Source of the DNA: Lophium mytilinum | Lineage: Eukaryota; Ascomycota; Dothideomycetes; Mytilinidiales; Mytilinidiaceae | DNA length: 64,000 bases | Assembly (NCBI GenBank): GCA_010093605.1 | Contig: MU004195.1 | Location: 1,569,736 to 1,633,735 of the forward strand | Reading direction: 5' to 3' | In this document: positions 1-64,000 of the stretch, piece after piece | How the letters are laid out: each line of letters begins with the position of its first letter | Numbering within the stretch: the stretch's first letter is position 1 | The notes under the pieces: model-generated | Told to the model about the DNA's origin: nothing | What the model saw: only the letters and a program-made list of their open reading frames with translations | Database searches by the model: none | Position numbers and translations under genes: made by a program

Positions 1-322
1 AAAAATCAAGCGCGTGTGTACTATTAAGCTTCATGTTAAAGCGAGTTTGCTCGCACTTATTACAGGTGATAAATAAGTTTTTCTACAAGATAGTCGTTCT
101 AGAACCCTGCAAGCGAGCGTTGTAAGCCTTACTAAATAGGCAGGGTCTATACTTAACTGGGTTTAACTTCTACGCCGCCACTCTAAGTAGTATTTATCTA
201 CTTGTTTGGGGAGAGGGGATATATATACTGCTATTATCACGTACATTAAAGAGAGGAACTAAGTATTACATCTGTATAAGCTAAGCAGAGAGCAAAAAAA
301 GTACTTCTGCGGAGCAAAACAC

Positions 323-340
323 CACCCTCGTGAGAGGGTG
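323..340. repeat. Short perfect hairpin
   Basis: CACCCTC at 323-329 and GAGGGTG at 334-340 are perfect reverse complements around a 4-base loop. It lies where the TA-rich left edge gives way to more GC-rich sequence. Function unknown; it may be part of a decayed repeat end. Confidence 0.5.
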
Positions 341-602
341 TAGCCACCTCGGAGAGGTTTCTCTAAATCCATCCTGGAGATCCGGAGCCCGCGATTTTTC
401 AATCCATCGAATCTTCACCGACCTCAGCCTCACGCACCAACTGCATACAGCCTCTTTTACCGGCTTCCAAGCCTCTCATGCCGCCTCCGAGCTGTTGCCA
501 GCTTTTAACACCATAAGTCGAGTCGAGAATCGCCGACTGCTGGGGTTGAACGCCAGACCAACTTCTAAACTCAGGTGAGGGTTGTCGGTGGTGGGTAGAA
601 CC

Positions 603-616
603 CACCTCGCGAGGTG
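603..616. repeat. 14-bp perfect palindrome
   Basis: CACCTCGCGAGGTG reads the same on both strands. The half-site CACCTCG resembles the CACCTCGGAGAGGT motif near 345-358, so two related imperfect palindromes lie within about 260 bases. This could be a binding site or a repeat remnant; no role can be shown. Confidence 0.5.
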
Positions 617-2673
617 CGGTGCCTGGTCTCCGGCCGACGGGCTTACACTCGGCGTGGCCGACCAACTGAGCTGCTGGGCAATTAGTAGAATGTGGGGTTC
701 GAACTTTAATGGAAATATATAGACTTAGCGAGGGACTACTTTAATGGCTGCCTAGCTGCTAATGCTTTGAGGGCAGTTTTCCCAACGCTATTCCCGCACT
801 CGATCGCTGGAGACGATCTCACCAACGCTGCGCGTTCTTTGATGTTTTTGATTCTCCGCGCGCTGGCAACTGGGCCAAGATCACAACAAACGGGTCCTCT
901 CTCCCACCTAGCTTGAAAAGAATTTCTTTTAATCTTTCCCCTATACTCATCGTATAAAAGAAATGAAACAGTACTGTGATATAATCAAATCGCATGACCG
1001 TCTCACCGTGTATAACACTCCAACAGCGCCGCGCATCACATCTCCAAAGCGGCGAACAATGAAGCAATTCGCCGCCTATCTCGACCCTCAGCCTTCCCGC
1101 ACCCTCCATCACAAACACCTTCACCTCTAACGAAAACGATGTCTTAGAGATATGAACCAGATTAACTCACTCTTGCCTTACCGTCCTGCCCACCGGAACG
1201 CGACCGATTGAACACGACACTCCCCCGCAGCCTCTCCAACGCGATCAACACACAGCCCGGAATCAACCCCGTTGGGAGCACCGGCCAAGCTTCACTCAAT
1301 CTCCAGCTCTCTTCCAAGCCCACAGCTCCCTGAACAAGCCCAGTCTCTAACCTGCTACTTTTCCCATCCATACTCAGCGCATCTTCCTGCCCTCCACTAG
1401 CCGATCAAATGGCCGCCGAACCCCACCCGCACACTTCTGTATCATCCCAGCCAACTATGGGCCGTCACACTTCACGTTCCCCCTCCCGCCCATCGTCGCT
1501 TACGATCCCACCGCCCGGCCGGGCTACACCCCTCCCGTATAAGCAGCAGAAGGGGCGGTAAAGCCAGCGACGGGCGGCGAAGCCCGTGGGGGGGATGGCT
1601 GAGTCCCCAAGGGATACCCAAGTCGGGCTAGAGGTGGGAGGGGTAGGAGTAGAGGGTAAGTAGGATTACGGGAAGACGACGAGGCGCCGCGGAAGGGGTA
1701 CCTTTGCGCACGGGGACAGAAAGAGGCGGAGAGATGAACATGCTCACGAGATACGAAGGGGATGTATAGAAAATGAGGCGTACATTATGGGATGGGAAGG
1801 GTAAGATGGAGGAGGCGCGTGAGATTGATTGTGTTTGGAAATAGCGTATGCAAAGGAGGGATACGAAAATAAATTGGCCTTTTGTGCTAAACGACTACAC
1901 GAACTATGTGATCGATACTGCACGAAGAGATGAGCACGAGACAGAAACGTCAAGTACTCATTCCTACCTCCCAAGTCACCACACTGCTACCGTTTCAAGA
2001 AGTGCTAACGACCCTTCTCCACCAACAGCTGGGCATTCAACCGACAGAAGCGATATCAACGTTCACCAATTCGGGATATCTTGGGCCTACAGCTTGACGC
2101 TTATTGAGTCTGTGACTTATGATGTAGACGGTAAGATCCATCTTGCTGATGGAGAGGGTGGTGGACTGAAGGCTGACCGATGGTGGTTGATGGAGAGTCG
2201 AATGCCAAGCCACCGACTGCTTCTAGAGCCGGAATCTAACGGTGGTACTTCGTACAAGGGTTAATAACAAATTATATCGTCTAGATAGTCCCTGAGCCGC
2301 CCCAAACGATGACTGATATCAAAATCCGATTCGAGATGTATTTCGAAACGTTTTCGGCCTGGCGAAGATCTGAAGGCAGGCGTATATACGTTCATCAAGC
2401 GGCACAATCATGTTCATAACGAAACGAAAGGACCGAATCATTGAAGCACTGGTCAATTTATTGTACTTTGTAAGGAAAGAAGAACAAGACAAGAGGCTCC
2501 GCTAGCTACTGAGTAGTCCCAAAACAACACACGCAATCAAGTTCCTACTCTACCCCCATAGCCATGCCCTCCATTGAACAGCCCGAGACACCAATCCAGC
2601 TCGAACGCTATGAATGAAGGCACACGCTATCCATCAACACCGTTCATTAGAGTAATAACTTAACGACGCACGC

Positions 2674-4401
2674 CTAGTACTCGGCCTCAGCACCCTCGTC
2701 GCCCTCGAGCGAGTCGGCAGCCACCTCTTCGTAGTCACGCTCGAGCGCAGCAAGGTCCTCGCGGGCCTCGGAGAACTCGCCCTCCTCCATACCCTCGCCG
2801 ACGTACCAATGGACGAAAGCACGCTTGGAGTACATGAGGTCAAACTTGTGGGACAGAGCGGACCAAGCCTCGGCGATGGCCGTGGTGTTGGACAACATGC
2901 ACACAGCGCGGTTGACCTTGGCCAAATCGCCGTTGGGCACCATCTGCGGGGGCTGGTAGCAGATACCAATCTTGAAGCCGGTCGGGCACCAGTCGACGAA
3001 CTGGATGGTGCGCTTGGTCTTCAGGTGAGCAATGGCAACGTGCGTGTCCTTGGGCACAACATCGCCACGGTACAGGAGGCAGGTAGCCATGTACTTTCCG
3101 TTGCGGGGGTCGCACTTCACCATCTGGTTGTTGGGCTCGAAGCAGGCGTTGGTGATCTCCATGACCGAGTTGGCCTCGTGGGAGGCCTTGGCAGCCGACA
3201 CGACGGGAGCGTACGCAACGAGAGGGAAATGAATACGGGGGTATGGGACGAGGTTGGTCTGGAACTCGTTGAGATCGACGTTCAGGGAGCCGTCAAATCG
3301 GAGGGAAGCGGTGATAGAGGAAACGACTGCGAATTAGGTTAGCGGAGGTTACTCCGGAGTCGAGAAGACGGTGAACATACCCTGAGCAATGAGACGGTTG
3401 AGGTTCTCATAGTTGGGTCGCTCGATACCCAAGTTCCTACGGCAGATGTCGTAGATGGCTTCGTTATCAACCATAAAGCTGCAGTCCGAGTGTTCAAGGG
3501 TAGTATGTGTGGTGAGGATAGAGTTGTAGGGTTCGACAACGGAGGTGGCGACCTGCGGCGCCGGGTAGACACAGAACTCAAGCTTGCACTTCTTGCCATA
3601 GTCCACCGACAGACGCTCCATGAGAAGAGCACCAAATCCAGAACCGGTTCCACCACCGAAGGAGTGGAAGACGAGGAAACCTTGCAGACCAGAGCAGTTG
3701 TCGGCAACACGGCGGACCTTGTCGAGAACTTGGTCAATCAACTCCTTGCCCACGGTGTAATGGCCACGAGCGTAGTTGTTGGACGCATCCTCCTTGCCGG
3801 TGATCATGTGCTCCGGGTGGAAGAGGCTTCGGTAGGGGCCTGTGCGGACCTCATCGACAACGTTGGGCTCGAGATCGCAGTAGATGGTGCGCGGAACGTA
3901 CTTGCCCTGGCCTTGACGTGTGTCAATGTTGTGTTAGCTGTGTATGGGCAATTTTTGAGGTGTTGTGCTAGCATACCTGTTTCCGAGAAGAAGGTGCTGA
4001 ACCCGTGGTCGTCGTCGGCGGCTTTGCGCTCCTCGGTGAGGTAGCCATCGGGCTAGTTGATGGCATTAGCTGCGTGTCTATAAAGACTGATTGAAGGGGA
4101 GCTGGTTACCTGGATGCCGTGTTCAAGACAGTACAGCTGTGAGTATCAAATTAGTAAACAGTCTTGCCTAGGCACCCGTGATAATTTTCCAAGCCGTCTT
4201 TTCCGACGCGGAAAAGAGGCAAATGAGGAACTCTGGCATCGACTCACCTCCCAGCACGAGTTTGCAATCTGGCAACCGGCCTGGCCGACTGTACGCGTGG
4301 ATTGTTAGCATGCTGCTGCAGACGGGGACATCCCACCAGAAGGCGGTCAGGACGCGCGCGTGGGGGATAGGCTTACCGTTCAAGCTGATGACTTCTCTCA
4401 T
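2674..4401 (-). CDS. tubA: Alpha-tubulin
   Basis: Alpha subunit of the tubulin heterodimer that polymerises into microtubules for mitosis, nuclear movement and hyphal transport. Six exons join in phase: 4401-4377, 4288-4248, 4136-4110, 4052-3977, 3911-3381 and 3326-2674, giving 450 aa, the normal family length. The N-terminus reads [15 protein letters not shown]. The tubulin GTP-binding loop GGGTGSG is in exon 5, and the C-terminus is an acidic tail ending EAEY, typical of alpha- rather than beta-tubulin. Introns crowd the 5' end, as is usual in fungal tubulin genes, and all five are GT-AG. The start is fixed by the family N-terminus. The downstream neighbour at 4789 reads away on the plus strand, so about 390 bases hold both promoters. 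Intact, with no odd residues seen. Confidence 0.97.
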
Positions 4402-4788
4402 GGCTGCGAGGGACGAGGAATTGAATAGAGACTGGGAATACAGGCTCAGCGGCGGGTGATGTTCGAAGAGTGGTGGATGCAGTCGAGTTGCGGGGGGAAG
4501 GGATGCAGGAGAGTCGGCGACGAGGTTAGTAGTCGACTTGTTGTGGGCCGTTTTGTTGTGCAGGGGCCGCGCGCGCTATGGGCCTAGCGCGTCTTTTATG
4601 CCCACTCGTGCATCCTGGCAGCTTCTGGTGCTAGTGCATAACAATATCACGTCGGCCAGAAGCTACTGCCTGATATTCACTATACGTGCACGCTTCTGCT
4701 ACTTCTTCTCCCCCAAGAACCCCTTTCCATGCACCGCTGCGTGACAGCATGACCCGCGCCGCGACGAGGCCCCTCTGTGTACCCAAAG

Positions 4789-5631
4789 ATGCGGTTTACG
4801 CTGCCTGCGGCCTCCCTCATCGCACTCGTCGCTGAGGCGGTTGCAAACACCGAGAAGGTCATATTCACAGCTCCCAGCGCTATCACTATCCCCAACATCC
4901 GCCCCGGGCTGGATGACCTCAACCTAGACACCTTGTCGCCCGCTGGCCTGCGCACGCTGGAAACCAGTTTGGCCGTGCAATTCCCCTCCGACACAGCCCC
5001 GCGCGGGGTGCAATCGTGGTACCTTCTCAAAGACCTGGAACCTGGACGACGCTACGAAGTGAGGGTTTGCTGGCCAGCAACTGTAAGCTACACGCGTCTT
5101 TCTATCTAGCTGTCGTGGTGGACGCGCCGTTTGCCCGCCAGCCTTTGTTTGTCCGACCAGAGCCTTCGCTAACATCCTCAAGCAACCGACTGATTTCTGG
5201 CTCGACGTCCACAACCTCACCCACGTCTTCGAGACGCCTCTCCTCATATCCTCCCTCGCCGATTACTCCGAAAACCGGCAACCTATTGACCTGCAAGGCC
5301 CCGGACGCGCTCAAGGTGAAGCTACGTCCCATTCAGTCTTGTTGCTGCACATACATTCCGCTGCCGACTACTTCACTTCGAACCGCACGTTGATGGAACA
5401 CCCGCCAGCCGTCGACGTGGACCTTAGTACGTCCCCGAATTCTCTGGAACCCGGGCCGTGATTGCTAATTGCTCAGTTCTTGATCCATTCCTCTTGAATA
5501 TCCTTCCACAATCGCTCGGCCCCACCGCCCTCTACATCACCGTTCTTGCAGTCGGAAGCTTCTTCCTCTCCGGTGCCATCTACACCTGGCTCTACCAGAT
5601 CGCGGAAATACCTAAACCTCACACCGACTGA
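4789..5631 (+). CDS. PGA1: PGA1-like ER membrane protein (GPI-mannosyltransferase II co-activator family)
   Basis: Probable PGA1 homologue. In yeast Pga1 partners the GPI-mannosyltransferase Gpi18, which adds the second mannose of the GPI anchor in the ER. Three exons, 4789-5082, 5183-5426 and 5477-5631, encode 230 aa. An N-terminal signal peptide covers about residues 1-19. The luminal part holds the conserved stretch around RYEVRVCWPATQPTDFWLD, split by intron 1, and an N-glycosylation motif NRT. One membrane helix follows near the C-terminus after LDPFLLNILPQSLGPTALY. Phase is kept at both introns, and the exon 2/3 junction restores VDLILDPF. An in-frame ATG at 4777 is possible, but the signal peptide fits 4789 better. 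Family assignment is from recall of fungal homologues, not a search; the architecture is certain, the name less so. Confidence 0.72.
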
Positions 5632-5725
5632 GTGCATGCCTATGCGATTGCATCTCGGGTCTCCCCTCGCCTTCGCGAAAGGCCTTCTCGACTCGATATT
5701 CACTCGCCATCCACCGTCTCCGGCC

Positions 5726-6160
5726 ATGGCAACATCATCTACAGCACCGCCCAAACTCTCCGCCTTGTTCAATTTGCCCCCAGAGATCTTCCTCCTCATC
5801 CTGTCATACCTGCGCCCAGGCGACTTGCTCAAATTCGCCTTGACTACATACCCCCAGTTGCAAGTTAAACTCAATCTAGGATATCTGTCCATTCGCACGT
5901 TCCACCGGCTGGTACTCCCGCCGCCAAACATTGCTCTCAACTGGCCTTTGCCAATGGAGCTAACAGATCAGATTCTCGGCTACCTTCTTGATCCAAGCGA
6001 CGTTATCGCCTTTTGCTTCACTCACCGGGCCGTGTACCTTCAGTACATGGGCAACGAGACTCTGGACCGGGAAACAGTCGCGGGGCTGTGCAGTGTGACA
6101 AGACTTCCTGTCGATGGTGGGTTGCGGGCTTTGAGGAATTGGACGTCAGGAGGCAGATGA
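5726..6160 (+). CDS. Small F-box protein with two F-box-like motifs
   Basis: Uninterrupted 144-aa frame. Residues 13-45 match an F-box (LFNLPPEIFLLILSYL followed by a DLLKFA helix). Residues 73-103 repeat the pattern (WPLPMELTDQILGYL then DVIAF), so there may be two short F-box-like units. F-box proteins recruit substrates to SCF ubiquitin ligases through Skp1. No substrate-binding domain (WD40, LRR) follows, so the partner is unknown. An earlier in-frame ATG at 5636 lies only 5 bases after the previous gene's stop, so 5726 is preferred. A spliced 3' extension beyond 6160 cannot be excluded. Confidence 0.6.
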   Translation: MATSSTAPPKLSALFNLPPEIFLLILSYLRPGDLLKFALTTYPQLQVKLNLGYLSIRTFHRLVLPPPNIALNWPLPMELTDQILGYLLDPSDVIAFCFTHRAVYLQYMGNETLDRETVAGLCSVTRLPVDGGLRALRNWTSGGR

Positions 6161-7335
6161 TGATGGCATGTTTATGGTTCACGAGCATGATGCATAGGTT
6201 TGGCGTTGGACTAAGCTGCGGGCTGCTTTGTTACGGTGTCTAGGCTGCGGATGGATGCATACGGCGCTGGATTGCGCTATTAGTCTGGTATGGCTACAGT
6301 CTCACAATGCGAGAAACGATGGAACACTCGGCACTTCAGTATCCAAACAAGGTGTTTTTCGTGATGATGCTGTGAGTGCTCTTTTACCTGGATCGTCCTC
6401 AACTCTTCCACCAAATGTCAGGAATGGCCACTTCGATTTTCATTCTCGTATAACACTGTCTGGGGTCCGCCCGCTAAGGCGATACTTGTAGTGCATCTAG
6501 CTTGTTCTAAATGCACTATATCACTATAAGCACTGCCCAACACCCCCTAATCCCCCATACCATCCATCAGACTCACCGCCTCCCCTATCACATGCTCATC
6601 ACGCGATATCACGGGACCTGCCAGCCGTCTTCCATCGTCTCGGTATAAAGGACCATCCTCCTCTACTATTCAAGTCTTCAGAGCACATCCTCCTGAGGTT
6701 GATCAAATTGTAACTCGGGAGGACCTCATGTGCGGGTGGAGTCGGGATCAAATACCACACACAATATTTGAATGGAGCGGCCGCGCCCCGCACCATTTCC
6801 CCCTCAATTCTGATGCTGCTCTTCCTCATCTCCTACTTCCATCCTCCGAATCTATCTCTCTCCGATGATCTCATCTTGAAATCAGGGGTTGAGGTGGGCA
6901 GCATCACCGCAGCCAAGTGACGATCGTCGATGCGAAGCATGAGTGGCGCATCCACCACATTACTGAAGTCAGCGAGCTTTGAGGAAGGCACACGGCCCGA
7001 AGGTCATCAGGAATCGAAGAGTATTAGTTGAACAACGTCCATATCTCTGAGAGCTGGAGTTTTATCGGTGCTTTGTGCAAGAGAAGGGGTTGTGGGCGGG
7101 GGAAGGGGTTTTCATAGTAGAATATGGGTGGGGGATGGGATTTTACAGCAGGATATGGGTGGAGCGTTGGGAGGAGGACTAGAGTAGCGGTGAAGAGGAG
7201 CGATAACGGGGAGAGTCATGTGAGCTATCGGATTCGGGGTAGATGTGAGTCGGAGATGTCGCGTGACTATATCTCAAGGCAAAGACACTTCGAAATTCGC
7301 TTGAGTAGCATTGAAGGCTAAGCCGAGTACCCCTT
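6161..7335. other. Gene-free spacer
   Basis: No frame here shows a recognisable domain. The short frames at 6228-6491 and 6599-6829 have no family signature. It probably holds the 3' ends of the converging F-box and HET genes. Confidence 0.5.
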
Positions 7336-9477
7336 TCAGCAGAGAAAGAATCGTTTTCGAGGCAATTTTGCCCTGTCCCACAGGTATCCGGCAAACGCGG
7401 TGCGCCCAACACGGTAGGATGTTCCATCTGGGTGAGTGTGCAACAGAAGTAGAATGACTTCATCGCCTATCGAATCAGGTCTCCCGGAGCGTGCAATGCG
7501 CACAAACTCAACCACGTCAGGGTACTCTGTTCCTGGGGCGCTGACTACGTCAATGGTCCAAGCAAAACCCATGTCATCCCGATCAGGCCCTGGCCACTGA
7601 GCCTTGTATGTTAGTGACAGGCTATGTCTAGTAATGGGTAATGAGATGCTTTCGGCTTCAACAAGCAGCATGTTTTCGATCTTTGGAATCCAAGCGGGAG
7701 GTGCATCGATCTCGAGTTCTAGGTCGCTAACACTCATCAGCGCTTGAGCAGCTTCCGGTTTCGACGGGGGGATGGCTTGGAATGTCAAAGCTCCAGATGG
7801 AGACCGTTTGCTGAGCCTGTACCAAAGCACCATTTGATGTGTCTCTTCCAAAAGGGGAAATGGGGATGCAAGTTTGAGCCCCCACGCGGCCCAACTCCAG
7901 CTAGGGAATTCAGGGTTAGGGTTCTGGCTAACTGTGGTAAATCCAATTGCGCAATCGAAGTACTGAAGTGGAAGTCCAGCGAAGAAAGTCAGCCCCCAGG
8001 TCGTGTTCAGATCGTTCAGGATCCCTGAAAAAGCTCTCAAAGTATCAGAGTCGTGGGTAATTCTTCGACCTCGGTATTGTCGCATAAGTTGGCGGAATGT
8101 GTCATATGCACTATTCGTTGCGCCCAACTCCATATAGTTACGACCCCATTCTACTTCACCCATCGTATCAGGGACACGCCATGGCGGCAAATGCTCGAGA
8201 TGCATGCTTTCGCATCTACCGCTTCCTGCTCTGCAATCGTAGGCAATTTCGTCTTTGGTGAAGATCAAAACTCGTTTCGACAGCACCATTTCTTGTAGTG
8301 TCCAGCCGCGAGTGATCCACCGACTCCGTGACAAATGATTTTTAGATGAGGTCTTCTTGTTGCCGAGGAGCATGCCCTCGACATTTGCAAGATGTTGTCT
8401 TCTTACTCTAGTTCCTTCTCGCACGCCTGGTAGTCCAGCCCAAGAGTCTTCTCCGGCTCCTGCGATTATCGTCAAATGAGCACCTTTGTAGATTTCGCCC
8501 ATGAAGTCGAACTGCCCGTAGTCGTGCCCGCTATCGTCCTGATCTAGGCATAGGGCATCAGCCCAGAGATAAGATATCCCTAGTAGTTGGCACAGCTGCA
8601 TGGCGTCCTTCAAAGTTGTGGGTATGTCAATGTGCAAATCTGCAAGGCCACCTGGCTCCATCAACCGAGATCTCACACCCCCTTCGAGAGTGTTCCTCAG
8701 CTGTGGCACTTCCGGGCTGCCCCACACGTACGATAAGGCGGCATAGTCCGTTGTAGTTCCTTCACCTCCTTGGAGAGCGGGCACCACTTTCCTCGAATTG
8801 ACGTCGATCATAAAGATCGGACAATTGGGTTTCGGGACGATAGGGTCCGGGGCACATATGCCAGAGCAACTCGTTTTGCATAAATCCAACCACTGCTTGA
8901 TGAGCGCGATATCGACTACAGGTGGAATCTCTCTAGGCTTATAATCTGGCGTTTGTTGAGGGTAATCCTTTTCATCACATGGATATCTCCGAATGTATAT
9001 CGTTTGCCTTCGTAGTGATGATCTGTGCATGAGCGACACCCGTAGCGTTCCTGTATCGGCGGGTCTCCATGCCTTGGGGCTCGGATGGAACGCGGAATCT
9101 TCCTCGTATCTTAGGTCCTTCCACTCTAAAGATGAGTCGCTTAGGGATTCTAACTTATTTGCGCTCGGAAGTCCCAGCTCCTGCGATAAAAGGGTCTTAA
9201 CGAGTAAGCACAAGGGACAAACGACTTCGGATAACAGATCAGCGAGTTTCCTTTTGTGTTTTATCTTCTTCCTTGCCCCTTTTTCTTTTAGAGGGGAATT
9301 CTGTGGCCAGTTTTGGAGCCAAATCATATGCAACTGTTTGCACCAGTCACAACTTTGTTGTGGATCATATGGATTAGGTGGGCTGTGAAAGGGAGTACGC
9401 TCCCTCACGGGTACTCTTTCTCCGTCGTCAATAGTAGCGGGCGGTGTCGTCAATTTCCTGGCGTCGTTTGAGGCCAT
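7336..9477 (-). CDS. HET-domain protein
   Basis: Single-exon 713-aa protein with a heterokaryon-incompatibility (HET, PF06985) domain at about residues 244-400. It has the three usual blocks: YAALSYVWG (about 245-253), YLWADALCLDQDD (about 303-315) and RGWTLQEMVLSKRV. HET domains act in fungal allorecognition and can trigger cell death when joined to or activated by partner proteins; the domain alone does not show that this copy is active. The N-terminus has two CxxC pairs (residues 43-46 and 87-90) spaced by a basic stretch, common ahead of fungal HET domains and possibly metal-binding. The C-terminal 300 residues have no recognised domain. It is transcribed away from the DUF2235-GTPase gene across a 973-bp gap. 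No frameshift or stop is seen. Confidence 0.92.
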   Translation of the reverse strand: MASNDARKLTTPPATIDDGERVPVRERTPFHSPPNPYDPQQSCDWCKQLHMIWLQNWPQNSPLKEKGARKKIKHKRKLADLLSEVVCPLCLLVKTLLSQELGLPSANKLESLSDSSLEWKDLRYEEDSAFHPSPKAWRPADTGTLRVSLMHRSSLRRQTIYIRRYPCDEKDYPQQTPDYKPREIPPVVDIALIKQWLDLCKTSCSGICAPDPIVPKPNCPIFMIDVNSRKVVPALQGGEGTTTDYAALSYVWGSPEVPQLRNTLEGGVRSRLMEPGGLADLHIDIPTTLKDAMQLCQLLGISYLWADALCLDQDDSGHDYGQFDFMGEIYKGAHLTIIAGAGEDSWAGLPGVREGTRVRRQHLANVEGMLLGNKKTSSKNHLSRSRWITRGWTLQEMVLSKRVLIFTKDEIAYDCRAGSGRCESMHLEHLPPWRVPDTMGEVEWGRNYMELGATNSAYDTFRQLMRQYRGRRITHDSDTLRAFSGILNDLNTTWGLTFFAGLPLQYFDCAIGFTTVSQNPNPEFPSWSWAAWGLKLASPFPLLEETHQMVLWYRLSKRSPSGALTFQAIPPSKPEAAQALMSVSDLELEIDAPPAWIPKIENMLLVEAESISLPITRHSLSLTYKAQWPGPDRDDMGFAWTIDVVSAPGTEYPDVVEFVRIARSGRPDSIGDEVILLLLHTHPDGTSYRVGRTAFAGYLWDRAKLPRKRFFLC

Positions 9478-10450
9478 AGTGTTTTCCGTTATTCGACGTT
9501 ATTGCCCTTGCTATGGCATACTCGAACTCATATCAGAGGTTAGAATGCTGGGTAGATAGGCAGGAGGGTGGGAAGGCTGAGGCTGAAGTGAATTGTGGCT
9601 TAGCTGACGCCTCACGCACGGACCAACCTGGAAGAGCACCTTTTCAAACTTTCTACTCCTGAGATACCTTTTCTCATCACCATCTAACTTTCGAAGTGCC
9701 GTTCTGTATCATAGAATCTATGCGGCCATGATACCTAAAGCAGAAACGTGTCCGCTTAACCACGACGGCCTCCCCGATTGGTGACCCACCATACCGGTTG
9801 ATCATGTTAGGCTAAATCAATAAGATTTCCGCATTCGCTTTCATTCATCAAGACAGCGCAGGCATCGAGTCAACAAAAACCGAGACTCCGACGAAAGCCT
9901 AGATCATTAACCTCGCTATATGGTATTTGAGCCAATGCGGTAGCCTTTTCAACAGTCCTATCATAGCGACATGTATCAACCTTGGGGATGGATGTATCAG
10001 CCCAAATTTGCCGCATTAAATACAAGCACTTTTGCTCGAGACAGCATACAACTCAAGAACTCGGTTCCAACTCCAATCCGTTTGTTTCAAAGATCTTCTG
10101 TCATAATTGATTGTCAGCTCCAAGCGGCATCTTTTGTTTGATTGGCATAGCAATCGTAGGAACGCACTATAACCCCAACTGGGACTTTTCAGAAAACGGA
10201 AATGCATCCTGCTTCCTCCATGAGCGCCATGCTATACGTCAAAGCGTCGGAGAGACGGAAACGATAGAGCAGCGAGGCGGCAATTTGAAGCCAATATAAA
10301 GCCAAATCGGTCCTCTTGACTACGACGGCATTTCTTCCCGAAGCAATTTAACATCTCTTCTCCTTTCTCGCACTGGGCTGTCTACCACAGTAGTTTATCA
10401 ACTCGATGGTGTGTCTAGACCATCCCCGCCATGATCCTCTTTGATCCAGA
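9478..10450. other. Divergent spacer between HET and DUF2235-GTPase genes
   Basis: Intergenic stretch that must hold both 5' regions. Short frames at 10016-10207 and 10111-10299 have no coding support. No clear TATA box or operator can be named. Confidence 0.5.
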
Positions 10451-13400
10451 ATGATGGGCTCCGAGGCATTGAACACAATCGCGAACGCGACTCCCGCAGC
10501 CGCAAGCGGACACCACCCCAACGCGATGTTACTACCCACTCGATTGATCGTTGGTGTTGATGGCACATCATGCACTCCAGATGGTCCACATGGCCGGCAT
10601 TTCAGCAACATCAGTAATGTATATCGGATTTGCGCGAGCGCCAAGGAAGGCATGTCCGTCGATAGTGACAACAGGTGGTTCGTCCAGAAGAAGAAGTACT
10701 TTCCTGGAATTGGGTCTGACGAGAAGATGCACCCGCTCTCACGTCTGACTGCTAATATCTCTGGTAAAGATTGCGTCATCCAAATCAGTGAAGTCTACGA
10801 ATATTGCTGTATACAAATGTTTTCCGGGCATCCAGAAAATGAGATTTGGTTCTACGGCTTTAGCCGAGGTGCATACGTCGTCCGAGCTGTTGCTGGCTTG
10901 TTGCACCATCTTAGGGCATTGATATCTGCTGGAACTCCGGCCTTCAAGTCAGACTTTGTTGGTGGATTGAGGAGGTATAAAGACCTCCGAAGAAGATCAT
11001 CCCAAGGAGCTGGTCAGATTCATGAATACCTCGCTGAAAAGACTCGACCGGCTCCGATAATCCGGTTTATCGGAGTCTTCGATACGGTCAAGGCCGTCAA
11101 CGACCATTCGCTATACGATATCAGCTTCAACGACTCTATTCAGCACTTCCGTCAGGCGCTTGCCCTTAACGAGGACAGAAAGGATTTCTCTCCTGAGTGT
11201 CTCTTTCCCGAACTCAATAGAGCCTTACCATATGAACGCAGCTTGGTACAAGCCTGGTCAGCTCACTAAGTCTGTTCTATCTCAAAGAGCCTTCTTAACA
11301 TCTTCTAGGTTTCTTGGTGCCCATCTTGATATCGGAGGGTCCGCGGCTAAGGATGGGCTATCACTTTACCCTCTGCAATGGATGTTGCTTGAGAGTACAG
11401 CTAAAGGCCTAGAACTGCATTTTGACGGAACTTTCGGTGGCCGGGCTCCTATCGACGACCCTATCACTGTTGTGTTCCCGCAAGACGATGCTGACGGAAA
11501 GGGTAAAGACATGTGGTCATGCGCCGCCGACAACGGCGTTGGAGTTGATATTCAGGACCTCCGAAAAGTTCACGAGCTGCCAAAGTATGGCAAACGCTAT
11601 TCTATTCATCTCAACCGCGACAACGCCATTTTCTGGATCAGGAACTCGCGGCAAGTGTTTGCTTTGAGTGGGGAACTACGAGGTTACTGTTCATTCGGTA
11701 CGTCACGTGGATTTCGATTGTGTCTTGATGGCTACTCTGCTAATTACACAGATAGCTTCTCAAGGTACCATCTTACATCCTTCAATCTACATGATCCTTG
11801 ATACTTTCCCCCACATGCTCATGGATAGCGATACCTTCACTCGTGAGGACTGGCAAAATATCTACCATTGGAAGACGCACATCCTTGCTCTTGAATGGCA
11901 ATGCGAGTTCTGGGACGACCGTCAAACTACGAAATTCGAACAGCCGGGATCCATCCGCATCCTCGTCTGTGGGAACACCGGCGTAGGAAAGTCGTCGTTG
12001 ATCAACGCCGTCTTTGGAGCAGAAGTGGTGAGAGATGGCATATCTCAATCCAAGAATAAAAAGACGCTAAGTGAAAGCAGACCACCGCTACGGACAGAAC
12101 TCGGGGGAGTCATAACGTCGAGGATGCCTTGACGAACCCCAATCGGCCTGACTTGCTTATCCACGATTCAGGAGGGTTTGAAGCTGGCGGTACGAAAGAT
12201 CTCGAGACCATAGAGAAGTTTGTCAAAGAACGCTCAAATCACATCGAGATCTATGATCGCCTTCATGTCATTTGGTTCGTCTTTGAACGCCCTGAAGCTT
12301 TCCCGGACTAATCGATAGTATGTAGGTTCTGTCTAGATCTTGGTACTGTCCGTACTAGACAGACAGCGACTATCGAGCTCTTTGAGACTGTATCGAGGGT
12401 TGCAAAAGATGTACCCATCGTTGTTGTAGCGACGAAAAAGGACGTTTTCTTGAATGAGCAAGCAGGAAAAAAGTGGCGCGAGCTGAAGAAGAGTGGGGGA
12501 TCTCCCGCTGAAGTTGAAGTTTCCGCCATCATAGACGAATACGCCGAAGATCAATCTCGCGACCGCATGTTACTAATGGAGAGCGAGCTTCTATCAATCG
12601 AAGACGGAAGGTTTGATGAAATAGTCGGAGTACACAAAGGTAGGTCGCAATACAGAGCTCTTCGGAAAACTTGCTGATTGTTACGGCTGTAGGTGATCCA
12701 GAGTCTCTGCAAGCGCTCTCAGACGCCACGAGGAGGTGTTTTGATGATGATAAGCTCCGGATATCCTTCATCGCCGCTCAAACCATCAGTATGGATATGA
12801 AAGTGGACAAAGCCATCCTGGACGCGCTACAGATATACAAAAGAACCGTAACGCGAGCGATGCTCTCCGACCACGGCGCCGATCTCGTCACCAGCCATTC
12901 TTCCCCTAAATCTTCGTTGGCAGCTGAGGTATGCGCTGCGGTCGTTGCCTCTTTCGGTCTTCCTACGATCAGCGCATCAACCGTAGAGCATATCATTTGC
13001 TCCAAGCTTTGGAAAGCCACGAACGCCGGTCCCACATCAAGCTCTCTGGCCATCGCCGACGCAGTCTCGAAGGCATTCCTTACTACACTCTCTGTCTTCG
13101 ACCCTTGTTCAGCACCGGCAATCGTCATCAACGCCGTGCAAACAAATACGAAGCTCTTCTTAGCGCTTGTGTGCGACGTAATCCTAATTCTGGTCAAAGC
13201 GTTTAAAGAGAGCGCTGGTAGATGCGTAGGCCAGCCGCTTCAAATTGACATCAACAAAGCCGCGTTTTGGTATCGCGGAATCTCGGAGCAGGTTCACAAG
13301 AAGCTCAACGAGGTGATTCCAACCCGTATGTACATGAGCATGTACATGCATCGCAGTCTGAGAACCGGGCCTATTCGCCAGAAATTGCTGGAAGTAATTG

Positions 13401-13534
13401 CGGGATTCAGAATCACCATCCTTGAGGGGGAAACTCAGATTGTGAGCTTAGGAATCGATGATAATGAAGGAAGCTCTCAATCGAACAACGGGGAAGACAG
13501 AAACACTGAATGCGAAGGATTGTCCTATAGTTGA
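10451..13534 (+). CDS. DUF2235 hydrolase fused to a P-loop GTPase
   Basis: Six exons, 10451-11256, 11309-11697, 11756-12027, 12081-12274, 12326-12639 and 12693-13534, join in phase to 938 aa. All five introns are GT-AG and 51-58 nt long. Residues about 31-400 are a DUF2235 alpha/beta-hydrolase-like domain (Tle1 phospholipase-like): GVDGT near 35, nucleophile elbow GFSRG at 136-140, VFDT with candidate acid Asp211, and GAHLDIGG with candidate His274. Residues about 465-600 are a GTPase: G1 GNTGVGKS (471-478), G3 DSGG (518-521), G4 TKKD (590-593). The 3' third is helical and hydrophobic (LFLALVCDVILILV), perhaps membrane-associating. Every catalytic and nucleotide-binding motif seems intact. 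Each spliced junction restores a family motif, for example WFLGAH across intron 1. Residue 26 is a possible later start. The divergent HET neighbour hints at a defence or incompatibility role, which is inference. Confidence 0.88.
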
Positions 13535-13958
13535 ATGTTCGCCTGACTCCACAACTCTTCGGAGAGGTTATTGGTAATCATCCTTTCGTAGTCCGCGTAG
13601 ACAAAAGTGAGGTAGCCTAGCAAACTTTTACGTTGCCCAGATCGAAGTTACTTCCTCGCCATTGGATTTCCAAAAATGCGTCAAAGCACCCTTGACAGTG
13701 ACAAGAGCGTGTACAAAAATCAATGGCAGACTGTGGTGCGCGAAAAAGTAACGAAGACAACTATCAATATCTTGGAAGTGATCTCGAAAGAAAGTAAAAG
13801 AGTCTCATTTACACTTACTAGGCACTCCTAGAGAGATACTATCACCCAACATGCAACGCAATCCACTCGACCTGTCCTGAGGCCCCCTCAACTCGACAGT
13901 TTACAACCCACTCAAAACTCTATCTCCACTCCCATGCCTATCAACCTGACACCCCACA

Positions 13959-14143
13959 ACTTCTTCTCCTGGACCTGCTTCGCCGCCTACCTACTCAGGG
14001 CCTCTCCCACTCTACCTCATCTCTCTCTCTAACCCAATCATCCTACCTCTCGACACCATCGAACTTCTTCTCCTGGACCTGCTTCGCCGTCTACTTACTC
14101 CAAAGCCTCTCCCACTCTACCTCATCTCTTTCTACCCCAATCA
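13959..14143. repeat. Direct repeat, two ~81-bp copies 104 bp apart
   Basis: Copy 1 at 13959-14040 and copy 2 at 14063-14143 both start ACTTCTTCTCCTGGACCTGC, then share a C/T-rich body and a closing CCAATCA. They differ by scattered substitutions and a small indel. This is a local tandem duplication of non-coding DNA. Confidence 0.8.
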
Positions 14144-14729
14144 CGCTCCTTTTCCATACTATCGAGGCTTCTTCCTGATCTTCATCCCCCCCTTGGTCGC
14201 CCTCTTCACACCCCTCCTACCCAAATATCACACTTCCCAAACCATACATTACCTCCTCAACCACCACCGCCCTCGATCTAGACTCTTTGGATCTCTTGCT
14301 TGCCACCCTACCATCTGCAGCAGCGCCGGCGGCGGCAGTGGGTTGTTCCCATGACTACACCGCCTCCACACCACGAAACTAGCTCGGTTTACACCTTCCT
14401 TCCTCATTAAATCAGGGCTCGACACGCTTTTAGACGGACGGTTGTGTCTCGAGTGGGTTGCTACGTTCTTCCACCTGCTTTTGTGGGCGAGAGACTAACG
14501 CCGGGTACGAGGGAAATGTGTTGGGTTACTGATTGTGCTGCGCGAGAAGGCGGTGGAAAGGGGGCGGTGATTGCTAGATCTTAGCGGTCAATTTTCGGAA
14601 GCGAGAGACGTTTGGGTATTGGGTCTATGCGAGGGTGTTGGAGTCGTGTGCCCAGGCGCTTGCTAGACGTTGCTAGGCTCATGCCATGGGGAGGCGGGGG
14701 ACCTTATGCGTATAGCGCACTTTATGAGG

Positions 14730-14789
14730 GGTCATATAACGCTGACCCAGGATCATATAGGTGCTGGGGAAGAGCCAGGGATGATTAGT
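14730..14789 (+). repeat. 60-bp dispersed repeat, copy A
   Basis: This 60-base segment matches the reverse complement of 52490-52549 at 51 of 60 positions by hand alignment without gaps; the core GCTGACCCAGGATCATAT is identical. The copies are 38 kb apart in opposite orientation in gene-free DNA, which suggests the remnant of a small mobile or repeated element. Confidence 0.75.
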
Positions 14790-15091
14790 AGTGTGTACCA
14801 TTTCCACTCAGGTACGGACAACAGTATGAAGCACTTTTTCATTATGAAGAAGCCATCTTTGACTTCGTCCTGTCTAGCTTACTAACTTATCCGTTTCATA
14901 ATAAGCCGCATCTAAGACATTCGTAGTGCACTCCCCACATGAACAGGAAAAGCAGCTGGCCACCCCCATTTTGCGAGAACCTCAATCGCATCCACCTAGA
15001 TTTTTGGCCGCCCATAACGCCAGAAAGTGTAGCCCAACCCACCTCTAAAGCCTCAGGTCAGAAGGAGAGAAGTACAGCAAACCGACACACC

Positions 15092-16705
15092 TCAGGCTCG
15101 CCAGATATTATGCGGCAGGCTCATATTGTACCCGGGATACATATCCAACAGCCGCGGCTCCACGCTATCCACCCCCTTGCAGTTCAGGTCCGTGAACAGC
15201 GGCGGCAGGCGCATCATCAGCGTCGGCCACACGTTATGCTCGTAGTCCACGTAGTACTCTCGGAGGTACTCTGGGCTGAGCAGCAGGCCGGCGATGAGGC
15301 CGAGGCAGACGAGGTTGTGGTCGTTGCGCAGCTCGGAGCGCTTGTAGGCTCCGTTGGTGAGGCTGTCGGCTTCGAGCACGGTGAAGGTGTTGACGCCGTT
15401 GACGTTGCCGCCCATGCTGTACTTGTCGATGAGGTCCGGGTGCTGCGAGGCTGCGGCGAGGAGGTCGTCGCTGGTGTGCAGGGCCGTGTAGGGGTCGCTG
15501 AGGGCGCGGCGGTACCACTCGACGGGGATTTGCTCCCAGCCGGGTTTCTGTGGGGGGGATGTTAGATGGAAGGGGCTGGGTGACAAGAGGTGAAGAGGTG
15601 AAGAGGTGTAGTGGATTAGAGCCGAGGCGTTGCCGACGAGGACAGTAGATAGATGAAGATCATATCCAGACAATAGGGAGGTTACTTACGTAGATCAAAT
15701 GTTCTCCGACGAACTCATGGCTCCGCTCGACGCCATAAAACGACATGAGTGTCTCGCGATCCAGTCTGCCCTCAGGATACTTGGCACTATGATTCGAGAA
15801 ACATTGCCAGACCAGGCCATGGCTAGCGCCGATATGCATCAAGCCGGCAAATGGCGAGATGAAGAAGTTCGGGTTCTGATTCTCGCTGTCGATAGTCCGC
15901 TGCATTCGGTGGTCGTTCATGATCGCAAGGTTGTAGTCGACCTGTTCATCTGGAAGCCCCTGCTGCCTGTAGTAAAGATCTTTGAACAGGTCGAGAGACA
16001 TGGTGGAAGCATCTCCGTTGTCTGCAATATATTTGTCGATCCGTGTTGCAGAACAGTCGTGTTCGAAGGCGGCATGGGTAGTGTCAAGGCCTCCAGGATT
16101 GACTAGCAGGATGACGCTGGAATTGGCTGGAGTAGAACCTAGTGGAGCCGGGCCGCCGATGGACATGTGGGAAAGATCTGTCGAGACTGACATTGCCGTG
16201 CCATAGATGGCAGCAAGGTGAGCCAGATCGTAGCCCAGGCCGAAGACTGAAAAGTTAGCCGGATGAAGAAGCAGATGACAGAGACGATCCCGGAGACCAG
16301 GCTAGATGCCAATCTGGTGCCGCTGCTGAGAGCGCGATAGTACAATCCCAACCCCCAAGAAGAGAGCGGTAGAAGCAGGCATTCACCTCCTTTACAAGTG
16401 AAACTTACCATTCATAGAAGCATTGACGATCTCGTCAATAGTAGCGATGCCGTTGTGCGGAATGAAGCCACTTGAAGTCATCAGCCACCGGCCACACTCC
16501 AAAACACCAAGATCAAGAGCACTTACTGGTTCGCCAACGCATTCAGAGCCGGGCAGGGCCCACGAAGATCGCCAACTCCCGGCGGCTGGAATTGATGCTT
16601 GCGGGTGACGTCGACAAGCTGCGCTCTGGCGTCAAACTCGACGGCAGAGGCCTGGCCCACGAACAGCTGGACGGCGGAGAAGACGCCGAGGGTGACGAGC
16701 TTCAT
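15092..16705 (-). CDS. Secreted heme-thiolate peroxidase (chloroperoxidase / peroxidase_2 family)
   Basis: Four exons, 16705-16527, 16470-16409, 16246-15690 and 15547-15092, join in phase to 417 aa. An N-terminal signal peptide covers about residues 1-21, so secretion is expected. The family signature is present: RGPCPALNALANHGFIPHNG, with the axial heme Cys in PCP (the His is rebuilt across intron 1), and the EHD motif in AFEHDC. These enzymes use hydrogen peroxide to oxygenate or halogenate organic substrates; which of these this one does cannot be read off. Length exceeds the classic ~370-aa chloroperoxidase. Intron 3 begins GTAAGTAACC and ends in a C-rich run before CAG. A TATATA sequence lies about 165 bases upstream (near 16870), a possible promoter element. 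No neighbouring gene is functionally linked. Confidence 0.92.
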
Positions 16706-17877
16706 GATGAAGGACGCCCTGGGGGAGGACTGTGCTTGAGCGCGATTGGCTTGACTTAGGAGGAGGTGCGATGAGATGGCGGTGGTTGTGTTGACGAGCG
16801 AGAGAGATGGAGGAGGTTGAGTTACAGGAGTTGATGTGGAGTTGAAGTGTACTAAGCGGAAATCTCGCTATATAAAGTGACAGCCACGCGATTTAAGCGA
16901 AGGTGATCCCACAAGTAAAACGTCACGGCAAATTTTGTGAAGTGAAAAAAGACACGCTGCCGTGACCACTTACCGCCCGTATCGTCAGAGACCTCTTCCT
17001 CCAGCGTAGCTCTGCGCTGTCGGCAACCGTGACTAGACTCACCGCCTTATCCTACGTAGGAGCTGAAATCGAGCCATTCACCAAGGCTTTTGAAGCTGGC
17101 TGGTCTCGTGGCCTCTTAAAGGACTCATCACGAGCAACGCCCGGCTTCGACCGTCGCAGCGCAGCACACCAAGGAGCGAATGTCCCGCATCTCACCCGCA
17201 TGTCAATAAATCACGAGCAAGGAAGCAGCGTCGTCATTTCCTCTTGTTCTTCCCGACCTCGCAGTCGTACTGGATCAGATGGCGTGGGACAACAGCTGCA
17301 GACGGAACCGTGATGTTTGTACCCTGGGTTACCTCCTACCTAGTTCTCGTGGGGGCTGGGAATATCCCGGCTCAGGGTCTAAGGACTCATTCTAGTTGTT
17401 GCAGCATTCTTCTTTGATGGAAGCAAAAGGTTCCGTGATGGAGTGTTGAGGGACAACTCTTCCGAGGTTTGGAGACAGGCGCCGCTAGATTCGATTTCGA
17501 CCAACTACATTACGCAGATGTGAGCTATATCCTGTGATAGAAGTATTTGTGTTGGACTTACGCTAGGGCGTGATGTGAAGCTCGGAAGCAAGTCGAGCCC
17601 ACCACCACGGTTCGAACGTACGTACCTGCATGTCGAAGGGCATATATAGATGAAGCTTTCCACACCCTTTGATCGACCCGAGACTCGTTCTCGTGCAACG
17701 GAGCACAGCAGGTATACACTAAGTAAGCGGGATCCAATATGACACAGCACAATCATCAAAAAGGACACGCCATGAGAAGAATGAATGCCCAATCCCATGC
17801 CCGTCTTGAAGACCACACCCACATTGACTAATACAGATATACCTAACCCTAACCAATCCAGATACTAACCGCATGTT
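16706..17877. other. Gene-free spacer
   Basis: Holds the promoter side of the peroxidase gene and the 3' side of SEY1. Short frames at 17029-17313 and 17505-17822 have no coding support. CCTAACCCTAACC at 17842-17854 is two telomere-like units, too short to call an interstitial telomere. Confidence 0.5.
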
Positions 17878-20792
17878 TCATATGTCGTCTTCATCCTCGC
17901 TCTCCACCTTCTTCTTCCCCTGCCGATCTAGCGTCTCCAGTCCGATACTCTCCCCCCTCCCACTCATCGCGACCGCTTGCCGTCCCGTCTCCGTGTTCGC
18001 TAGAAACTCCCTGAGCTTCTCCTTTCCGATTTCTAAGGCTTGATTGCTCGCAGCGTTAGTCATGCGCGCCATAGGGCCCCAAAGATTAAGCGTGTAGGTG
18101 ACGTAGGCGCCGACACCGATGAGGATGAGGAAGACGAAGTAAAGGGGGTTTCGTAGAACTATTTCTTCACATTAGCAAAGTTCCTGCACGAAAGGCGCAA
18201 AGAAGGGGAGATTAGGCTTGCCTGCAACGATTTCATTCCACCCCAGCGCAAGCAACAGCCCATAGAAGTACAGCGGCACCTGCGTCATTCCCCCGATCGC
18301 GCTCCGCTTCGCCTCGACGTATACACCGTCCGCCGTTTTCTTGAACCGGACCAGCAAATCCTGCATTTTGGTGTCGTTGAGCACCGTCATCTCCTCCTCC
18401 AGGCTCTTCCCCTCGTCCTCGTCAACGCCGCCAATGGGCGCGAGGTCCTCTTCGTCGGCGGAGGAGGTAGAAGCTGGTGCGCTGCCAATCCAGGCGTCGA
18501 GAGGTGGTGGCGCGGAGGTGGCCGCGAGCCTGAACCGGGCGAGGAGCGGGATGATGGTGACGGTCGATTCGCGCGCTTTGGTATAGAGGCCCTCGATGTC
18601 GTCGGTTGGACGCCAGATGCGGGGAACGCCAGACTCATCGTAGCGGAATTTGTCTTCGAAGCTAGGGATGAGTGTTAGCAAGTAAACACTAGATAGAGCT
18701 GATTGGATCATCCGTACTTCTCTCGTAGCTTGAGGAGGATGTTGCCTTCCATGACCTCCTCGTCGATCTTCGCCCTCAGCACACCCCATGACTTCCGCCG
18801 TAGTCGCCAAAGTCCGACTTCAACTTCTTCAGGGCTAGCATCGAAGCTGCGTGCTCGATCTGTGAACCGGCCCTCAGCACTCTCGACAGTCTCGGTGAAG
18901 ACAGCCCATATCCGATCCCAGAGGTCTTTCTCTGTCGCTGGTCTGTCCCCATTCTCCGGAGCGCCAGAACCTCCGCGGCCAGTGCCCAGCTTATTAAACT
19001 CCAAACCAACGGACTCGCCGAGTCGTGACCGGACCCATCGCTCGACCCGGGTAGCAAGGCGGCGCATCTCATCTTTCCGCAACCGCGCAGAGACCTCCTC
19101 TAAGTCTTTCTTGTAGAGGGTTAGGTCGGCCTGGTAGGTGCTCCAAGACGCGCCCTCAACCAATACAGCCTGTGCGTCCTCCTCGAACTTCGCCAGGGCC
19201 TTGGCCTTCTCCGAGTCCACGATGTGCGCAAAGTCGTAGTTATTTCCTTTTTTCTGCCCACTTTTGACCGCCGCGCTGACGGCGCTGCTAAATTGGTCCA
19301 CTCCGGCCTTGTTAGCCGCGCTGAGTTGCTTCTGGAACAGCGCCTTCAATCGGGCATCAATCTTGTGCTCCAGCTCTGCTCGCTTCCGGGTATACACGCC
19401 CTTGTGGTACCTGCTCGCGTTGGTCTCGAAGTCCTTCAGTATAGTCGACCGGGCCAGGTTCATAGCAGCACCAAGTCCCGCAAGCACAGTCGGCTGTCCG
19501 AGCCTAACACCTTCGGCCTGCTTGTCTTCCAGGGGCGTGATAGTCTCGTCGAACGCAACGAGAACTTCTCGGGAAATCTCATCGCATCGGAATTGTGCCA
19601 GTAGCTCCTGTTGCGTCGGTAGATCCAGGTCCTTGTTGTTCACGATCTGGTCCCAGACACCCTCCGCATACACCGGAAAGCCGTCCGCGGGGATCCGCCG
19701 GTGGTACTGGGGCAGGAAAACGGGGAGCGATCCCTCGTCTAGCAGTCCGCTCTTCTTAGGATCGTTGTACCCTTCCCGGAACCGATGGCTGAGCTTCTCG
19801 ACCTCCTCTTCAAACTTTTCCGGCTGTAGGATCTTGTGTGGGAGCGCACAGAACGCAAAATCAAAGTAATCGTCTATCCGCGAGTTTTCGAGGCCCTTGG
19901 GTTTCGAGAGCGTCGACCAAATCCGCGACAGGTCTTGGAGGAGGGTATTCCGTAGATTAGACATAGGCGTCGTACCAATATGATCCCGAATAACGAAAAA
20001 GAGGAGTGTCTTCGCAATAGTCCTGCAGCCGTGTCAGCAATCTGCATCCATCCCCCTAAAACCCTCACAACAAGAATAGAAAAGCAGAGCGCATACTTGC
20101 TATCCTTGATAAACAGCTGCAAATTGACCTCAAACACCGTCTTCAACAGCCCCATATTCGCCCCCTGATACAACCCAACCTGATGCTCCCAAATGTTCAC
20201 AATGAGCACCTCACTCGTCGCGAGCGCAAACAACGCGCTCTTGCGCTCAAAATCCTGGTCCTCGCCGCGTTCCCGCCCGTCTGTACCCTCCACATCCATA
20301 ACGAGGATGTTTTCCGCCATACTATTCGCGTCCTTGACCGCGCTCACGCGCTTGTTCTTGCTCATCCAGATGCCCTTTGTCGTCTGCCGCCGCTCCTGCT
20401 CCGACATGACGCCAAACTCGGTGCCGAAGAGGTAGTTAAGGAGTGTCGATTTGCCGGTCGACTGCGAGCCGAAGACGGAAATCAGGTGGTAGTTGAAGCC
20501 GGCGGGTATGATTTTCTCGATGCTGAGGTACGTGGAGAGGTGCTGGCTGCAGTGTCCCGATGTTAGCTTCTGGCTCTGTGTGCACCATTGCGAAGGGCCC
20601 GGAGAGCACGCCGGAGGAGACTCACTTGAACTCCTTGTCCTCGTCGATGACCTGGATGCCATGCTCGTACTGCTCCCGGCTGGGGTTCTCCCCTACCGGA
20701 GCGAAGTGAGAGTTCATCATGGTGGGCGGGGCGGTGGGGTGTCTGGTGTTGCTGGGCCGCCGATCCCCGTTGACGTGCAGAGAAGATGCCAT
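17878..20792 (-). CDS. SEY1: Sey1, ER-shaping dynamin-like GTPase (atlastin/RHD3 family)
   Basis: Sey1 fuses ER tubules homotypically and keeps the ER network shape. Five exons, 20792-20626, 20546-20097, 20022-18718, 18661-18222 and 18158-17878, join in phase to 880 aa, near the family norm. The GTPase domain has the P-loop [12 protein letters not shown], switch-region motif [14 protein letters not shown] and [10 protein letters not shown] (RD box). A long helical middle domain follows. Two close membrane segments near the C-terminus (around [16 protein letters not shown] and [16 protein letters not shown]) are split by intron 4. A cytosolic tail ends in an acidic run. Intron 4 starts GC rather than GT (18221-18159, GCAAGC...AG), supported because only this join restores the conserved membrane hairpin. 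An upstream in-frame ATG at 20903 would add 37 unlikely residues. Confidence 0.95.
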
Positions 20793-21823
20793 GACGATAC
20801 ACGGGGTGCTCGCTGGCTGTGAATAAATTGTTGGGGGGAGGGCGTTGATGTCATGCGGTCTGCGGTGAAGGCGTTCGGTCCCAAGTCGGGGGTGTGTCTT
20901 CATTCGCCCACGCCGACTCGCTTAGGGACGCCGTCAGGTCATTCCTTGCGACACGGCACAGCATTATGGAGCCACCATCAGACGGTCATTGTTCACTGAC
21001 TGGAAACGTAGCCTCTCGTCTCGTCACGGGATTAGAATCTAACAACACTTTCAAAGGGCTCTAAGCATAGAATACTCTCGAGTTCACAAGTCACTTTGCA
21101 AAGCACACTAGTATTAGGATTGCATATATTCCGTCAACGAGTGACTAGCATCCTGGTTTTTCTATCAATGTTTTTGGGTTTTTGTGGTTAGCAAACTCCA
21201 GTAAAGCAAATGAACCTGTCCCGCACACCACCTCATTACGTGTGCCCCTTGACACCGTTGACCCAGCTCAGCAAGCAGAACAATAAGACATGTTGTCAAA
21301 AAGAAAACCTCCACATGAATGGATCCACGAATGAGTCCAGAAACCGTTAAGCCGTAAGATTCCGGTTAGGTCGAGCCTCCAGATTGTGATTCGGAATCCA
21401 AACAGCCATAGAGTGAGAGAGAAACCTCAACCCCATGCCTATCAGATGGCGAAGAAGGTTGTTTTGAGTTGGTAAAAGGAAATGCAATATAGACTTGAAA
21501 GCTGCTGAGTGTAACCGTGTTTCCAGAAAGATACCGTCAACCAACTTGTGACCATAGAAAAGTATACGCTTTTACCATATCCCAACCATGAGACGAGGAT
21601 TTTTGAGCATGGTAAATGCGCTACGAGGCTATTATCGAGTTCGTATACCAAGACAGCCTCTCGAGATGAAGAGACGACTAAGAACAAAATCGAGGTAAGC
21701 CAGTGGACATCGGATCGTAAGTGGTCGAAATCAATGGTCCGCTTTTCGGGAGATCGGGAACGAGTGTGGTGCCAAGCGGGTAGACAAGTTTCCAGACGGT
21801 AGACCAAAGGGCAGATGATACGC
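20793..21823. other. Gene-free spacer
   Basis: Between the SEY1 start and the Pumilio gene stop, both on the minus strand. It should contain the SEY1 promoter and the Pumilio 3' UTR. Small frames at 21347-21544 and 21442-21861 lack coding features. Confidence 0.5.
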
Positions 21824-24614
21824 CTAGTTGGCACGGAAGGCGCCATAGGCCGATCCACCACGGTTGGAAGTGCCAGAGTTGTAGCGGTTCAGCTGCATGC
21901 CAGCAGGAGGACCGGGACGAGTGGTGAAAGCGGGGTTGCAGCAGAGCATGGCAACACGAGAGCCATACTTGGAGCCACGAAGGGAGACCATGTGCTTGCG
22001 GACATGATTGGAAACAATCTCACGGTGCTGGGTGCCGCAATGGGTCAAGATGTACTGGATCAGGTAGTTGCCAAACTGATCTCCAGCGATGTCGATGAGT
22101 GGCATGCGAGGACGATCGGCACGACCTTCGCAGACTCGCTCGAGATAGCGATCGAGGAACTCGTTGCCACCAATCTTGAGGCATTTCTCAATGACTTTGG
22201 AAGCATACTGGTCCATGCTGTACTCAGTGGCGAAGCGGAGAATATGATCGATGGCCCGGTTGCGGTCAGCCGGGGCTCCGTATTCGCAGATGTGCTGAAT
22301 GCACCAGTTACCGAACTGGCCATGGGAAATGACATCAATGCTGGCGAGGACTTCGTTGATGCAGGGACGCTGTTGATCAAATTAGCAAGGTTCAGTGAGA
22401 GTGTCAAAGCAACTAACCTTGTCTTCTTCGAGGCAGTTCTCAAAGATGTTCTGGACCACAAGACTACCAGTTTCGCCCAAGGCAACTTCGTGCCACATGC
22501 CACGAAGGGCTTCGTTGACATACTTCATGATCTGAGGAGGAGAGTCGCTCCAGCGAAGCTCGAACAGCTTCTGCCAGACGTGGCAGGCATAGCGGTGGAT
22601 GACAGTTTCCGGGATGCGGCGGAGCAGTTCGTGGACCATGATAGCCTTGTACTCCTCAGGGACGGCATCGAAGGCCTTTTGGATGACATGACAGCCAAAG
22701 GCATCCATGCTAAGAGTAAGAGTGTTGCCACGGATGGCATTGGCAATGGCGATCACCTGCTCGGCTGTGCCGTGCTCGAAGCAGCGCTGAACCAAGAAGT
22801 TGCCGAAGCGGTTGACCATCAACGGATATGCCTGAGCAATGATGGCTTCCACGATCTCGAACTTCTGCTCTGCCGTGCCCACCTTGAGCTTCTGCTGGAG
22901 GAAGATGGAGGCCTGCTGGTCATTGTTGCCGACGATCTTGTCGACAATATACTTCCAGTCGCAATTCATGTTGCGGTCGAGGAGACGACGATAGTTCATG
23001 GGCTCTTGTGGGTTCATCCAGCCGCTGCCGGCATTGGAGACGGGCTGATCGAGGCTGAGGTCAGTCAGAACTCTCGCCAAATTGTGGGCCACGTTCACCT
23101 GAACATTCCATGGAGTCGGCGCCATTGCATCCACACTGAACTCCGCTGCTTCAGGAGACAGCCTAGTACCCATGGTTCCAATTGGCTGCTGGTACGCGAA
23201 AGCGTGCGGGTTGTTGATAGGCGGGTACATGCCGGGAACGCTCATTGGAGGCATTCCCATCTGACTCATCGTAGTAGGGCTCAAGCCTCCAGCGGTGGCC
23301 ATCGAGGACGCAGAGTACTGGGCGTATTGGCCGCCATAGCGTGCGTCAAACGCGGAATTTGGACGGCTGGGTGGGTTCATTCCTCCAATAGCTCCGCGGT
23401 TGTTACGGTCCAGCGGGAAGTGGGTAGGCTCGTTCAGATACTGGTTGCCGCGATAGTTGTCCATGCGAGGGCCGCTGGAGGGGCGATGCTGATGAGCGGG
23501 CATGGCGCTATACGGCTGTGCAGTCATGCCAAGGTTGACATTGGGGTTGAAGTAGGGTCGCACGCCGTTGGGATTGCCCCAATTGTTGCCGATTGGAGTG
23601 GGAGCCGGATATTGCTGCTGTTGACCAACGTGAGGGCCATTGATTCCCAAGGCTGGTCGCATGCCATTGCCCCAGATGGCCTGGCCACGGTTGAACGCTC
23701 CGGCCGACATCGCCTCGCTCGCCTCGGAGCGAGCATCGTCTTGGAGGGGCCAGCTCTCCTGGCGAGCCACTGGGCGGGTGGACGCGTTAAGGGCATTTTG
23801 CAGCTTGCTGATGGTGTGCTCCGTGATGTCTCCCTTGTAGTGCTGTGGGAAATCCGCTTCGGATGGCGTTCCCAGGGCTTGGTTGAAGGTAGACGCGGTA
23901 AGGCGAGTAGCATGGAGTTCTTGGTCCACGCGGGCAAGCTTGCTACGAGTTACCTCAAGCTCCTTGCGGAGACGAATGAACTCGGAAGAGTTGGGGTTCT
24001 GGATAGTCTCCAGGTCTGGGTCCGTGGTCGGCGTGGTGACGAACCTATCGCTAGCCGGAGTGATTGGGATAGAGCCACTCGAGGTCCGAGAAGAAGTGTC
24101 GTAGTCGCCACCGCGGACAGGAATGTTCAAGTTATTGTCCACCTCGGAGGAAGCCATGGTCGGCGGCTTGGTGCTCTGGTGGTCGTTCAGGCGAGCCAGC
24201 AGAGTGTCGTACATAGTCTCCTGTTGTTCAACTGGGACGGTCTCGGTCTCGACCTTCTGCTTCTAGAGGAGTCAGCGAGTTGCTAATGTGAACTTGAGGT
24301 GGGTGACTGACCTTGAGCGGGGCGTTGCGGGCAGGTGCTCTACCCTGATTGCCGAGCTTTGAAGTCGTCAGCGGCAGAAGACCCTCTGGGATGATAGAGC
24401 CAGGACGCTTAACACCCTGCGTGTTGGATGTCAACTGGTAATAAGATTGCAAGCGGGGTGGGCTGTCGGAGTAGATGGCACGGAAGGTGTCAGCGCCTAC
24501 CACCGTAGCAAGCGTCTCCGCAGAGGTGTCGATCTTCAAGTCCTCGTGGACGTTGAAGCGGGAGGTCTTGCGCGGGGTGGGAGATCCCTCGGATGAAATA
24601 TTTGCGTTGCTCAT
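21824..24614 (-). CDS. Pumilio-family RNA-binding protein (PUF)
   Basis: PUF proteins bind sequence elements in mRNA 3' UTRs and control decay, translation or localisation. Three exons, 24614-24312, 24262-22418 and 22369-21824, join in phase to 897 aa. Residues 1-500 are low-complexity, rich in Asn, Gln, Pro and Ser, with a short coiled coil around 193-222 (FIRLRKELEVTRSKLARVDQ). The Pumilio homology region spans about 520-860. Repeats are visible as FGNFLVQRCFEHG, FGCHVIQKAFDAV, ACHVWQKLFELRW, TGSLVVQNIFENC, FGNWCIQHICEYG, ASKVIEKCLKIG and FGNYLIQYILTHCG. The C-terminus is Gly/Asn-rich after YGSRVAMLCCNP. Which yeast PUF it matches best is not clear to me. The 5' leader is likely long, since about 730 bases separate it from the next gene. 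Confidence 0.93.
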
Positions 24615-25344
24615 GGCGAATTTCCCTCACAGTTGTTGAGTTGGCGAAAGATGTGAGAGATGGGGTTGACGACAGAGGTGCCGACGAGATAGGCCCTTGG
24701 GGTGGCGTTGTAAGATACAATCAGACAACAGTAAACAAACACCAACTTACTTTACCTGACGCGGTGGTGAAGCTATGCAATGTGATGGAGAACAAGGCTG
24801 TGGCGGTAGATTGCCAAAGCAGATGGATGAAGAAGAGAAGAAGGCAGACAAGACGACAGGACCAGATGGCAGATATGTTCCTCCGCTATGTAGTCGGTGT
24901 CAGCAGCTGCTGCCGGGCGCCCTGTGAGAGAGCTGGAAAGGGTCGAGGGCAGCTTGGGGGAGGTGACGCCGACAATGTTGACGAGATCCAGGTCCGCCTT
25001 CCGGATGAGCTGGGTCGATGAAACTTGCAGTAGATGCGACGGAGGCGCCGTCCCGCAGTAAGCAGAGAACTAGATTACAGCAGAGCAGAACTAAGTAGCA
25101 GACCCAAGATGAAGGCAAAATGGAGAGAGTCAAGGAGTGTGGGTGATGAAGGACCGTGGGTTGTTGTGGGTGTGGAAGGAAGCAGGTGGAGGGCAGGACG
25201 CGATATTTATCCTCAGACCGGAACAACACGACGCGCCGGTCTGGCGGCCAACGACGTCACCATGGACAGGCTCGCCGCACCTCTACCGCTGCAATTGATT
25301 ATGGCTAATGGCAGCTACTTCACTTGTTTGACCTACAGTGCTGC
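24615..25344. other. Upstream region of the Pumilio gene
   Basis: 730 bases without a supportable gene. It lies 5' of the Pumilio gene and 3' of the S9-like hydrolase gene, both minus strand, so it probably holds a promoter and a leader. Confidence 0.5.
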
Positions 25345-28300
25345 TCACCGCAAGACGGCCGTCTTGGTAACATTCCACTCGTGGTCAAAGAAGCCCATCG
25401 CCACTGCTCCTTCGACGCCCTTCCACAGGCAGTCCCGCCGCATCACCACAAAGTCTGGCTGCCCGACGCCGGTCAGCATCGGCACGAGCCGAGCCGCAAT
25501 CGCCAGGCTCTCCCTATTCACTCCCCACACCACTAACTCGAGCCGCTCGTCGGGCAGGGGCCGCAAGAAGATGGCCGACAGACCCCCTTCACCACCATAC
25601 TCCCTCGTCCGGCCACCAGCCTCCTGAATGGAGAGGCCAGAAGATGACAATTTGATGGGGAATAGCGGGTGAGAGTTAGCGTGCACATCTCCGCCTATGC
25701 TAGTAGTGATAACATTACCTGGAGTGTGGTCCGCCTGTGTCTTGGCTTCTACAACGGCGGAGTCGGCATAGAAGTATTGGTAGAGGTTGCGGGAGATCTG
25801 AAGAGCTATTCCAGAGGCCTCGCTATGCTGGTATTGGATGGTGAAGTGGCCCCGCGTTCGTAGTATGGCATCCATGGCCCCGAGCTGCCGGCCGCTGCGG
25901 AGCAGGGAACTAGGTTGTTTATTACCGACCTAGGCTTATTAGACTCATCCATCTAGAGTGAGTGCCTCGTCGCTTATCTGTCTATACTTTCTTGCTATTG
26001 CGTGAAGACTTTGAGGGCTTGACCGGGATATTAAGCGAAAGGATACTTATATGCCTGCAAGACTTCGAGGCTCTGACGCAGGGGTGAAAGCGTGTTCGCA
26101 AGGCTAAGATCAACCACCGTAACAGAGAAGATTGACTGACCTTCCATTGCCCGTTTGTGTTTCTCCAAAGAACCATCTTATCTTCCTGATGCAGCACCGT
26201 TCCATCGAGCTTATTGAGGTCTTGACCATCTAAGGTGATTGAAGACAGCCCAGAACTATGCCGCTGGTCGTCAACTTCCAGACTCAACACATTCGAGGTA
26301 GTCACTCGATATTTCGCCGTTACTTCATCAAACACGACGTCTACTCTCCCGTACTGACCAGGCGTCTCAAGTTGGGTCACCCTCAATCCTCCTTTTGAGC
26401 CTGTATCAGCAGGACTCCCCACGACGAGGCTAAACGACTGCAGTTCTTGATCCCCGGGAATCTTGCCTATTTGTTGGTTGTAGAAATCAAGCAGCTGAGG
26501 AGTGGCCATTATGCCATCAAACCAATGGCCTTTGTCCGGCAGTTCGTAGTATCGAGATGTTCCATTGGCTTGGAGCAGAAGCTGGCTAAGAAGTCTAGAA
26601 TGATACGTCGGTACGTTGTCATCCAAGGCACCGTGTTGCTGCAAGATCGGGATACCCTTGCAGTTTTCCAGGAGAAGTTCGTGGCGGTAGCTATTCAAGG
26701 CACCGTCGCGGATGGCAGAACGTTGTGGATCCATTGGCTGCCACAGGAGATATGGGACGTAGTCTACGCGATGTCAGCAACATTACCACGCTTTGGGGAC
26801 AAACCGATACTGTTACTTTGTATAGACGAATATCCAGAGAGAGGGGCCGCAGCGATAATTTTACTTGGTCGATGAGTCAATGCATACCAGGCGCCTTGTC
26901 CTATTAAATTTTAGCATCGACTTATAAGTACCCGTTAAAGTAGAATTTAGCAAGACTTACCACCATTCGAGTGGCCGGCGACGAGCCATCGCTGAAGATC
27001 AGCAGCAGGACCTTGCCATCCCACAGCCTCAATCCATTTGGGAACATAGTTCACAGCTACTTCTACATCTGCAAACCCCCAATTATCTAAGATTATTTTG
27101 TCAGTTTTGCTTCTTGAATGTACATTATAATAACTTACGCCAATCATCTCCACTCCACGTCGTCACACCGGTAGGGAAAAGAACCCAGGCTTTGATATCT
27201 GAAGTACGATCAAGAGCGTGCGCCACTAAGTCGTTCTCTGCCTCGACCCCAGCTCCATGAAATGCTAAAAGGATTGGAAACTTTTCATTCTCGCTGGAAT
27301 CTTGGACGGCCTTTTTAGAGGGTGGCCTTAACATGGCGTAGGACAGAATAGAACCTGGATGGAGGTAGGTAATCTTGTGCGGCTCATAGATTGAACGATG
27401 GGTGAGTGTCTGGGAGACTTCTAGAAAAGACGGAAAGCTAGCAGGGCTGACTTGACGGTATTTTATGCGAACGCTAATGGACGGAGTAGTTGTATCACTA
27501 AGCTTTACATCGAAGAGTATTGGTCTGGTTTGTCCAGCAGCAACTACCACGCTCGACTTCAACGTCACGGTGGTGGTAGAGTCCTGATTGTTCTTAGCTA
27601 GCACATCCAAACAACTAGTAGAATATATGGCCATTATTGTATGTCTAGTACAACCTAAGCTACTCACATTCAAGGATGGCTCAACACTCAAGATCTCAAG
27701 ATCCTGAGCTTTATTGTTTCGGACAGTGACCGATGCTAGCGAACTTGCGAGTGATCCGTCCACTACATCTGCCATTACAATACCCTGAGATGCTACCTCC
27801 AACGAGCCACTAGCCAGTTCGATCGCGATGATGAAGGGCGCATCTCCACCGCCCATAGCTCTCACATCATAAACAAGACGAACATCCACAGTATGCGCGC
27901 CAGGGCCAAGACGAATCACCGGGGGTGCCTTGCGGAAAGAGTAAAAGTCGCCGCCGAAGTAATGCACGCCATCGATCCAGAACTCAAGGATGGAGTCGGA
28001 GTAGACAATCAAAGGTAAATCCTGTTCGGTATCGATGGAAAACTGGCCCCTGGCCCATGCCTGATACTGTCGGGCAGCCCATCCGTAAACGCCTTGAAGC
28101 GGCAACCCGGGGTTCTCAAAGTTGACAGGCAGGGAGACAGACGAGCCGAAAGCGTTGGCGTTCACAGTCTCCCCTTCAAGCAAAGACCATCCCACGGTTC
28201 CATCTATGCCGAGAGAGCTTCGAAAGCGAGCTTCCTTATCACACTGTAGACTTCGGAAACCGCCAAAGAACTCTAGAGGATCTGCTCCCCACGGTGCTTC

Positions 28301-28531
28301 TGTTCATATATTAGCAAAGAGCCAGCTGTTTCTCAAGGCTTCAGAGCTCGTACCTCTTGAGCCAGCCTGGAACGGTCCCAGAATCTGCCATGCTGAGCTG
28401 AAGCTGACTGAGAATGACGGCGGGGTCCCCTCCTGGCCCAATGGCACCATTTCGTCTCTGAGACGAGCGGCATTAGCCAGAAAAGTGATGAAGCACAGTA
28501 AGAAAGGACGTAGCAACCTATTCAGCGGCAT
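25345..28531 (-). CDS. Secreted alpha/beta-hydrolase of the prolyl-oligopeptidase (S9-like) type
   Basis: Seven exons, 28531-28354, 28299-27139, 27086-26961, 26900-26817, 26763-26141, 26072-26047 and 25894-25345, give 915 aa. Exon 6 is only 26 nt, and its join restores the family block GRQLGAMDAILRT. A signal peptide (residues 1-21) is followed by a beta-rich N-terminal half and then an alpha/beta-hydrolase domain: FHGAG oxyanion region, nucleophile GHSNGG, candidate Asp in GALDDNV and candidate His in KGHWFDG. This suggests a secreted serine peptidase or esterase; substrate unknown. The C-terminal domain carries RNLYQYFYAD and PMLTGVGQPDFVV, typical of this fungal family. A further GT-AG segment at 27667-27584 is 84 nt, a multiple of three, so an 887-aa form is equally readable. 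The ATG at 28558 is possible but lacks a good leader. It shares a 402-bp divergent gap with the SLY41-like gene. Confidence 0.85.
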
Positions 28532-28933
28532 TTTGGGCAATTCAAACGCGTCTCCCACTGTTCATCTCGTCGAAGGAGTGACTTGAAGCAAGTGGGGTAC
28601 TGGTGGTTGGAATAAGATTCAATACGGCGTTCCGCTGACGTGACGCCGTTGCATCTTAAATTGGTAGGTAGGTAGGAGATTATTCTAAGCCGCGTTTGTT
28701 CTGTCGGCCCTGCTCCGACCTTGAACGCGCCGAGTCGAAACTTCAACACCACCAAACTTCTCTTGCCTGCACCTCTCCGTTCGAACCTCGTGGGAGCTGT
28801 CTTGACGGCGCGTTACACCAGTCTCGCCCTCCCTCGAACCCTCTCGCTCGACCACCTGGCTACATCGTCGCCCGCGCCCCCCACTCTCATGGGGTTAACA
28901 AAACGCGCGTTCGAGTTATTCCAATAGTCCCGA
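28532..28933. promoter_or_regulatory. Divergent promoter region, S9-like hydrolase / SLY41-like transporter
   Basis: 402 bases between two start codons that point away from each other, so both promoters must lie here or overlap the 5' ends. The plus-strand side is rich in C and T before the transporter ATG, a common fungal leader feature. No defined operator is recognised. Confidence 0.5.
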
Positions 28934-30631
28934 ATGGCGTCCGCAACGCCTCTGTCGCCGACCTCCCACCAGACGTTCAAGTTTCCCGCCTTCCAGCCTG
29001 ACCACCTCCCGACCCACGAGGAGGAGCCGTATGGCCAGAGCTCCTCGAGATCGCCGAGCCCCAACCCCAGCTATGCCTCGAGGCCGAACGGAAATGTGAT
29101 CGCGGACCGGTGGCAGCCGCGAAAGGAATCGTCAAATCCATATTGGTCCAATGCCAATTCCGCGGCGGCGGCGTCGAGGCATGGCCGGCAAAAGAGCTTG
29201 AGTGAGGCGTTCAGGACAATACGAACACGGCGAGGGAGCGTGAGCCAGAACGCGCATGAGCTTGCAGATGCATTAAAGGCGCCCGTCTCCCCTAGGCTCA
29301 TTGTAAGACGTCTCGAGCTTCTTGAGATGCGATCCTAGGTCAACTACTGACTTGAGCAGATGCTGTGCGGAATTTGGTACATGACCTCCATTCTCTCCAA
29401 TACCTCCTCAAAGGCAATCCTCACAGCGCTCCCGAAACCTGTGACACTCACGGTCATACAATTTGCTTTTGTGTCATCCTGGTGTATCTTCCTGGCGGCA
29501 CTGGCGAAAAGGTGGCCTCAATTGAAAGTTTATATACCTGTCTTGAAATTTGGGATAAGACCCCCAACAAAGGAGCTCATTATGACCACGCTTCCTCTGA
29601 CTCTCTTCCAAATCGGCGGCCACATCCTAAGCTCCGATGCGATGTCCCGCATTCCCGTCTCGCTCGTCCATACCATCAAGGGGCTCTCCCCTCTTCTCAC
29701 AGTGCTTGCATATCGATTATTCCTCAACATCGAGTACTCGACTCCTACGTACCTCTCTCTTATTCCTCTCACCTTAGGCGTTGTTATGGCGTGTTCGGCC
29801 GATTTCAACGCAAATTTTCTAGGGCTCCTCTACGCTTTCGGTAGCACCATACTCTTCGTCACGCAGAACATAATGTCGAAGAAGATATTCAACGAGGCCG
29901 CGGCCGCCGAGGCAGAAGGCATAGCTCCCACAAGATTCACCAAGCCGGACAAACTCAATTTGCTCTGCTATTCTAGCGGGCTCGCGTTCATTTTTACACT
30001 ACCAATTTGGGCCTGGTCTGAAGGATTTGGCCTTCTCTCCGATTTCATGCAGGACGCATCCATCGATCTTTCGAATCGTGAGGGCCGTCTAGATCACGGG
30101 CAGCTTACCGCGGAATTCTTTTTCAACGGCATGTTCCACTTCGGCCAGAATATTGTCGCCTTTATCCTGCTTTCCATGGTCTCGCCAGTTACGTACTCTG
30201 TAGCCAGTCTCATCAAACGCGTTTTCGTCATCGTTTTCGCCATCCTTTGGTTCGGCAAAAGCATGTCTCCGACTCAAGGCTTTGGTTTCGCCCTTACATT
30301 CCTCGGCCTCTACCTTTATGACAGGATGTCAGACGGAGATAAAGCCGATCGAAAAGCGCGGTTGCTCCAATCACGACAAAACGGTACTTTGTTGCCCCTT
30401 ACCACGGATAGTATTGCCCCGACTTACAGTGCCTCTCCCGTGGTAATGAGCTCTGGTCCTGGGCCAAATGGGATCCCGGATTTTTCGCGAGAAGAGAAAC
30501 GCAACGACGACGTGGGTGGACGACCGCGCGGCACGAGTGGAAAGCGGTTACTACCAGGGACAAAGCAGGAGGATACCTGGCGGGCAAATGGCCACGGTCC
30601 AGCATCTGGCAAGGGCATCGCTGTGACATAG
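28934..30631 (+). CDS. Triose-phosphate-transporter family protein, SLY41-like
   Basis: Two exons, 28934-29302 and 29360-30631, join in phase to 546 aa. The first 123 residues are Ser/Pro-rich and cytosolic-looking. From MLCGIWYMTSILSNTSSKAI onward about ten membrane helices follow, with the TPT-family blocks FQIGGHILSSDAMSRIPVSLVHTIK, FVTQNIMSKK and SLIKRVFVIVFAILWFGK. The family moves phosphorylated sugars or nucleotide-sugars across ER, Golgi or plastid membranes in exchange for phosphate; Sly41 in yeast is an ER-Golgi membrane protein. The 110-residue tail is hydrophilic and poorly conserved. Intron 1 sits exactly before the first membrane helix. Substrate cannot be inferred. Confidence 0.92.
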
Positions 30632-32215
30632 CGTCCCTTTTACCTTCATATGATGTATTATTTATTCGCTGTATAGAATTGGGCATCTGACGGCGTTCAG
30701 AAGGCGGCTTTGGGTACTGGATGCGATAGGCGCGCGATCACGATTGACATGTTGGTTGGGCGTAGGTAGATGACGTCCCATGAACGTACCGTGGGTAGAC
30801 AACGAGAATTTCTCCGATTGCGCTCCCAGCCCCCTGAATTTGTATTCGTCCTCGATCTTTGGTTCTCCTGAGCTGTGGCCGGCCAAGCAGACTTGGCAAG
30901 CAGAAAAAAAAGTACTTAACCTCGTCCCCGCCCGTTCCCTCTTCTCTCTTCGCCTTCGGGCATCCTCTCCTTTCATCTCCTCCCAACGCCTCCTCTGCAC
31001 CTCCACACTCTTTTGCTCCTAAAACAACCACACTCTCTTATTGCTCCGCGACACACACACTCTTGTTGCTTTACAGCACACACACACTCTTGTCGCTTCC
31101 CAGCACTCTCATTTCGTAAGTCTTCCGCACGCCAACCCAGCCGTCCACTCTCTTGAACACCCACATTCCCTTGAACACCCACATTCCCTTGAAACCCCAC
31201 TTTCCCTTGAAACTCTACAGTCCCTTGTTGCTTGACAGCATATCTACCATCTCGCTGCTTTATAGCACACCTCCCACACTCCTTAATACTCCCCACACTC
31301 CTTCCTCGTCGCTTCACCGCGCACACACTCTCTCGTTGCTTCACAGCACACACCGTACCTTACACTCTCTTGCACCTACACTTTCCTTTCGGGTCGGAGT
31401 CAGGCTCATCGCCGAAGCTCCGAGGGGGTTGCGCAATCATGGATGGCAATCACTGATCCGGTGCGAGTTTGGGGCCCGGACACCCGAAAAAAAGTCACTT
31501 TTGTAGAATCAATGGAGCTTTTTTTGTTTGATTTCGTGTGCGCTGTGATTTCTTGCGTGTGTGGCCTTTCGCTTATGTGGTATTCTGCGTATGTGGCCTT
31601 TCGTAATTTGTGGGATCTGGCCAGTTCGCGGCGGGGATTTGTTGTTGTGGTTGGGGCTGATGATTGGGGTAGGGGAATAGAGGCGCTAGGAAAACCTTGG
31701 GAACGTACGTTACGATACCGAGCTTGTGGACCAATTACACTATGTGGGGAGTACCTATGCACAGGGCTATGATGGGCCCTTAACGATCGAAGCGCGTAGG
31801 TATAATCGACTTTGATAGTGGCTGGATAATTGGGAGCAGTATCGTTCTAGTGACAGTAGCCAGTCATTGCCCCCCTAGTGTAACTGGCTACGGTCTAAAG
31901 GTACCTACGGACGACGAGGGAAAGCAGAGAGGCAACAGAAAGCACCACGCAACCGGGCTTCAAGCTTCTAAACAGTAACAAAACATCAAAACATCAAAAC
32001 AGTTAGGCCACCCAGCTACCACTGCGCTACTATACAATAGAGTCGGAATTTTTTACGGGATCGCTGAGTGGTTGAATCTGCCTCTGCTAGTTAGTATGAA
32101 AGGAGCACTACAATAACAGGTATCATTTGAAGTCCGGACCCTAAGAGCTCTCATCACAGCCAACGTAGAGCTGCTGCCTACGATCCCATAGCCTCCCCTG
32201 CCTTCGCTCTCAGCA
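30632..32215. other. Gene-free spacer with C/A/T-rich minisatellites
   Basis: No supportable gene. Frames at 30973-31353 (-) and 31443-31772 (+) read through repeats or lack domains. Positions 31040-31345 carry degenerate tandem repeats. It separates the 3' ends of two converging transporter genes. Confidence 0.5.
31040..31345. repeat. Degenerate minisatellite with CACACACAC and TTGCTT-ACAG units
   Basis: Units built on TTGTTGCTTNACAGCACAC recur about five or six times with drift, mixed with CA-dinucleotide runs. Inside it, 31150-31222 holds four copies of an 18-bp unit CCCTTGAACACCCACATT, later copies diverged. The 18-bp period equals six codons, which explains open frames on both strands. 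Confidence 0.75.
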
Positions 32216-33642
32216 TCAGACCTTCTTCTTCCACTTCCCGTCAGTCTTCCATCGCAACACTCCGACCAATGCTGCTGCGATTAGAGACATGCTTCCTGCG
32301 TAATACATCGCCGGCCTGTATGCTTTGAAGCCCGCCTCCGCACCTCCGAACGCACTCAGCATGTATCCCGCAATCGGGCCGCCGAGCAGATAGCCCCCAG
32401 CCCACCCAGTCACTACCATCCCCATCGCAACAGCCACCCTCGTGCTCCCAAACAAACTCCCCACCACCGTCGGCATCGTTGCGAAGAACCCCCCATTTGC
32501 CGCGCCATTGATAACCACAAAGAGTATCAGAGGCCCCAGTTCGCTGCTCAGCGGCCAAATAGCCAACATACTGAACCCGCTAAGGAGGAGACTGAGAAAG
32601 AGCGCATGCAGCGGGCCGATCAAATCACACAGCAACCCTAACCCAATCCTCCCAAACGCAGAGGAGAGGTTGAACCCCGCCACCAACGCCGCGCCCGCCG
32701 ACGCCTCCAAGCCAATCGAATGCGCATACAGCGGTAAGAAGAACGGTGGCACGAACAGCGGAAACGTGGCGATTGCGCCCGCGGCGAAGAGCAGGCAGAA
32801 CTTCAGGTCGCGGAAGAGCTTCCATTCGATGAACGTCTTGCGGCGGACGGGGGCGCGCTCTTTGATGAGCCAGGCGGCGGGTAAGCCCGTGGCGAGGGTG
32901 AGCAGGCCGATGATGCGGAACGTCCAGGCGAGGGAGGTGGCTTGGATGAGCTTCTCCATGGCGAGGGAGGTCGCGGCGCCGCCGATGCCGCCGCCAGCGT
33001 AGACGATGCCGTTCGCGAGGCCGCGGCGGCGGGCGAAATATTGGGTTGGGGTGGTGGAGACGACGATGAAGCAGAGGCTGGGAATGGTGTTAGAATAAAG
33101 AGGATATGTGAACGGAAACGGAGAGATATTGTAATCGAGATTGGATGAAAGATTTATCACCTAGTTCCAACCCCAGATACAACTCCGATAGTCCCAAACA
33201 GTGCTGCAACATTTTTCACCGCGAAGCCAGCCATCACCTCGCCCAGTCCTAATAAGAGGACGCCGAGGAGAGCAGTCCATCTTGCGCCAACCGCCCGAAT
33301 GATCCTGGCATTGAAGATCGCTAGCACGGCAATACACATAGGCGTCAAGCCGCCCACGAAACTGAGAGTAGAGGCATTGGAGAGGCCGTCATCGACGAGG
33401 GCTTTCTGTATCACTCCCCAGCTGTAAGATGTCCCGACGAACCAAAAGCAGATGACTGCAGAAGCGAAAACGATGACCCAACCATAGCCGCCATCTGGAA
33501 CTGTTGCATCTGCGAGGAGCGATTCAACGGCGTCGGAGGGAGGTGGTGATTGAGACCGGAGGGGAAGAATGGAGGTGTTGGACCTCTCGTTCTGTCCTTG
33601 GTCTCGCAATTCAATTGCTATGGTTTCGGTGGTTTGAGACAT
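32216..33642 (-). CDS. MFS transporter, monocarboxylate (MCT) type
   Basis: Two exons, 33642-33161 and 33077-32216, join in phase to 447 aa with about 12 membrane helices. The MCT signature DGGYGWVIV lies before helix 1, and R-x3-GxxxG-type loops such as ARRRGLANGIVYAGGGIGG follow helix 4. The family carries monocarboxylates, though fungal members are often of unknown substrate, for example in metabolite clusters or riboflavin uptake. The N-terminal 60 residues are cytosolic and Ser/Gln-rich. A start at 33687 is possible, but 33642 gives the usual N-terminus. The tail is short and basic (WKKKV). No biosynthetic cluster surrounds it. Confidence 0.92.
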
Positions 33643-34194
33643 TCTTAATTCTTCAAGGACGTTAAGGAATGGAGCTGCTTTATGCAAATGGAATTTTTAT
33701 AGATGCGGGAGCTATACTCTAGACCCTAAATTTCTCCGGATGATGACTCAACATGATTGAAAGGGCGTGCGGGTAGTGATGGTTTAGTGATTGGTGATCA
33801 ATCAGCGTCACTGCTTAAGGTCTGCCCTATGGCTGTTGAGATGAGAATCATGATCCTTGACGAAGTTAAGGGAAGCAGAGATGCAGTAAAGATCTAAATT
33901 CGTGGAAGAGACTTTGGGAGAGGCGGGAAGTCAGGTCCAAGAATAGTGAGCCAAGGGCTTCGGATCTTGTTTTATGCGATTTCACGGGACGATGCAACCA
34001 CGATACCGTGAACTGATTCGATGCACAAATGTATGCTGAATCTTTAAAAGGGCTGATGCGATGTGGTCGTCAATCATCACGTGACATTGTCAAACCCTTG
34101 GCATCTTCACATCTCCGGCTTCGAGCTTCCCGCAAGCTCCTCCAACCCGACCCGCCAAACTACCACGAACCCCCGAAGCACTTCTACCGCCACA
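33643..34194. other. Divergent spacer, MFS transporter / ATP synthase epsilon
   Basis: 552 bases between two outward-facing start codons. It must hold both promoters. No other gene or clear motif is seen. Confidence 0.5.
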
Positions 34195-34539
34195 ATGACT
34201 TTCGCCTGGAAAACCGCGGGGCTCACGTACGCGTCCGCTTTATCCCTCAATCCGCCGCCTCACTGACAATGGCCAGCTACAACCGCTTCCTCGCGGTCGC
34301 ATCCCGTACGGTCCGCCGCTCCCTCAAGGAAGACAAGCGCGTTGCCGCCGAGCGCCGTGGCGAGATGGACCTCCGGTTTGCCAAGTGGGAGGTGAGTTTG
34401 ATACATCCTGGAGCCATTGGGCGTGTTAGTAAGGAGAGGAGCTGATGGCCGAGGGTAGAATGGCAAGCAGGGCGAGAACAAGAACTTGGGCGATGCGAAC
34501 GCGGCGAGCTTTGTGGCACACGCGGAGAAGTCCTCGTAA
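34195..34539 (+). CDS. ATP15: Mitochondrial ATP synthase subunit epsilon
   Basis: The small epsilon subunit of the central stalk of F1F0-ATP synthase in the mitochondrial matrix; it stabilises the gamma/delta rotor foot. Three exons, 34195-34226, 34277-34391 and 34459-34539, encode 75 aa, matching the family size. The protein starts MTFAWKTAGLTYNRFLAVAS, rebuilt across a 50-nt intron, and continues RTVRRSLKE and FAKWENGKQGE. The conserved AWK-AG-TY motif fixes the start, and the context CACAATG is favourable. It is easily missed because exon 1 has only 10 full codons. No separate targeting peptide is seen, as in yeast Atp15. Confidence 0.93.
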
Positions 34540-34875
34540 GGGCCTACAAGGTCAATTGATGATTTCTGGGGTGGATAGATTGGGGACGGTCAATTGAAAA
34601 GCCGAGCGGGATGGACGGAGGAGAGGGCTGTATATTCTGTACTATCAAACCTCTGATGGGTCGAAATGAAGACGAATACTATCGATGTGCTCTTTTTTAG
34701 AACCTCAATCTGTTTCCTCTATGCGGTTTATGAGTTTGACTTGGTGATATGTGACAGCATGCCTATGACCAACGCTGGAGTGACTTGCGTCTCGCGAGGT
34801 GAAGCCTCTTGGTGGTTTTCAGCGGCGGCCTGTCGTACAAAACTCTCCCCTCCTACCTACTTCTGAAATCCAACC
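34540..34875. other. Short spacer
   Basis: 336 bases between ATP15 and MAK10, both plus strand: 3' UTR of one and promoter of the other. No feature stands out. Confidence 0.5.
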
Positions 34876-37800
34876 ATGGCGAACACGTCAACCACAGAAT
34901 CGCCAACAGAAGCCGATGATGACATCAGAGTTACTATCGAGAGTGCGTTTCTGGGTGTCGATGTCTTATATGAGGCTAACATGTCCCAGGTGCTGCCGAC
35001 TGCGGCCTCGACCGCGACTCTGCATCGCCGAAACAGGTGCAGCTGCCGTTGAGACCGGTCCCGCAGCCAATCGTCAACGGTGGCTCTAAAGTTTGGGATA
35101 TCACTGAGAGATTTACCAAGGCTTCTCAAGGTAGGTCGCTTTCCGGTGTTCTATTTCCTTCGGGCCGAGAGGTATTATTTTACTTCCAAGTTCAGTCCTA
35201 TCAGTCCAATGTCATTAACTTGCACATTTTTGAAGTTTTATGAATATTTGGTTAACTCTTCCAGCTCTCGAGATCGGTCAGCTCGTGAAAGATGAGTACT
35301 TCACGCTCTTCGAATCCATCGGGGCTCTCGAGGTCAGTCGCATCAGCTCATTTCCGTATCGGCCTGCTGACTCTCCAGATTATGGATCCCAAGATGGACA
35401 GCGGATTTCTCCAGCCCGGCGAGACTCTAGAGGAAAACTACGATGCTTTACGGACCCTTCTCCCGGAAGAAGTCTTAGGCATCATGGACCAGCTTCTGTG
35501 CTACGAAATGGCGTGGCACCAAGGGTATCCGCTTTCCCAAACCCTGTTCACGTCAGTCTATATCGACAGACTGCTATGGCCGGAACCTCGATCTCTCGAA
35601 GAAGCGCAGTTCTACCGCGGAAATCCAGGAAGTGTGACTGATGCTTTACAGGATGTTCTTCGGGCGTACTGTTTAGGTATTATCAAATGCTGCGATTTCG
35701 TCATTGCCAAGATCACCTCGAGAGACTACTTTGAGGAAGAAGACTTTTGCACACATACGTACAACCGATCTTTATTTACCAAAGTACCTCATGACTTTGT
35801 GTTGCATGAGTTGGAGATTGCGGAGGAAATATTAGGGACCGAGTAAGTCGAACTATTTGACATGCTGATACTGTGTCTCGTCACAGATGTCCGCACACTT
35901 GTCTACCACTGTCTGAAACTACCATGAGGTACCACAAGCGGTGGTAAGATAGTGTGTGGATATCTATTACCATGCACTGTACAAACACTCTTGTTCATGG
36001 TACTTTTCTATTTGACTGATCTTCTTTTAGTGTAGACAACATCGACGAAACAGTGAAAGCCGCTATACATTCCCGCTTGGAGTTCCGCAGAAACTTTCTG
36101 ATAGCGCTCTCACCCGACTATTCTATCAACTTCTTAGATAAGTACTGGCCACCGGTGTCTGCTCTACTTCCGGCGATCGAATCCTCTCATGAGCTAGCGC
36201 GTGTAGTGCCGGAAGCTTTCAGTACTAAGATCCAGCGGAGGTTGACCAGCACTGTGCCACCACGGCCCATCGTCGAACTAGAGTTCAAGGATGCCTTTGC
36301 AAAGCTGAAACAGCTATGTGAAGATTGTGCCGAGGCTACAAAATACACTTTCCTGAACCCTACTCCGGAGGAATACCAGGTGAGTGTCTAATCAAACCTG
36401 TCATATTTCACTCAACATCTCTCTGATAGTATGTCTTGACTAGTCATTCCTGTGGGCCTTCGCTTCTCGCAAAGTGCAGCCATCAGCGTACGCACGATCC
36501 TACCTAGCAGGTTTCGTTTTCGCCGGAGACAATGATGTCTTCGAAGGCTTATTGCGGGACGATCTTGCTGCTACGGTATTTCCGGAAGATCAGGTCCTTG
36601 ATCCTATCAATTGGACTATTGATGCGCCTCGTAACCCGCTTTTCCCGAAGGATAAGCGGCTTCAGATGGCCAGCATCATCGACGATTTCACAAATAGAAC
36701 AACTCAGGTATGTCTAGCCAAGTAAAATAGTCTTATAGCTCTATTATTACTGATCTACTTCTTAGAACTATCTAGAGTTTTGGACAGCTCTCTGCCAAAA
36801 CCGGTGTCGAATGCGGCGGATGCTCTGTCACAGTCTGCTTGCGTTCGACCAGCTACAGTCCGACGTACGTATATTCCTTCTCTCTAGAAAGTAGAGGCTT
36901 CAGTGACTATCCACATGCTTATACAATGTAGGCAAGTATACTCGATGATGAGCTACAAGCCCTAACATCCGACCTCCAACAATACCCTCTCACGACGTGG
37001 GTCTACCACCTCAAGCTCCGCCAAATGGAATGGATCATCCAGCTCGGCTTCGAACAAGACATCTACCTCCCAGATGAACTTGCAGGCATGTATCTCTTCC
37101 TCGCCAAAGTCGCCGAAACCCGCAACCGGCTCCTCATCACCCTTCTCGAGTTCTGGGAGCAGCGGCAAAAGCGGCTAGAAAAGGGCAAGAAAGCGGACGT
37201 CGAAAAGGCCGCCATAGTTCAGGAAGGAAAAGCCTACATTGAGGCACTCCTCGCTGAAGCTATTGGCACAGAAGAGCTAAGTGCGGCATTGAGCAGTGTA
37301 AGTCTCTCACCTCTTCTCCTATTACGCGCATTGTCTAACTGCTTTACTAACATTTTTCACGCACAGCTCTACGCCCTTCTCTCCTATCTCCACCTGCTCC
37401 CGCAACCACCGCGGCCCTTCTCTACTCCAGAGCTGCGCTACGAGCTCCGCACCAAACCCTTCGCCCTCCTTCAACCCGTCGAAATCATCGCTTTCAATAC
37501 CCTTACCACACATATCCACCCCTTCGGCCCACCTGAGTCCCCAACATCTCCATTAGAGCTCATCGTCAAACATGTGCAGAAAGCGCCTACCTACCAACCC
37601 ATCGACGCGAGTATCAAGCGCGCGAAAGACGCCTTTGCGAAACTGAAGAAGCTCGGGCCGAAGGCGGCTAGTGCGGAGGGGGTTAAGGAGCAGTGGGCAA
37701 GTAGGGTGCAGGGGTGTTTATTTAGCTGTGTAGCTGCAGGTGTTGCGGTAGCAGGCCTAAGGGCCATTTCAGGAGAGCTGAAGCAGACCGCAGATGCGAA

Positions 37801-37894
37801 AGGGAGGGTGAGGGTGGAGGGGGTGGCAGAGGGAGAAGGGGAGGGGAAGCGGTATCACGAGTGGTGGGTGGTGCCTAAGCTTGTGAAGCTATGA
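34876..37894 (+). CDS. MAK10: NatC N-acetyltransferase auxiliary subunit Mak10 (NAA35)
   Basis: Auxiliary, ribosome-anchoring subunit of the NatC complex, which acetylates N-termini starting with Met plus a hydrophobic residue. Nine exons, 34876-34942, 34990-35130, 35265-35332, 35379-35842, 36031-36379, 36444-36707, 36766-36864, 36932-37297 and 37367-37894, join in phase to 781 aa. The family hallmark MDPKMDSG sits just after the exon 3/4 join (EIMDPKMDSGF). Other conserved blocks are LLCYEMAWHQGYPLSQTLFT, YLEFWTALCQNRCR and MEWIIQLGFE. The C-terminus ends WWVVPKLVKL. The Mak3 and Mak31 partners are not in the window. Exon 1 encodes an acidic, weakly conserved N-terminus, so the exact start is a little less sure than the rest. 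Confidence 0.93.
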
Positions 37895-39277
37895 TCTGGA
37901 TCTTACTGCTGTAGATCGCGGGGATGTTGTTGGTACGGAGGAGGCCGTCTAAATAACATCGAGTTTCTCTTCTCTTACAGTGTCTTGCCACAAGTTTGGG
38001 CACAGCACTATTTGAGGTGCTTCAATAGGATTACAAAACTTATGATGATTTGAACACTTGAGCGCTTGAAAGAGAAAGACTTCATACGCGTAGAGAGAGC
38101 CTACTTGGCCGCTGTTTCTATGCTGTTCCGGTGCATCATCTCACTTCTAAGTGGGACTATAAGACAGCATGCCCAGAACTGAGGTCCTAGCACGGTATAA
38201 AGCCTTTTCAAACCGAAACAAAGTTGATTTTGGCGCACTACCCCTCACAATTTCGGAATCTCCGAAGAAAACAAACCCCCAATACCATCTACGCCATTCA
38301 AACGCCATAGCCCAGCCCTCAACCACCCCCCATGACGCCTAAGCTCCGAGAACCACTGGGTATCTGCATCCGCATCCCAAATCCAACCCGCCCATCCTGA
38401 ACGCCCCCTATTAAACAAATTGCCTCGTTGACTCGTGTCACTCTAACCCTTGAACTTCCTCAAACTCATCTATTCCAATTAGATAATGATACTGACTACA
38501 ACAAACGCGATTGGGGAACCTACGTCTCGCACCCGGCGTATACTCCGCGCGGAAATCCCCCTCTCGCCATCGCGTTTCGAGCGAATAGCTGCTTCGCGCA
38601 TCAGACTGATCTTCGTTAGTAACTGTACGGTTCGGATTTAAGTTGTTTGCGCTGTGCTCGCTGGTCCTGTATTATGGCGCAGAAGAGAGGAAGGAGGAAG
38701 GGTATAAGAGGGGCCGTACTCTTGTAGGAAAAGGGTGTAGTCGAGGAAGATCTGGGTGGTTGTTAGTATGTGGTTGTTTAGGAGGAGCGTTGTTGGCGTA
38801 CGAGGATGTCTACGTTTTTGCTCAGCGTGCGATTTGCGTGGGCGCGGATTATACGCTTTAGGGTGTTGCGGGGGTAGAGAGAAGAGCCGGATGCTGGGGC
38901 CATGGTTGTGGTGTTGTGTTTTGGTGGTCGTTATTTAATGGTCGTTGTTTGGAAGTGTTGATGTGGTGCTGGGACGCGGTTGTTTTAGCGGCGGGGAACG
39001 GTATCACGTGCACGCATTTACAGAGTAGATGGAGTAGGTGAATTTGGTATCCCTGAGAATCTAGGAACGTGAGACTTAACGCGATCGGGAGGGCTTCACG
39101 AGATTGTACGTTTGTTTGGTGGTGGTGTTGGAATCGTGATATTCTCTGTAGAATACAAGTCCTCAGAAGCGCTCAAATCTAAGCAAGCCGCTTCTAAATA
39201 GCCTCCATCCCCGCACCAACAGATCATCTGGGGTCTTACAACCCCTTCGGCATCATACTTGCTCACTCAAGTACCCC
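37895..39277. other. Gene-free spacer
   Basis: 1.4 kb between the 3' ends of MAK10 and PRE5. Frames at 38428-38619, 38643-38861 and 38756-38938 show no domain. Around 38640-38980 the plus strand is rich in G and T. Confidence 0.5.
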
Positions 39278-40192
39278 TCATGAATCTGAATCCACCTCCA
39301 TCCCCTCCTCCTCAGCCGGCGCCTCCCGATTCTCAAACGTCGTCTCCAGCCACTCCTGAACCTCCGCATGTTCATAAAGCTTGAAGTTCTCGTCGATCCC
39401 ACAAACCCCCACACTAGTGTTCTCAATCGTCAGCTCCTTATCCTGCGCCAGACTGTCCTTCAGCGCCCTCAACGCATGCTTGACCAGCTCTTCCCTGCCA
39501 GCACCCTCAAACTCCTCCAAGTTCCGCTCCAGATACGTCCGCGCCATCTGGCTGCGCGCCCCGATTCCACACGCCTGCATCTCCTGCGTGACGCCGCTCG
39601 GCTGGAACTCGAAGAGGTGTGGGCCGCGGGCGTCGACACCAGCGATGAGCAGCCCGACGCCGTAGGGCCGCTTGCCGTACTGCTGCGTGTTGGTCTGCGC
39701 GCGGTCGGCGATGCGGAGGGTGATTTCGGCTAGGGGAATTGCGCGGTCGTACGTCAGGCGGGAGGCGAGGGATTGCTGCTTCATGAAGTTGGAGAGGACG
39801 CGGGCGTCGGAGGCGAGGCCGGCGAGGGCAACGCCGTAGTGCGAGTCTATTGGGATGATCTTTTTTTGGTAGGAGGAAAGTTCTTCGGCGTTGCGCTGGG
39901 AGGGGAACGGTCAGTGTTGTTCGGATCGTAGCAGTGGATGTGTGTTTTGAATCGATATGGATGTGGATATTGTGAATGAGGGTGTTGGCGTACCTTGATA
40001 GCTGCAAGCACGGCATGTGTCTTGCTCACTATGCCTACGACGACGGAGCCCTGCTTCACGGCTTCTGATGCGTACTCGACTTGGAAGATGCGGCCTTGGG
40101 GTGAGCTGGCGTTGTTAGCTAGAGAAATACATAGACAGAATTGTGTTGGCTCACAAGGTCACCGAGTCGTTGTCATAATTGTTCCTGAACAT
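39278..40192 (-). CDS. PRE5: 20S proteasome subunit alpha6 (alpha type-1)
   Basis: Structural alpha-ring subunit of the 20S proteasome. Three exons, 40192-40155, 40105-39994 and 39895-39278, join in phase to 255 aa. The N-terminus [25 protein letters not shown] carries the alpha-subunit gate and signature. Later blocks are [42 protein letters not shown] and [14 protein letters not shown]. The acidic tail ([12 protein letters not shown]) is usual for fungal alpha6. The first exon has only 12 full codons and is fixed by the conserved N-terminus. Head-to-head with VPS55 across 341 bp. Confidence 0.95.
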
Positions 40193-40533
40193 GATGGGCG
40201 AGTAATAGAGGTATCAAGTTCGAGACAAGAGTGAGAGGGGCGGTTGAGGAGAGTAGTGGTATGTCGTCGTGGTGTTGAGTGCAAGGCAGATGTCCCGTTA
40301 CGAATACGCGGTGGAGCTCAAGAGCTCTCGCGCTAGGCCCGCTCCTTCTCCAGCCTCATCGCGGCGCCAACGTCGATCGAACAGCAACCTTGCGCAGCCC
40401 ACCAGCTCCTCACGCCTCTACGACCAGATCTCTACTCCGGAACTGCAACTGAGTCCACGCGCTCCGATAAATTCTCATATTACTCTCGAATACGCCAAAA
40501 ACTCCCCCACAACTCCATCAGGCCCCCGCAAAG
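40193..40533. promoter_or_regulatory. Divergent promoter region, PRE5 / VPS55
   Basis: 341 bases between two outward-facing start codons. A plus-strand open frame from 40269 crosses the VPS55 exon 1 in another frame and is not coding. No named proteasome control element was identified by eye. Confidence 0.5.
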
Positions 40534-41115
40534 ATGGCTGGCCTCAAGACCATCATCGCCCTCTCCTTCGTACGCTCCCAGGGCTCAGCTGCCTCCCTCA
40601 CTGTTATTTCATGGGTCTAACACTTCCATACTCTAGGTCCTCGCCATCGGCTTCCTGCTCGTGATCCTCTCCTCCGCGCTATGGCACAACTACTTCCCGC
40701 TGCTCGTCGTCGCAACCTACGTCGTAGCGCCCTTGCCCAACTGGCTCTGCGGGCACGCCGCCAACCCAGATGACTTTATGGAGAGCAGCGGGAGCGGGAT
40801 TGTTGATTTCGGGCGGTTCTTGACGGGATTCTTGGTGGTAATGGGGATTGGTATGTGCACCCTGTTCTATAAGCAAGAGAAGGGAGTTGGAAGAGAGACT
40901 GGATAATCCTGGTATCCAACGCGAAAGCCTCCTAAGAACTTTATACGTTGAGAGGATCGCGACTGACTCGTTATATTGCAGCTTTACCAGCACTGCTCGC
41001 TCACTGCGCCATCATCCAGACCCCGGCTATGGTCATGTCGATTATCGGTGGCCTCTTGATTTACGGCACTATCATCAGCTTTACCCTCTTCTTCCAAGAG
41101 GAGGCGGAGTTCTAA
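40534..41115 (+). CDS. VPS55: Vps55, endosomal transport protein
   Basis: Small tetraspanning membrane protein of the late endosome; in yeast it pairs with Vps68 for endosome-to-vacuole transport. It is related to the animal leptin-receptor-overlapping (OB-RGRP) proteins. Three exons, 40534-40569, 40637-40850 and 40982-41115, encode 127 aa, a typical length. It reads MAGLKTIIALSF-VLAIGFL, then the conserved PLPNWLCGHAANPDDFM loop, and LPALLAHCAIIQTPAM, ending EEAEF. Four hydrophobic segments are visible. Intron 2 is 131 nt, longer than most here. The partner gene VPS68 is the next gene downstream, convergent. Confidence 0.94.
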
Positions 41116-41713
41116 GTTATGTATTTGGAAGAGTTGATAGCGGGGTTGGGCGGGGTGTCATTTCGTGGGGATAGTGTACAGTAAGTCCTATTAGGCAGCG
41201 AGGGTAGAACCGGGTATCAGGATTGGCGTGCAGTGATTTGGGAACTTTGGAGCTCGCACTTGGAAGCGTTTTGTAACATTGAGTTAAGACTATCTCATGA
41301 GGCTTCATTATGTGCTATTGTCTCTGCCGTGTATGGAAAGTTTATCCGTCATGATATACCACGACGTGTTGTAGGGGTCTCCCCTTTGTTAACTGAGAAA
41401 GCATCCATATCTCTAATGGTCAAAGCAGTACCTAAAGAACCGAAAGACACAACCTGCCAACTTTCTCACGATGCATGACGTCGCTTGACTTCTCGTATTA
41501 GGCACGTGCGCATCGAATTGACGGACTTTGATATCGCAACGCTACAATCGAACTATGACTACTGTGAGCAAAAGGCAACGCAAATACGCCTGATAGATAT
41601 TGGTACAGCAACAAGCTCACGCGGGAAACCTTCCGGTCCCGTGTGGGCAGATCCAAACGCGCCCCATCCGGCTCACTGCTCGTCGTCCCTGTGCATGTAA
41701 GCCATGCTCGTCC
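41116..41713. other. Convergent spacer, VPS55 / VPS68
   Basis: 598 bases between two stop codons that face each other; it should hold both 3' UTRs. No coding frame with support. Confidence 0.5.
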
Positions 41714-42386
41714 TCAAAGCGCCAGGTTATATGTATACTCGTCTTCCATGTTCTGCGCGACCCACAGGACCACCGAACTGCATTCCCATTAGCATAGTCC
41801 CATCAAAACCAGGACTCAGGAGGGCAGCATAAGCCGCTCCGTCCATCACTCACCTCAACATCACGCATCCGTTCGCCACCACATTCGCCGTCCCCATCCA
41901 CAGCGTTGGCCACACATACTCTGGCACGACATACTTTAGCACGAGCACCGTCACCGCGCCCGCGAGCCCGCCCGCCATCAGCGCGAAACCCAGGAACAAG
42001 ACTAGTCGCGCCTTCCACGCCACGCCATTCCCGCTGTAGCTGAAAGAGTCGGCGGAGAGCCGTGACTTGTCGATCGAGTTTATGACGAGCATCCCCAGTG
42101 CGCTGCAGATGCCTGGGATCCAGTCCACGAAGGTGATGTGCACGGCGGGGTCAGAGCCGTTGAGCGCGGATTTAGAGTACGCAGCCGCGTCGATGAGGAT
42201 GTAGAAGCCAAGGGAGAACTATGGAAAGAACGAGGTTAGTAATTGGGGTCGACGGAGGGGGGGGGATGGGCATGGGGCACATACGAGGGCGCCTGCAGTG
42301 TAAACGCCGAAGGTGCGCGCGTTGGCGTTGTTGAGCCATTGCGGTTTTGGGAAGCGGAAGAGTCGGTGGGAGGACATTTCGAGCAT
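41714..42386 (-). CDS. VPS68: Vps68, endosomal partner of Vps55 (UPF0220 family)
   Basis: Tetraspanning membrane protein (UPF0220/TMEM50 family) that complexes with Vps55 at endosomes in yeast. Three exons, 42386-42285, 42218-41854 and 41777-41714, join in phase to 176 aa. The middle exon has the family core VHITFVDWIPGICSALGMLV and WKARLVLFLGFALMAGGLAG. The short last exon restores VLWVAQNMEDEYTYNLAL, the expected C-terminus. Two ATGs, 42386 and 42377, are both plausible starts. A search limited to long open frames would show only the middle of this gene. It is head-to-head with LOC1 across 217 bp and tail-to-tail with VPS55. Confidence 0.93.
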
Positions 42387-42603
42387 GTGGATGATTTCGT
42401 TGGAGGTTGGGCTGTTGGAGCTGGATGCTGTGGTGTTGGGTTCAGTGCCTCGCTGCGATGAGGCTGGAGCTACAGTCGTCGTGGTTCCAACCTGGAGATC
42501 GGCTTGCCGGGATTAGCGTGCCAAGAGTTTCTCGGGCCGTCTTTCGCAAAGCTCCATCTTCGAACATTTTTGCGATCGACATCTGCAAAAATCACAACCG
42601 ACA

Positions 42604-43286
42604 ATGGCGCCCACGAAATCCTCGAAAACGTCCTCGAAAGGCTCGTCAAAGCCTAAGGGCAAGACTGGGGCTACGCAGAGCTCGAAATCCCGCAAACCCT
42701 CTGCTGACAGCGGCATTTCGAAACGGAAACAGAAAGGCCTCTCGCTCGCGAAACCTGGCGGGGCACAGAAGACCAAGCCAGCTGCGGTGTTGAAGAAGAA
42801 GAGGCGGATGTACAGCGAGAAAGAGCTGGGGATTCCGACACTCAATATGATTACACCAGCGGGCGTGCAAAAAGTCAAAGGGCAGAAGAAGGGCAAGGTC
42901 TTCGTGGATGATACCGAGAGCATGATGACCATTTTAGCTATGGTGAACGCAGACAAAGATGGACAGATTGAGTCGAAGATGATGCGAGCGGTTAGTGTAG
43001 GGATGCTAGAACTATCTGGGCTTGGCTAATGTGTGGCAGAGGCAATTAGAGGAGATTCGGGAAGCGAGGAGGAAGGAGGCAGAGGCTAGGAGTGAGCAAA
43101 AGGAAGCTATCCTAGTGAGTGGACAGTGTGCAATAAGGGCAGTTCTAATGCTAATGGTAAATCTAGGAAGAAACCAAGGATTCCCTCCGTAAGAAGCGAA
43201 ACAAGAAAGTAGCCCCCAAGAAAGACGACGTGGTCAGCGCCCCGCCAAAATCAAAGGGGAAGATGAAGAGGGTGTCCTTCGGATGA
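42604..43286 (+). CDS. LOC1: Loc1, 60S ribosome assembly and mRNA localisation factor
   Basis: Nucleolar, very basic protein needed in yeast for 60S subunit assembly and for ASH1 mRNA localisation. Three exons, 42604-42990, 43040-43114 and 43167-43286, encode 193 aa. The first 70 residues are Lys/Ser-rich. The conserved core reads [40 protein letters not shown] and, across intron 1, [24 protein letters not shown] basic tail ends RVSFG. Both joins are phase 0. Its stop is only 44 bp from the stop of the converging esterase gene, so their transcripts very likely overlap. Confidence 0.93.
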
Positions 43287-43330
43287 GAGTATGTTAGTCT
43301 ATAGGGGTGTTTAGGAGTCCGTCTATGCGA

Positions 43331-44885
43331 TCATGGCTCTATTGTTGGGTCATGCAATCTCCGGCGCAAGGGATCAAAACGCGGGCCTTTCCCCTCGGCC
43401 ACAGCGTTGCTATTCAGCGTGGCGTTCTTAGTCGCGGTGGCCGTGGTATCAACATCAACCTCGAACTTCTTCAAAAAATCGGTTGCCTACTGGAGTTAGT
43501 CTCTAGATCTAAGAGCGCCATTCAATGAACCTTACCGCTTGGGCGAACCACCGCTTGCCTCCGATCTGGAACCATCCGAGATGGCCACCCATAGAAGTTG
43601 CGCATAAGACCGCGAACGGGTTCAGCTTGAACTCTTCGTATGGAATGGCTTCATTGCAAGCAATCTGGAAAGACGAGTCAGTGGGTTCATGGTTGAGGTT
43701 GGCTTCACTCTTACCGGATCGTCTTCCGCGTTGATGGCAAGGAGCGGTATCCTAACGTTGTTCAAAGCATCCACTGATGATGCATCGCGGTAATATGCTC
43801 CTTCAGTGGGGTAGCCCCAGGTAGGCCCTTGTATGTATCTATATACCCGATTCATAAGCATCCCACCAGCGATATTGGGTAGTGAATGAATGTTACCTGT
43901 CAAACTCGTACAAGAATCGCACGCTTCTTACTTTCTTCTCATCGATCAGTGGATTCTTGAGAATCTGTTCCGAGTGGCTGTGGTACTGTTAGATCATGGA
44001 AATTTACAGAAAAGGTATACTCACATCTCAAACAGCTTCAAGACAGAGCCCCCTAAGACTCTGCAATACAGGTTGAGGCCGACCCATGTCGATTGCAGTA
44101 CTATGTTGCTCACCTCCAGGTTCCAAGGACTCGATATGACCACTGCAGCTTTGAGCTCACAGCTTGAGCCTTCTTCCGCAACGTACTATGCATCACCAGG
44201 GTCAATAAGAGAATACGACGATGAGAAAGCCTCTTACATTAGTCAGAATAGTTGCCCCTAGAGAAAACCCCATTCCGTACAAATGCCTATTCGGAAACTT
44301 CACGCGCAGCCACTTCACCAATTGCCGCACATCCCAAGAAGCTCGAGCATTGAACAGCCTATCCGTTGTCAACTTCGACATGGAACAACCCCTTGCATTG
44401 ATCACACAGCCCTCCCAGCCAGCTTCTGGTGTTAATAACGGAGCTATCGCATATCTCAAATAGAGCTCATGCGACCCCCCACTCAGCCCATGGAGAGCAA
44501 TAATCATAGGCTTGCTGTCCAAAGACCCAATTTGGTCGATCTCTCTCTCGGAGTAGTACGTCGTACGCTCTGGCAACGTAACATCTTTCGGACTTGATTC
44601 GCGGGCTACAAAGTCCACAGTGAATTGGCCTGGGTAGTTGATGTCGTTGGATTCGAAAATTTTGCGTTTGTAAATGAGTGCTGGCCCTTCGGCTTTGATG
44701 GCTGTGTAGCAAGTTTGGAGATGGCCATTGAAGAGAAGAGGGTTCAGGTGACATTCTGGTATCGTGTCTTTACAGAACTCCGATAAGGGCACTTCGTCGC
44801 CGGACTTTGTGGTCAATTGGATCGGGGTGGTTGGATGGGCCCAGGTAGTTTTGGCGTGGCCGTAGATCCAGGAGAAGTCTACCAT
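43331..44885 (-). CDS. Alpha/beta-hydrolase, EMB8/YheT family (EHT1/EEB1-type esterase)
   Basis: Six exons, 44885-44238, 44185-44025, 43977-43897, 43838-43715, 43664-43536 and 43486-43331, join in phase to 432 aa. The fold is clear: oxyanion block ALHGLSGGSHE, nucleophile elbow GMGFSLGA, acid in INAEDDP and base in SMGGHLGWF. The N-terminal block NPLLFNGHLQT is the AB-hydrolase-4 signature. Yeast relatives Eht1 and Eeb1 make and cleave medium-chain fatty-acid ethyl esters; YheT-like relatives are esterases. The GT at 44113 looks like a donor but must not be spliced, since readthrough gives the family block STWVGLNLYCRVLGG. The divergent partner is MAU2 across 426 bp. Confidence 0.9.
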
Positions 44886-45311
44886 AGTGCCCGATCGAAG
44901 GATTCGCAGATCGGGTGTTTGATTGGTAGATGTTCTGCTACTGGTGGGGTGTTTCCTGGATTGTGAGAGAACACCAGTGAGGACTTTGGAATTGCTCTCA
45001 GTCTTGACGGCTCGTGTGACACGCTTGAGATTGATTAGGCCCCAGATAGCCTGGATGACGAGAAGAGAGAGAAAAATGAGTTTTTGTCTAAAGTTTCTCA
45101 GGATGCCTCGGTTTAAAGATTAATGATGCATGAGGCACTCCACTATTACGATTAGGCTCGTGATTGGCTGGGCAGACGCGCAGTTTGACGCGGCCAAGCC
45201 AAGACGTCGCGACTTCACGACGCTCATTCATCCACCGTCTTCTAACCACCATGAGTCTGTGACACAGGAGGATGGTCTACCGGCCCTTCGGACTATATTC
45301 ACAGTGCAGCC
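44886..45311. promoter_or_regulatory. Divergent promoter region, esterase / MAU2
   Basis: 426 bases between two outward-facing starts. Contains a short A/G-rich run near 45060. No specific site recognised. Confidence 0.5.
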
Positions 45312-47963
45312 ATGAGCTACCCCTACCAGTACTCGCCCCAGGGCCAGCCTGGCCCTCCTTATCCACCCCAGCGACAACAGCAAGCTCCGACAAACGGATA
45401 CGCGGCGAACGGTTACCCGGTCTATCATCAGGCTTCGCAGTTGCCTCAGCAGAGGAACATGCAATATGTAAATCCGCAGGTGGTCCAAAGCCAACCGATG
45501 GTCGTAATCCCACAAAGATCTAGTCAGCAGCACAACCAATATCAGACCCAAACCCGACCCTCACCTCAATACCTCTCCCAACCTCTGGCCGCCACTTTCG
45601 ATTCTATCGATGTCCACCCCCATAATACTCACGTGCCCCAGCGACATCCACAAACTCAGCATACTCCGCGACCCCAACATCAAACATCATACCAAGCCCA
45701 GCAGCAACAGACTCCCAACGTGCATCAGGCGCAACAGCGGCAGCAAGACGGGGCACAAAGGCAGCAGCAGACACCACTGCGGCAACATTCGGTAACGCAA
45801 CAACATCGACAGCCGCTCCAGCATAACCAGCAACCACCCCGGCCTCAGCAGCAGACACCCCGGCCTCAGCAGCAAACACCGCGCCCGCAACAGAAGACGC
45901 CAGGGTCTCAACAGCAGGCCACACGACCTGGTCAGATCCGGCACCCACAAGTGGTGATTACGACTCCCTCAAGATCTGTCTCTGTGACATCGACGACGCC
46001 AAGGGCCTCACCAAGTCCAAATGGAGCGACTGATTACAACCCACTGCTGCTCCTACTTGCGGAGGAGTATATAGAAGCTGCACATGGGATGGGTCCGACG
46101 GTCTCCCTGACTCATCAGGATCAGGAAACCTACTACAAGCTTATGTCAACAGGAATGGGATGCATGGAAGCGGTACTGAAAAACTACAAACTGCATCCGG
46201 CCGTAGAAGGTCAAATACGACTTCGCTTTGCCACTCTCTTACACAATGAAACGAATAACGATACAGAGGCTGACACGATTTTGAATCACGGGATCATGCT
46301 ATGCCAAAGACACCGCCTTCTCGACTTAAAGTACAGCATGCAGCATCTTCAAGCACGTGTTTTGGCGAAAACAAATCCAGGCGCTGCCATCAAGACCTTG
46401 GACAAGGTCATAAGGGAGGCCGAAGACTATGGACATGTTGCTTGGGTATACGCGTTGCGGTTTTTGTGTGTCTCGCTGTCCCAACAAACCCCCTCACAGC
46501 GTGGTTATTCGACTTCGCTGCATCATCTAGATGCAATATCAAGACTTTCGGACGACCACAGAGACTTGGCGATATATGTCGTTTCTGCTACGTTCAAAGC
46601 TCTCTTGCACCTACGGACCCCAGGAACAGATAGCATGATTGAGGCTCAACGCGCAATTGCTGATGCCCGACAATACCAGCTGGATCGGTCCGTGCAAGGA
46701 TTAACGCAGATCATGGCCCTTCTCAGTATTTTGGATGTTGTTTGCAGCATTCAAAATAAAAAGAGAGACGACATTCTTGAAAAGATGAATACCATGCATC
46801 AGTTCATGGATCGCCGAAATCCTACTAAAGGTACGGAACAGACAAGTGATGAAGGGTTTCTGGGCGTACCAATCGATCACAGCTCTAGTGGTCAACTTCA
46901 CGCATCAACAGGAGGGATTTTCAGAAAGACCGCCGATGGGCGAGACCAGCTCGTCTTCGCCTGGTTCCATCACCGGGATATCTATTGCCTAGGCTATTAC
47001 TTATCCGGTGTAGCAGCCAGTTTGAACAACGAAAAGAAATCTATGTACTTCCTGCAGGAGGGAATCAAGCTGATTCGGGGTGTGTACCTTCCTAGCAGTT
47101 GTCAGCATCTCCCTGTCACTGATCACATTTTAGAGAGCTTGCAACAGCATGAGGCACACCCCGAATCGATATCCGAGATGTCTAGTCTTACGAACTGGCG
47201 GACCTTGATGGACTGGCACATTAGGTTGCAATTGGCTTTCCATTCTTGCAATCGAGCGGATTGGCAAGCCGCCAGGAATACCCAGACATTCTTGCAGCAA
47301 ACCGCCGGCCATTCCTCTCTGGGCGATGCGATGTATCGTGAGCGATTAGCAGTTTATCTAGGAGGCGCCATCGATCAAGGCGCAGGCCAGCTTGACTCTG
47401 CTCTACGGTCCTACCAATCAGATATTCTAGCTCTCCCTGAAGCCGCCCTTGTCAACGATCCAAACACCGATATCGCCATCCTCGCCGCTTTGAACACCCT
47501 CCTAATTATCCGAGAGCCTTCACACCCTCAGCACGTCCAGTTCGGGTATCTTATGACGCAGCTCGAGCCTTTCTGTAGTCATCACAAATCAGGAGATATC
47601 GTCGCAGCATTTCAATTAATCCGGGGCTGCATCGATAACGCCAGAACCGTGAACTCGACTACCTACATCAAAACAGCCCTGAAAAATGCCAGAGGTGTGT
47701 CAAACCAGCAGCTTACATGCATGGCTATGGCCGCATTTACGTTCCAATTTGCCACCGATAGGCTGGATGAAGGGGCTGTGAAAGCTCATGAAGCATGCCA
47801 GAAGGTCGCAGTTCGCGCACAAAGCAAGCTATGGGAGTGCACGGCAGACGGGATGCTGGCGACGCTTCTGGAGAAGCTAGGGAATGGTCAACAGGCCGCA
47901 GTCGTCAGGACCGAGATTGAGGAGCTGAGAGAGAGCTTGCCCGAGGACCTGAGGGGTTATTGA
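45312..47963 (+). CDS. MAU2: Cohesin loader subunit Mau2/Scc4
   Basis: Partner of Scc2/Nipbl in the complex that loads cohesin onto chromosomes. Intronless 883-aa frame. Residues 1-235 are Gln/Pro-rich and variable, with a short tandem repeat of PRPQQQT-like units at about 175-200 (DNA 45838-45910). From NPLLLLLAEEYIEAAHGMG to the end is the TPR-rich Mau2 array, with blocks QIRLRFATLLHNET, LLDLKYSMQHLQARVL and, at the C-terminus, AVVRTEIEELRESLPEDLRGY. Length is a little above animal Mau2 because of the Gln-rich head. Assignment is by whole-protein resemblance to fungal Mau2/Ssl3 proteins. Confidence 0.9.
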   Translation: MSYPYQYSPQGQPGPPYPPQRQQQAPTNGYAANGYPVYHQASQLPQQRNMQYVNPQVVQSQPMVVIPQRSSQQHNQYQTQTRPSPQYLSQPLAATFDSIDVHPHNTHVPQRHPQTQHTPRPQHQTSYQAQQQQTPNVHQAQQRQQDGAQRQQQTPLRQHSVTQQHRQPLQHNQQPPRPQQQTPRPQQQTPRPQQKTPGSQQQATRPGQIRHPQVVITTPSRSVSVTSTTPRASPSPNGATDYNPLLLLLAEEYIEAAHGMGPTVSLTHQDQETYYKLMSTGMGCMEAVLKNYKLHPAVEGQIRLRFATLLHNETNNDTEADTILNHGIMLCQRHRLLDLKYSMQHLQARVLAKTNPGAAIKTLDKVIREAEDYGHVAWVYALRFLCVSLSQQTPSQRGYSTSLHHLDAISRLSDDHRDLAIYVVSATFKALLHLRTPGTDSMIEAQRAIADARQYQLDRSVQGLTQIMALLSILDVVCSIQNKKRDDILEKMNTMHQFMDRRNPTKGTEQTSDEGFLGVPIDHSSSGQLHASTGGIFRKTADGRDQLVFAWFHHRDIYCLGYYLSGVAASLNNEKKSMYFLQEGIKLIRGVYLPSSCQHLPVTDHILESLQQHEAHPESISEMSSLTNWRTLMDWHIRLQLAFHSCNRADWQAARNTQTFLQQTAGHSSLGDAMYRERLAVYLGGAIDQGAGQLDSALRSYQSDILALPEAALVNDPNTDIAILAALNTLLIIREPSHPQHVQFGYLMTQLEPFCSHHKSGDIVAAFQLIRGCIDNARTVNSTTYIKTALKNARGVSNQQLTCMAMAAFTFQFATDRLDEGAVKAHEACQKVAVRAQSKLWECTADGMLATLLEKLGNGQQAAVVRTEIEELRESLPEDLRGY

Positions 47964-49147
47964 AGCCGTTTTCATGCCGGTGCGATTTTTCGACGATACC
48001 ATGTCATCTGTGGGTGTTATGTGGCGTTCTGTGTTTGTGGGCATGGTGTATCACACGCATACTGTCCGATGCTACGCGAGTATCTTGTCATGGTCTTTTG
48101 TCTTTCTTTCTTTATGGGCAAAACGGCAATACTGTGCAGGAGAAGGAGACATTTTCTGGCGTTCCAAAAATATCATGGGGCAAGCATGTATGTGGAGCAT
48201 CGAGGTCCACAGCTCTTACACGGGATGCGATGGTAGGTACCTGTATCAGTACCATGGTGTGATATACTTTATGTTAAATGGCCATTGAACTAGGTGTAGT
48301 TGAGTAGATGAAAGCTGTAGTAGCTTTACGAACGACTGATGGTGGAATGAACAGAACATTTATGAATCTCGTTTCAAAAAGGCACTACCGTCTCATCTCC
48401 AATCTCCACTTCTCTCTCCGTCTCTCTCGACCCCACCCCTTTCCTCGCCTTGAAGTTAACATATCTCACACCAAACCATTCCGCCGCACTCTCTTTCAAT
48501 CCAGAATCCTTCTACCAAATCCATGCCCGCCCTCGCCATTCCACTCTATGTCCCAGCTCCCTATCCCTTGCCATGACAGATCCAGCACATCCGGTTCACT
48601 CCCTGGAAACGCAGCTCGACTACCCAATGAATCTTCGATAAATCTTTTGTTCTGCCGCCTTTCTCAGTACTTTTATTCGCGACTGTTCAAATGCGGAGAG
48701 CGCTTTAGAAGTAGCTAGGAAGTCCGCTTGCAGAGGAGTTAGGTCCGATGGGCTATTGAGGTGTATGTCTCAGTGATATCAGGAACGTTCAAAGCGGACT
48801 TGGTGACGGTGATATAGAATTTGCCACTATCAGGCAGCGGCATTCGTAATGGGTAGTTGAGGTTATCGGAAATCGGTGGAAGGACGGATGGTGGACGTCA
48901 CCTTCCGTCGTTCAGCTTCGAATTTCTTGAACTCCTTCTCTCCGCGACATTCTCCGCGAAAATGGCATTCTCAGGCTTACGCAAATGCTAGTTCGTTAGC
49001 TGTATAGATATGTTAGACGCCGCCTGAAGTGACCTCGCGAGGCTCCAGTCTATTCAAATCTCTAAACAAAAGTCGTTTCCAGGATCTTCAGAACGGGTCG
49101 AGGTCACTTCAGACGGCGACATCCAGCCCTGGTGAAATCTAGCTCTG
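47964..49147. other. Gene-free spacer with a foldback repeat
   Basis: No supportable gene. Overlapping frames from 47960 to 48288 and 48308 to 48718 have poor composition. A 20-bp inverted repeat lies at 49018-49118 (listed separately). Confidence 0.5.
49018..49118. repeat. Inverted repeat, 20-bp arms, 61-bp loop
   Basis: Left arm 49018-49037 starts CGCCGCCTGAAGTGACC; right arm 49099-49118 is its reverse complement with one mismatch (19 of 20). It lies just upstream of the first unknown membrane-protein gene. It could be a miniature foldback element, a hairpin in a transcript leader, or a regulatory palindrome. Confidence 0.75.
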
Positions 49148-50182
49148 GTGACATCCAGCTCTACAGAAGTCAGTTGGGACCCGCTTGAATCACCGCATCC
49201 GTCATTCACTACTTCACCATCAGCAATCTCTTCAACGCCAGTCTTTCGCGTCCGCAGCCAACCGTCACACTCCGCGCGCCCTCACTACAACCTCTCGGAA
49301 CGGAATCAAGTACCAGCACCCATGATGACAATCTCGTCCACCGTCTATAACGTGCGAAACGCGTTCCTGGTCTACATCTTCACCTGGCCTGTCGTCATAT
49401 TCGTCGGTACCTTGCTGTGGGAGTTTCTCAAAGTCTTCTATTTCCTCATACTCTGCTCCACACTCATCAAGATCAACTTTGCCCTCTGGACGCTGCTCCA
49501 TCTCTACCGGCTGACTCTGTTCCTCACCGCCTCCGCCCTCGAAGCCAAGCTCACCCTGGCATGTCGACTCGAGCCGTCAACCCAGCCACGGCCGGACTTC
49601 CTACAGCGCCTCGTGGGCATGGACGCACGACGGCGGACAATGGGCCAGCCTTGGTCCTACGGCACAGTGCTGGGCTATTGGCGCATGCGCATGCCCGCAA
49701 TCTTGCTAGTCACTATCATAGCAGCAGCAATGCTGCTCGCCCCGAGCTCAGGAGCGTTGTTTTGGGTGTGGGTGCCCCTATCCTGGGTCGTGCGGCTCTT
49801 AGTGTCGGCGGTGTTCATGTACTATTTACATTGGATCGAATGCCCGGCTCTGGATACGGAGTACAAGCGGATGATAACTTTGAGGTGGATTATTTTGAAC
49901 AGCGTGAACATACGCTGTATGGAATGGCTGGTCTGGCTGATGAACGCCTTCAGTGGGGAGCAGATTGTGCAACGGGAAGATGATTGGGAATACCTGGAAA
50001 CTCGGCACGTCGACTCACGTATGGAACTAGAGAACTTCCGGCAGCAGCTTCCGCAGAGCGAGGAGGCCCGCGATGGAACATTCCATGAACCTGAGGAGAC
50101 AAGGCAGCTGGTGGAGAAAACGAGGGTCGTTGACGAGGCACTGCGGCTTATGGGGGAGGAAGTGCGCAAGCACATCGAATAG
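49148..50182 (+). CDS. Unknown multi-pass membrane protein
   Basis: 344-aa uninterrupted frame with no family I recognise. About residues 65-130 hold two or three hydrophobic segments (VYIFTWPVVIFVGTLLWEFL, FYFLILCSTLI), followed by a loop rich in Arg, then segments around 185-245 (ILLVTIIAAAMLLA, FWVWVPLSWVVRLLVSAVFM). The last 80 residues are cytosolic-looking, highly charged and predicted helical. The first 58 residues are Ser/Pro-rich, and an internal ATG pair at 49322 could be the true start. It lies 479 bp upstream of another unknown membrane protein on the same strand, with similar layout (membrane core plus acidic tail) but no clear sequence identity. Sustained coding-like composition over the full frame supports a real gene. 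Confidence 0.6.
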   Translation: MTSSSTEVSWDPLESPHPSFTTSPSAISSTPVFRVRSQPSHSARPHYNLSERNQVPAPMMTISSTVYNVRNAFLVYIFTWPVVIFVGTLLWEFLKVFYFLILCSTLIKINFALWTLLHLYRLTLFLTASALEAKLTLACRLEPSTQPRPDFLQRLVGMDARRRTMGQPWSYGTVLGYWRMRMPAILLVTIIAAAMLLAPSSGALFWVWVPLSWVVRLLVSAVFMYYLHWIECPALDTEYKRMITLRWIILNSVNIRCMEWLVWLMNAFSGEQIVQREDDWEYLETRHVDSRMELENFRQQLPQSEEARDGTFHEPEETRQLVEKTRVVDEALRLMGEEVRKHIE

Positions 50183-50661
50183 TTATACGTTACTAGTGAG
50201 GTCTTACACCCCCCTCCCCCCCTGGGTGCTCTAGCGCGTTTCGCAGCTATTCAAATCGATCGGACATTGGCATGCTTCGATCGCAATGCATACATGTCTA
50301 ACACTGTATGAAGTGCTTCTGTCCAATCTGAGACATTTTTAAAAAACTTACATAGTCACGCCGTCGTCATTGTCTTGGTTTGCATCAAAGCATCTGCGGC
50401 GACTTTCCCGAAACTCCTAGAGTAAAACAAAGACTGGTACTGCTCATCCGAGACTTTCTCTTTAACTGCTTGTTGGTTAGGCTCGGAGCTTCTTGTAAAT
50501 GATAAGATACGGGAAAGGCCCACACGGTGGGTGAATGCTCCGCAAAGTACTCACCCGTTATAAAGGCTTCATGAGACACGTACTAAACCCCAGCAGATCC
50601 ACGACCAACCGCCCTTACCGTAAATACACCACCAGGTCTGCACTCGTCTTCGGAGCTCAAG
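50183..50661. other. Spacer with a C-rich run
   Basis: 479 bases between the two membrane-protein genes. A C-rich tract occurs near 50207-50222. No gene. Confidence 0.5.
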
Positions 50662-51484
50662 ATGCCCGGGGAAACGGTCCATCCCCTCCTCCCCCAGCTA
50701 CGAGTGTATCTCGTATACGCTGTTGTCCCTGGATTGCTTTGGTTCGATGCCAAAGTAGATCCAGAAGTCGATACATGGGCTGAGCGGCTGTTGTCAGAGT
50801 CTGACTCGCTCAACATCCTCGCATCCACCGTCATCAAGCCAGTCATCGTCGGCATGTTCATAGCCTTCATCAGCTGGCTGGCGTCCTGGTATGGCTTTGC
50901 GCTCCTATTCCCACTCCGCCGCATTCACTTCGGGGCCAATTGTCAACTGTTTGTCCCACTGCTCGCGGGCCTTCTGATCGGCTCCACGGTATTGGCTCTG
51001 TCATTGGATGTGCCCACGGGGACTCATAGAGTATTGCGGAATTGGAGCCCTGTTCGTGTCCTGGTGGATATCGAGGAACTCTATATGGCCACCTTGCTTA
51101 CCTGCGGCTACATGCATTGCATCTCCATGACGGCCCAAGTCATCATCCTGACCTACTGCAGAGACTTCTACGCACCGGAGTCTTGGGCCATTTTTGAGTA
51201 CACCGAGGAGCCTCGTACGGTCCCCGTGCCTTTGATTCGCGTAGTTTCCGAAAAGCATCTGGTAAGCATTTTGCCGCAAAAACTCTAGAAGGGTTGCTAA
51301 CTACATATCTTAGCTTCAAGAAGTGAAAGTCGGAGAATCGAGATCCGGTATCAGCAACGAAAATGATGATAGTACTGACGGAAGCACGAGCTTCATCGAA
51401 GAGGACGAGTTGGCGGAGAAGCCGTGGGGAAGCGTGATCCAGGACGAGGAGCAAGTGATCGAAGACGATTTGGAGGATGTCTAG
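50662..51484 (+). CDS. Unknown four-helix membrane protein with acidic tail
   Basis: Two exons, 50662-51261 and 51314-51484, join in phase to 256 aa. Four hydrophobic segments are visible: around residues 12-28, 54-80, 93-115 and 135-160. The C-terminal 60 residues, mostly from exon 2, are Asp/Glu-rich (SFIEEDELAEKPW, ending DDLEDV). No known family is recognised. Intron 1 has a GTAAGC donor and a CTTAG acceptor. Lying beside another unknown membrane protein on the same strand suggests either an old divergent duplication or functional pairing; neither can be shown here. Confidence 0.6.
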
Positions 51485-53551
51485 AATCAGTTTGTCCGGC
51501 GAGAGGAGTGTGAATGACAGTGTGGAATTGAATACAGATTGGGGACTGAGATGCCGAGCTTATGGAACTTCTGAATATCCGGATGGCTACTCGATTTATA
51601 GAGCGACGGAATATATGTCAACGACTGTAGTTCTCCGAAGGTAGGACCGTTGGACTTTTCATCCATAGAAAGTGGAGGTATGGCGGGCTGTAACGAGCAT
51701 TTTCAGGGGCATTAATTGCTGTACCTTGAGAGTTCAGAAGATCGTTTGACCAACGGACTGTTTTGTCCCCCATAGAATTAAGAAGCACATAGAGTCTCGA
51801 TTGGAACCCTCTTACCTCAGCTCATCACCTCTTGCACTGTATATGTGATTATTTAATCGTGGACACCAGGTTGAGACGACGCACGGAGGGAGGCGTGTTC
51901 CAGCTTTGTTAAAATATAGCAATCACCTACAGCAACCAATGCGGTACCAAACTTGGGTGCATTCCTGGATATTAGCTCGTCTCCCACCTAATATCAGACG
52001 CAACGGCCTGCATTTGACAAGCTTTGACGACACCACTTAAGGAGAGTCGGGACCGCCAGCATCAAATCATTCTAATGATACTAACCGTCGCCCTTCCAAC
52101 CCAACTCGCGTCATCTTCAATACCCGTTTGTGAGCTCCGTTCTTGCCCCTTTCAGCCACCAGCTCAAATCTTGTCCATCGGCACCCGTGATCTGAGACAG
52201 CACTCTCTTATCCTGGATTGATCGAGAGGTGGGGAAGTTAGGACTTGGAGCGGTTCTGAGAGGGTTTTTGTAAGTTCTTCCGCATAAGAGGATTTCGCCT
52301 TCGTTCTAATCGATCATAACGACCAAAGAATTAAGAAGGGGTAGCTTGCAATTGTATGGGAATGTGAAGATTACATCAAATACCGGATATGGGGGGTAAC
52401 TTTGGTACGTACCCGTTCATGCCCAGGTCTCCTTTTCAGCTCGGCTGCAGTCCCGGAACTCATCCCGCTTATGCCATACTCAGATCACGACTAATCAGCA
52501 ATGTCTCTTTCGCAGCACCCATATGATCCTGGGTCAGCATTATACGACCACTTGTACGGCATCTTCCCACAATCACAGGTAAGTATTGCATAGCAATCTT
52601 TCCATTTCCTCCCCTTCGCCCTCCCTGCCCTCCCCGCTCGCTACACTTCGCCTTCATTACCCCCCCTAATTACGGCCTCCAATGCCTCGAGACCAACTCC
52701 TCCCACTTTCAACCTCCAACCGCCCATTCAACACTTCCTCACGAAACTACTCCGCCCACCCTACCAGCTCCGCACGCTTCTCCTCGACAACGGGGCCCAG
52801 AGTTCTTTAGGGGCGGACAACCGTCGAAGCCAACACCCCCCTATCCCCTCATCCCCTACCTCCTCTCCTCCGCTCCTCAAAACGCACCCCTAGACTCCCA
52901 ATTTCTCAAGCGGTGAGTGACCCACACGCAGCTCTATAGCTTCCGCAACGCTGTGATCAGCGTAGACGTAAGCCGGAGGCAGAGGAGGGGAAGCCGGTAA
53001 CCGAAACCTCCTTTCTGCGCGGTTGTGCGGGAGGTTGGGTATATAGTGGAGGCTTAGCAGAGGGTGGGATCGCGGGAGGATGTGGAGGCGGACCGGGGGG
53101 TGGATTGGAAGGCGGCGGAGGGGGCGGGCTTGTGGTAGGTGATGGTTGGAAGACGGATGGGAGGGCCGAGTGGATGAGATGATCGGGCTGGAGGGGATGA
53201 GGACGTGTTTCCATCAAGATCTACCGGACTTCTCATCGTCTTCCACATTTTGGTCTCGAGGTCCGAGATAAGCATGATTAAGTTGACTCTGATATTTGTA
53301 AGAAGTTTCAGCGAAGGTCATCGTTCTATCTATCCATTGTCAGCAAGTGCGGTTCTAAAAACGGTGCGGTGTTTCCTAGATTACATCCAATACCACTGAC
53401 TTTATGTTGGAGGCAAGCTCCATCAGTCGTAGTGAGCGCAACAACTCCCGTCTTTCCAGTTGTTGTATGGGAAGAGAAGGGTAGAATGGAGTTGGTGAAG
53501 GTCGCCCTTTCATCTAGCTAGGATTTCAGCCATTACGATGTACCCAATAGG
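51485..53551. other. Gene-free spacer with a dispersed repeat
   Basis: 2 kb without a supportable gene. Frames at 52024-52221, 52469-52657 and 52957-53217 lack domains; the last is a Pro-rich reading of C/G-rich DNA. The 60-bp dispersed repeat copy B is at 52490-52549. Confidence 0.5.
52490..52549 (-). repeat. 60-bp dispersed repeat, copy B
   Basis: Reverse complement of this segment matches 14730-14789 at 51 of 60 positions without gaps. Differences are a mix of transitions and transversions, so they are not a pure RIP pattern. It lies in gene-free DNA like copy A. Confidence 0.75.
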
Positions 53552-56500
53552 CTAGAGCGTCTGTTTTGCCGCTAACACTTTGGCGGGCATAACTTTCCGA
53601 GCGTGTTTCTTTGAGAAGAATTCTGGCATCGTTAGATATCGTTGTCGTTGAGAACCGAATGAAACTTGAGACTGAGAACGCTTACTGAATAGAGACAACG
53701 ATGCCCTTTTGCTCTTCGTCTTGTGGGATTCCTTGGCCGGGGATTGTCCATGCAGGATCGCGAACTCATTCAACTCCTCGAGAGCACCCGGTTTGATCTT
53801 GTGCTTAGGTGCATTTGCTACGTGATCTAGAATTGTCGAGCCTTCGAATATCTCGCCAAAATCTGCTCCGTTATCGAGGAGGAACCTCATCATGTCCAAT
53901 CCTCGAGCATATGAGATGTCTCTTTCAGAGAGGTACGGATACGGAAGCAACTTACGCAAATTGCTTGATGGCGCAGTGTTATATACATACGCAGCATCAA
54001 GAAGCAATGGGACCAAGCGATCGTCTCGGTCCATGGGGTTCCAGGACGGAAGTTTTGATTCCAGATACCAAACAAAACCAAATGCGACAACATAGTTGAG
54101 AAAGTCTCTCGGACGATGTTTGGGCCATCCATCCACAATCTGGTCTATATGTGTCCAATGTGGTCGTACTCCAAGATGTGTATCAGCTAAGGTAGTCATC
54201 ATAGACTTGCCATTTTTCGAGCTTTTGAAAGTCAAATAAACAAGGGTCGTATCGAGTTGATCCAGCGCTTTGATCCGGACATTCATGCTGGTATCACTCC
54301 GACATTCTGAGAGATGACGTACGAAACCTTTCATCAAAGCTTCTAGCTCTCCGATGTTGTCTGCTATATTGGTTTTCATCAACATAAGGTACGACAAGGT
54401 AAGCGACAGATTTGGATCGAAAGACTTGGGGGCCGTGTTCTTGATCTTTTCCCATGTATCTTCATCTTCAATGAAATCTTTCACAGTCCTATGGAGATAC
54501 TCAACCGTAGAAAAGGCCGAAAGGTGGCGTTTAGGGACCTCAAGTAAGCCCTTGCATCGGCTGTTTAAGCGACGTCGAAACCTATCGATTTTAGCTTCAA
54601 GCTTCTCGGGGTCCAACGGTGCTATCGTTGCTTCGAGAATAGCATCCGCATCTTCATCTGCAAATGCGAAGGTCAACACTTGTAAAGGTGATTGGATCTC
54701 GCCTGAGGACGCTCGAAATATTTGGAAGAGCTGAGACGCATGCTCCCTGTGCGCTGGTTCCTGGCTATCCAGAATCTTTTGGAAAAAGCCCTCAAGGTCA
54801 GGGGGGATTGACTCGAGCCGTTTCTCTAGGTCGTTCATATTGTCTCCGTTGCTGAGGCCGGCCAGGAGAAGGTCTACTACCAAGGATACCCAAAGAAAAA
54901 CACCGGAAGCTTTCTGGGCAATATCTTCCGTCAACTTTGTGGCGTACTCAGGATCTTCTGCTTTCAAAGCAAGATATCCCGCATTCTTGCCAAAGCTCGA
55001 AGTGATAAAATGTCTCATGTCCGGGAGAGTTAACTCATGTATGTGCAGACTTGGGCGCTTTGCAAACGCATCCTCGAACACAGGCCAGAGACGGCTGGAT
55101 ACACACATCTTGACTCTGCAATTTGGTAAGGTCAATAGCTTCTCCAGGAACACAATAAGTTGTTGCTTTTCGCCTTGATACTCGTCTAAACCGTCAATGA
55201 GGAAGAAAAATCGCTTCGATGGCCCGACTTGTTCGATCAAACGCAGGAATGCCCGGAGCAACTCAGTCCACGTGAGATCTTCATTTGGCGGTAAACCTAG
55301 GAGGCTGAAAGTTTCCCATCGGTCCGGAAATGCAGACGGCGCAATATCTTGACACTGGGCGACAATCTGGCGTAACAAGGACTGGACAAGCCCATGTTGG
55401 GACATTTCAACGGATGCGCCAGAATTCCAGAAGAAGAAACCGGCCCTCACAACTGGGATGCCATGGTCCATCGATTCGGAAAGCAGCCTATCCGTCCGCG
55501 GGTCGTCGTGGAGCAGCTTCATAAGCGTCGTTTTGCCCGCGCCGGCCTTTCCTGAGATCCAGTACAGTTGGGACCGGCTTTCAAGCCACTCGGAGAAGTT
55601 GTCCCATGTTGCGCCAATGCCCTCAGTGCCTTCAGGTGTATCTGTACGATAAATCCATTCGAACGTCTCTCGATACCGATCGCTGATTCGGTCATGTCGG
55701 TCTTGTCTCTCTTTATAGTCCAGACAACGGAGGATGTGTCGCGCGAACTCGTCAGCCTGCACTTGAAGTCCAAGCTCTCCGAGGTTGGACCGCGAGAATA
55801 TTGACGAGTCATAGTTGAGGTCATTTGTGTATTGCTCGCGAATAATCTGAATCAAGTCTTTACCCCACTGCCGATTTTCCTGGATATGGGCCTGGAGTGT
55901 CTTCAGCACTGATTCGAGGCGGCCGCCAACATCGGACCGTGAAGAGTACACCTCTTCTCTATCCAGCGTCAGCTCTAGAATAGTGTGTTCAATACTATAT
56001 CATAGGTCCAGGCACACTTTGGATTTTGGAAATGCGGCGGGGAGCCTGAGCTGTGGCGGACGAGTGTGACCGGACTTATGACTTGTGACTGTAGTCGTTC
56101 CATAGCTCAAAATACGCGTCGAAACATACCGTAATATTACCACAATGTTCAGCGTCAACTGTTGACGAAAGCCATCGATCCTTCGCTGTAGTTCCTCTAT
56201 GTGGTCTTCTTTCCACCTGCTTTTCAACGCTGATAGGCAACTTTGCCACCGCGTGCCTTCTTGTTCAAGCTGTATGGAGTCTAGCACTTGTATAAGCTCC
56301 GCTGCGACACGTTGTGCGTCTTGGCAAAGAGTTCGGAGGTCGTGAGATTGCTGAGAGGTTGAGTCGGTCGCTTGAAGCCGCTGGAGCTCCTGACTCTGGG
56401 CCGAGAGTGTCTGGGTGATGTGACGGAGATCATCATGTTCATCCGTTCGCCCATCAGTGGATCTGTAGAGCTTTCGGCTTCCCGAGATCAGTTTACTCGA

Positions 56501-56557
56501 GAATTCTACAAAGGTAACAACGCCAGTTGCCACGGCGAGCGCGGAGAAAGGCTCCAT
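53552..56557 (-). CDS. NACHT NTPase with fungal STAND N-terminal domain (NLR-like)
   Basis: Two exons, 56557-56130 and 55994-53552, join in phase to 956 aa. Residues 1-140 match the fungal STAND N-terminal domain (MEPFSALAVATGVVTFVEFS then an amphipathic helical bundle). The NACHT domain follows, with Walker A GKAGAGKT at about 291-298, Walker B FFFLIDGLDE at about 405-414, and a sensor-like CVSSRLWP. The middle is helical. Near the C-terminus one ankyrin-like unit is visible (MMRFLLDNGADF), but no repeat array. Such proteins are NLR-like receptors, and some control incompatibility and cell death in fungi. The ligand-sensing half here lacks the usual WD40, TPR or full ankyrin array, so its trigger is unknown. 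The intron acceptor (GATATAG) was chosen because only it keeps phase and gives a smooth helix. Confidence 0.88.
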
Positions 56558-57197
56558 GTACGTATGCGCAGACGAGCTTGTGAAGCGACTATAATCATGG
56601 ACGATAGAATGTAGAAAGTTGCGGAAGATATTTCAGCTAGCAAGGCTGATAATGAAGCGTAGCGGATCACGGAATTGAAGAATGCAAAGGTGCGCATCAA
56701 GAGATAGAAGAAAGCGGGGGGAGCCTAGGCGGCACAGCCCTCGCGACAAGGCTGAATTGCAGCCTTGGGACGAGGCTGAAGCAAGCAAGGTCTTGCGGCC
56801 TAATATGGATTAATTGAGTGACGCATCTGCAGCTCTTTCAGCTGCCCTCCTCTGGAAGTGCTGTAAAGAATACCGGTGTGCCCGGAAGTCGGGAAGGCTT
56901 GATAGTTGGGAATTGGGTAGGCGCTAGAACTATTCTATTCTAGTACTAGAGATAACAAAATCGTAAACATGTACTAGGGTGGAATAGTATGTATAATATA
57001 CTCTATTATTCTCTATTGAGTTTACGAGGTAATGCTTAACTAAAACAACATAGCCATCTTACCCACCTCCTGTCTCCACCACGGGCCTGAATGCATTGCT
57101 GAAAGTGCTCCATGCTTCCCGGACATACATTTCTCCATCAATATAGCTAGACAATCTCTCAAGTTGAAGTGTGGGTGCCGTGCGCGGAAATTTAGAG

Positions 57198-57220
57198 CAT
57201 CTTAGTATTTTTCTAAGATG
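57198..57220. repeat. Perfect 8-bp hairpin
   Basis: CATCTTAG at 57198-57205 and CTAAGATG at 57213-57220 flank a T-rich 7-base loop. It could be a hairpin in a transcript or a remnant of an element; no T-run follows that would suggest a terminator. Confidence 0.5.
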
Positions 57221-58054
57221 ATACGGTTATTCAACTTTAAAGACGAGTTCCTTCATATATCCTTTTGGTCGCTCTTTATCTGGGAAGATAAAAGTTGAGG
57301 AAGCTTTACTTCGTGTGATACACAGATATGCTCCCACGTGCTTGCTAGAAAGGGATGCTCTAGGTGTGACTTTCCAGTTCTCTTTCTTTTGCTCCTCATA
57401 CAAAGCGCATCGGTTTGTCTTTTCTTCTGAGTATAATCGCTTTCATTACCTCCGTTATTCTAGATGCATGCCCACACCCCGATAGGCTGTTAACAAAACT
57501 GAATACGACGTGAAGGCCAATGTAGTGGAGATTATACTGCCTTTCGACGAAGATACCATCTGCGTCCGGGGGCACTTCTTACAGGGGCCTCCATCAAGCA
57601 AGAATGAAGGTGGAGCAGTGATATATCTACGTGCCTAGATGTATAACCTAGCCAACGTAAGTATTTTCCAGCAGCAGACTGCTGGGACATATTCTCTTAT
57701 TTCTGAAATTGGATGTCCGCATCTCACTCTCTTCAAGAAAAGAGTCCGCATTTCCACGTCAAGATTGAGCGGACACGAGCGGAGTTCATGATACTTCGTA
57801 TATTGACTGAGGTTTTCTTGGTCCTGTTACTTGGGAGATCCTTTCCTGAGTGACTAGAGAGTAACTCGCGGAGAGCCATAAGGATTACGTTTCGAATATT
57901 CGGTATTAGAACGGCAGGTGGTTCGAGATGTCTCGTGGCCACTTCGGGTCCCCATGGATTATCGTTTACTCGACCTACAAGGACTAGCGCACTTACTGGC
58001 GAGGTATCGCTCCGCACCTGCAGTCGGATATTCACCAGAAAGATGTTGCACTAG

Positions 58055-58064
58055 TATATAAATA
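58055..58064 (+). promoter_or_regulatory. TATA box candidate
   Basis: TATATAAATA lies 96 bases before the ATG of the first 2EXR-like gene, a usual distance for a fungal TATA element with a short leader. The C-rich stretch just before the ATG fits a leader. Confidence 0.5.
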
Positions 58065-58159
58065 CCTACTTGCATGCGTGTAGCATCCACCACCTTTCCT
58101 TATCTCCACACCACTTCCCAACCACCAACAACCCGAAATCCCGTCAGGAAGTACCCACT

Positions 58160-59617
58160 ATGGCGACTTCCAGACCAAGTGCCTGGGGCAATCGCAAAAC
58201 CCAGCTAACATTCGCACAAGTCCTGAATGGACAGGTGCCAGCGTCAACAAGGAAGGAGACTCAGGAAGACAATGATGTCGACTTGAAGAGGGCTATCGAA
58301 GACGAGCTCAATGCTTTCAACTGGCAAGACTTCTCGCATTCCCTCAATAGTGTTGAAATATCCCGGGTCCCAAATGTCATCCAAGCGGCGAGGAGGACTT
58401 TTTTTTACCTGGAAGGTCCGAAGGAGCAGTGGCAGCGATACAAGGGCTATCTGTCCTTGTCTTATCGGGAGGCGCCTTGGGAAGAGAGGTGGCAGGAATA
58501 TGCGGGCCAGGAATACACAAGTACAAAGCTCACAGAGCTTTGGGGCAAGGCGGTTCCATTGCAGCTCTCGGACGTTTCGACTACTGGAGAACGTATCGTG
58601 GAGGCCCGCCTAGAAGGGAAGTGGATACCGCTCCGAGAAATTCTAAGTAACCGCCCCATTGTCAATTTTGCGCTGCGTCCCAGCGTGGAGGGGTATCGCC
58701 AACTCTCAAATTGGTGGGACAAGAACGGCAAGAAGTTTGACTTCTTAGCTCTCCCTGGTGAAATCCGGAATGCAGTCTACGAGGAATTGGTTAAAGGGCC
58801 AGCATACCCGTACCAGTGGACACACCAGGGGTTTATGCCTCGCTGGAAGGAACTGGGAGCTTCCAAGGGCTTGCTCAAGAACAGCGAATTGGGTCCGATG
58901 GGGACTATAGTGCGTACCGGAGAAAATGCAGGCGGTCTCTCAAGTCTCGGATACGAAGTGCTGAATGGAGCCGGCAGCCCATTTGGACTACTCCTCGTCA
59001 ACAAACAAGTCAACGCTGAACTCAATCCTATTTTGTGGAAGAGCATGGAGTTCCGATTCAATTGCGAAGAGAGTAGGCTGGCGCGCTTCACGAGCTCCGT
59101 ATCTTCGATCAATCGGGATACCCTTCAGAGAATGACTATTCATGGCGCACCTGAGAACATCAAGGCAGTTCTCTTTCATGCACGTAAAGCTCTTCCGAAA
59201 TTTAGTACGTCTATGCAGCTGGAGGTTCGACTGCCGCACCGACGGCAGTATGGTTATTCCTGGGACAGTGGAGGCGATTGGAGGTATCGATCATCGTGCT
59301 GGCGAAGGAAAATCGGACTGATGCTGCTGGGAATGGAGAACGTGTTTGCCCATTTCGACACTGGCAACGTGAAGCTTGCGGGCTGCATCAACCCAGACAT
59401 CCGTACCAAGTTTCTCCAGTACGTTGAAGATATCAAGCACGCACGCGAATCAGAGATCCTTGAGGTGGACATCTATGAAAAATGCAGAGAATTTGGACAT
59501 TCGACTAGAGTGTGTTCTGAGTCATACACGCAGGCATGTGTGGATAATTGGTGTGTTTGCCAGGGAGTACCGCTTCCCGAAGATTACGATTCGAGACTAC
59601 GGTCCCAAGGCTATTAG
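58160..59617 (+). CDS. 2EXR/F-box-like fungal protein, paralogue A
   Basis: Intronless 485-aa protein. Around residues 193-215 FDFLALPGEIRNAVYEELV matches the LP-x-EIR-x-x-IY motif of fungal 2EXR/F-box-like proteins, and GLLLVNKQVNAELNPILWK (about 276-294) is the usual second block. The N-terminal 150 residues have no known family. The C-terminus has a Cys cluster (CREFGHSTRVC...C...WCVC, residues about 442-467), possibly metal-binding. It shares its whole layout with the next gene, so the two are tandem paralogues. Molecular function unknown; a protein-recruiting role like F-box proteins is only an analogy. The start at 58160 is chosen over 58070 because the extra 30 residues are low-quality and a TATA box lies between. 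Confidence 0.75.
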   Translation: MATSRPSAWGNRKTQLTFAQVLNGQVPASTRKETQEDNDVDLKRAIEDELNAFNWQDFSHSLNSVEISRVPNVIQAARRTFFYLEGPKEQWQRYKGYLSLSYREAPWEERWQEYAGQEYTSTKLTELWGKAVPLQLSDVSTTGERIVEARLEGKWIPLREILSNRPIVNFALRPSVEGYRQLSNWWDKNGKKFDFLALPGEIRNAVYEELVKGPAYPYQWTHQGFMPRWKELGASKGLLKNSELGPMGTIVRTGENAGGLSSLGYEVLNGAGSPFGLLLVNKQVNAELNPILWKSMEFRFNCEESRLARFTSSVSSINRDTLQRMTIHGAPENIKAVLFHARKALPKFSTSMQLEVRLPHRRQYGYSWDSGGDWRYRSSCWRRKIGLMLLGMENVFAHFDTGNVKLAGCINPDIRTKFLQYVEDIKHARESEILEVDIYEKCREFGHSTRVCSESYTQACVDNWCVCQGVPLPEDYDSRLRSQGY

Positions 59618-60615
59618 GGAGCGTTTCAGATCCGTGAAGGATGGATACCGCACCTCAATTACCTTACAGTCCTATGTCATAAGTCTGGGCACACGGATTT
59701 AGTTTTTCTTGGCTTGAACCTTGCTCGCTCAACAGCACTGGAGTGGAAACTTAGTTATTGAGTAGCTGGTTAGCAAGAAATAGTCCAATTTGCACTACCT
59801 GAAACGCGGCATCGGTCTTGGGCTCTCCAAATTCTGTGGGGGGACCCCAAGTCCTGGCGAACGGATGTACCCGGATGTGACTTGTCGCTGTAGTCTCTTG
59901 TCGCTGTCAAGTGCTGGTACTGCTTGACGGAGGCTGTGCGAGCAAGCTGCTACAGGACCTGGTCGGCTCTCGCCTCTGATCCTGTAGAGTGAACTTAGCC
60001 TCCAGCCTTTCTGCAGCTCAATCGTCAGAAGTAGGCCGGTGTATAGAAGTATAGCTTACAAAAATGAGTGGGAAAACGAGTTTTGCCAACTCTAGGTATT
60101 TGCATAGTAGTTAAGGAACATTTTAACTTTGAATGATGCTTCTGTTCCGTTCGTGCATACCAAAAACTATACTTTCCAAGCCTGATGCTCGACACGACTG
60201 AGATATAATACGATGCCTTATATACGAACAGGTATAATGACTCTGAGCCGTGCATAGTGGAGTGCGTGTAATTATGTAACAACAAAAGATACTAAGGGAC
60301 CTCAAAGTGACTGCTGCTGATAATTTGCTTCATAGCTTTAAATTCACAGCATTGAGATATTTGATTCTGAGATTAGGGTGCTTATGGCAAGGTGCCGGTG
60401 AAAATTTGCGCGTCACTGGAGTTTGTGGCAGTCAGCGATTAAGCTTTTTTAGTGCCGTGCAACATGTAAAAGCTCAACTGCACCTGCGTAAAAGCGTCTC
60501 TTACTTCCACCACCCCTGCAACACCCACAATATCATACCACCTCTCGGCCACGCTCGTGCCCGTGCTATTGGCAACGGTCTACGGTCCACAGACAGCGTT
60601 TCGAGAGACATAGTC
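59618..60615. other. Spacer between the tandem paralogues
   Basis: About 1 kb. The open frame upstream of the paralogue B ATG (from 60307) is not similar to paralogue A and is taken as leader. A minus frame at 60025-60285 has no support. Confidence 0.5.
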
Positions 60616-61995
60616 ATGGCGCCCACACGTATTGGAATCTGGCAGGCGCAGGCGACACTCGCCCAGACTCTCCAGCAAGAAGCGAACATACTAAGTACCG
60701 TCGACCATCAGAGACCAAGCAAAACCGACCTGGAGAAGGCCATTGAGGAGGAAGTGAAGGCATTTAACCACGAGACCTTACTACACTTTGTCAACCAAGT
60801 TACGGTCCGGCCAGTCCCGAGCGACGCCAACAGCGGCGATGACATTTTCGAGCTCAGCGGACCCAGTATCACCAAGGACTTGAGATGGCTCGAACCAAAA
60901 CGCACCCCTAACAAGAGATGGGAAATAAGCATCGAGAAGATACAGACAATCTACGGCTGGGACAAGCGTGTCTCCATGCGACTTCTTAAATCTTCTACTA
61001 CTCACCGGCGTTCCGTCGAGCTGCGATCTGGTGCGGGATGGGTCCCACTACACGACGTTCTTGAGACACGACCTTTGTTGAACGCTGAAATATCTGTTGG
61101 TGGCCAGAAGGGATTTCAGCTGCAACAAGAATGGTGGTACGGCAACGGCAAGACTTTTGATCTCTTAGGGCTTCCAAAAGAGTTACGCTTTGCCATCTAC
61201 GAGCAATTACTTTGCGCACCGGCTTATCCCTACCAATGGCTCTCCAACGGCTATTTACCATACTGTGAAGCCTCCCAATTGAAGTCGGGTCTGCTTAGCG
61301 GGAGCGAGATCGGATCAGCAGGCACTTTCGTACGATCGGGAAATTACGCCCACAAAGGCGGGGTTGAGATGCTGAATGGTGCGGGTAGTCCATTAGGCCT
61401 TCTTCTTACAAATGATCAAGTCCACGAGGAGGTCAATAAGGTCTTGTGGAAAGGGATGGAGTTTCGTTTCTCTAGTACGGAACTTTTTGGACGATTCGAG
61501 GCCAGATTAACCCCCTTTGGTCGCCATGCACTTCGTCGGATGACGTTTCACGGCTGCCCAGCAAGCATGCCAAAGTTCTTTCGCAAACACTGCCCGCGTC
61601 TTGGAAGCTTTCATCCGTCTATGCGACTAGAAATCAGGTTGCCGCACTGCCAACCGGGGAATTCATGGTCCGAGCCTGGAGTCGGGCGAATATGCCGGCG
61701 AGAGCTCGTTGGCAAGATTTTGTGGCCGGCAAAGTACGAACTTGCACATTTCGACATAGGAAAGGTTCATATAACAGGATGTATCACGCCAGCGCAGCGT
61801 ACTCTTTATCTCCAGCTCTTGGAGGATATCAAGCTTCAAGGCATATCCAAAATTCTAGAAGCTGACATATGCCGCCGAACATGCGTACAGATCGGGCTTG
61901 GTGACAAGATGTGTGCTGGCGGAAATCTCCACGAGATGGGTTGCGGAGATAGCTGGTGTGTTTGCCGGGGAGACCCACCACCAGAGACAAGCTGA
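60616..61995 (+). CDS. 2EXR/F-box-like fungal protein, paralogue B
   Basis: Intronless 459-aa protein, diverged tandem copy of the gene at 58160. Shared blocks include an N-terminal DLEKAIEEEVKAFNHE (A has DLKRAIEDELNAFNWQ), NGKTFDLLGLPKELRFAIYEQL, the APAYPYQW motif common to both, VEMLNGAGSPLGLLL, VNKVLWKGMEFRF and CITPAQRTLYLQLLEDIK. The Cys-rich tail is kept (C...C...C...CGDSWCVC) although spacing differs. Conservation of this tail despite wide divergence elsewhere suggests it matters, perhaps as a metal site. The in-frame region back to 60307 adds 103 residues with no match to A, so 60616 is preferred. Function unknown. Confidence 0.75.
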   Translation: MAPTRIGIWQAQATLAQTLQQEANILSTVDHQRPSKTDLEKAIEEEVKAFNHETLLHFVNQVTVRPVPSDANSGDDIFELSGPSITKDLRWLEPKRTPNKRWEISIEKIQTIYGWDKRVSMRLLKSSTTHRRSVELRSGAGWVPLHDVLETRPLLNAEISVGGQKGFQLQQEWWYGNGKTFDLLGLPKELRFAIYEQLLCAPAYPYQWLSNGYLPYCEASQLKSGLLSGSEIGSAGTFVRSGNYAHKGGVEMLNGAGSPLGLLLTNDQVHEEVNKVLWKGMEFRFSSTELFGRFEARLTPFGRHALRRMTFHGCPASMPKFFRKHCPRLGSFHPSMRLEIRLPHCQPGNSWSEPGVGRICRRELVGKILWPAKYELAHFDIGKVHITGCITPAQRTLYLQLLEDIKLQGISKILEADICRRTCVQIGLGDKMCAGGNLHEMGCGDSWCVCRGDPPPETS

Positions 61996-62975
61996 AAATG
62001 GACCCCGGAAAGAGAGGAGTTCTTGTGATAGATGTCGGCTTTTCTGCTCTAGACATGTGAGCATTGAAACGTGGCTTTTCGATCAATAGTGCCAGGTGGA
62101 GGTTAGTCTATATACCTAGATGACGGGGTCTGTATTCCTTTTCTCTTGTGGTTAGCAGAATTGACACCTTATTCATGACCACACAAAGAGATACGAGCAG
62201 AAAGCTAAAACAGAAAGAGATATATGTAGCCTCAAAATCTAAAGAAACTAAGAAACCATGAAGTAGTGAACATATTCTCATACTATGACAGGCGGTTTCG
62301 TGCATGTTGGCGACGAAAGGACTGACTCATGGCAATAGCCTAGGAGACAACGGTCGCATACAAGCTTTACTAGGCGAAGCTTGACTATCTACGAAGTATT
62401 GTAGATGGAGGAGGGAGGAGAAGATTTGTGACGTTTAATTAAAGTTGCGCTGGCGTCATACTTCCGGAGCTCCCGAAAGCACCGACTTTCTCAGCTCGAC
62501 TGTCGACAATAACATCACGACAATTTGCTGCTCATTTGTATTGAAAAATAGAAGAAACACAAGAGTAACCCCTAGCATACTTCCCATAGTCCAGGGCATC
62601 AATGTAACCGTCTATTTAGTGGTAAAACTCCGCAAAAAAGCCCTTCAGAAAAACACCCAACAAAATCTCAAAACCCAAAACCCATCAAACTTCCAGACTC
62701 TAGGGGAAATATGGGAATCAAACCGCCAAACCCGCCTTGACCGAAGCCAGTCCATTGACCCGCAACTCGGAGAGCGCCAGTACTCCATTTTCAGTCAATC
62801 ATCTACCCTGGTAGGAGACTCCAGACCAGTCGACAGCACCGAGCTACTCCACAGCCTCGTCGAGCATGGCGCACTTAACTCCATCACCGACACCATCGAC
62901 ATAGCTAGACGTATAGGAGACACCGACATCCTTGCCTCTCTCATCGATCCCCGCCTTATCGCCCAACGAGAACGC
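61996..62975. other. Spacer, possible 5' part of the last gene
   Basis: The frame of the right-edge F-box-like gene is open from 62439 but has no ATG before 62976. The translated stretch just upstream (about 62690-62975) looks protein-like, so an upstream exon with the true start may lie here. Confidence 0.4.
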
Positions 62976-64000
62976 ATGATAGCGTCTCTTCCCCCTGATC
63001 TCTGGAAACACATCCTCTCACACCTCGATTTCGTCTCTGCTGCCGCGCTCACCATCACGAGCAAGACCCTGATCTTGAAACTCGGCACATCCTCTCTGGT
63101 CGCTTTAAACGCCCCCCAAAATCGTACCTCCCGCCTCCGCTTCCTCCAGTACCTTGACCCTACTCTCCCGTTCCATCTCCTCTGCTTCCCCTGCGCAACC
63201 TACCATCTCCGCCTCAATCCAGGTCAAGAACGCTTAACAGCTGACTACACCTCCACCCCCGTTTTCATCTGCCCAAAAGTCCACGGCTCCGTCCTTCCCC
63301 GCACCCGCCTAACCCATGCCCGCGCCCTCCCCCTCGCATTCGTGCAACTCGCTCTCCGCGCCCACCGCTACGGCCCCACCTACGGCATCCTCACCACCTC
63401 CCTCTCTCGCCGCTGGAACTGTCCTCACAGCAATTGGCGCCACGCGACGCGCTACATGGTGCACCGCGACCATCTCTTGATGAGGGTAGTTTCGCAGTGC
63501 ATCGCGGAGCCAAAACTCACGCCCACAGGCGAGAGAATCCTTCTCTATTCCCGCGAGGAGTACGAGCCTTACTTCTCCGTCTGCGCGCACTGGCGCGATG
63601 GCGTGCTGATGGATGTGTGTAAATGCGCGCTCAGCCATATCCCAGAGCGGCCGAAAGCAGGGGTGCGGCAGGTCCTGGCTTCGGGACCGAAGGGAACAGC
63701 AACTGCGGCGTTGAGAGGGATGCAAGGTAATGCAGGGCAGGGAATGATGGTTAGGGGGTGTGGAGTGTGCGGGCCTATGCGGCGGTGCAAGGACTGTGCA
63801 AGCGAATATTTGGTTGAGGTGAAGATGGTGGAGGATGAGAAGGATAAGGTAGTGCGGTTTAAGCATGCGATTACGGTAACAAGGTGGGCGGATTTGGGGG
63901 ATGGGAGGGAGTTGGATGGAGGAGAATGGGGAGCGATGAACGGAGTGAAGATGCAAGAGGGGAAGGGGTATGATTCTTTTGGGGTCATTGGGGGGAGGGC
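62976..64000 (+). CDS. F-box-like protein, partial, runs off the right edge
   Basis: Open frame of 341 codons continuing past the window end, so the 3' end is missing. It begins MIASLPPDLWKHILSHLDFVSAAAL, an F-box-like start, and continues with blocks common in a fungal F-box-like family: RLRFLQYLDPTLPFHLLCFPC, THARALPLAFVQLALRAHRYG and a later CGVCGPMRRCKDCASEY with CxxC pairs. The first in-frame ATG is 62976, but coding-like sequence extends upstream, so the start may be in an unseen spliced exon. The third F-box-like gene in the 58-64 kb block after the 2EXR pair, though not clearly related to them. A list restricted to closed open reading frames would miss it. Confidence 0.65.
   Translation, partial: MIASLPPDLWKHILSHLDFVSAAALTITSKTLILKLGTSSLVALNAPQNRTSRLRFLQYLDPTLPFHLLCFPCATYHLRLNPGQERLTADYTSTPVFICPKVHGSVLPRTRLTHARALPLAFVQLALRAHRYGPTYGILTTSLSRRWNCPHSNWRHATRYMVHRDHLLMRVVSQCIAEPKLTPTGERILLYSREEYEPYFSVCAHWRDGVLMDVCKCALSHIPERPKAGVRQVLASGPKGTATAALRGMQGNAGQGMMVRGCGVCGPMRRCKDCASEYLVEVKMVEDEKDKVVRFKHAITVTRWADLGDGRELDGGEWGAMNGVKMQEGKGYDSFGVIGGR

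Follow-up and report, generated by a model that had tools for sequence, protein, structure and literature searches.

A spliced gene of Lophium mytilinum predicted to join a Tle1-like hydrolase to a P-loop GTPase domain

Analysis of a stretch of 64,000 nucleotides of the Lophium mytilinum genome, hereafter the window (contig 15, 1569736-1633735; genome of 43,183,309 bases in 24 contigs), indicates that one spliced reading frame unites a hydrolase with an intact predicted catalytic triad and a G domain with intact motifs, as judged from Pfam matches and frame scoring. The architecture is built from two known domain families and is undescribed as far as we found: none of the open-access papers that we retrieved reports the fusion, and database entries with the same architecture may exist.

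Gene model and protein domains

The gene (10451-13534, forward strand) is a predicted model, and a well-formed one, in which six exons join to an open frame of 938 codons plus the stop (coding sequence of 2817 bases). The coordinates, motifs and residue numbers given in the first-pass annotation were found to be correct. All five introns are GT-AG introns of 51-58 nt, and four of them contain a YTRAY-like site. Scored by a codon table that was derived from five other open reading frames of the window, the model frame ranked highest in each of the six exons and had no internal stops, and both alternative frames of every exon carry at least two stops each. The third-position GC content was 0.53 and 0.55 in the two halves of the fusion, compared with 0.51 in the neighbouring HET gene.

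Table 1. Positions of the exons and introns of the predicted fusion gene and of the adjacent HET gene in the window.
Feature	Position	Strand	Content
Exon 1	10451..11256	+	start codon; hydrolase including S138 and D211
Intron 1	11257..11308	+	52 nt
Exon 2	11309..11697	+	hydrolase including H274, and post-catalytic part
Intron 2	11698..11755	+	58 nt; second AG acceptor 4 bases upstream
Exon 3	11756..12027	+	linker with HPS motif, then P-loop (G1)
Intron 3	12028..12080	+	53 nt; without YTRAY site
Exon 4	12081..12274	+	G3 (DSGG)
Intron 4	12275..12325	+	51 nt
Exon 5	12326..12639	+	G4 (TKKD)
Intron 5	12640..12692	+	53 nt
Exon 6	12693..13534	+	end of G domain (AAQ at G5 place), C-terminal region with hydrophobic stretches, stop
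HET-domain gene	7336..9477	-	single frame, 713 aa; PF06985, E 4.5e-30

The first half of the protein matched PF09994 (residues 31-295; E 2e-45; 155.8 bits against a cut-off of 27), and its predicted catalytic triad is intact, with S138 in GFSRG, D211 in VFDTV and H274 in GAHLDIGG. A profile built from this domain and five pieces of paralogues from the same genome matched the PDB entries 4o5p (2.8e-7), 6sjl (7.6e-7) and 9j3f (4.3e-4), labelled by the tool 'Uncharacterized protein', 'Putative type VI secretion protein' and 'Tle1 phospholipase domain-containing protein', respectively. The GFSRG, FDTV and GxHSDxGG motifs, which are common to the Tle1 type VI lipase effectors and the fungal domain, line up in the two alignments printed, those with 4o5p and 6sjl. 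We take 4o5p to be P. aeruginosa Tle1 and 6sjl to be E. coli Tle1, whose triad would presumably consist of S197, D245 and H310, the motif residues counted along the printed 6sjl alignment. These results uphold the assignment of this half to the Tle1-like alpha/beta-hydrolases. Tle1 enzymes are described as phospholipases A1/A2 (PMC9860674), and the toxicity of P. aeruginosa Tle1 is reported to depend on its Ser-Asp-His triad (PMC13133936). The fusion differs from these effectors in being fungal and intron-bearing, and its G domain occupies the place that membrane-anchoring domains take in P. aeruginosa Tle1 (PMC13133936). A type VI effector would be expected in a bacterial host near VgrG or Tli genes; here the host genes are spliced, the genome measures 43 Mb, and the 25 window reads submitted to Pfam, a subset of the open reading frames of the window, had no match to a VgrG or Tli family.

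The second half matched PF01926 (MMR_HSR1) at residues 466-591, with E 1.5e-7 and a weak score of 32 bits against a cut-off of 21.9. The G1 (GNTGVGKS, 471-478), G3 (DSGG, 518-521) and G4 (TKKD, 590-593) motifs are all intact, which bears out the P-loop GTPase identified earlier. In the PDB, the G domain had 25 weak sequence matches, with E between 1.2e-4 and 0.78, among them Der, TrmE/MnmE, GIMAP7, OEP34/Toc34 and septin-3; identity to the relatives found was about 21-35%. It reached no cut-off in NCBIfam and stayed below those of the AIG1 (15.2 bits against 27) and Septin (16.9 against 26.2) profiles, so that membership in the AIG1/GIMAP or septin families was not supported. Among the NTPases of fungal NLRs, neither NACHT nor NB-ARC appeared in the Pfam listing, and nSTAND1 scored 14.1 bits against 27.1. 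No match was obtained in Rfam, and a PADLOC hit to mad3 (0.011), covering the P-loop region alone, was rejected. The residue after DSGG is Phe. A hydrophobic residue at this place is typical of GTPases that act as dimers or with partners, and this feature is the basis of the gating proposed below.

For the C-terminal region, the first-pass annotation had suggested a hydrophobic helical tail. One strong hydrophobic stretch was found, at residues 811-829 (mean 2.12 in the best 19-residue Kyte-Doolittle window), but the overall hydrophobicity is modest and the two further stretches, at 738-756 (1.67) and 786-804 (1.52), are weaker. Both a single membrane helix and a bundle that binds membrane are possible for the tail. 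No Pfam family rose above chance from residue 660 onward, a DUF697-like tail gave neither a Pfam match nor more than 0.1% in hhalign (one sequence against four rows), and repeat families of the type found at the C-terminus of NLRs were absent from the Pfam results for the whole protein and for exon 6 alone. An AlphaFold model of exon 6 alone (pLDDT 39) was discarded, its fold being meaningless.

Relatives and distribution of the two halves

The genome of L. mytilinum contains nine DUF2235 loci (15 matches), and none of the eight others was seen fused. We compared the hydrolase domain of the window with all eight and with 17 bacterial sequences in a tree of 26 rows, in which most bacterial rows had been chosen by likeness to the window domain and several of the fungal ones are strung exon pieces. 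The window domain fell in neither of the two groups formed by the other loci, one with six of them and one bacterial row (support 90/97) and one with two (100/99). Its placement beside a Polaromonas row was weakly supported (70/95), and its end branch measured 4.62 compared with a median of 0.96. With 13 of the 17 bacterial rows its score was higher than with any of the paralogues. The hydrolase may possibly have been acquired from bacteria independently of the other DUF2235 genes of this fungus, and its very long branch would fit fast evolution as well as loss of constraint. A 2012 survey placed DUF2235 nearest to lipases and dated its transfer to fungi before the ascomycete/basidiomycete split (PMC3482391). 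A stand-alone Hymenobacter protein scored highest against the window domain in phmmer (89.8 bits; tblastn identity 32.5%); such bacterial DUF2235 proteins, unlike the fusion, have no GTPase half.

The G domain aligns with four GTPases of bacterial plasmids, of the HSR1/DUF697 type, over 190 columns (hhalign 98.4%, E 9e-15). Conserved in all five, in addition to G1 and G3, are three residues of 'WFCLDLGTVR' (W, C and R). These plasmid proteins differ from the fusion in being stand-alone (368-391 residues) and in their C-terminal part, where DUF697 was detected with E below 1e-4 in three of the four, and above its cut-off in two; it was undetected in the fusion. One of them comes from a small Acinetobacter plasmid in which two adjacent genes (L054, 166-1966) are annotated as GTPases, the first of which resembles the fungal G domain.

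A second copy of the GTPase half was sought in the same genome, and only the query itself was returned at E <=10 in a first look at three candidates; the full protein matched, beyond itself, hydrolase pieces only. A genome-wide search with MMR_HSR1 gave 23 matches and is weak as a negative because it missed the intron-split G domain of the window itself. Outside the genome, viral contigs had no pattern match to the fusion, phages had no match, and none of the 10 stretches of genome contigs that fit a pattern was a relative. In plasmids, 160 records match either half and none covers 80% of the fusion protein, the coverage being at most 36% among the 20 matches listed. A scan of genome contigs with the hydrolase alignment found five bacterial loci, whose genomes all contain the hydrolase half; the GTPase half was detected in one of the five, on a different contig. 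Among 299 genomes of one bacterial phylum, scored for at most two candidates each so that the counts are lower bounds, at least 81 match (hydrolase half in at least 69, GTPase half in at least 13), one has both halves, 345 kb apart, and the fusion is absent from the matches. Bacterial relatives of both halves are found only separately in the collections searched.

Alternative explanations and proposed function

The Pfam domain matches span the exon junctions at residues 269, 489 and 554, and the junctions at 398, which joins the two halves, and at 658 lie outside every matched domain. Because junction 398 is not covered by a domain match, the evidence that links the halves comes from the open frame and from exon 3. 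The uncovered junction would suit a locus that yields a hydrolase on its own and, as a second product, a GTPase, whether from two genes or through splicing choices at intron 2, with the fusion minor or absent. Two AG acceptors lie 4 bases apart at this intron (11740-11762); use of the upstream one would yield a hydrolase of 414 residues that lacks the GTPase, retention of the intron leads to a stop ahead of the GTPase, and splicing here might select between fused and stand-alone hydrolase forms. We nevertheless regard two products as distinctly unlikely, since exons 2 and 3 both score best in the model frame, the spacing suits one gene with short introns, and exon 3 runs uninterrupted, in one open frame, from a post-catalytic HPS motif to the P-loop. 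This motif ('[IVLM]H.[ST][IV]..[RIML]') stands at the start of exon 3, 133 residues after GxHxD. The HPS-type pattern, which was picked after inspection of the data, recurs 98-125 residues after GxHxD in three of six tails of the paralogues and in none of 11 bacterial tails, two tails being too short to contain it; a profile built from the tails failed to recover it. The presence of the HPS motif and the P-loop within exon 3 favours a single protein. The very long branch of the hydrolase and the limited resemblance between the G domain and known families could also point to a decaying or inactive gene, with the fold retained and the enzyme or the switch non-working, but the triad, G1, G3, G4 and the full-length frame are intact and make decay very improbable.

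An active fusion could serve housekeeping or stress-related lipid remodelling, in which the G domain would direct an acyl hydrolase to a specific membrane and neither immunity nor cell death would be involved; we consider this reading possible but doubtful. It would suit the septin-, Toc34- and MnmE-like G domains among the matches. G domains of these kinds often serve assembly or placement. DUF2235 occurs in most fungal lineages according to the 2012 survey (PMC3482391), and listed HET genes stay at least 35 kb away from the eight other loci of this genome, which would also agree with such a role. Against it, the fusion is single-copy and its hydrolase strongly diverged, which is unusual for a housekeeping enzyme, and among solved structures those nearest to the hydrolase belong to type VI toxins.

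Our preferred reading, held tentatively and at somewhat less than even confidence, is that of a GTP-gated, membrane-targeted lipase whose likeliest use would be self-damage in cell death or defence. A single protein, which we infer to be intracellular, would carry a Tle1/DUF2235-type acyl hydrolase (a lipase or phospholipase A) under the control of an HSR1/septin-like G domain, and the C-terminal region would aid membrane binding. Nucleotide-driven dimerisation or recruitment of the G domain might then bring the hydrolase onto membrane lipid, and self-damage during regulated cell death or defence is suggested by analogy with fungal NLRs that have patatin or alpha/beta-hydrolase domains. Those with hydrolase effectors (patatin PLP-1, SesB-like) have the same design, with the hydrolase first, a P-loop NTPase in the centre and a further C-terminal region. 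The fusion differs in that its NTPase is a G domain, neither NACHT nor NB-ARC, and in giving no match to a repeat family. Alpha/beta-hydrolases are listed among the four largest effector families of fungal NLRs (PMC9815663), and the patatin domain of PLP-1 is reported to be required for allorecognition cell death (PMC10197012). DUF2235 was enriched among Armillaria genes raised under Trichoderma attack (PMC10269595), a lead that concerns other genes, and one Botrytis DUF2235 gene is described as down on angiosperms, with no immune link drawn (PMC7824268).

The interpretation offered by the first-pass annotation is only partly sustained: the triad-intact hydrolase and the motif-intact G domain do lie in one frame, but the HET link is weak and the bacterial relatives are unfused. 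Selection, which that annotation read from the preserved motifs, is a conjecture from one copy of the fusion, the single one reached in this genome and in the genome-contig, bacterial, plasmid, phage and viral collections. The unfused DUF2235 genes call for caution, and the immune reading is an attractive possibility. In the fungal cell-death literature that we consulted the receptors are described as STAND-type NLRs. It is conceivable, though unlikely, that the fusion represents an additional type of intracellular immune receptor in fungi, in which an HSR1/septin-type G domain replaces the STAND ATPase and gates a phospholipase related to type VI toxins, GTP-driven assembly on the membrane leading to self-killing; the hydrolase would in that case perhaps be of bacterial origin, acquired independently of the other DUF2235 genes in the genome. 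If a G-domain-gated lipase is true, toxin-type lipases would be placed under another kind of nucleotide switch, and DUF2235, widespread as it is in fungi, would gain a testable role.

Chromosomal surroundings

The first-pass annotation had described the divergent neighbour as a HET gene and linked it to the fusion. The neighbour is indeed a HET gene (Table 1), with 973 bp between the two, but the link is weak evidence because HET genes are very common in this genome: at least 152 HET matches were found, with 150 of 274 candidates scored. If they were evenly spread, a random point would lie within 2.5 kb of a HET match with a chance of 1.7% (152 matches) to 3.1% (274). The nearest listed HET match to the eight other DUF2235 loci is 35 to 998 kb away, none of them being within 35 kb. 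The adjacency is mildly unusual, was noticed post hoc and forms no pattern. Since the eight other DUF2235 genes are unfused and away from listed HET genes, DUF2235 alone is no marker of immune loci here.

We also detected other features in the window. An NLR-type gene lies about 40 kb from the fusion (53555-56632, reverse strand), with SesA in one frame and NPHP3_N/NACHT and DUF7791 in the adjoining frame. The right-hand neighbour of the fusion gene (16523-16708, reverse strand) gave a Peroxidase_2 match of 2.7e-9 in the piece tested and probably extends to about 15092. Just downstream of the fusion gene, at 13948-14133, there is an imperfect direct duplication with a spacing of 104-105 bases (49 nt at 88% and 29 nt at 97%). 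Additionally, F-box matches were found toward both ends of the window, at 5498-6157 and 62439-63998 (+).
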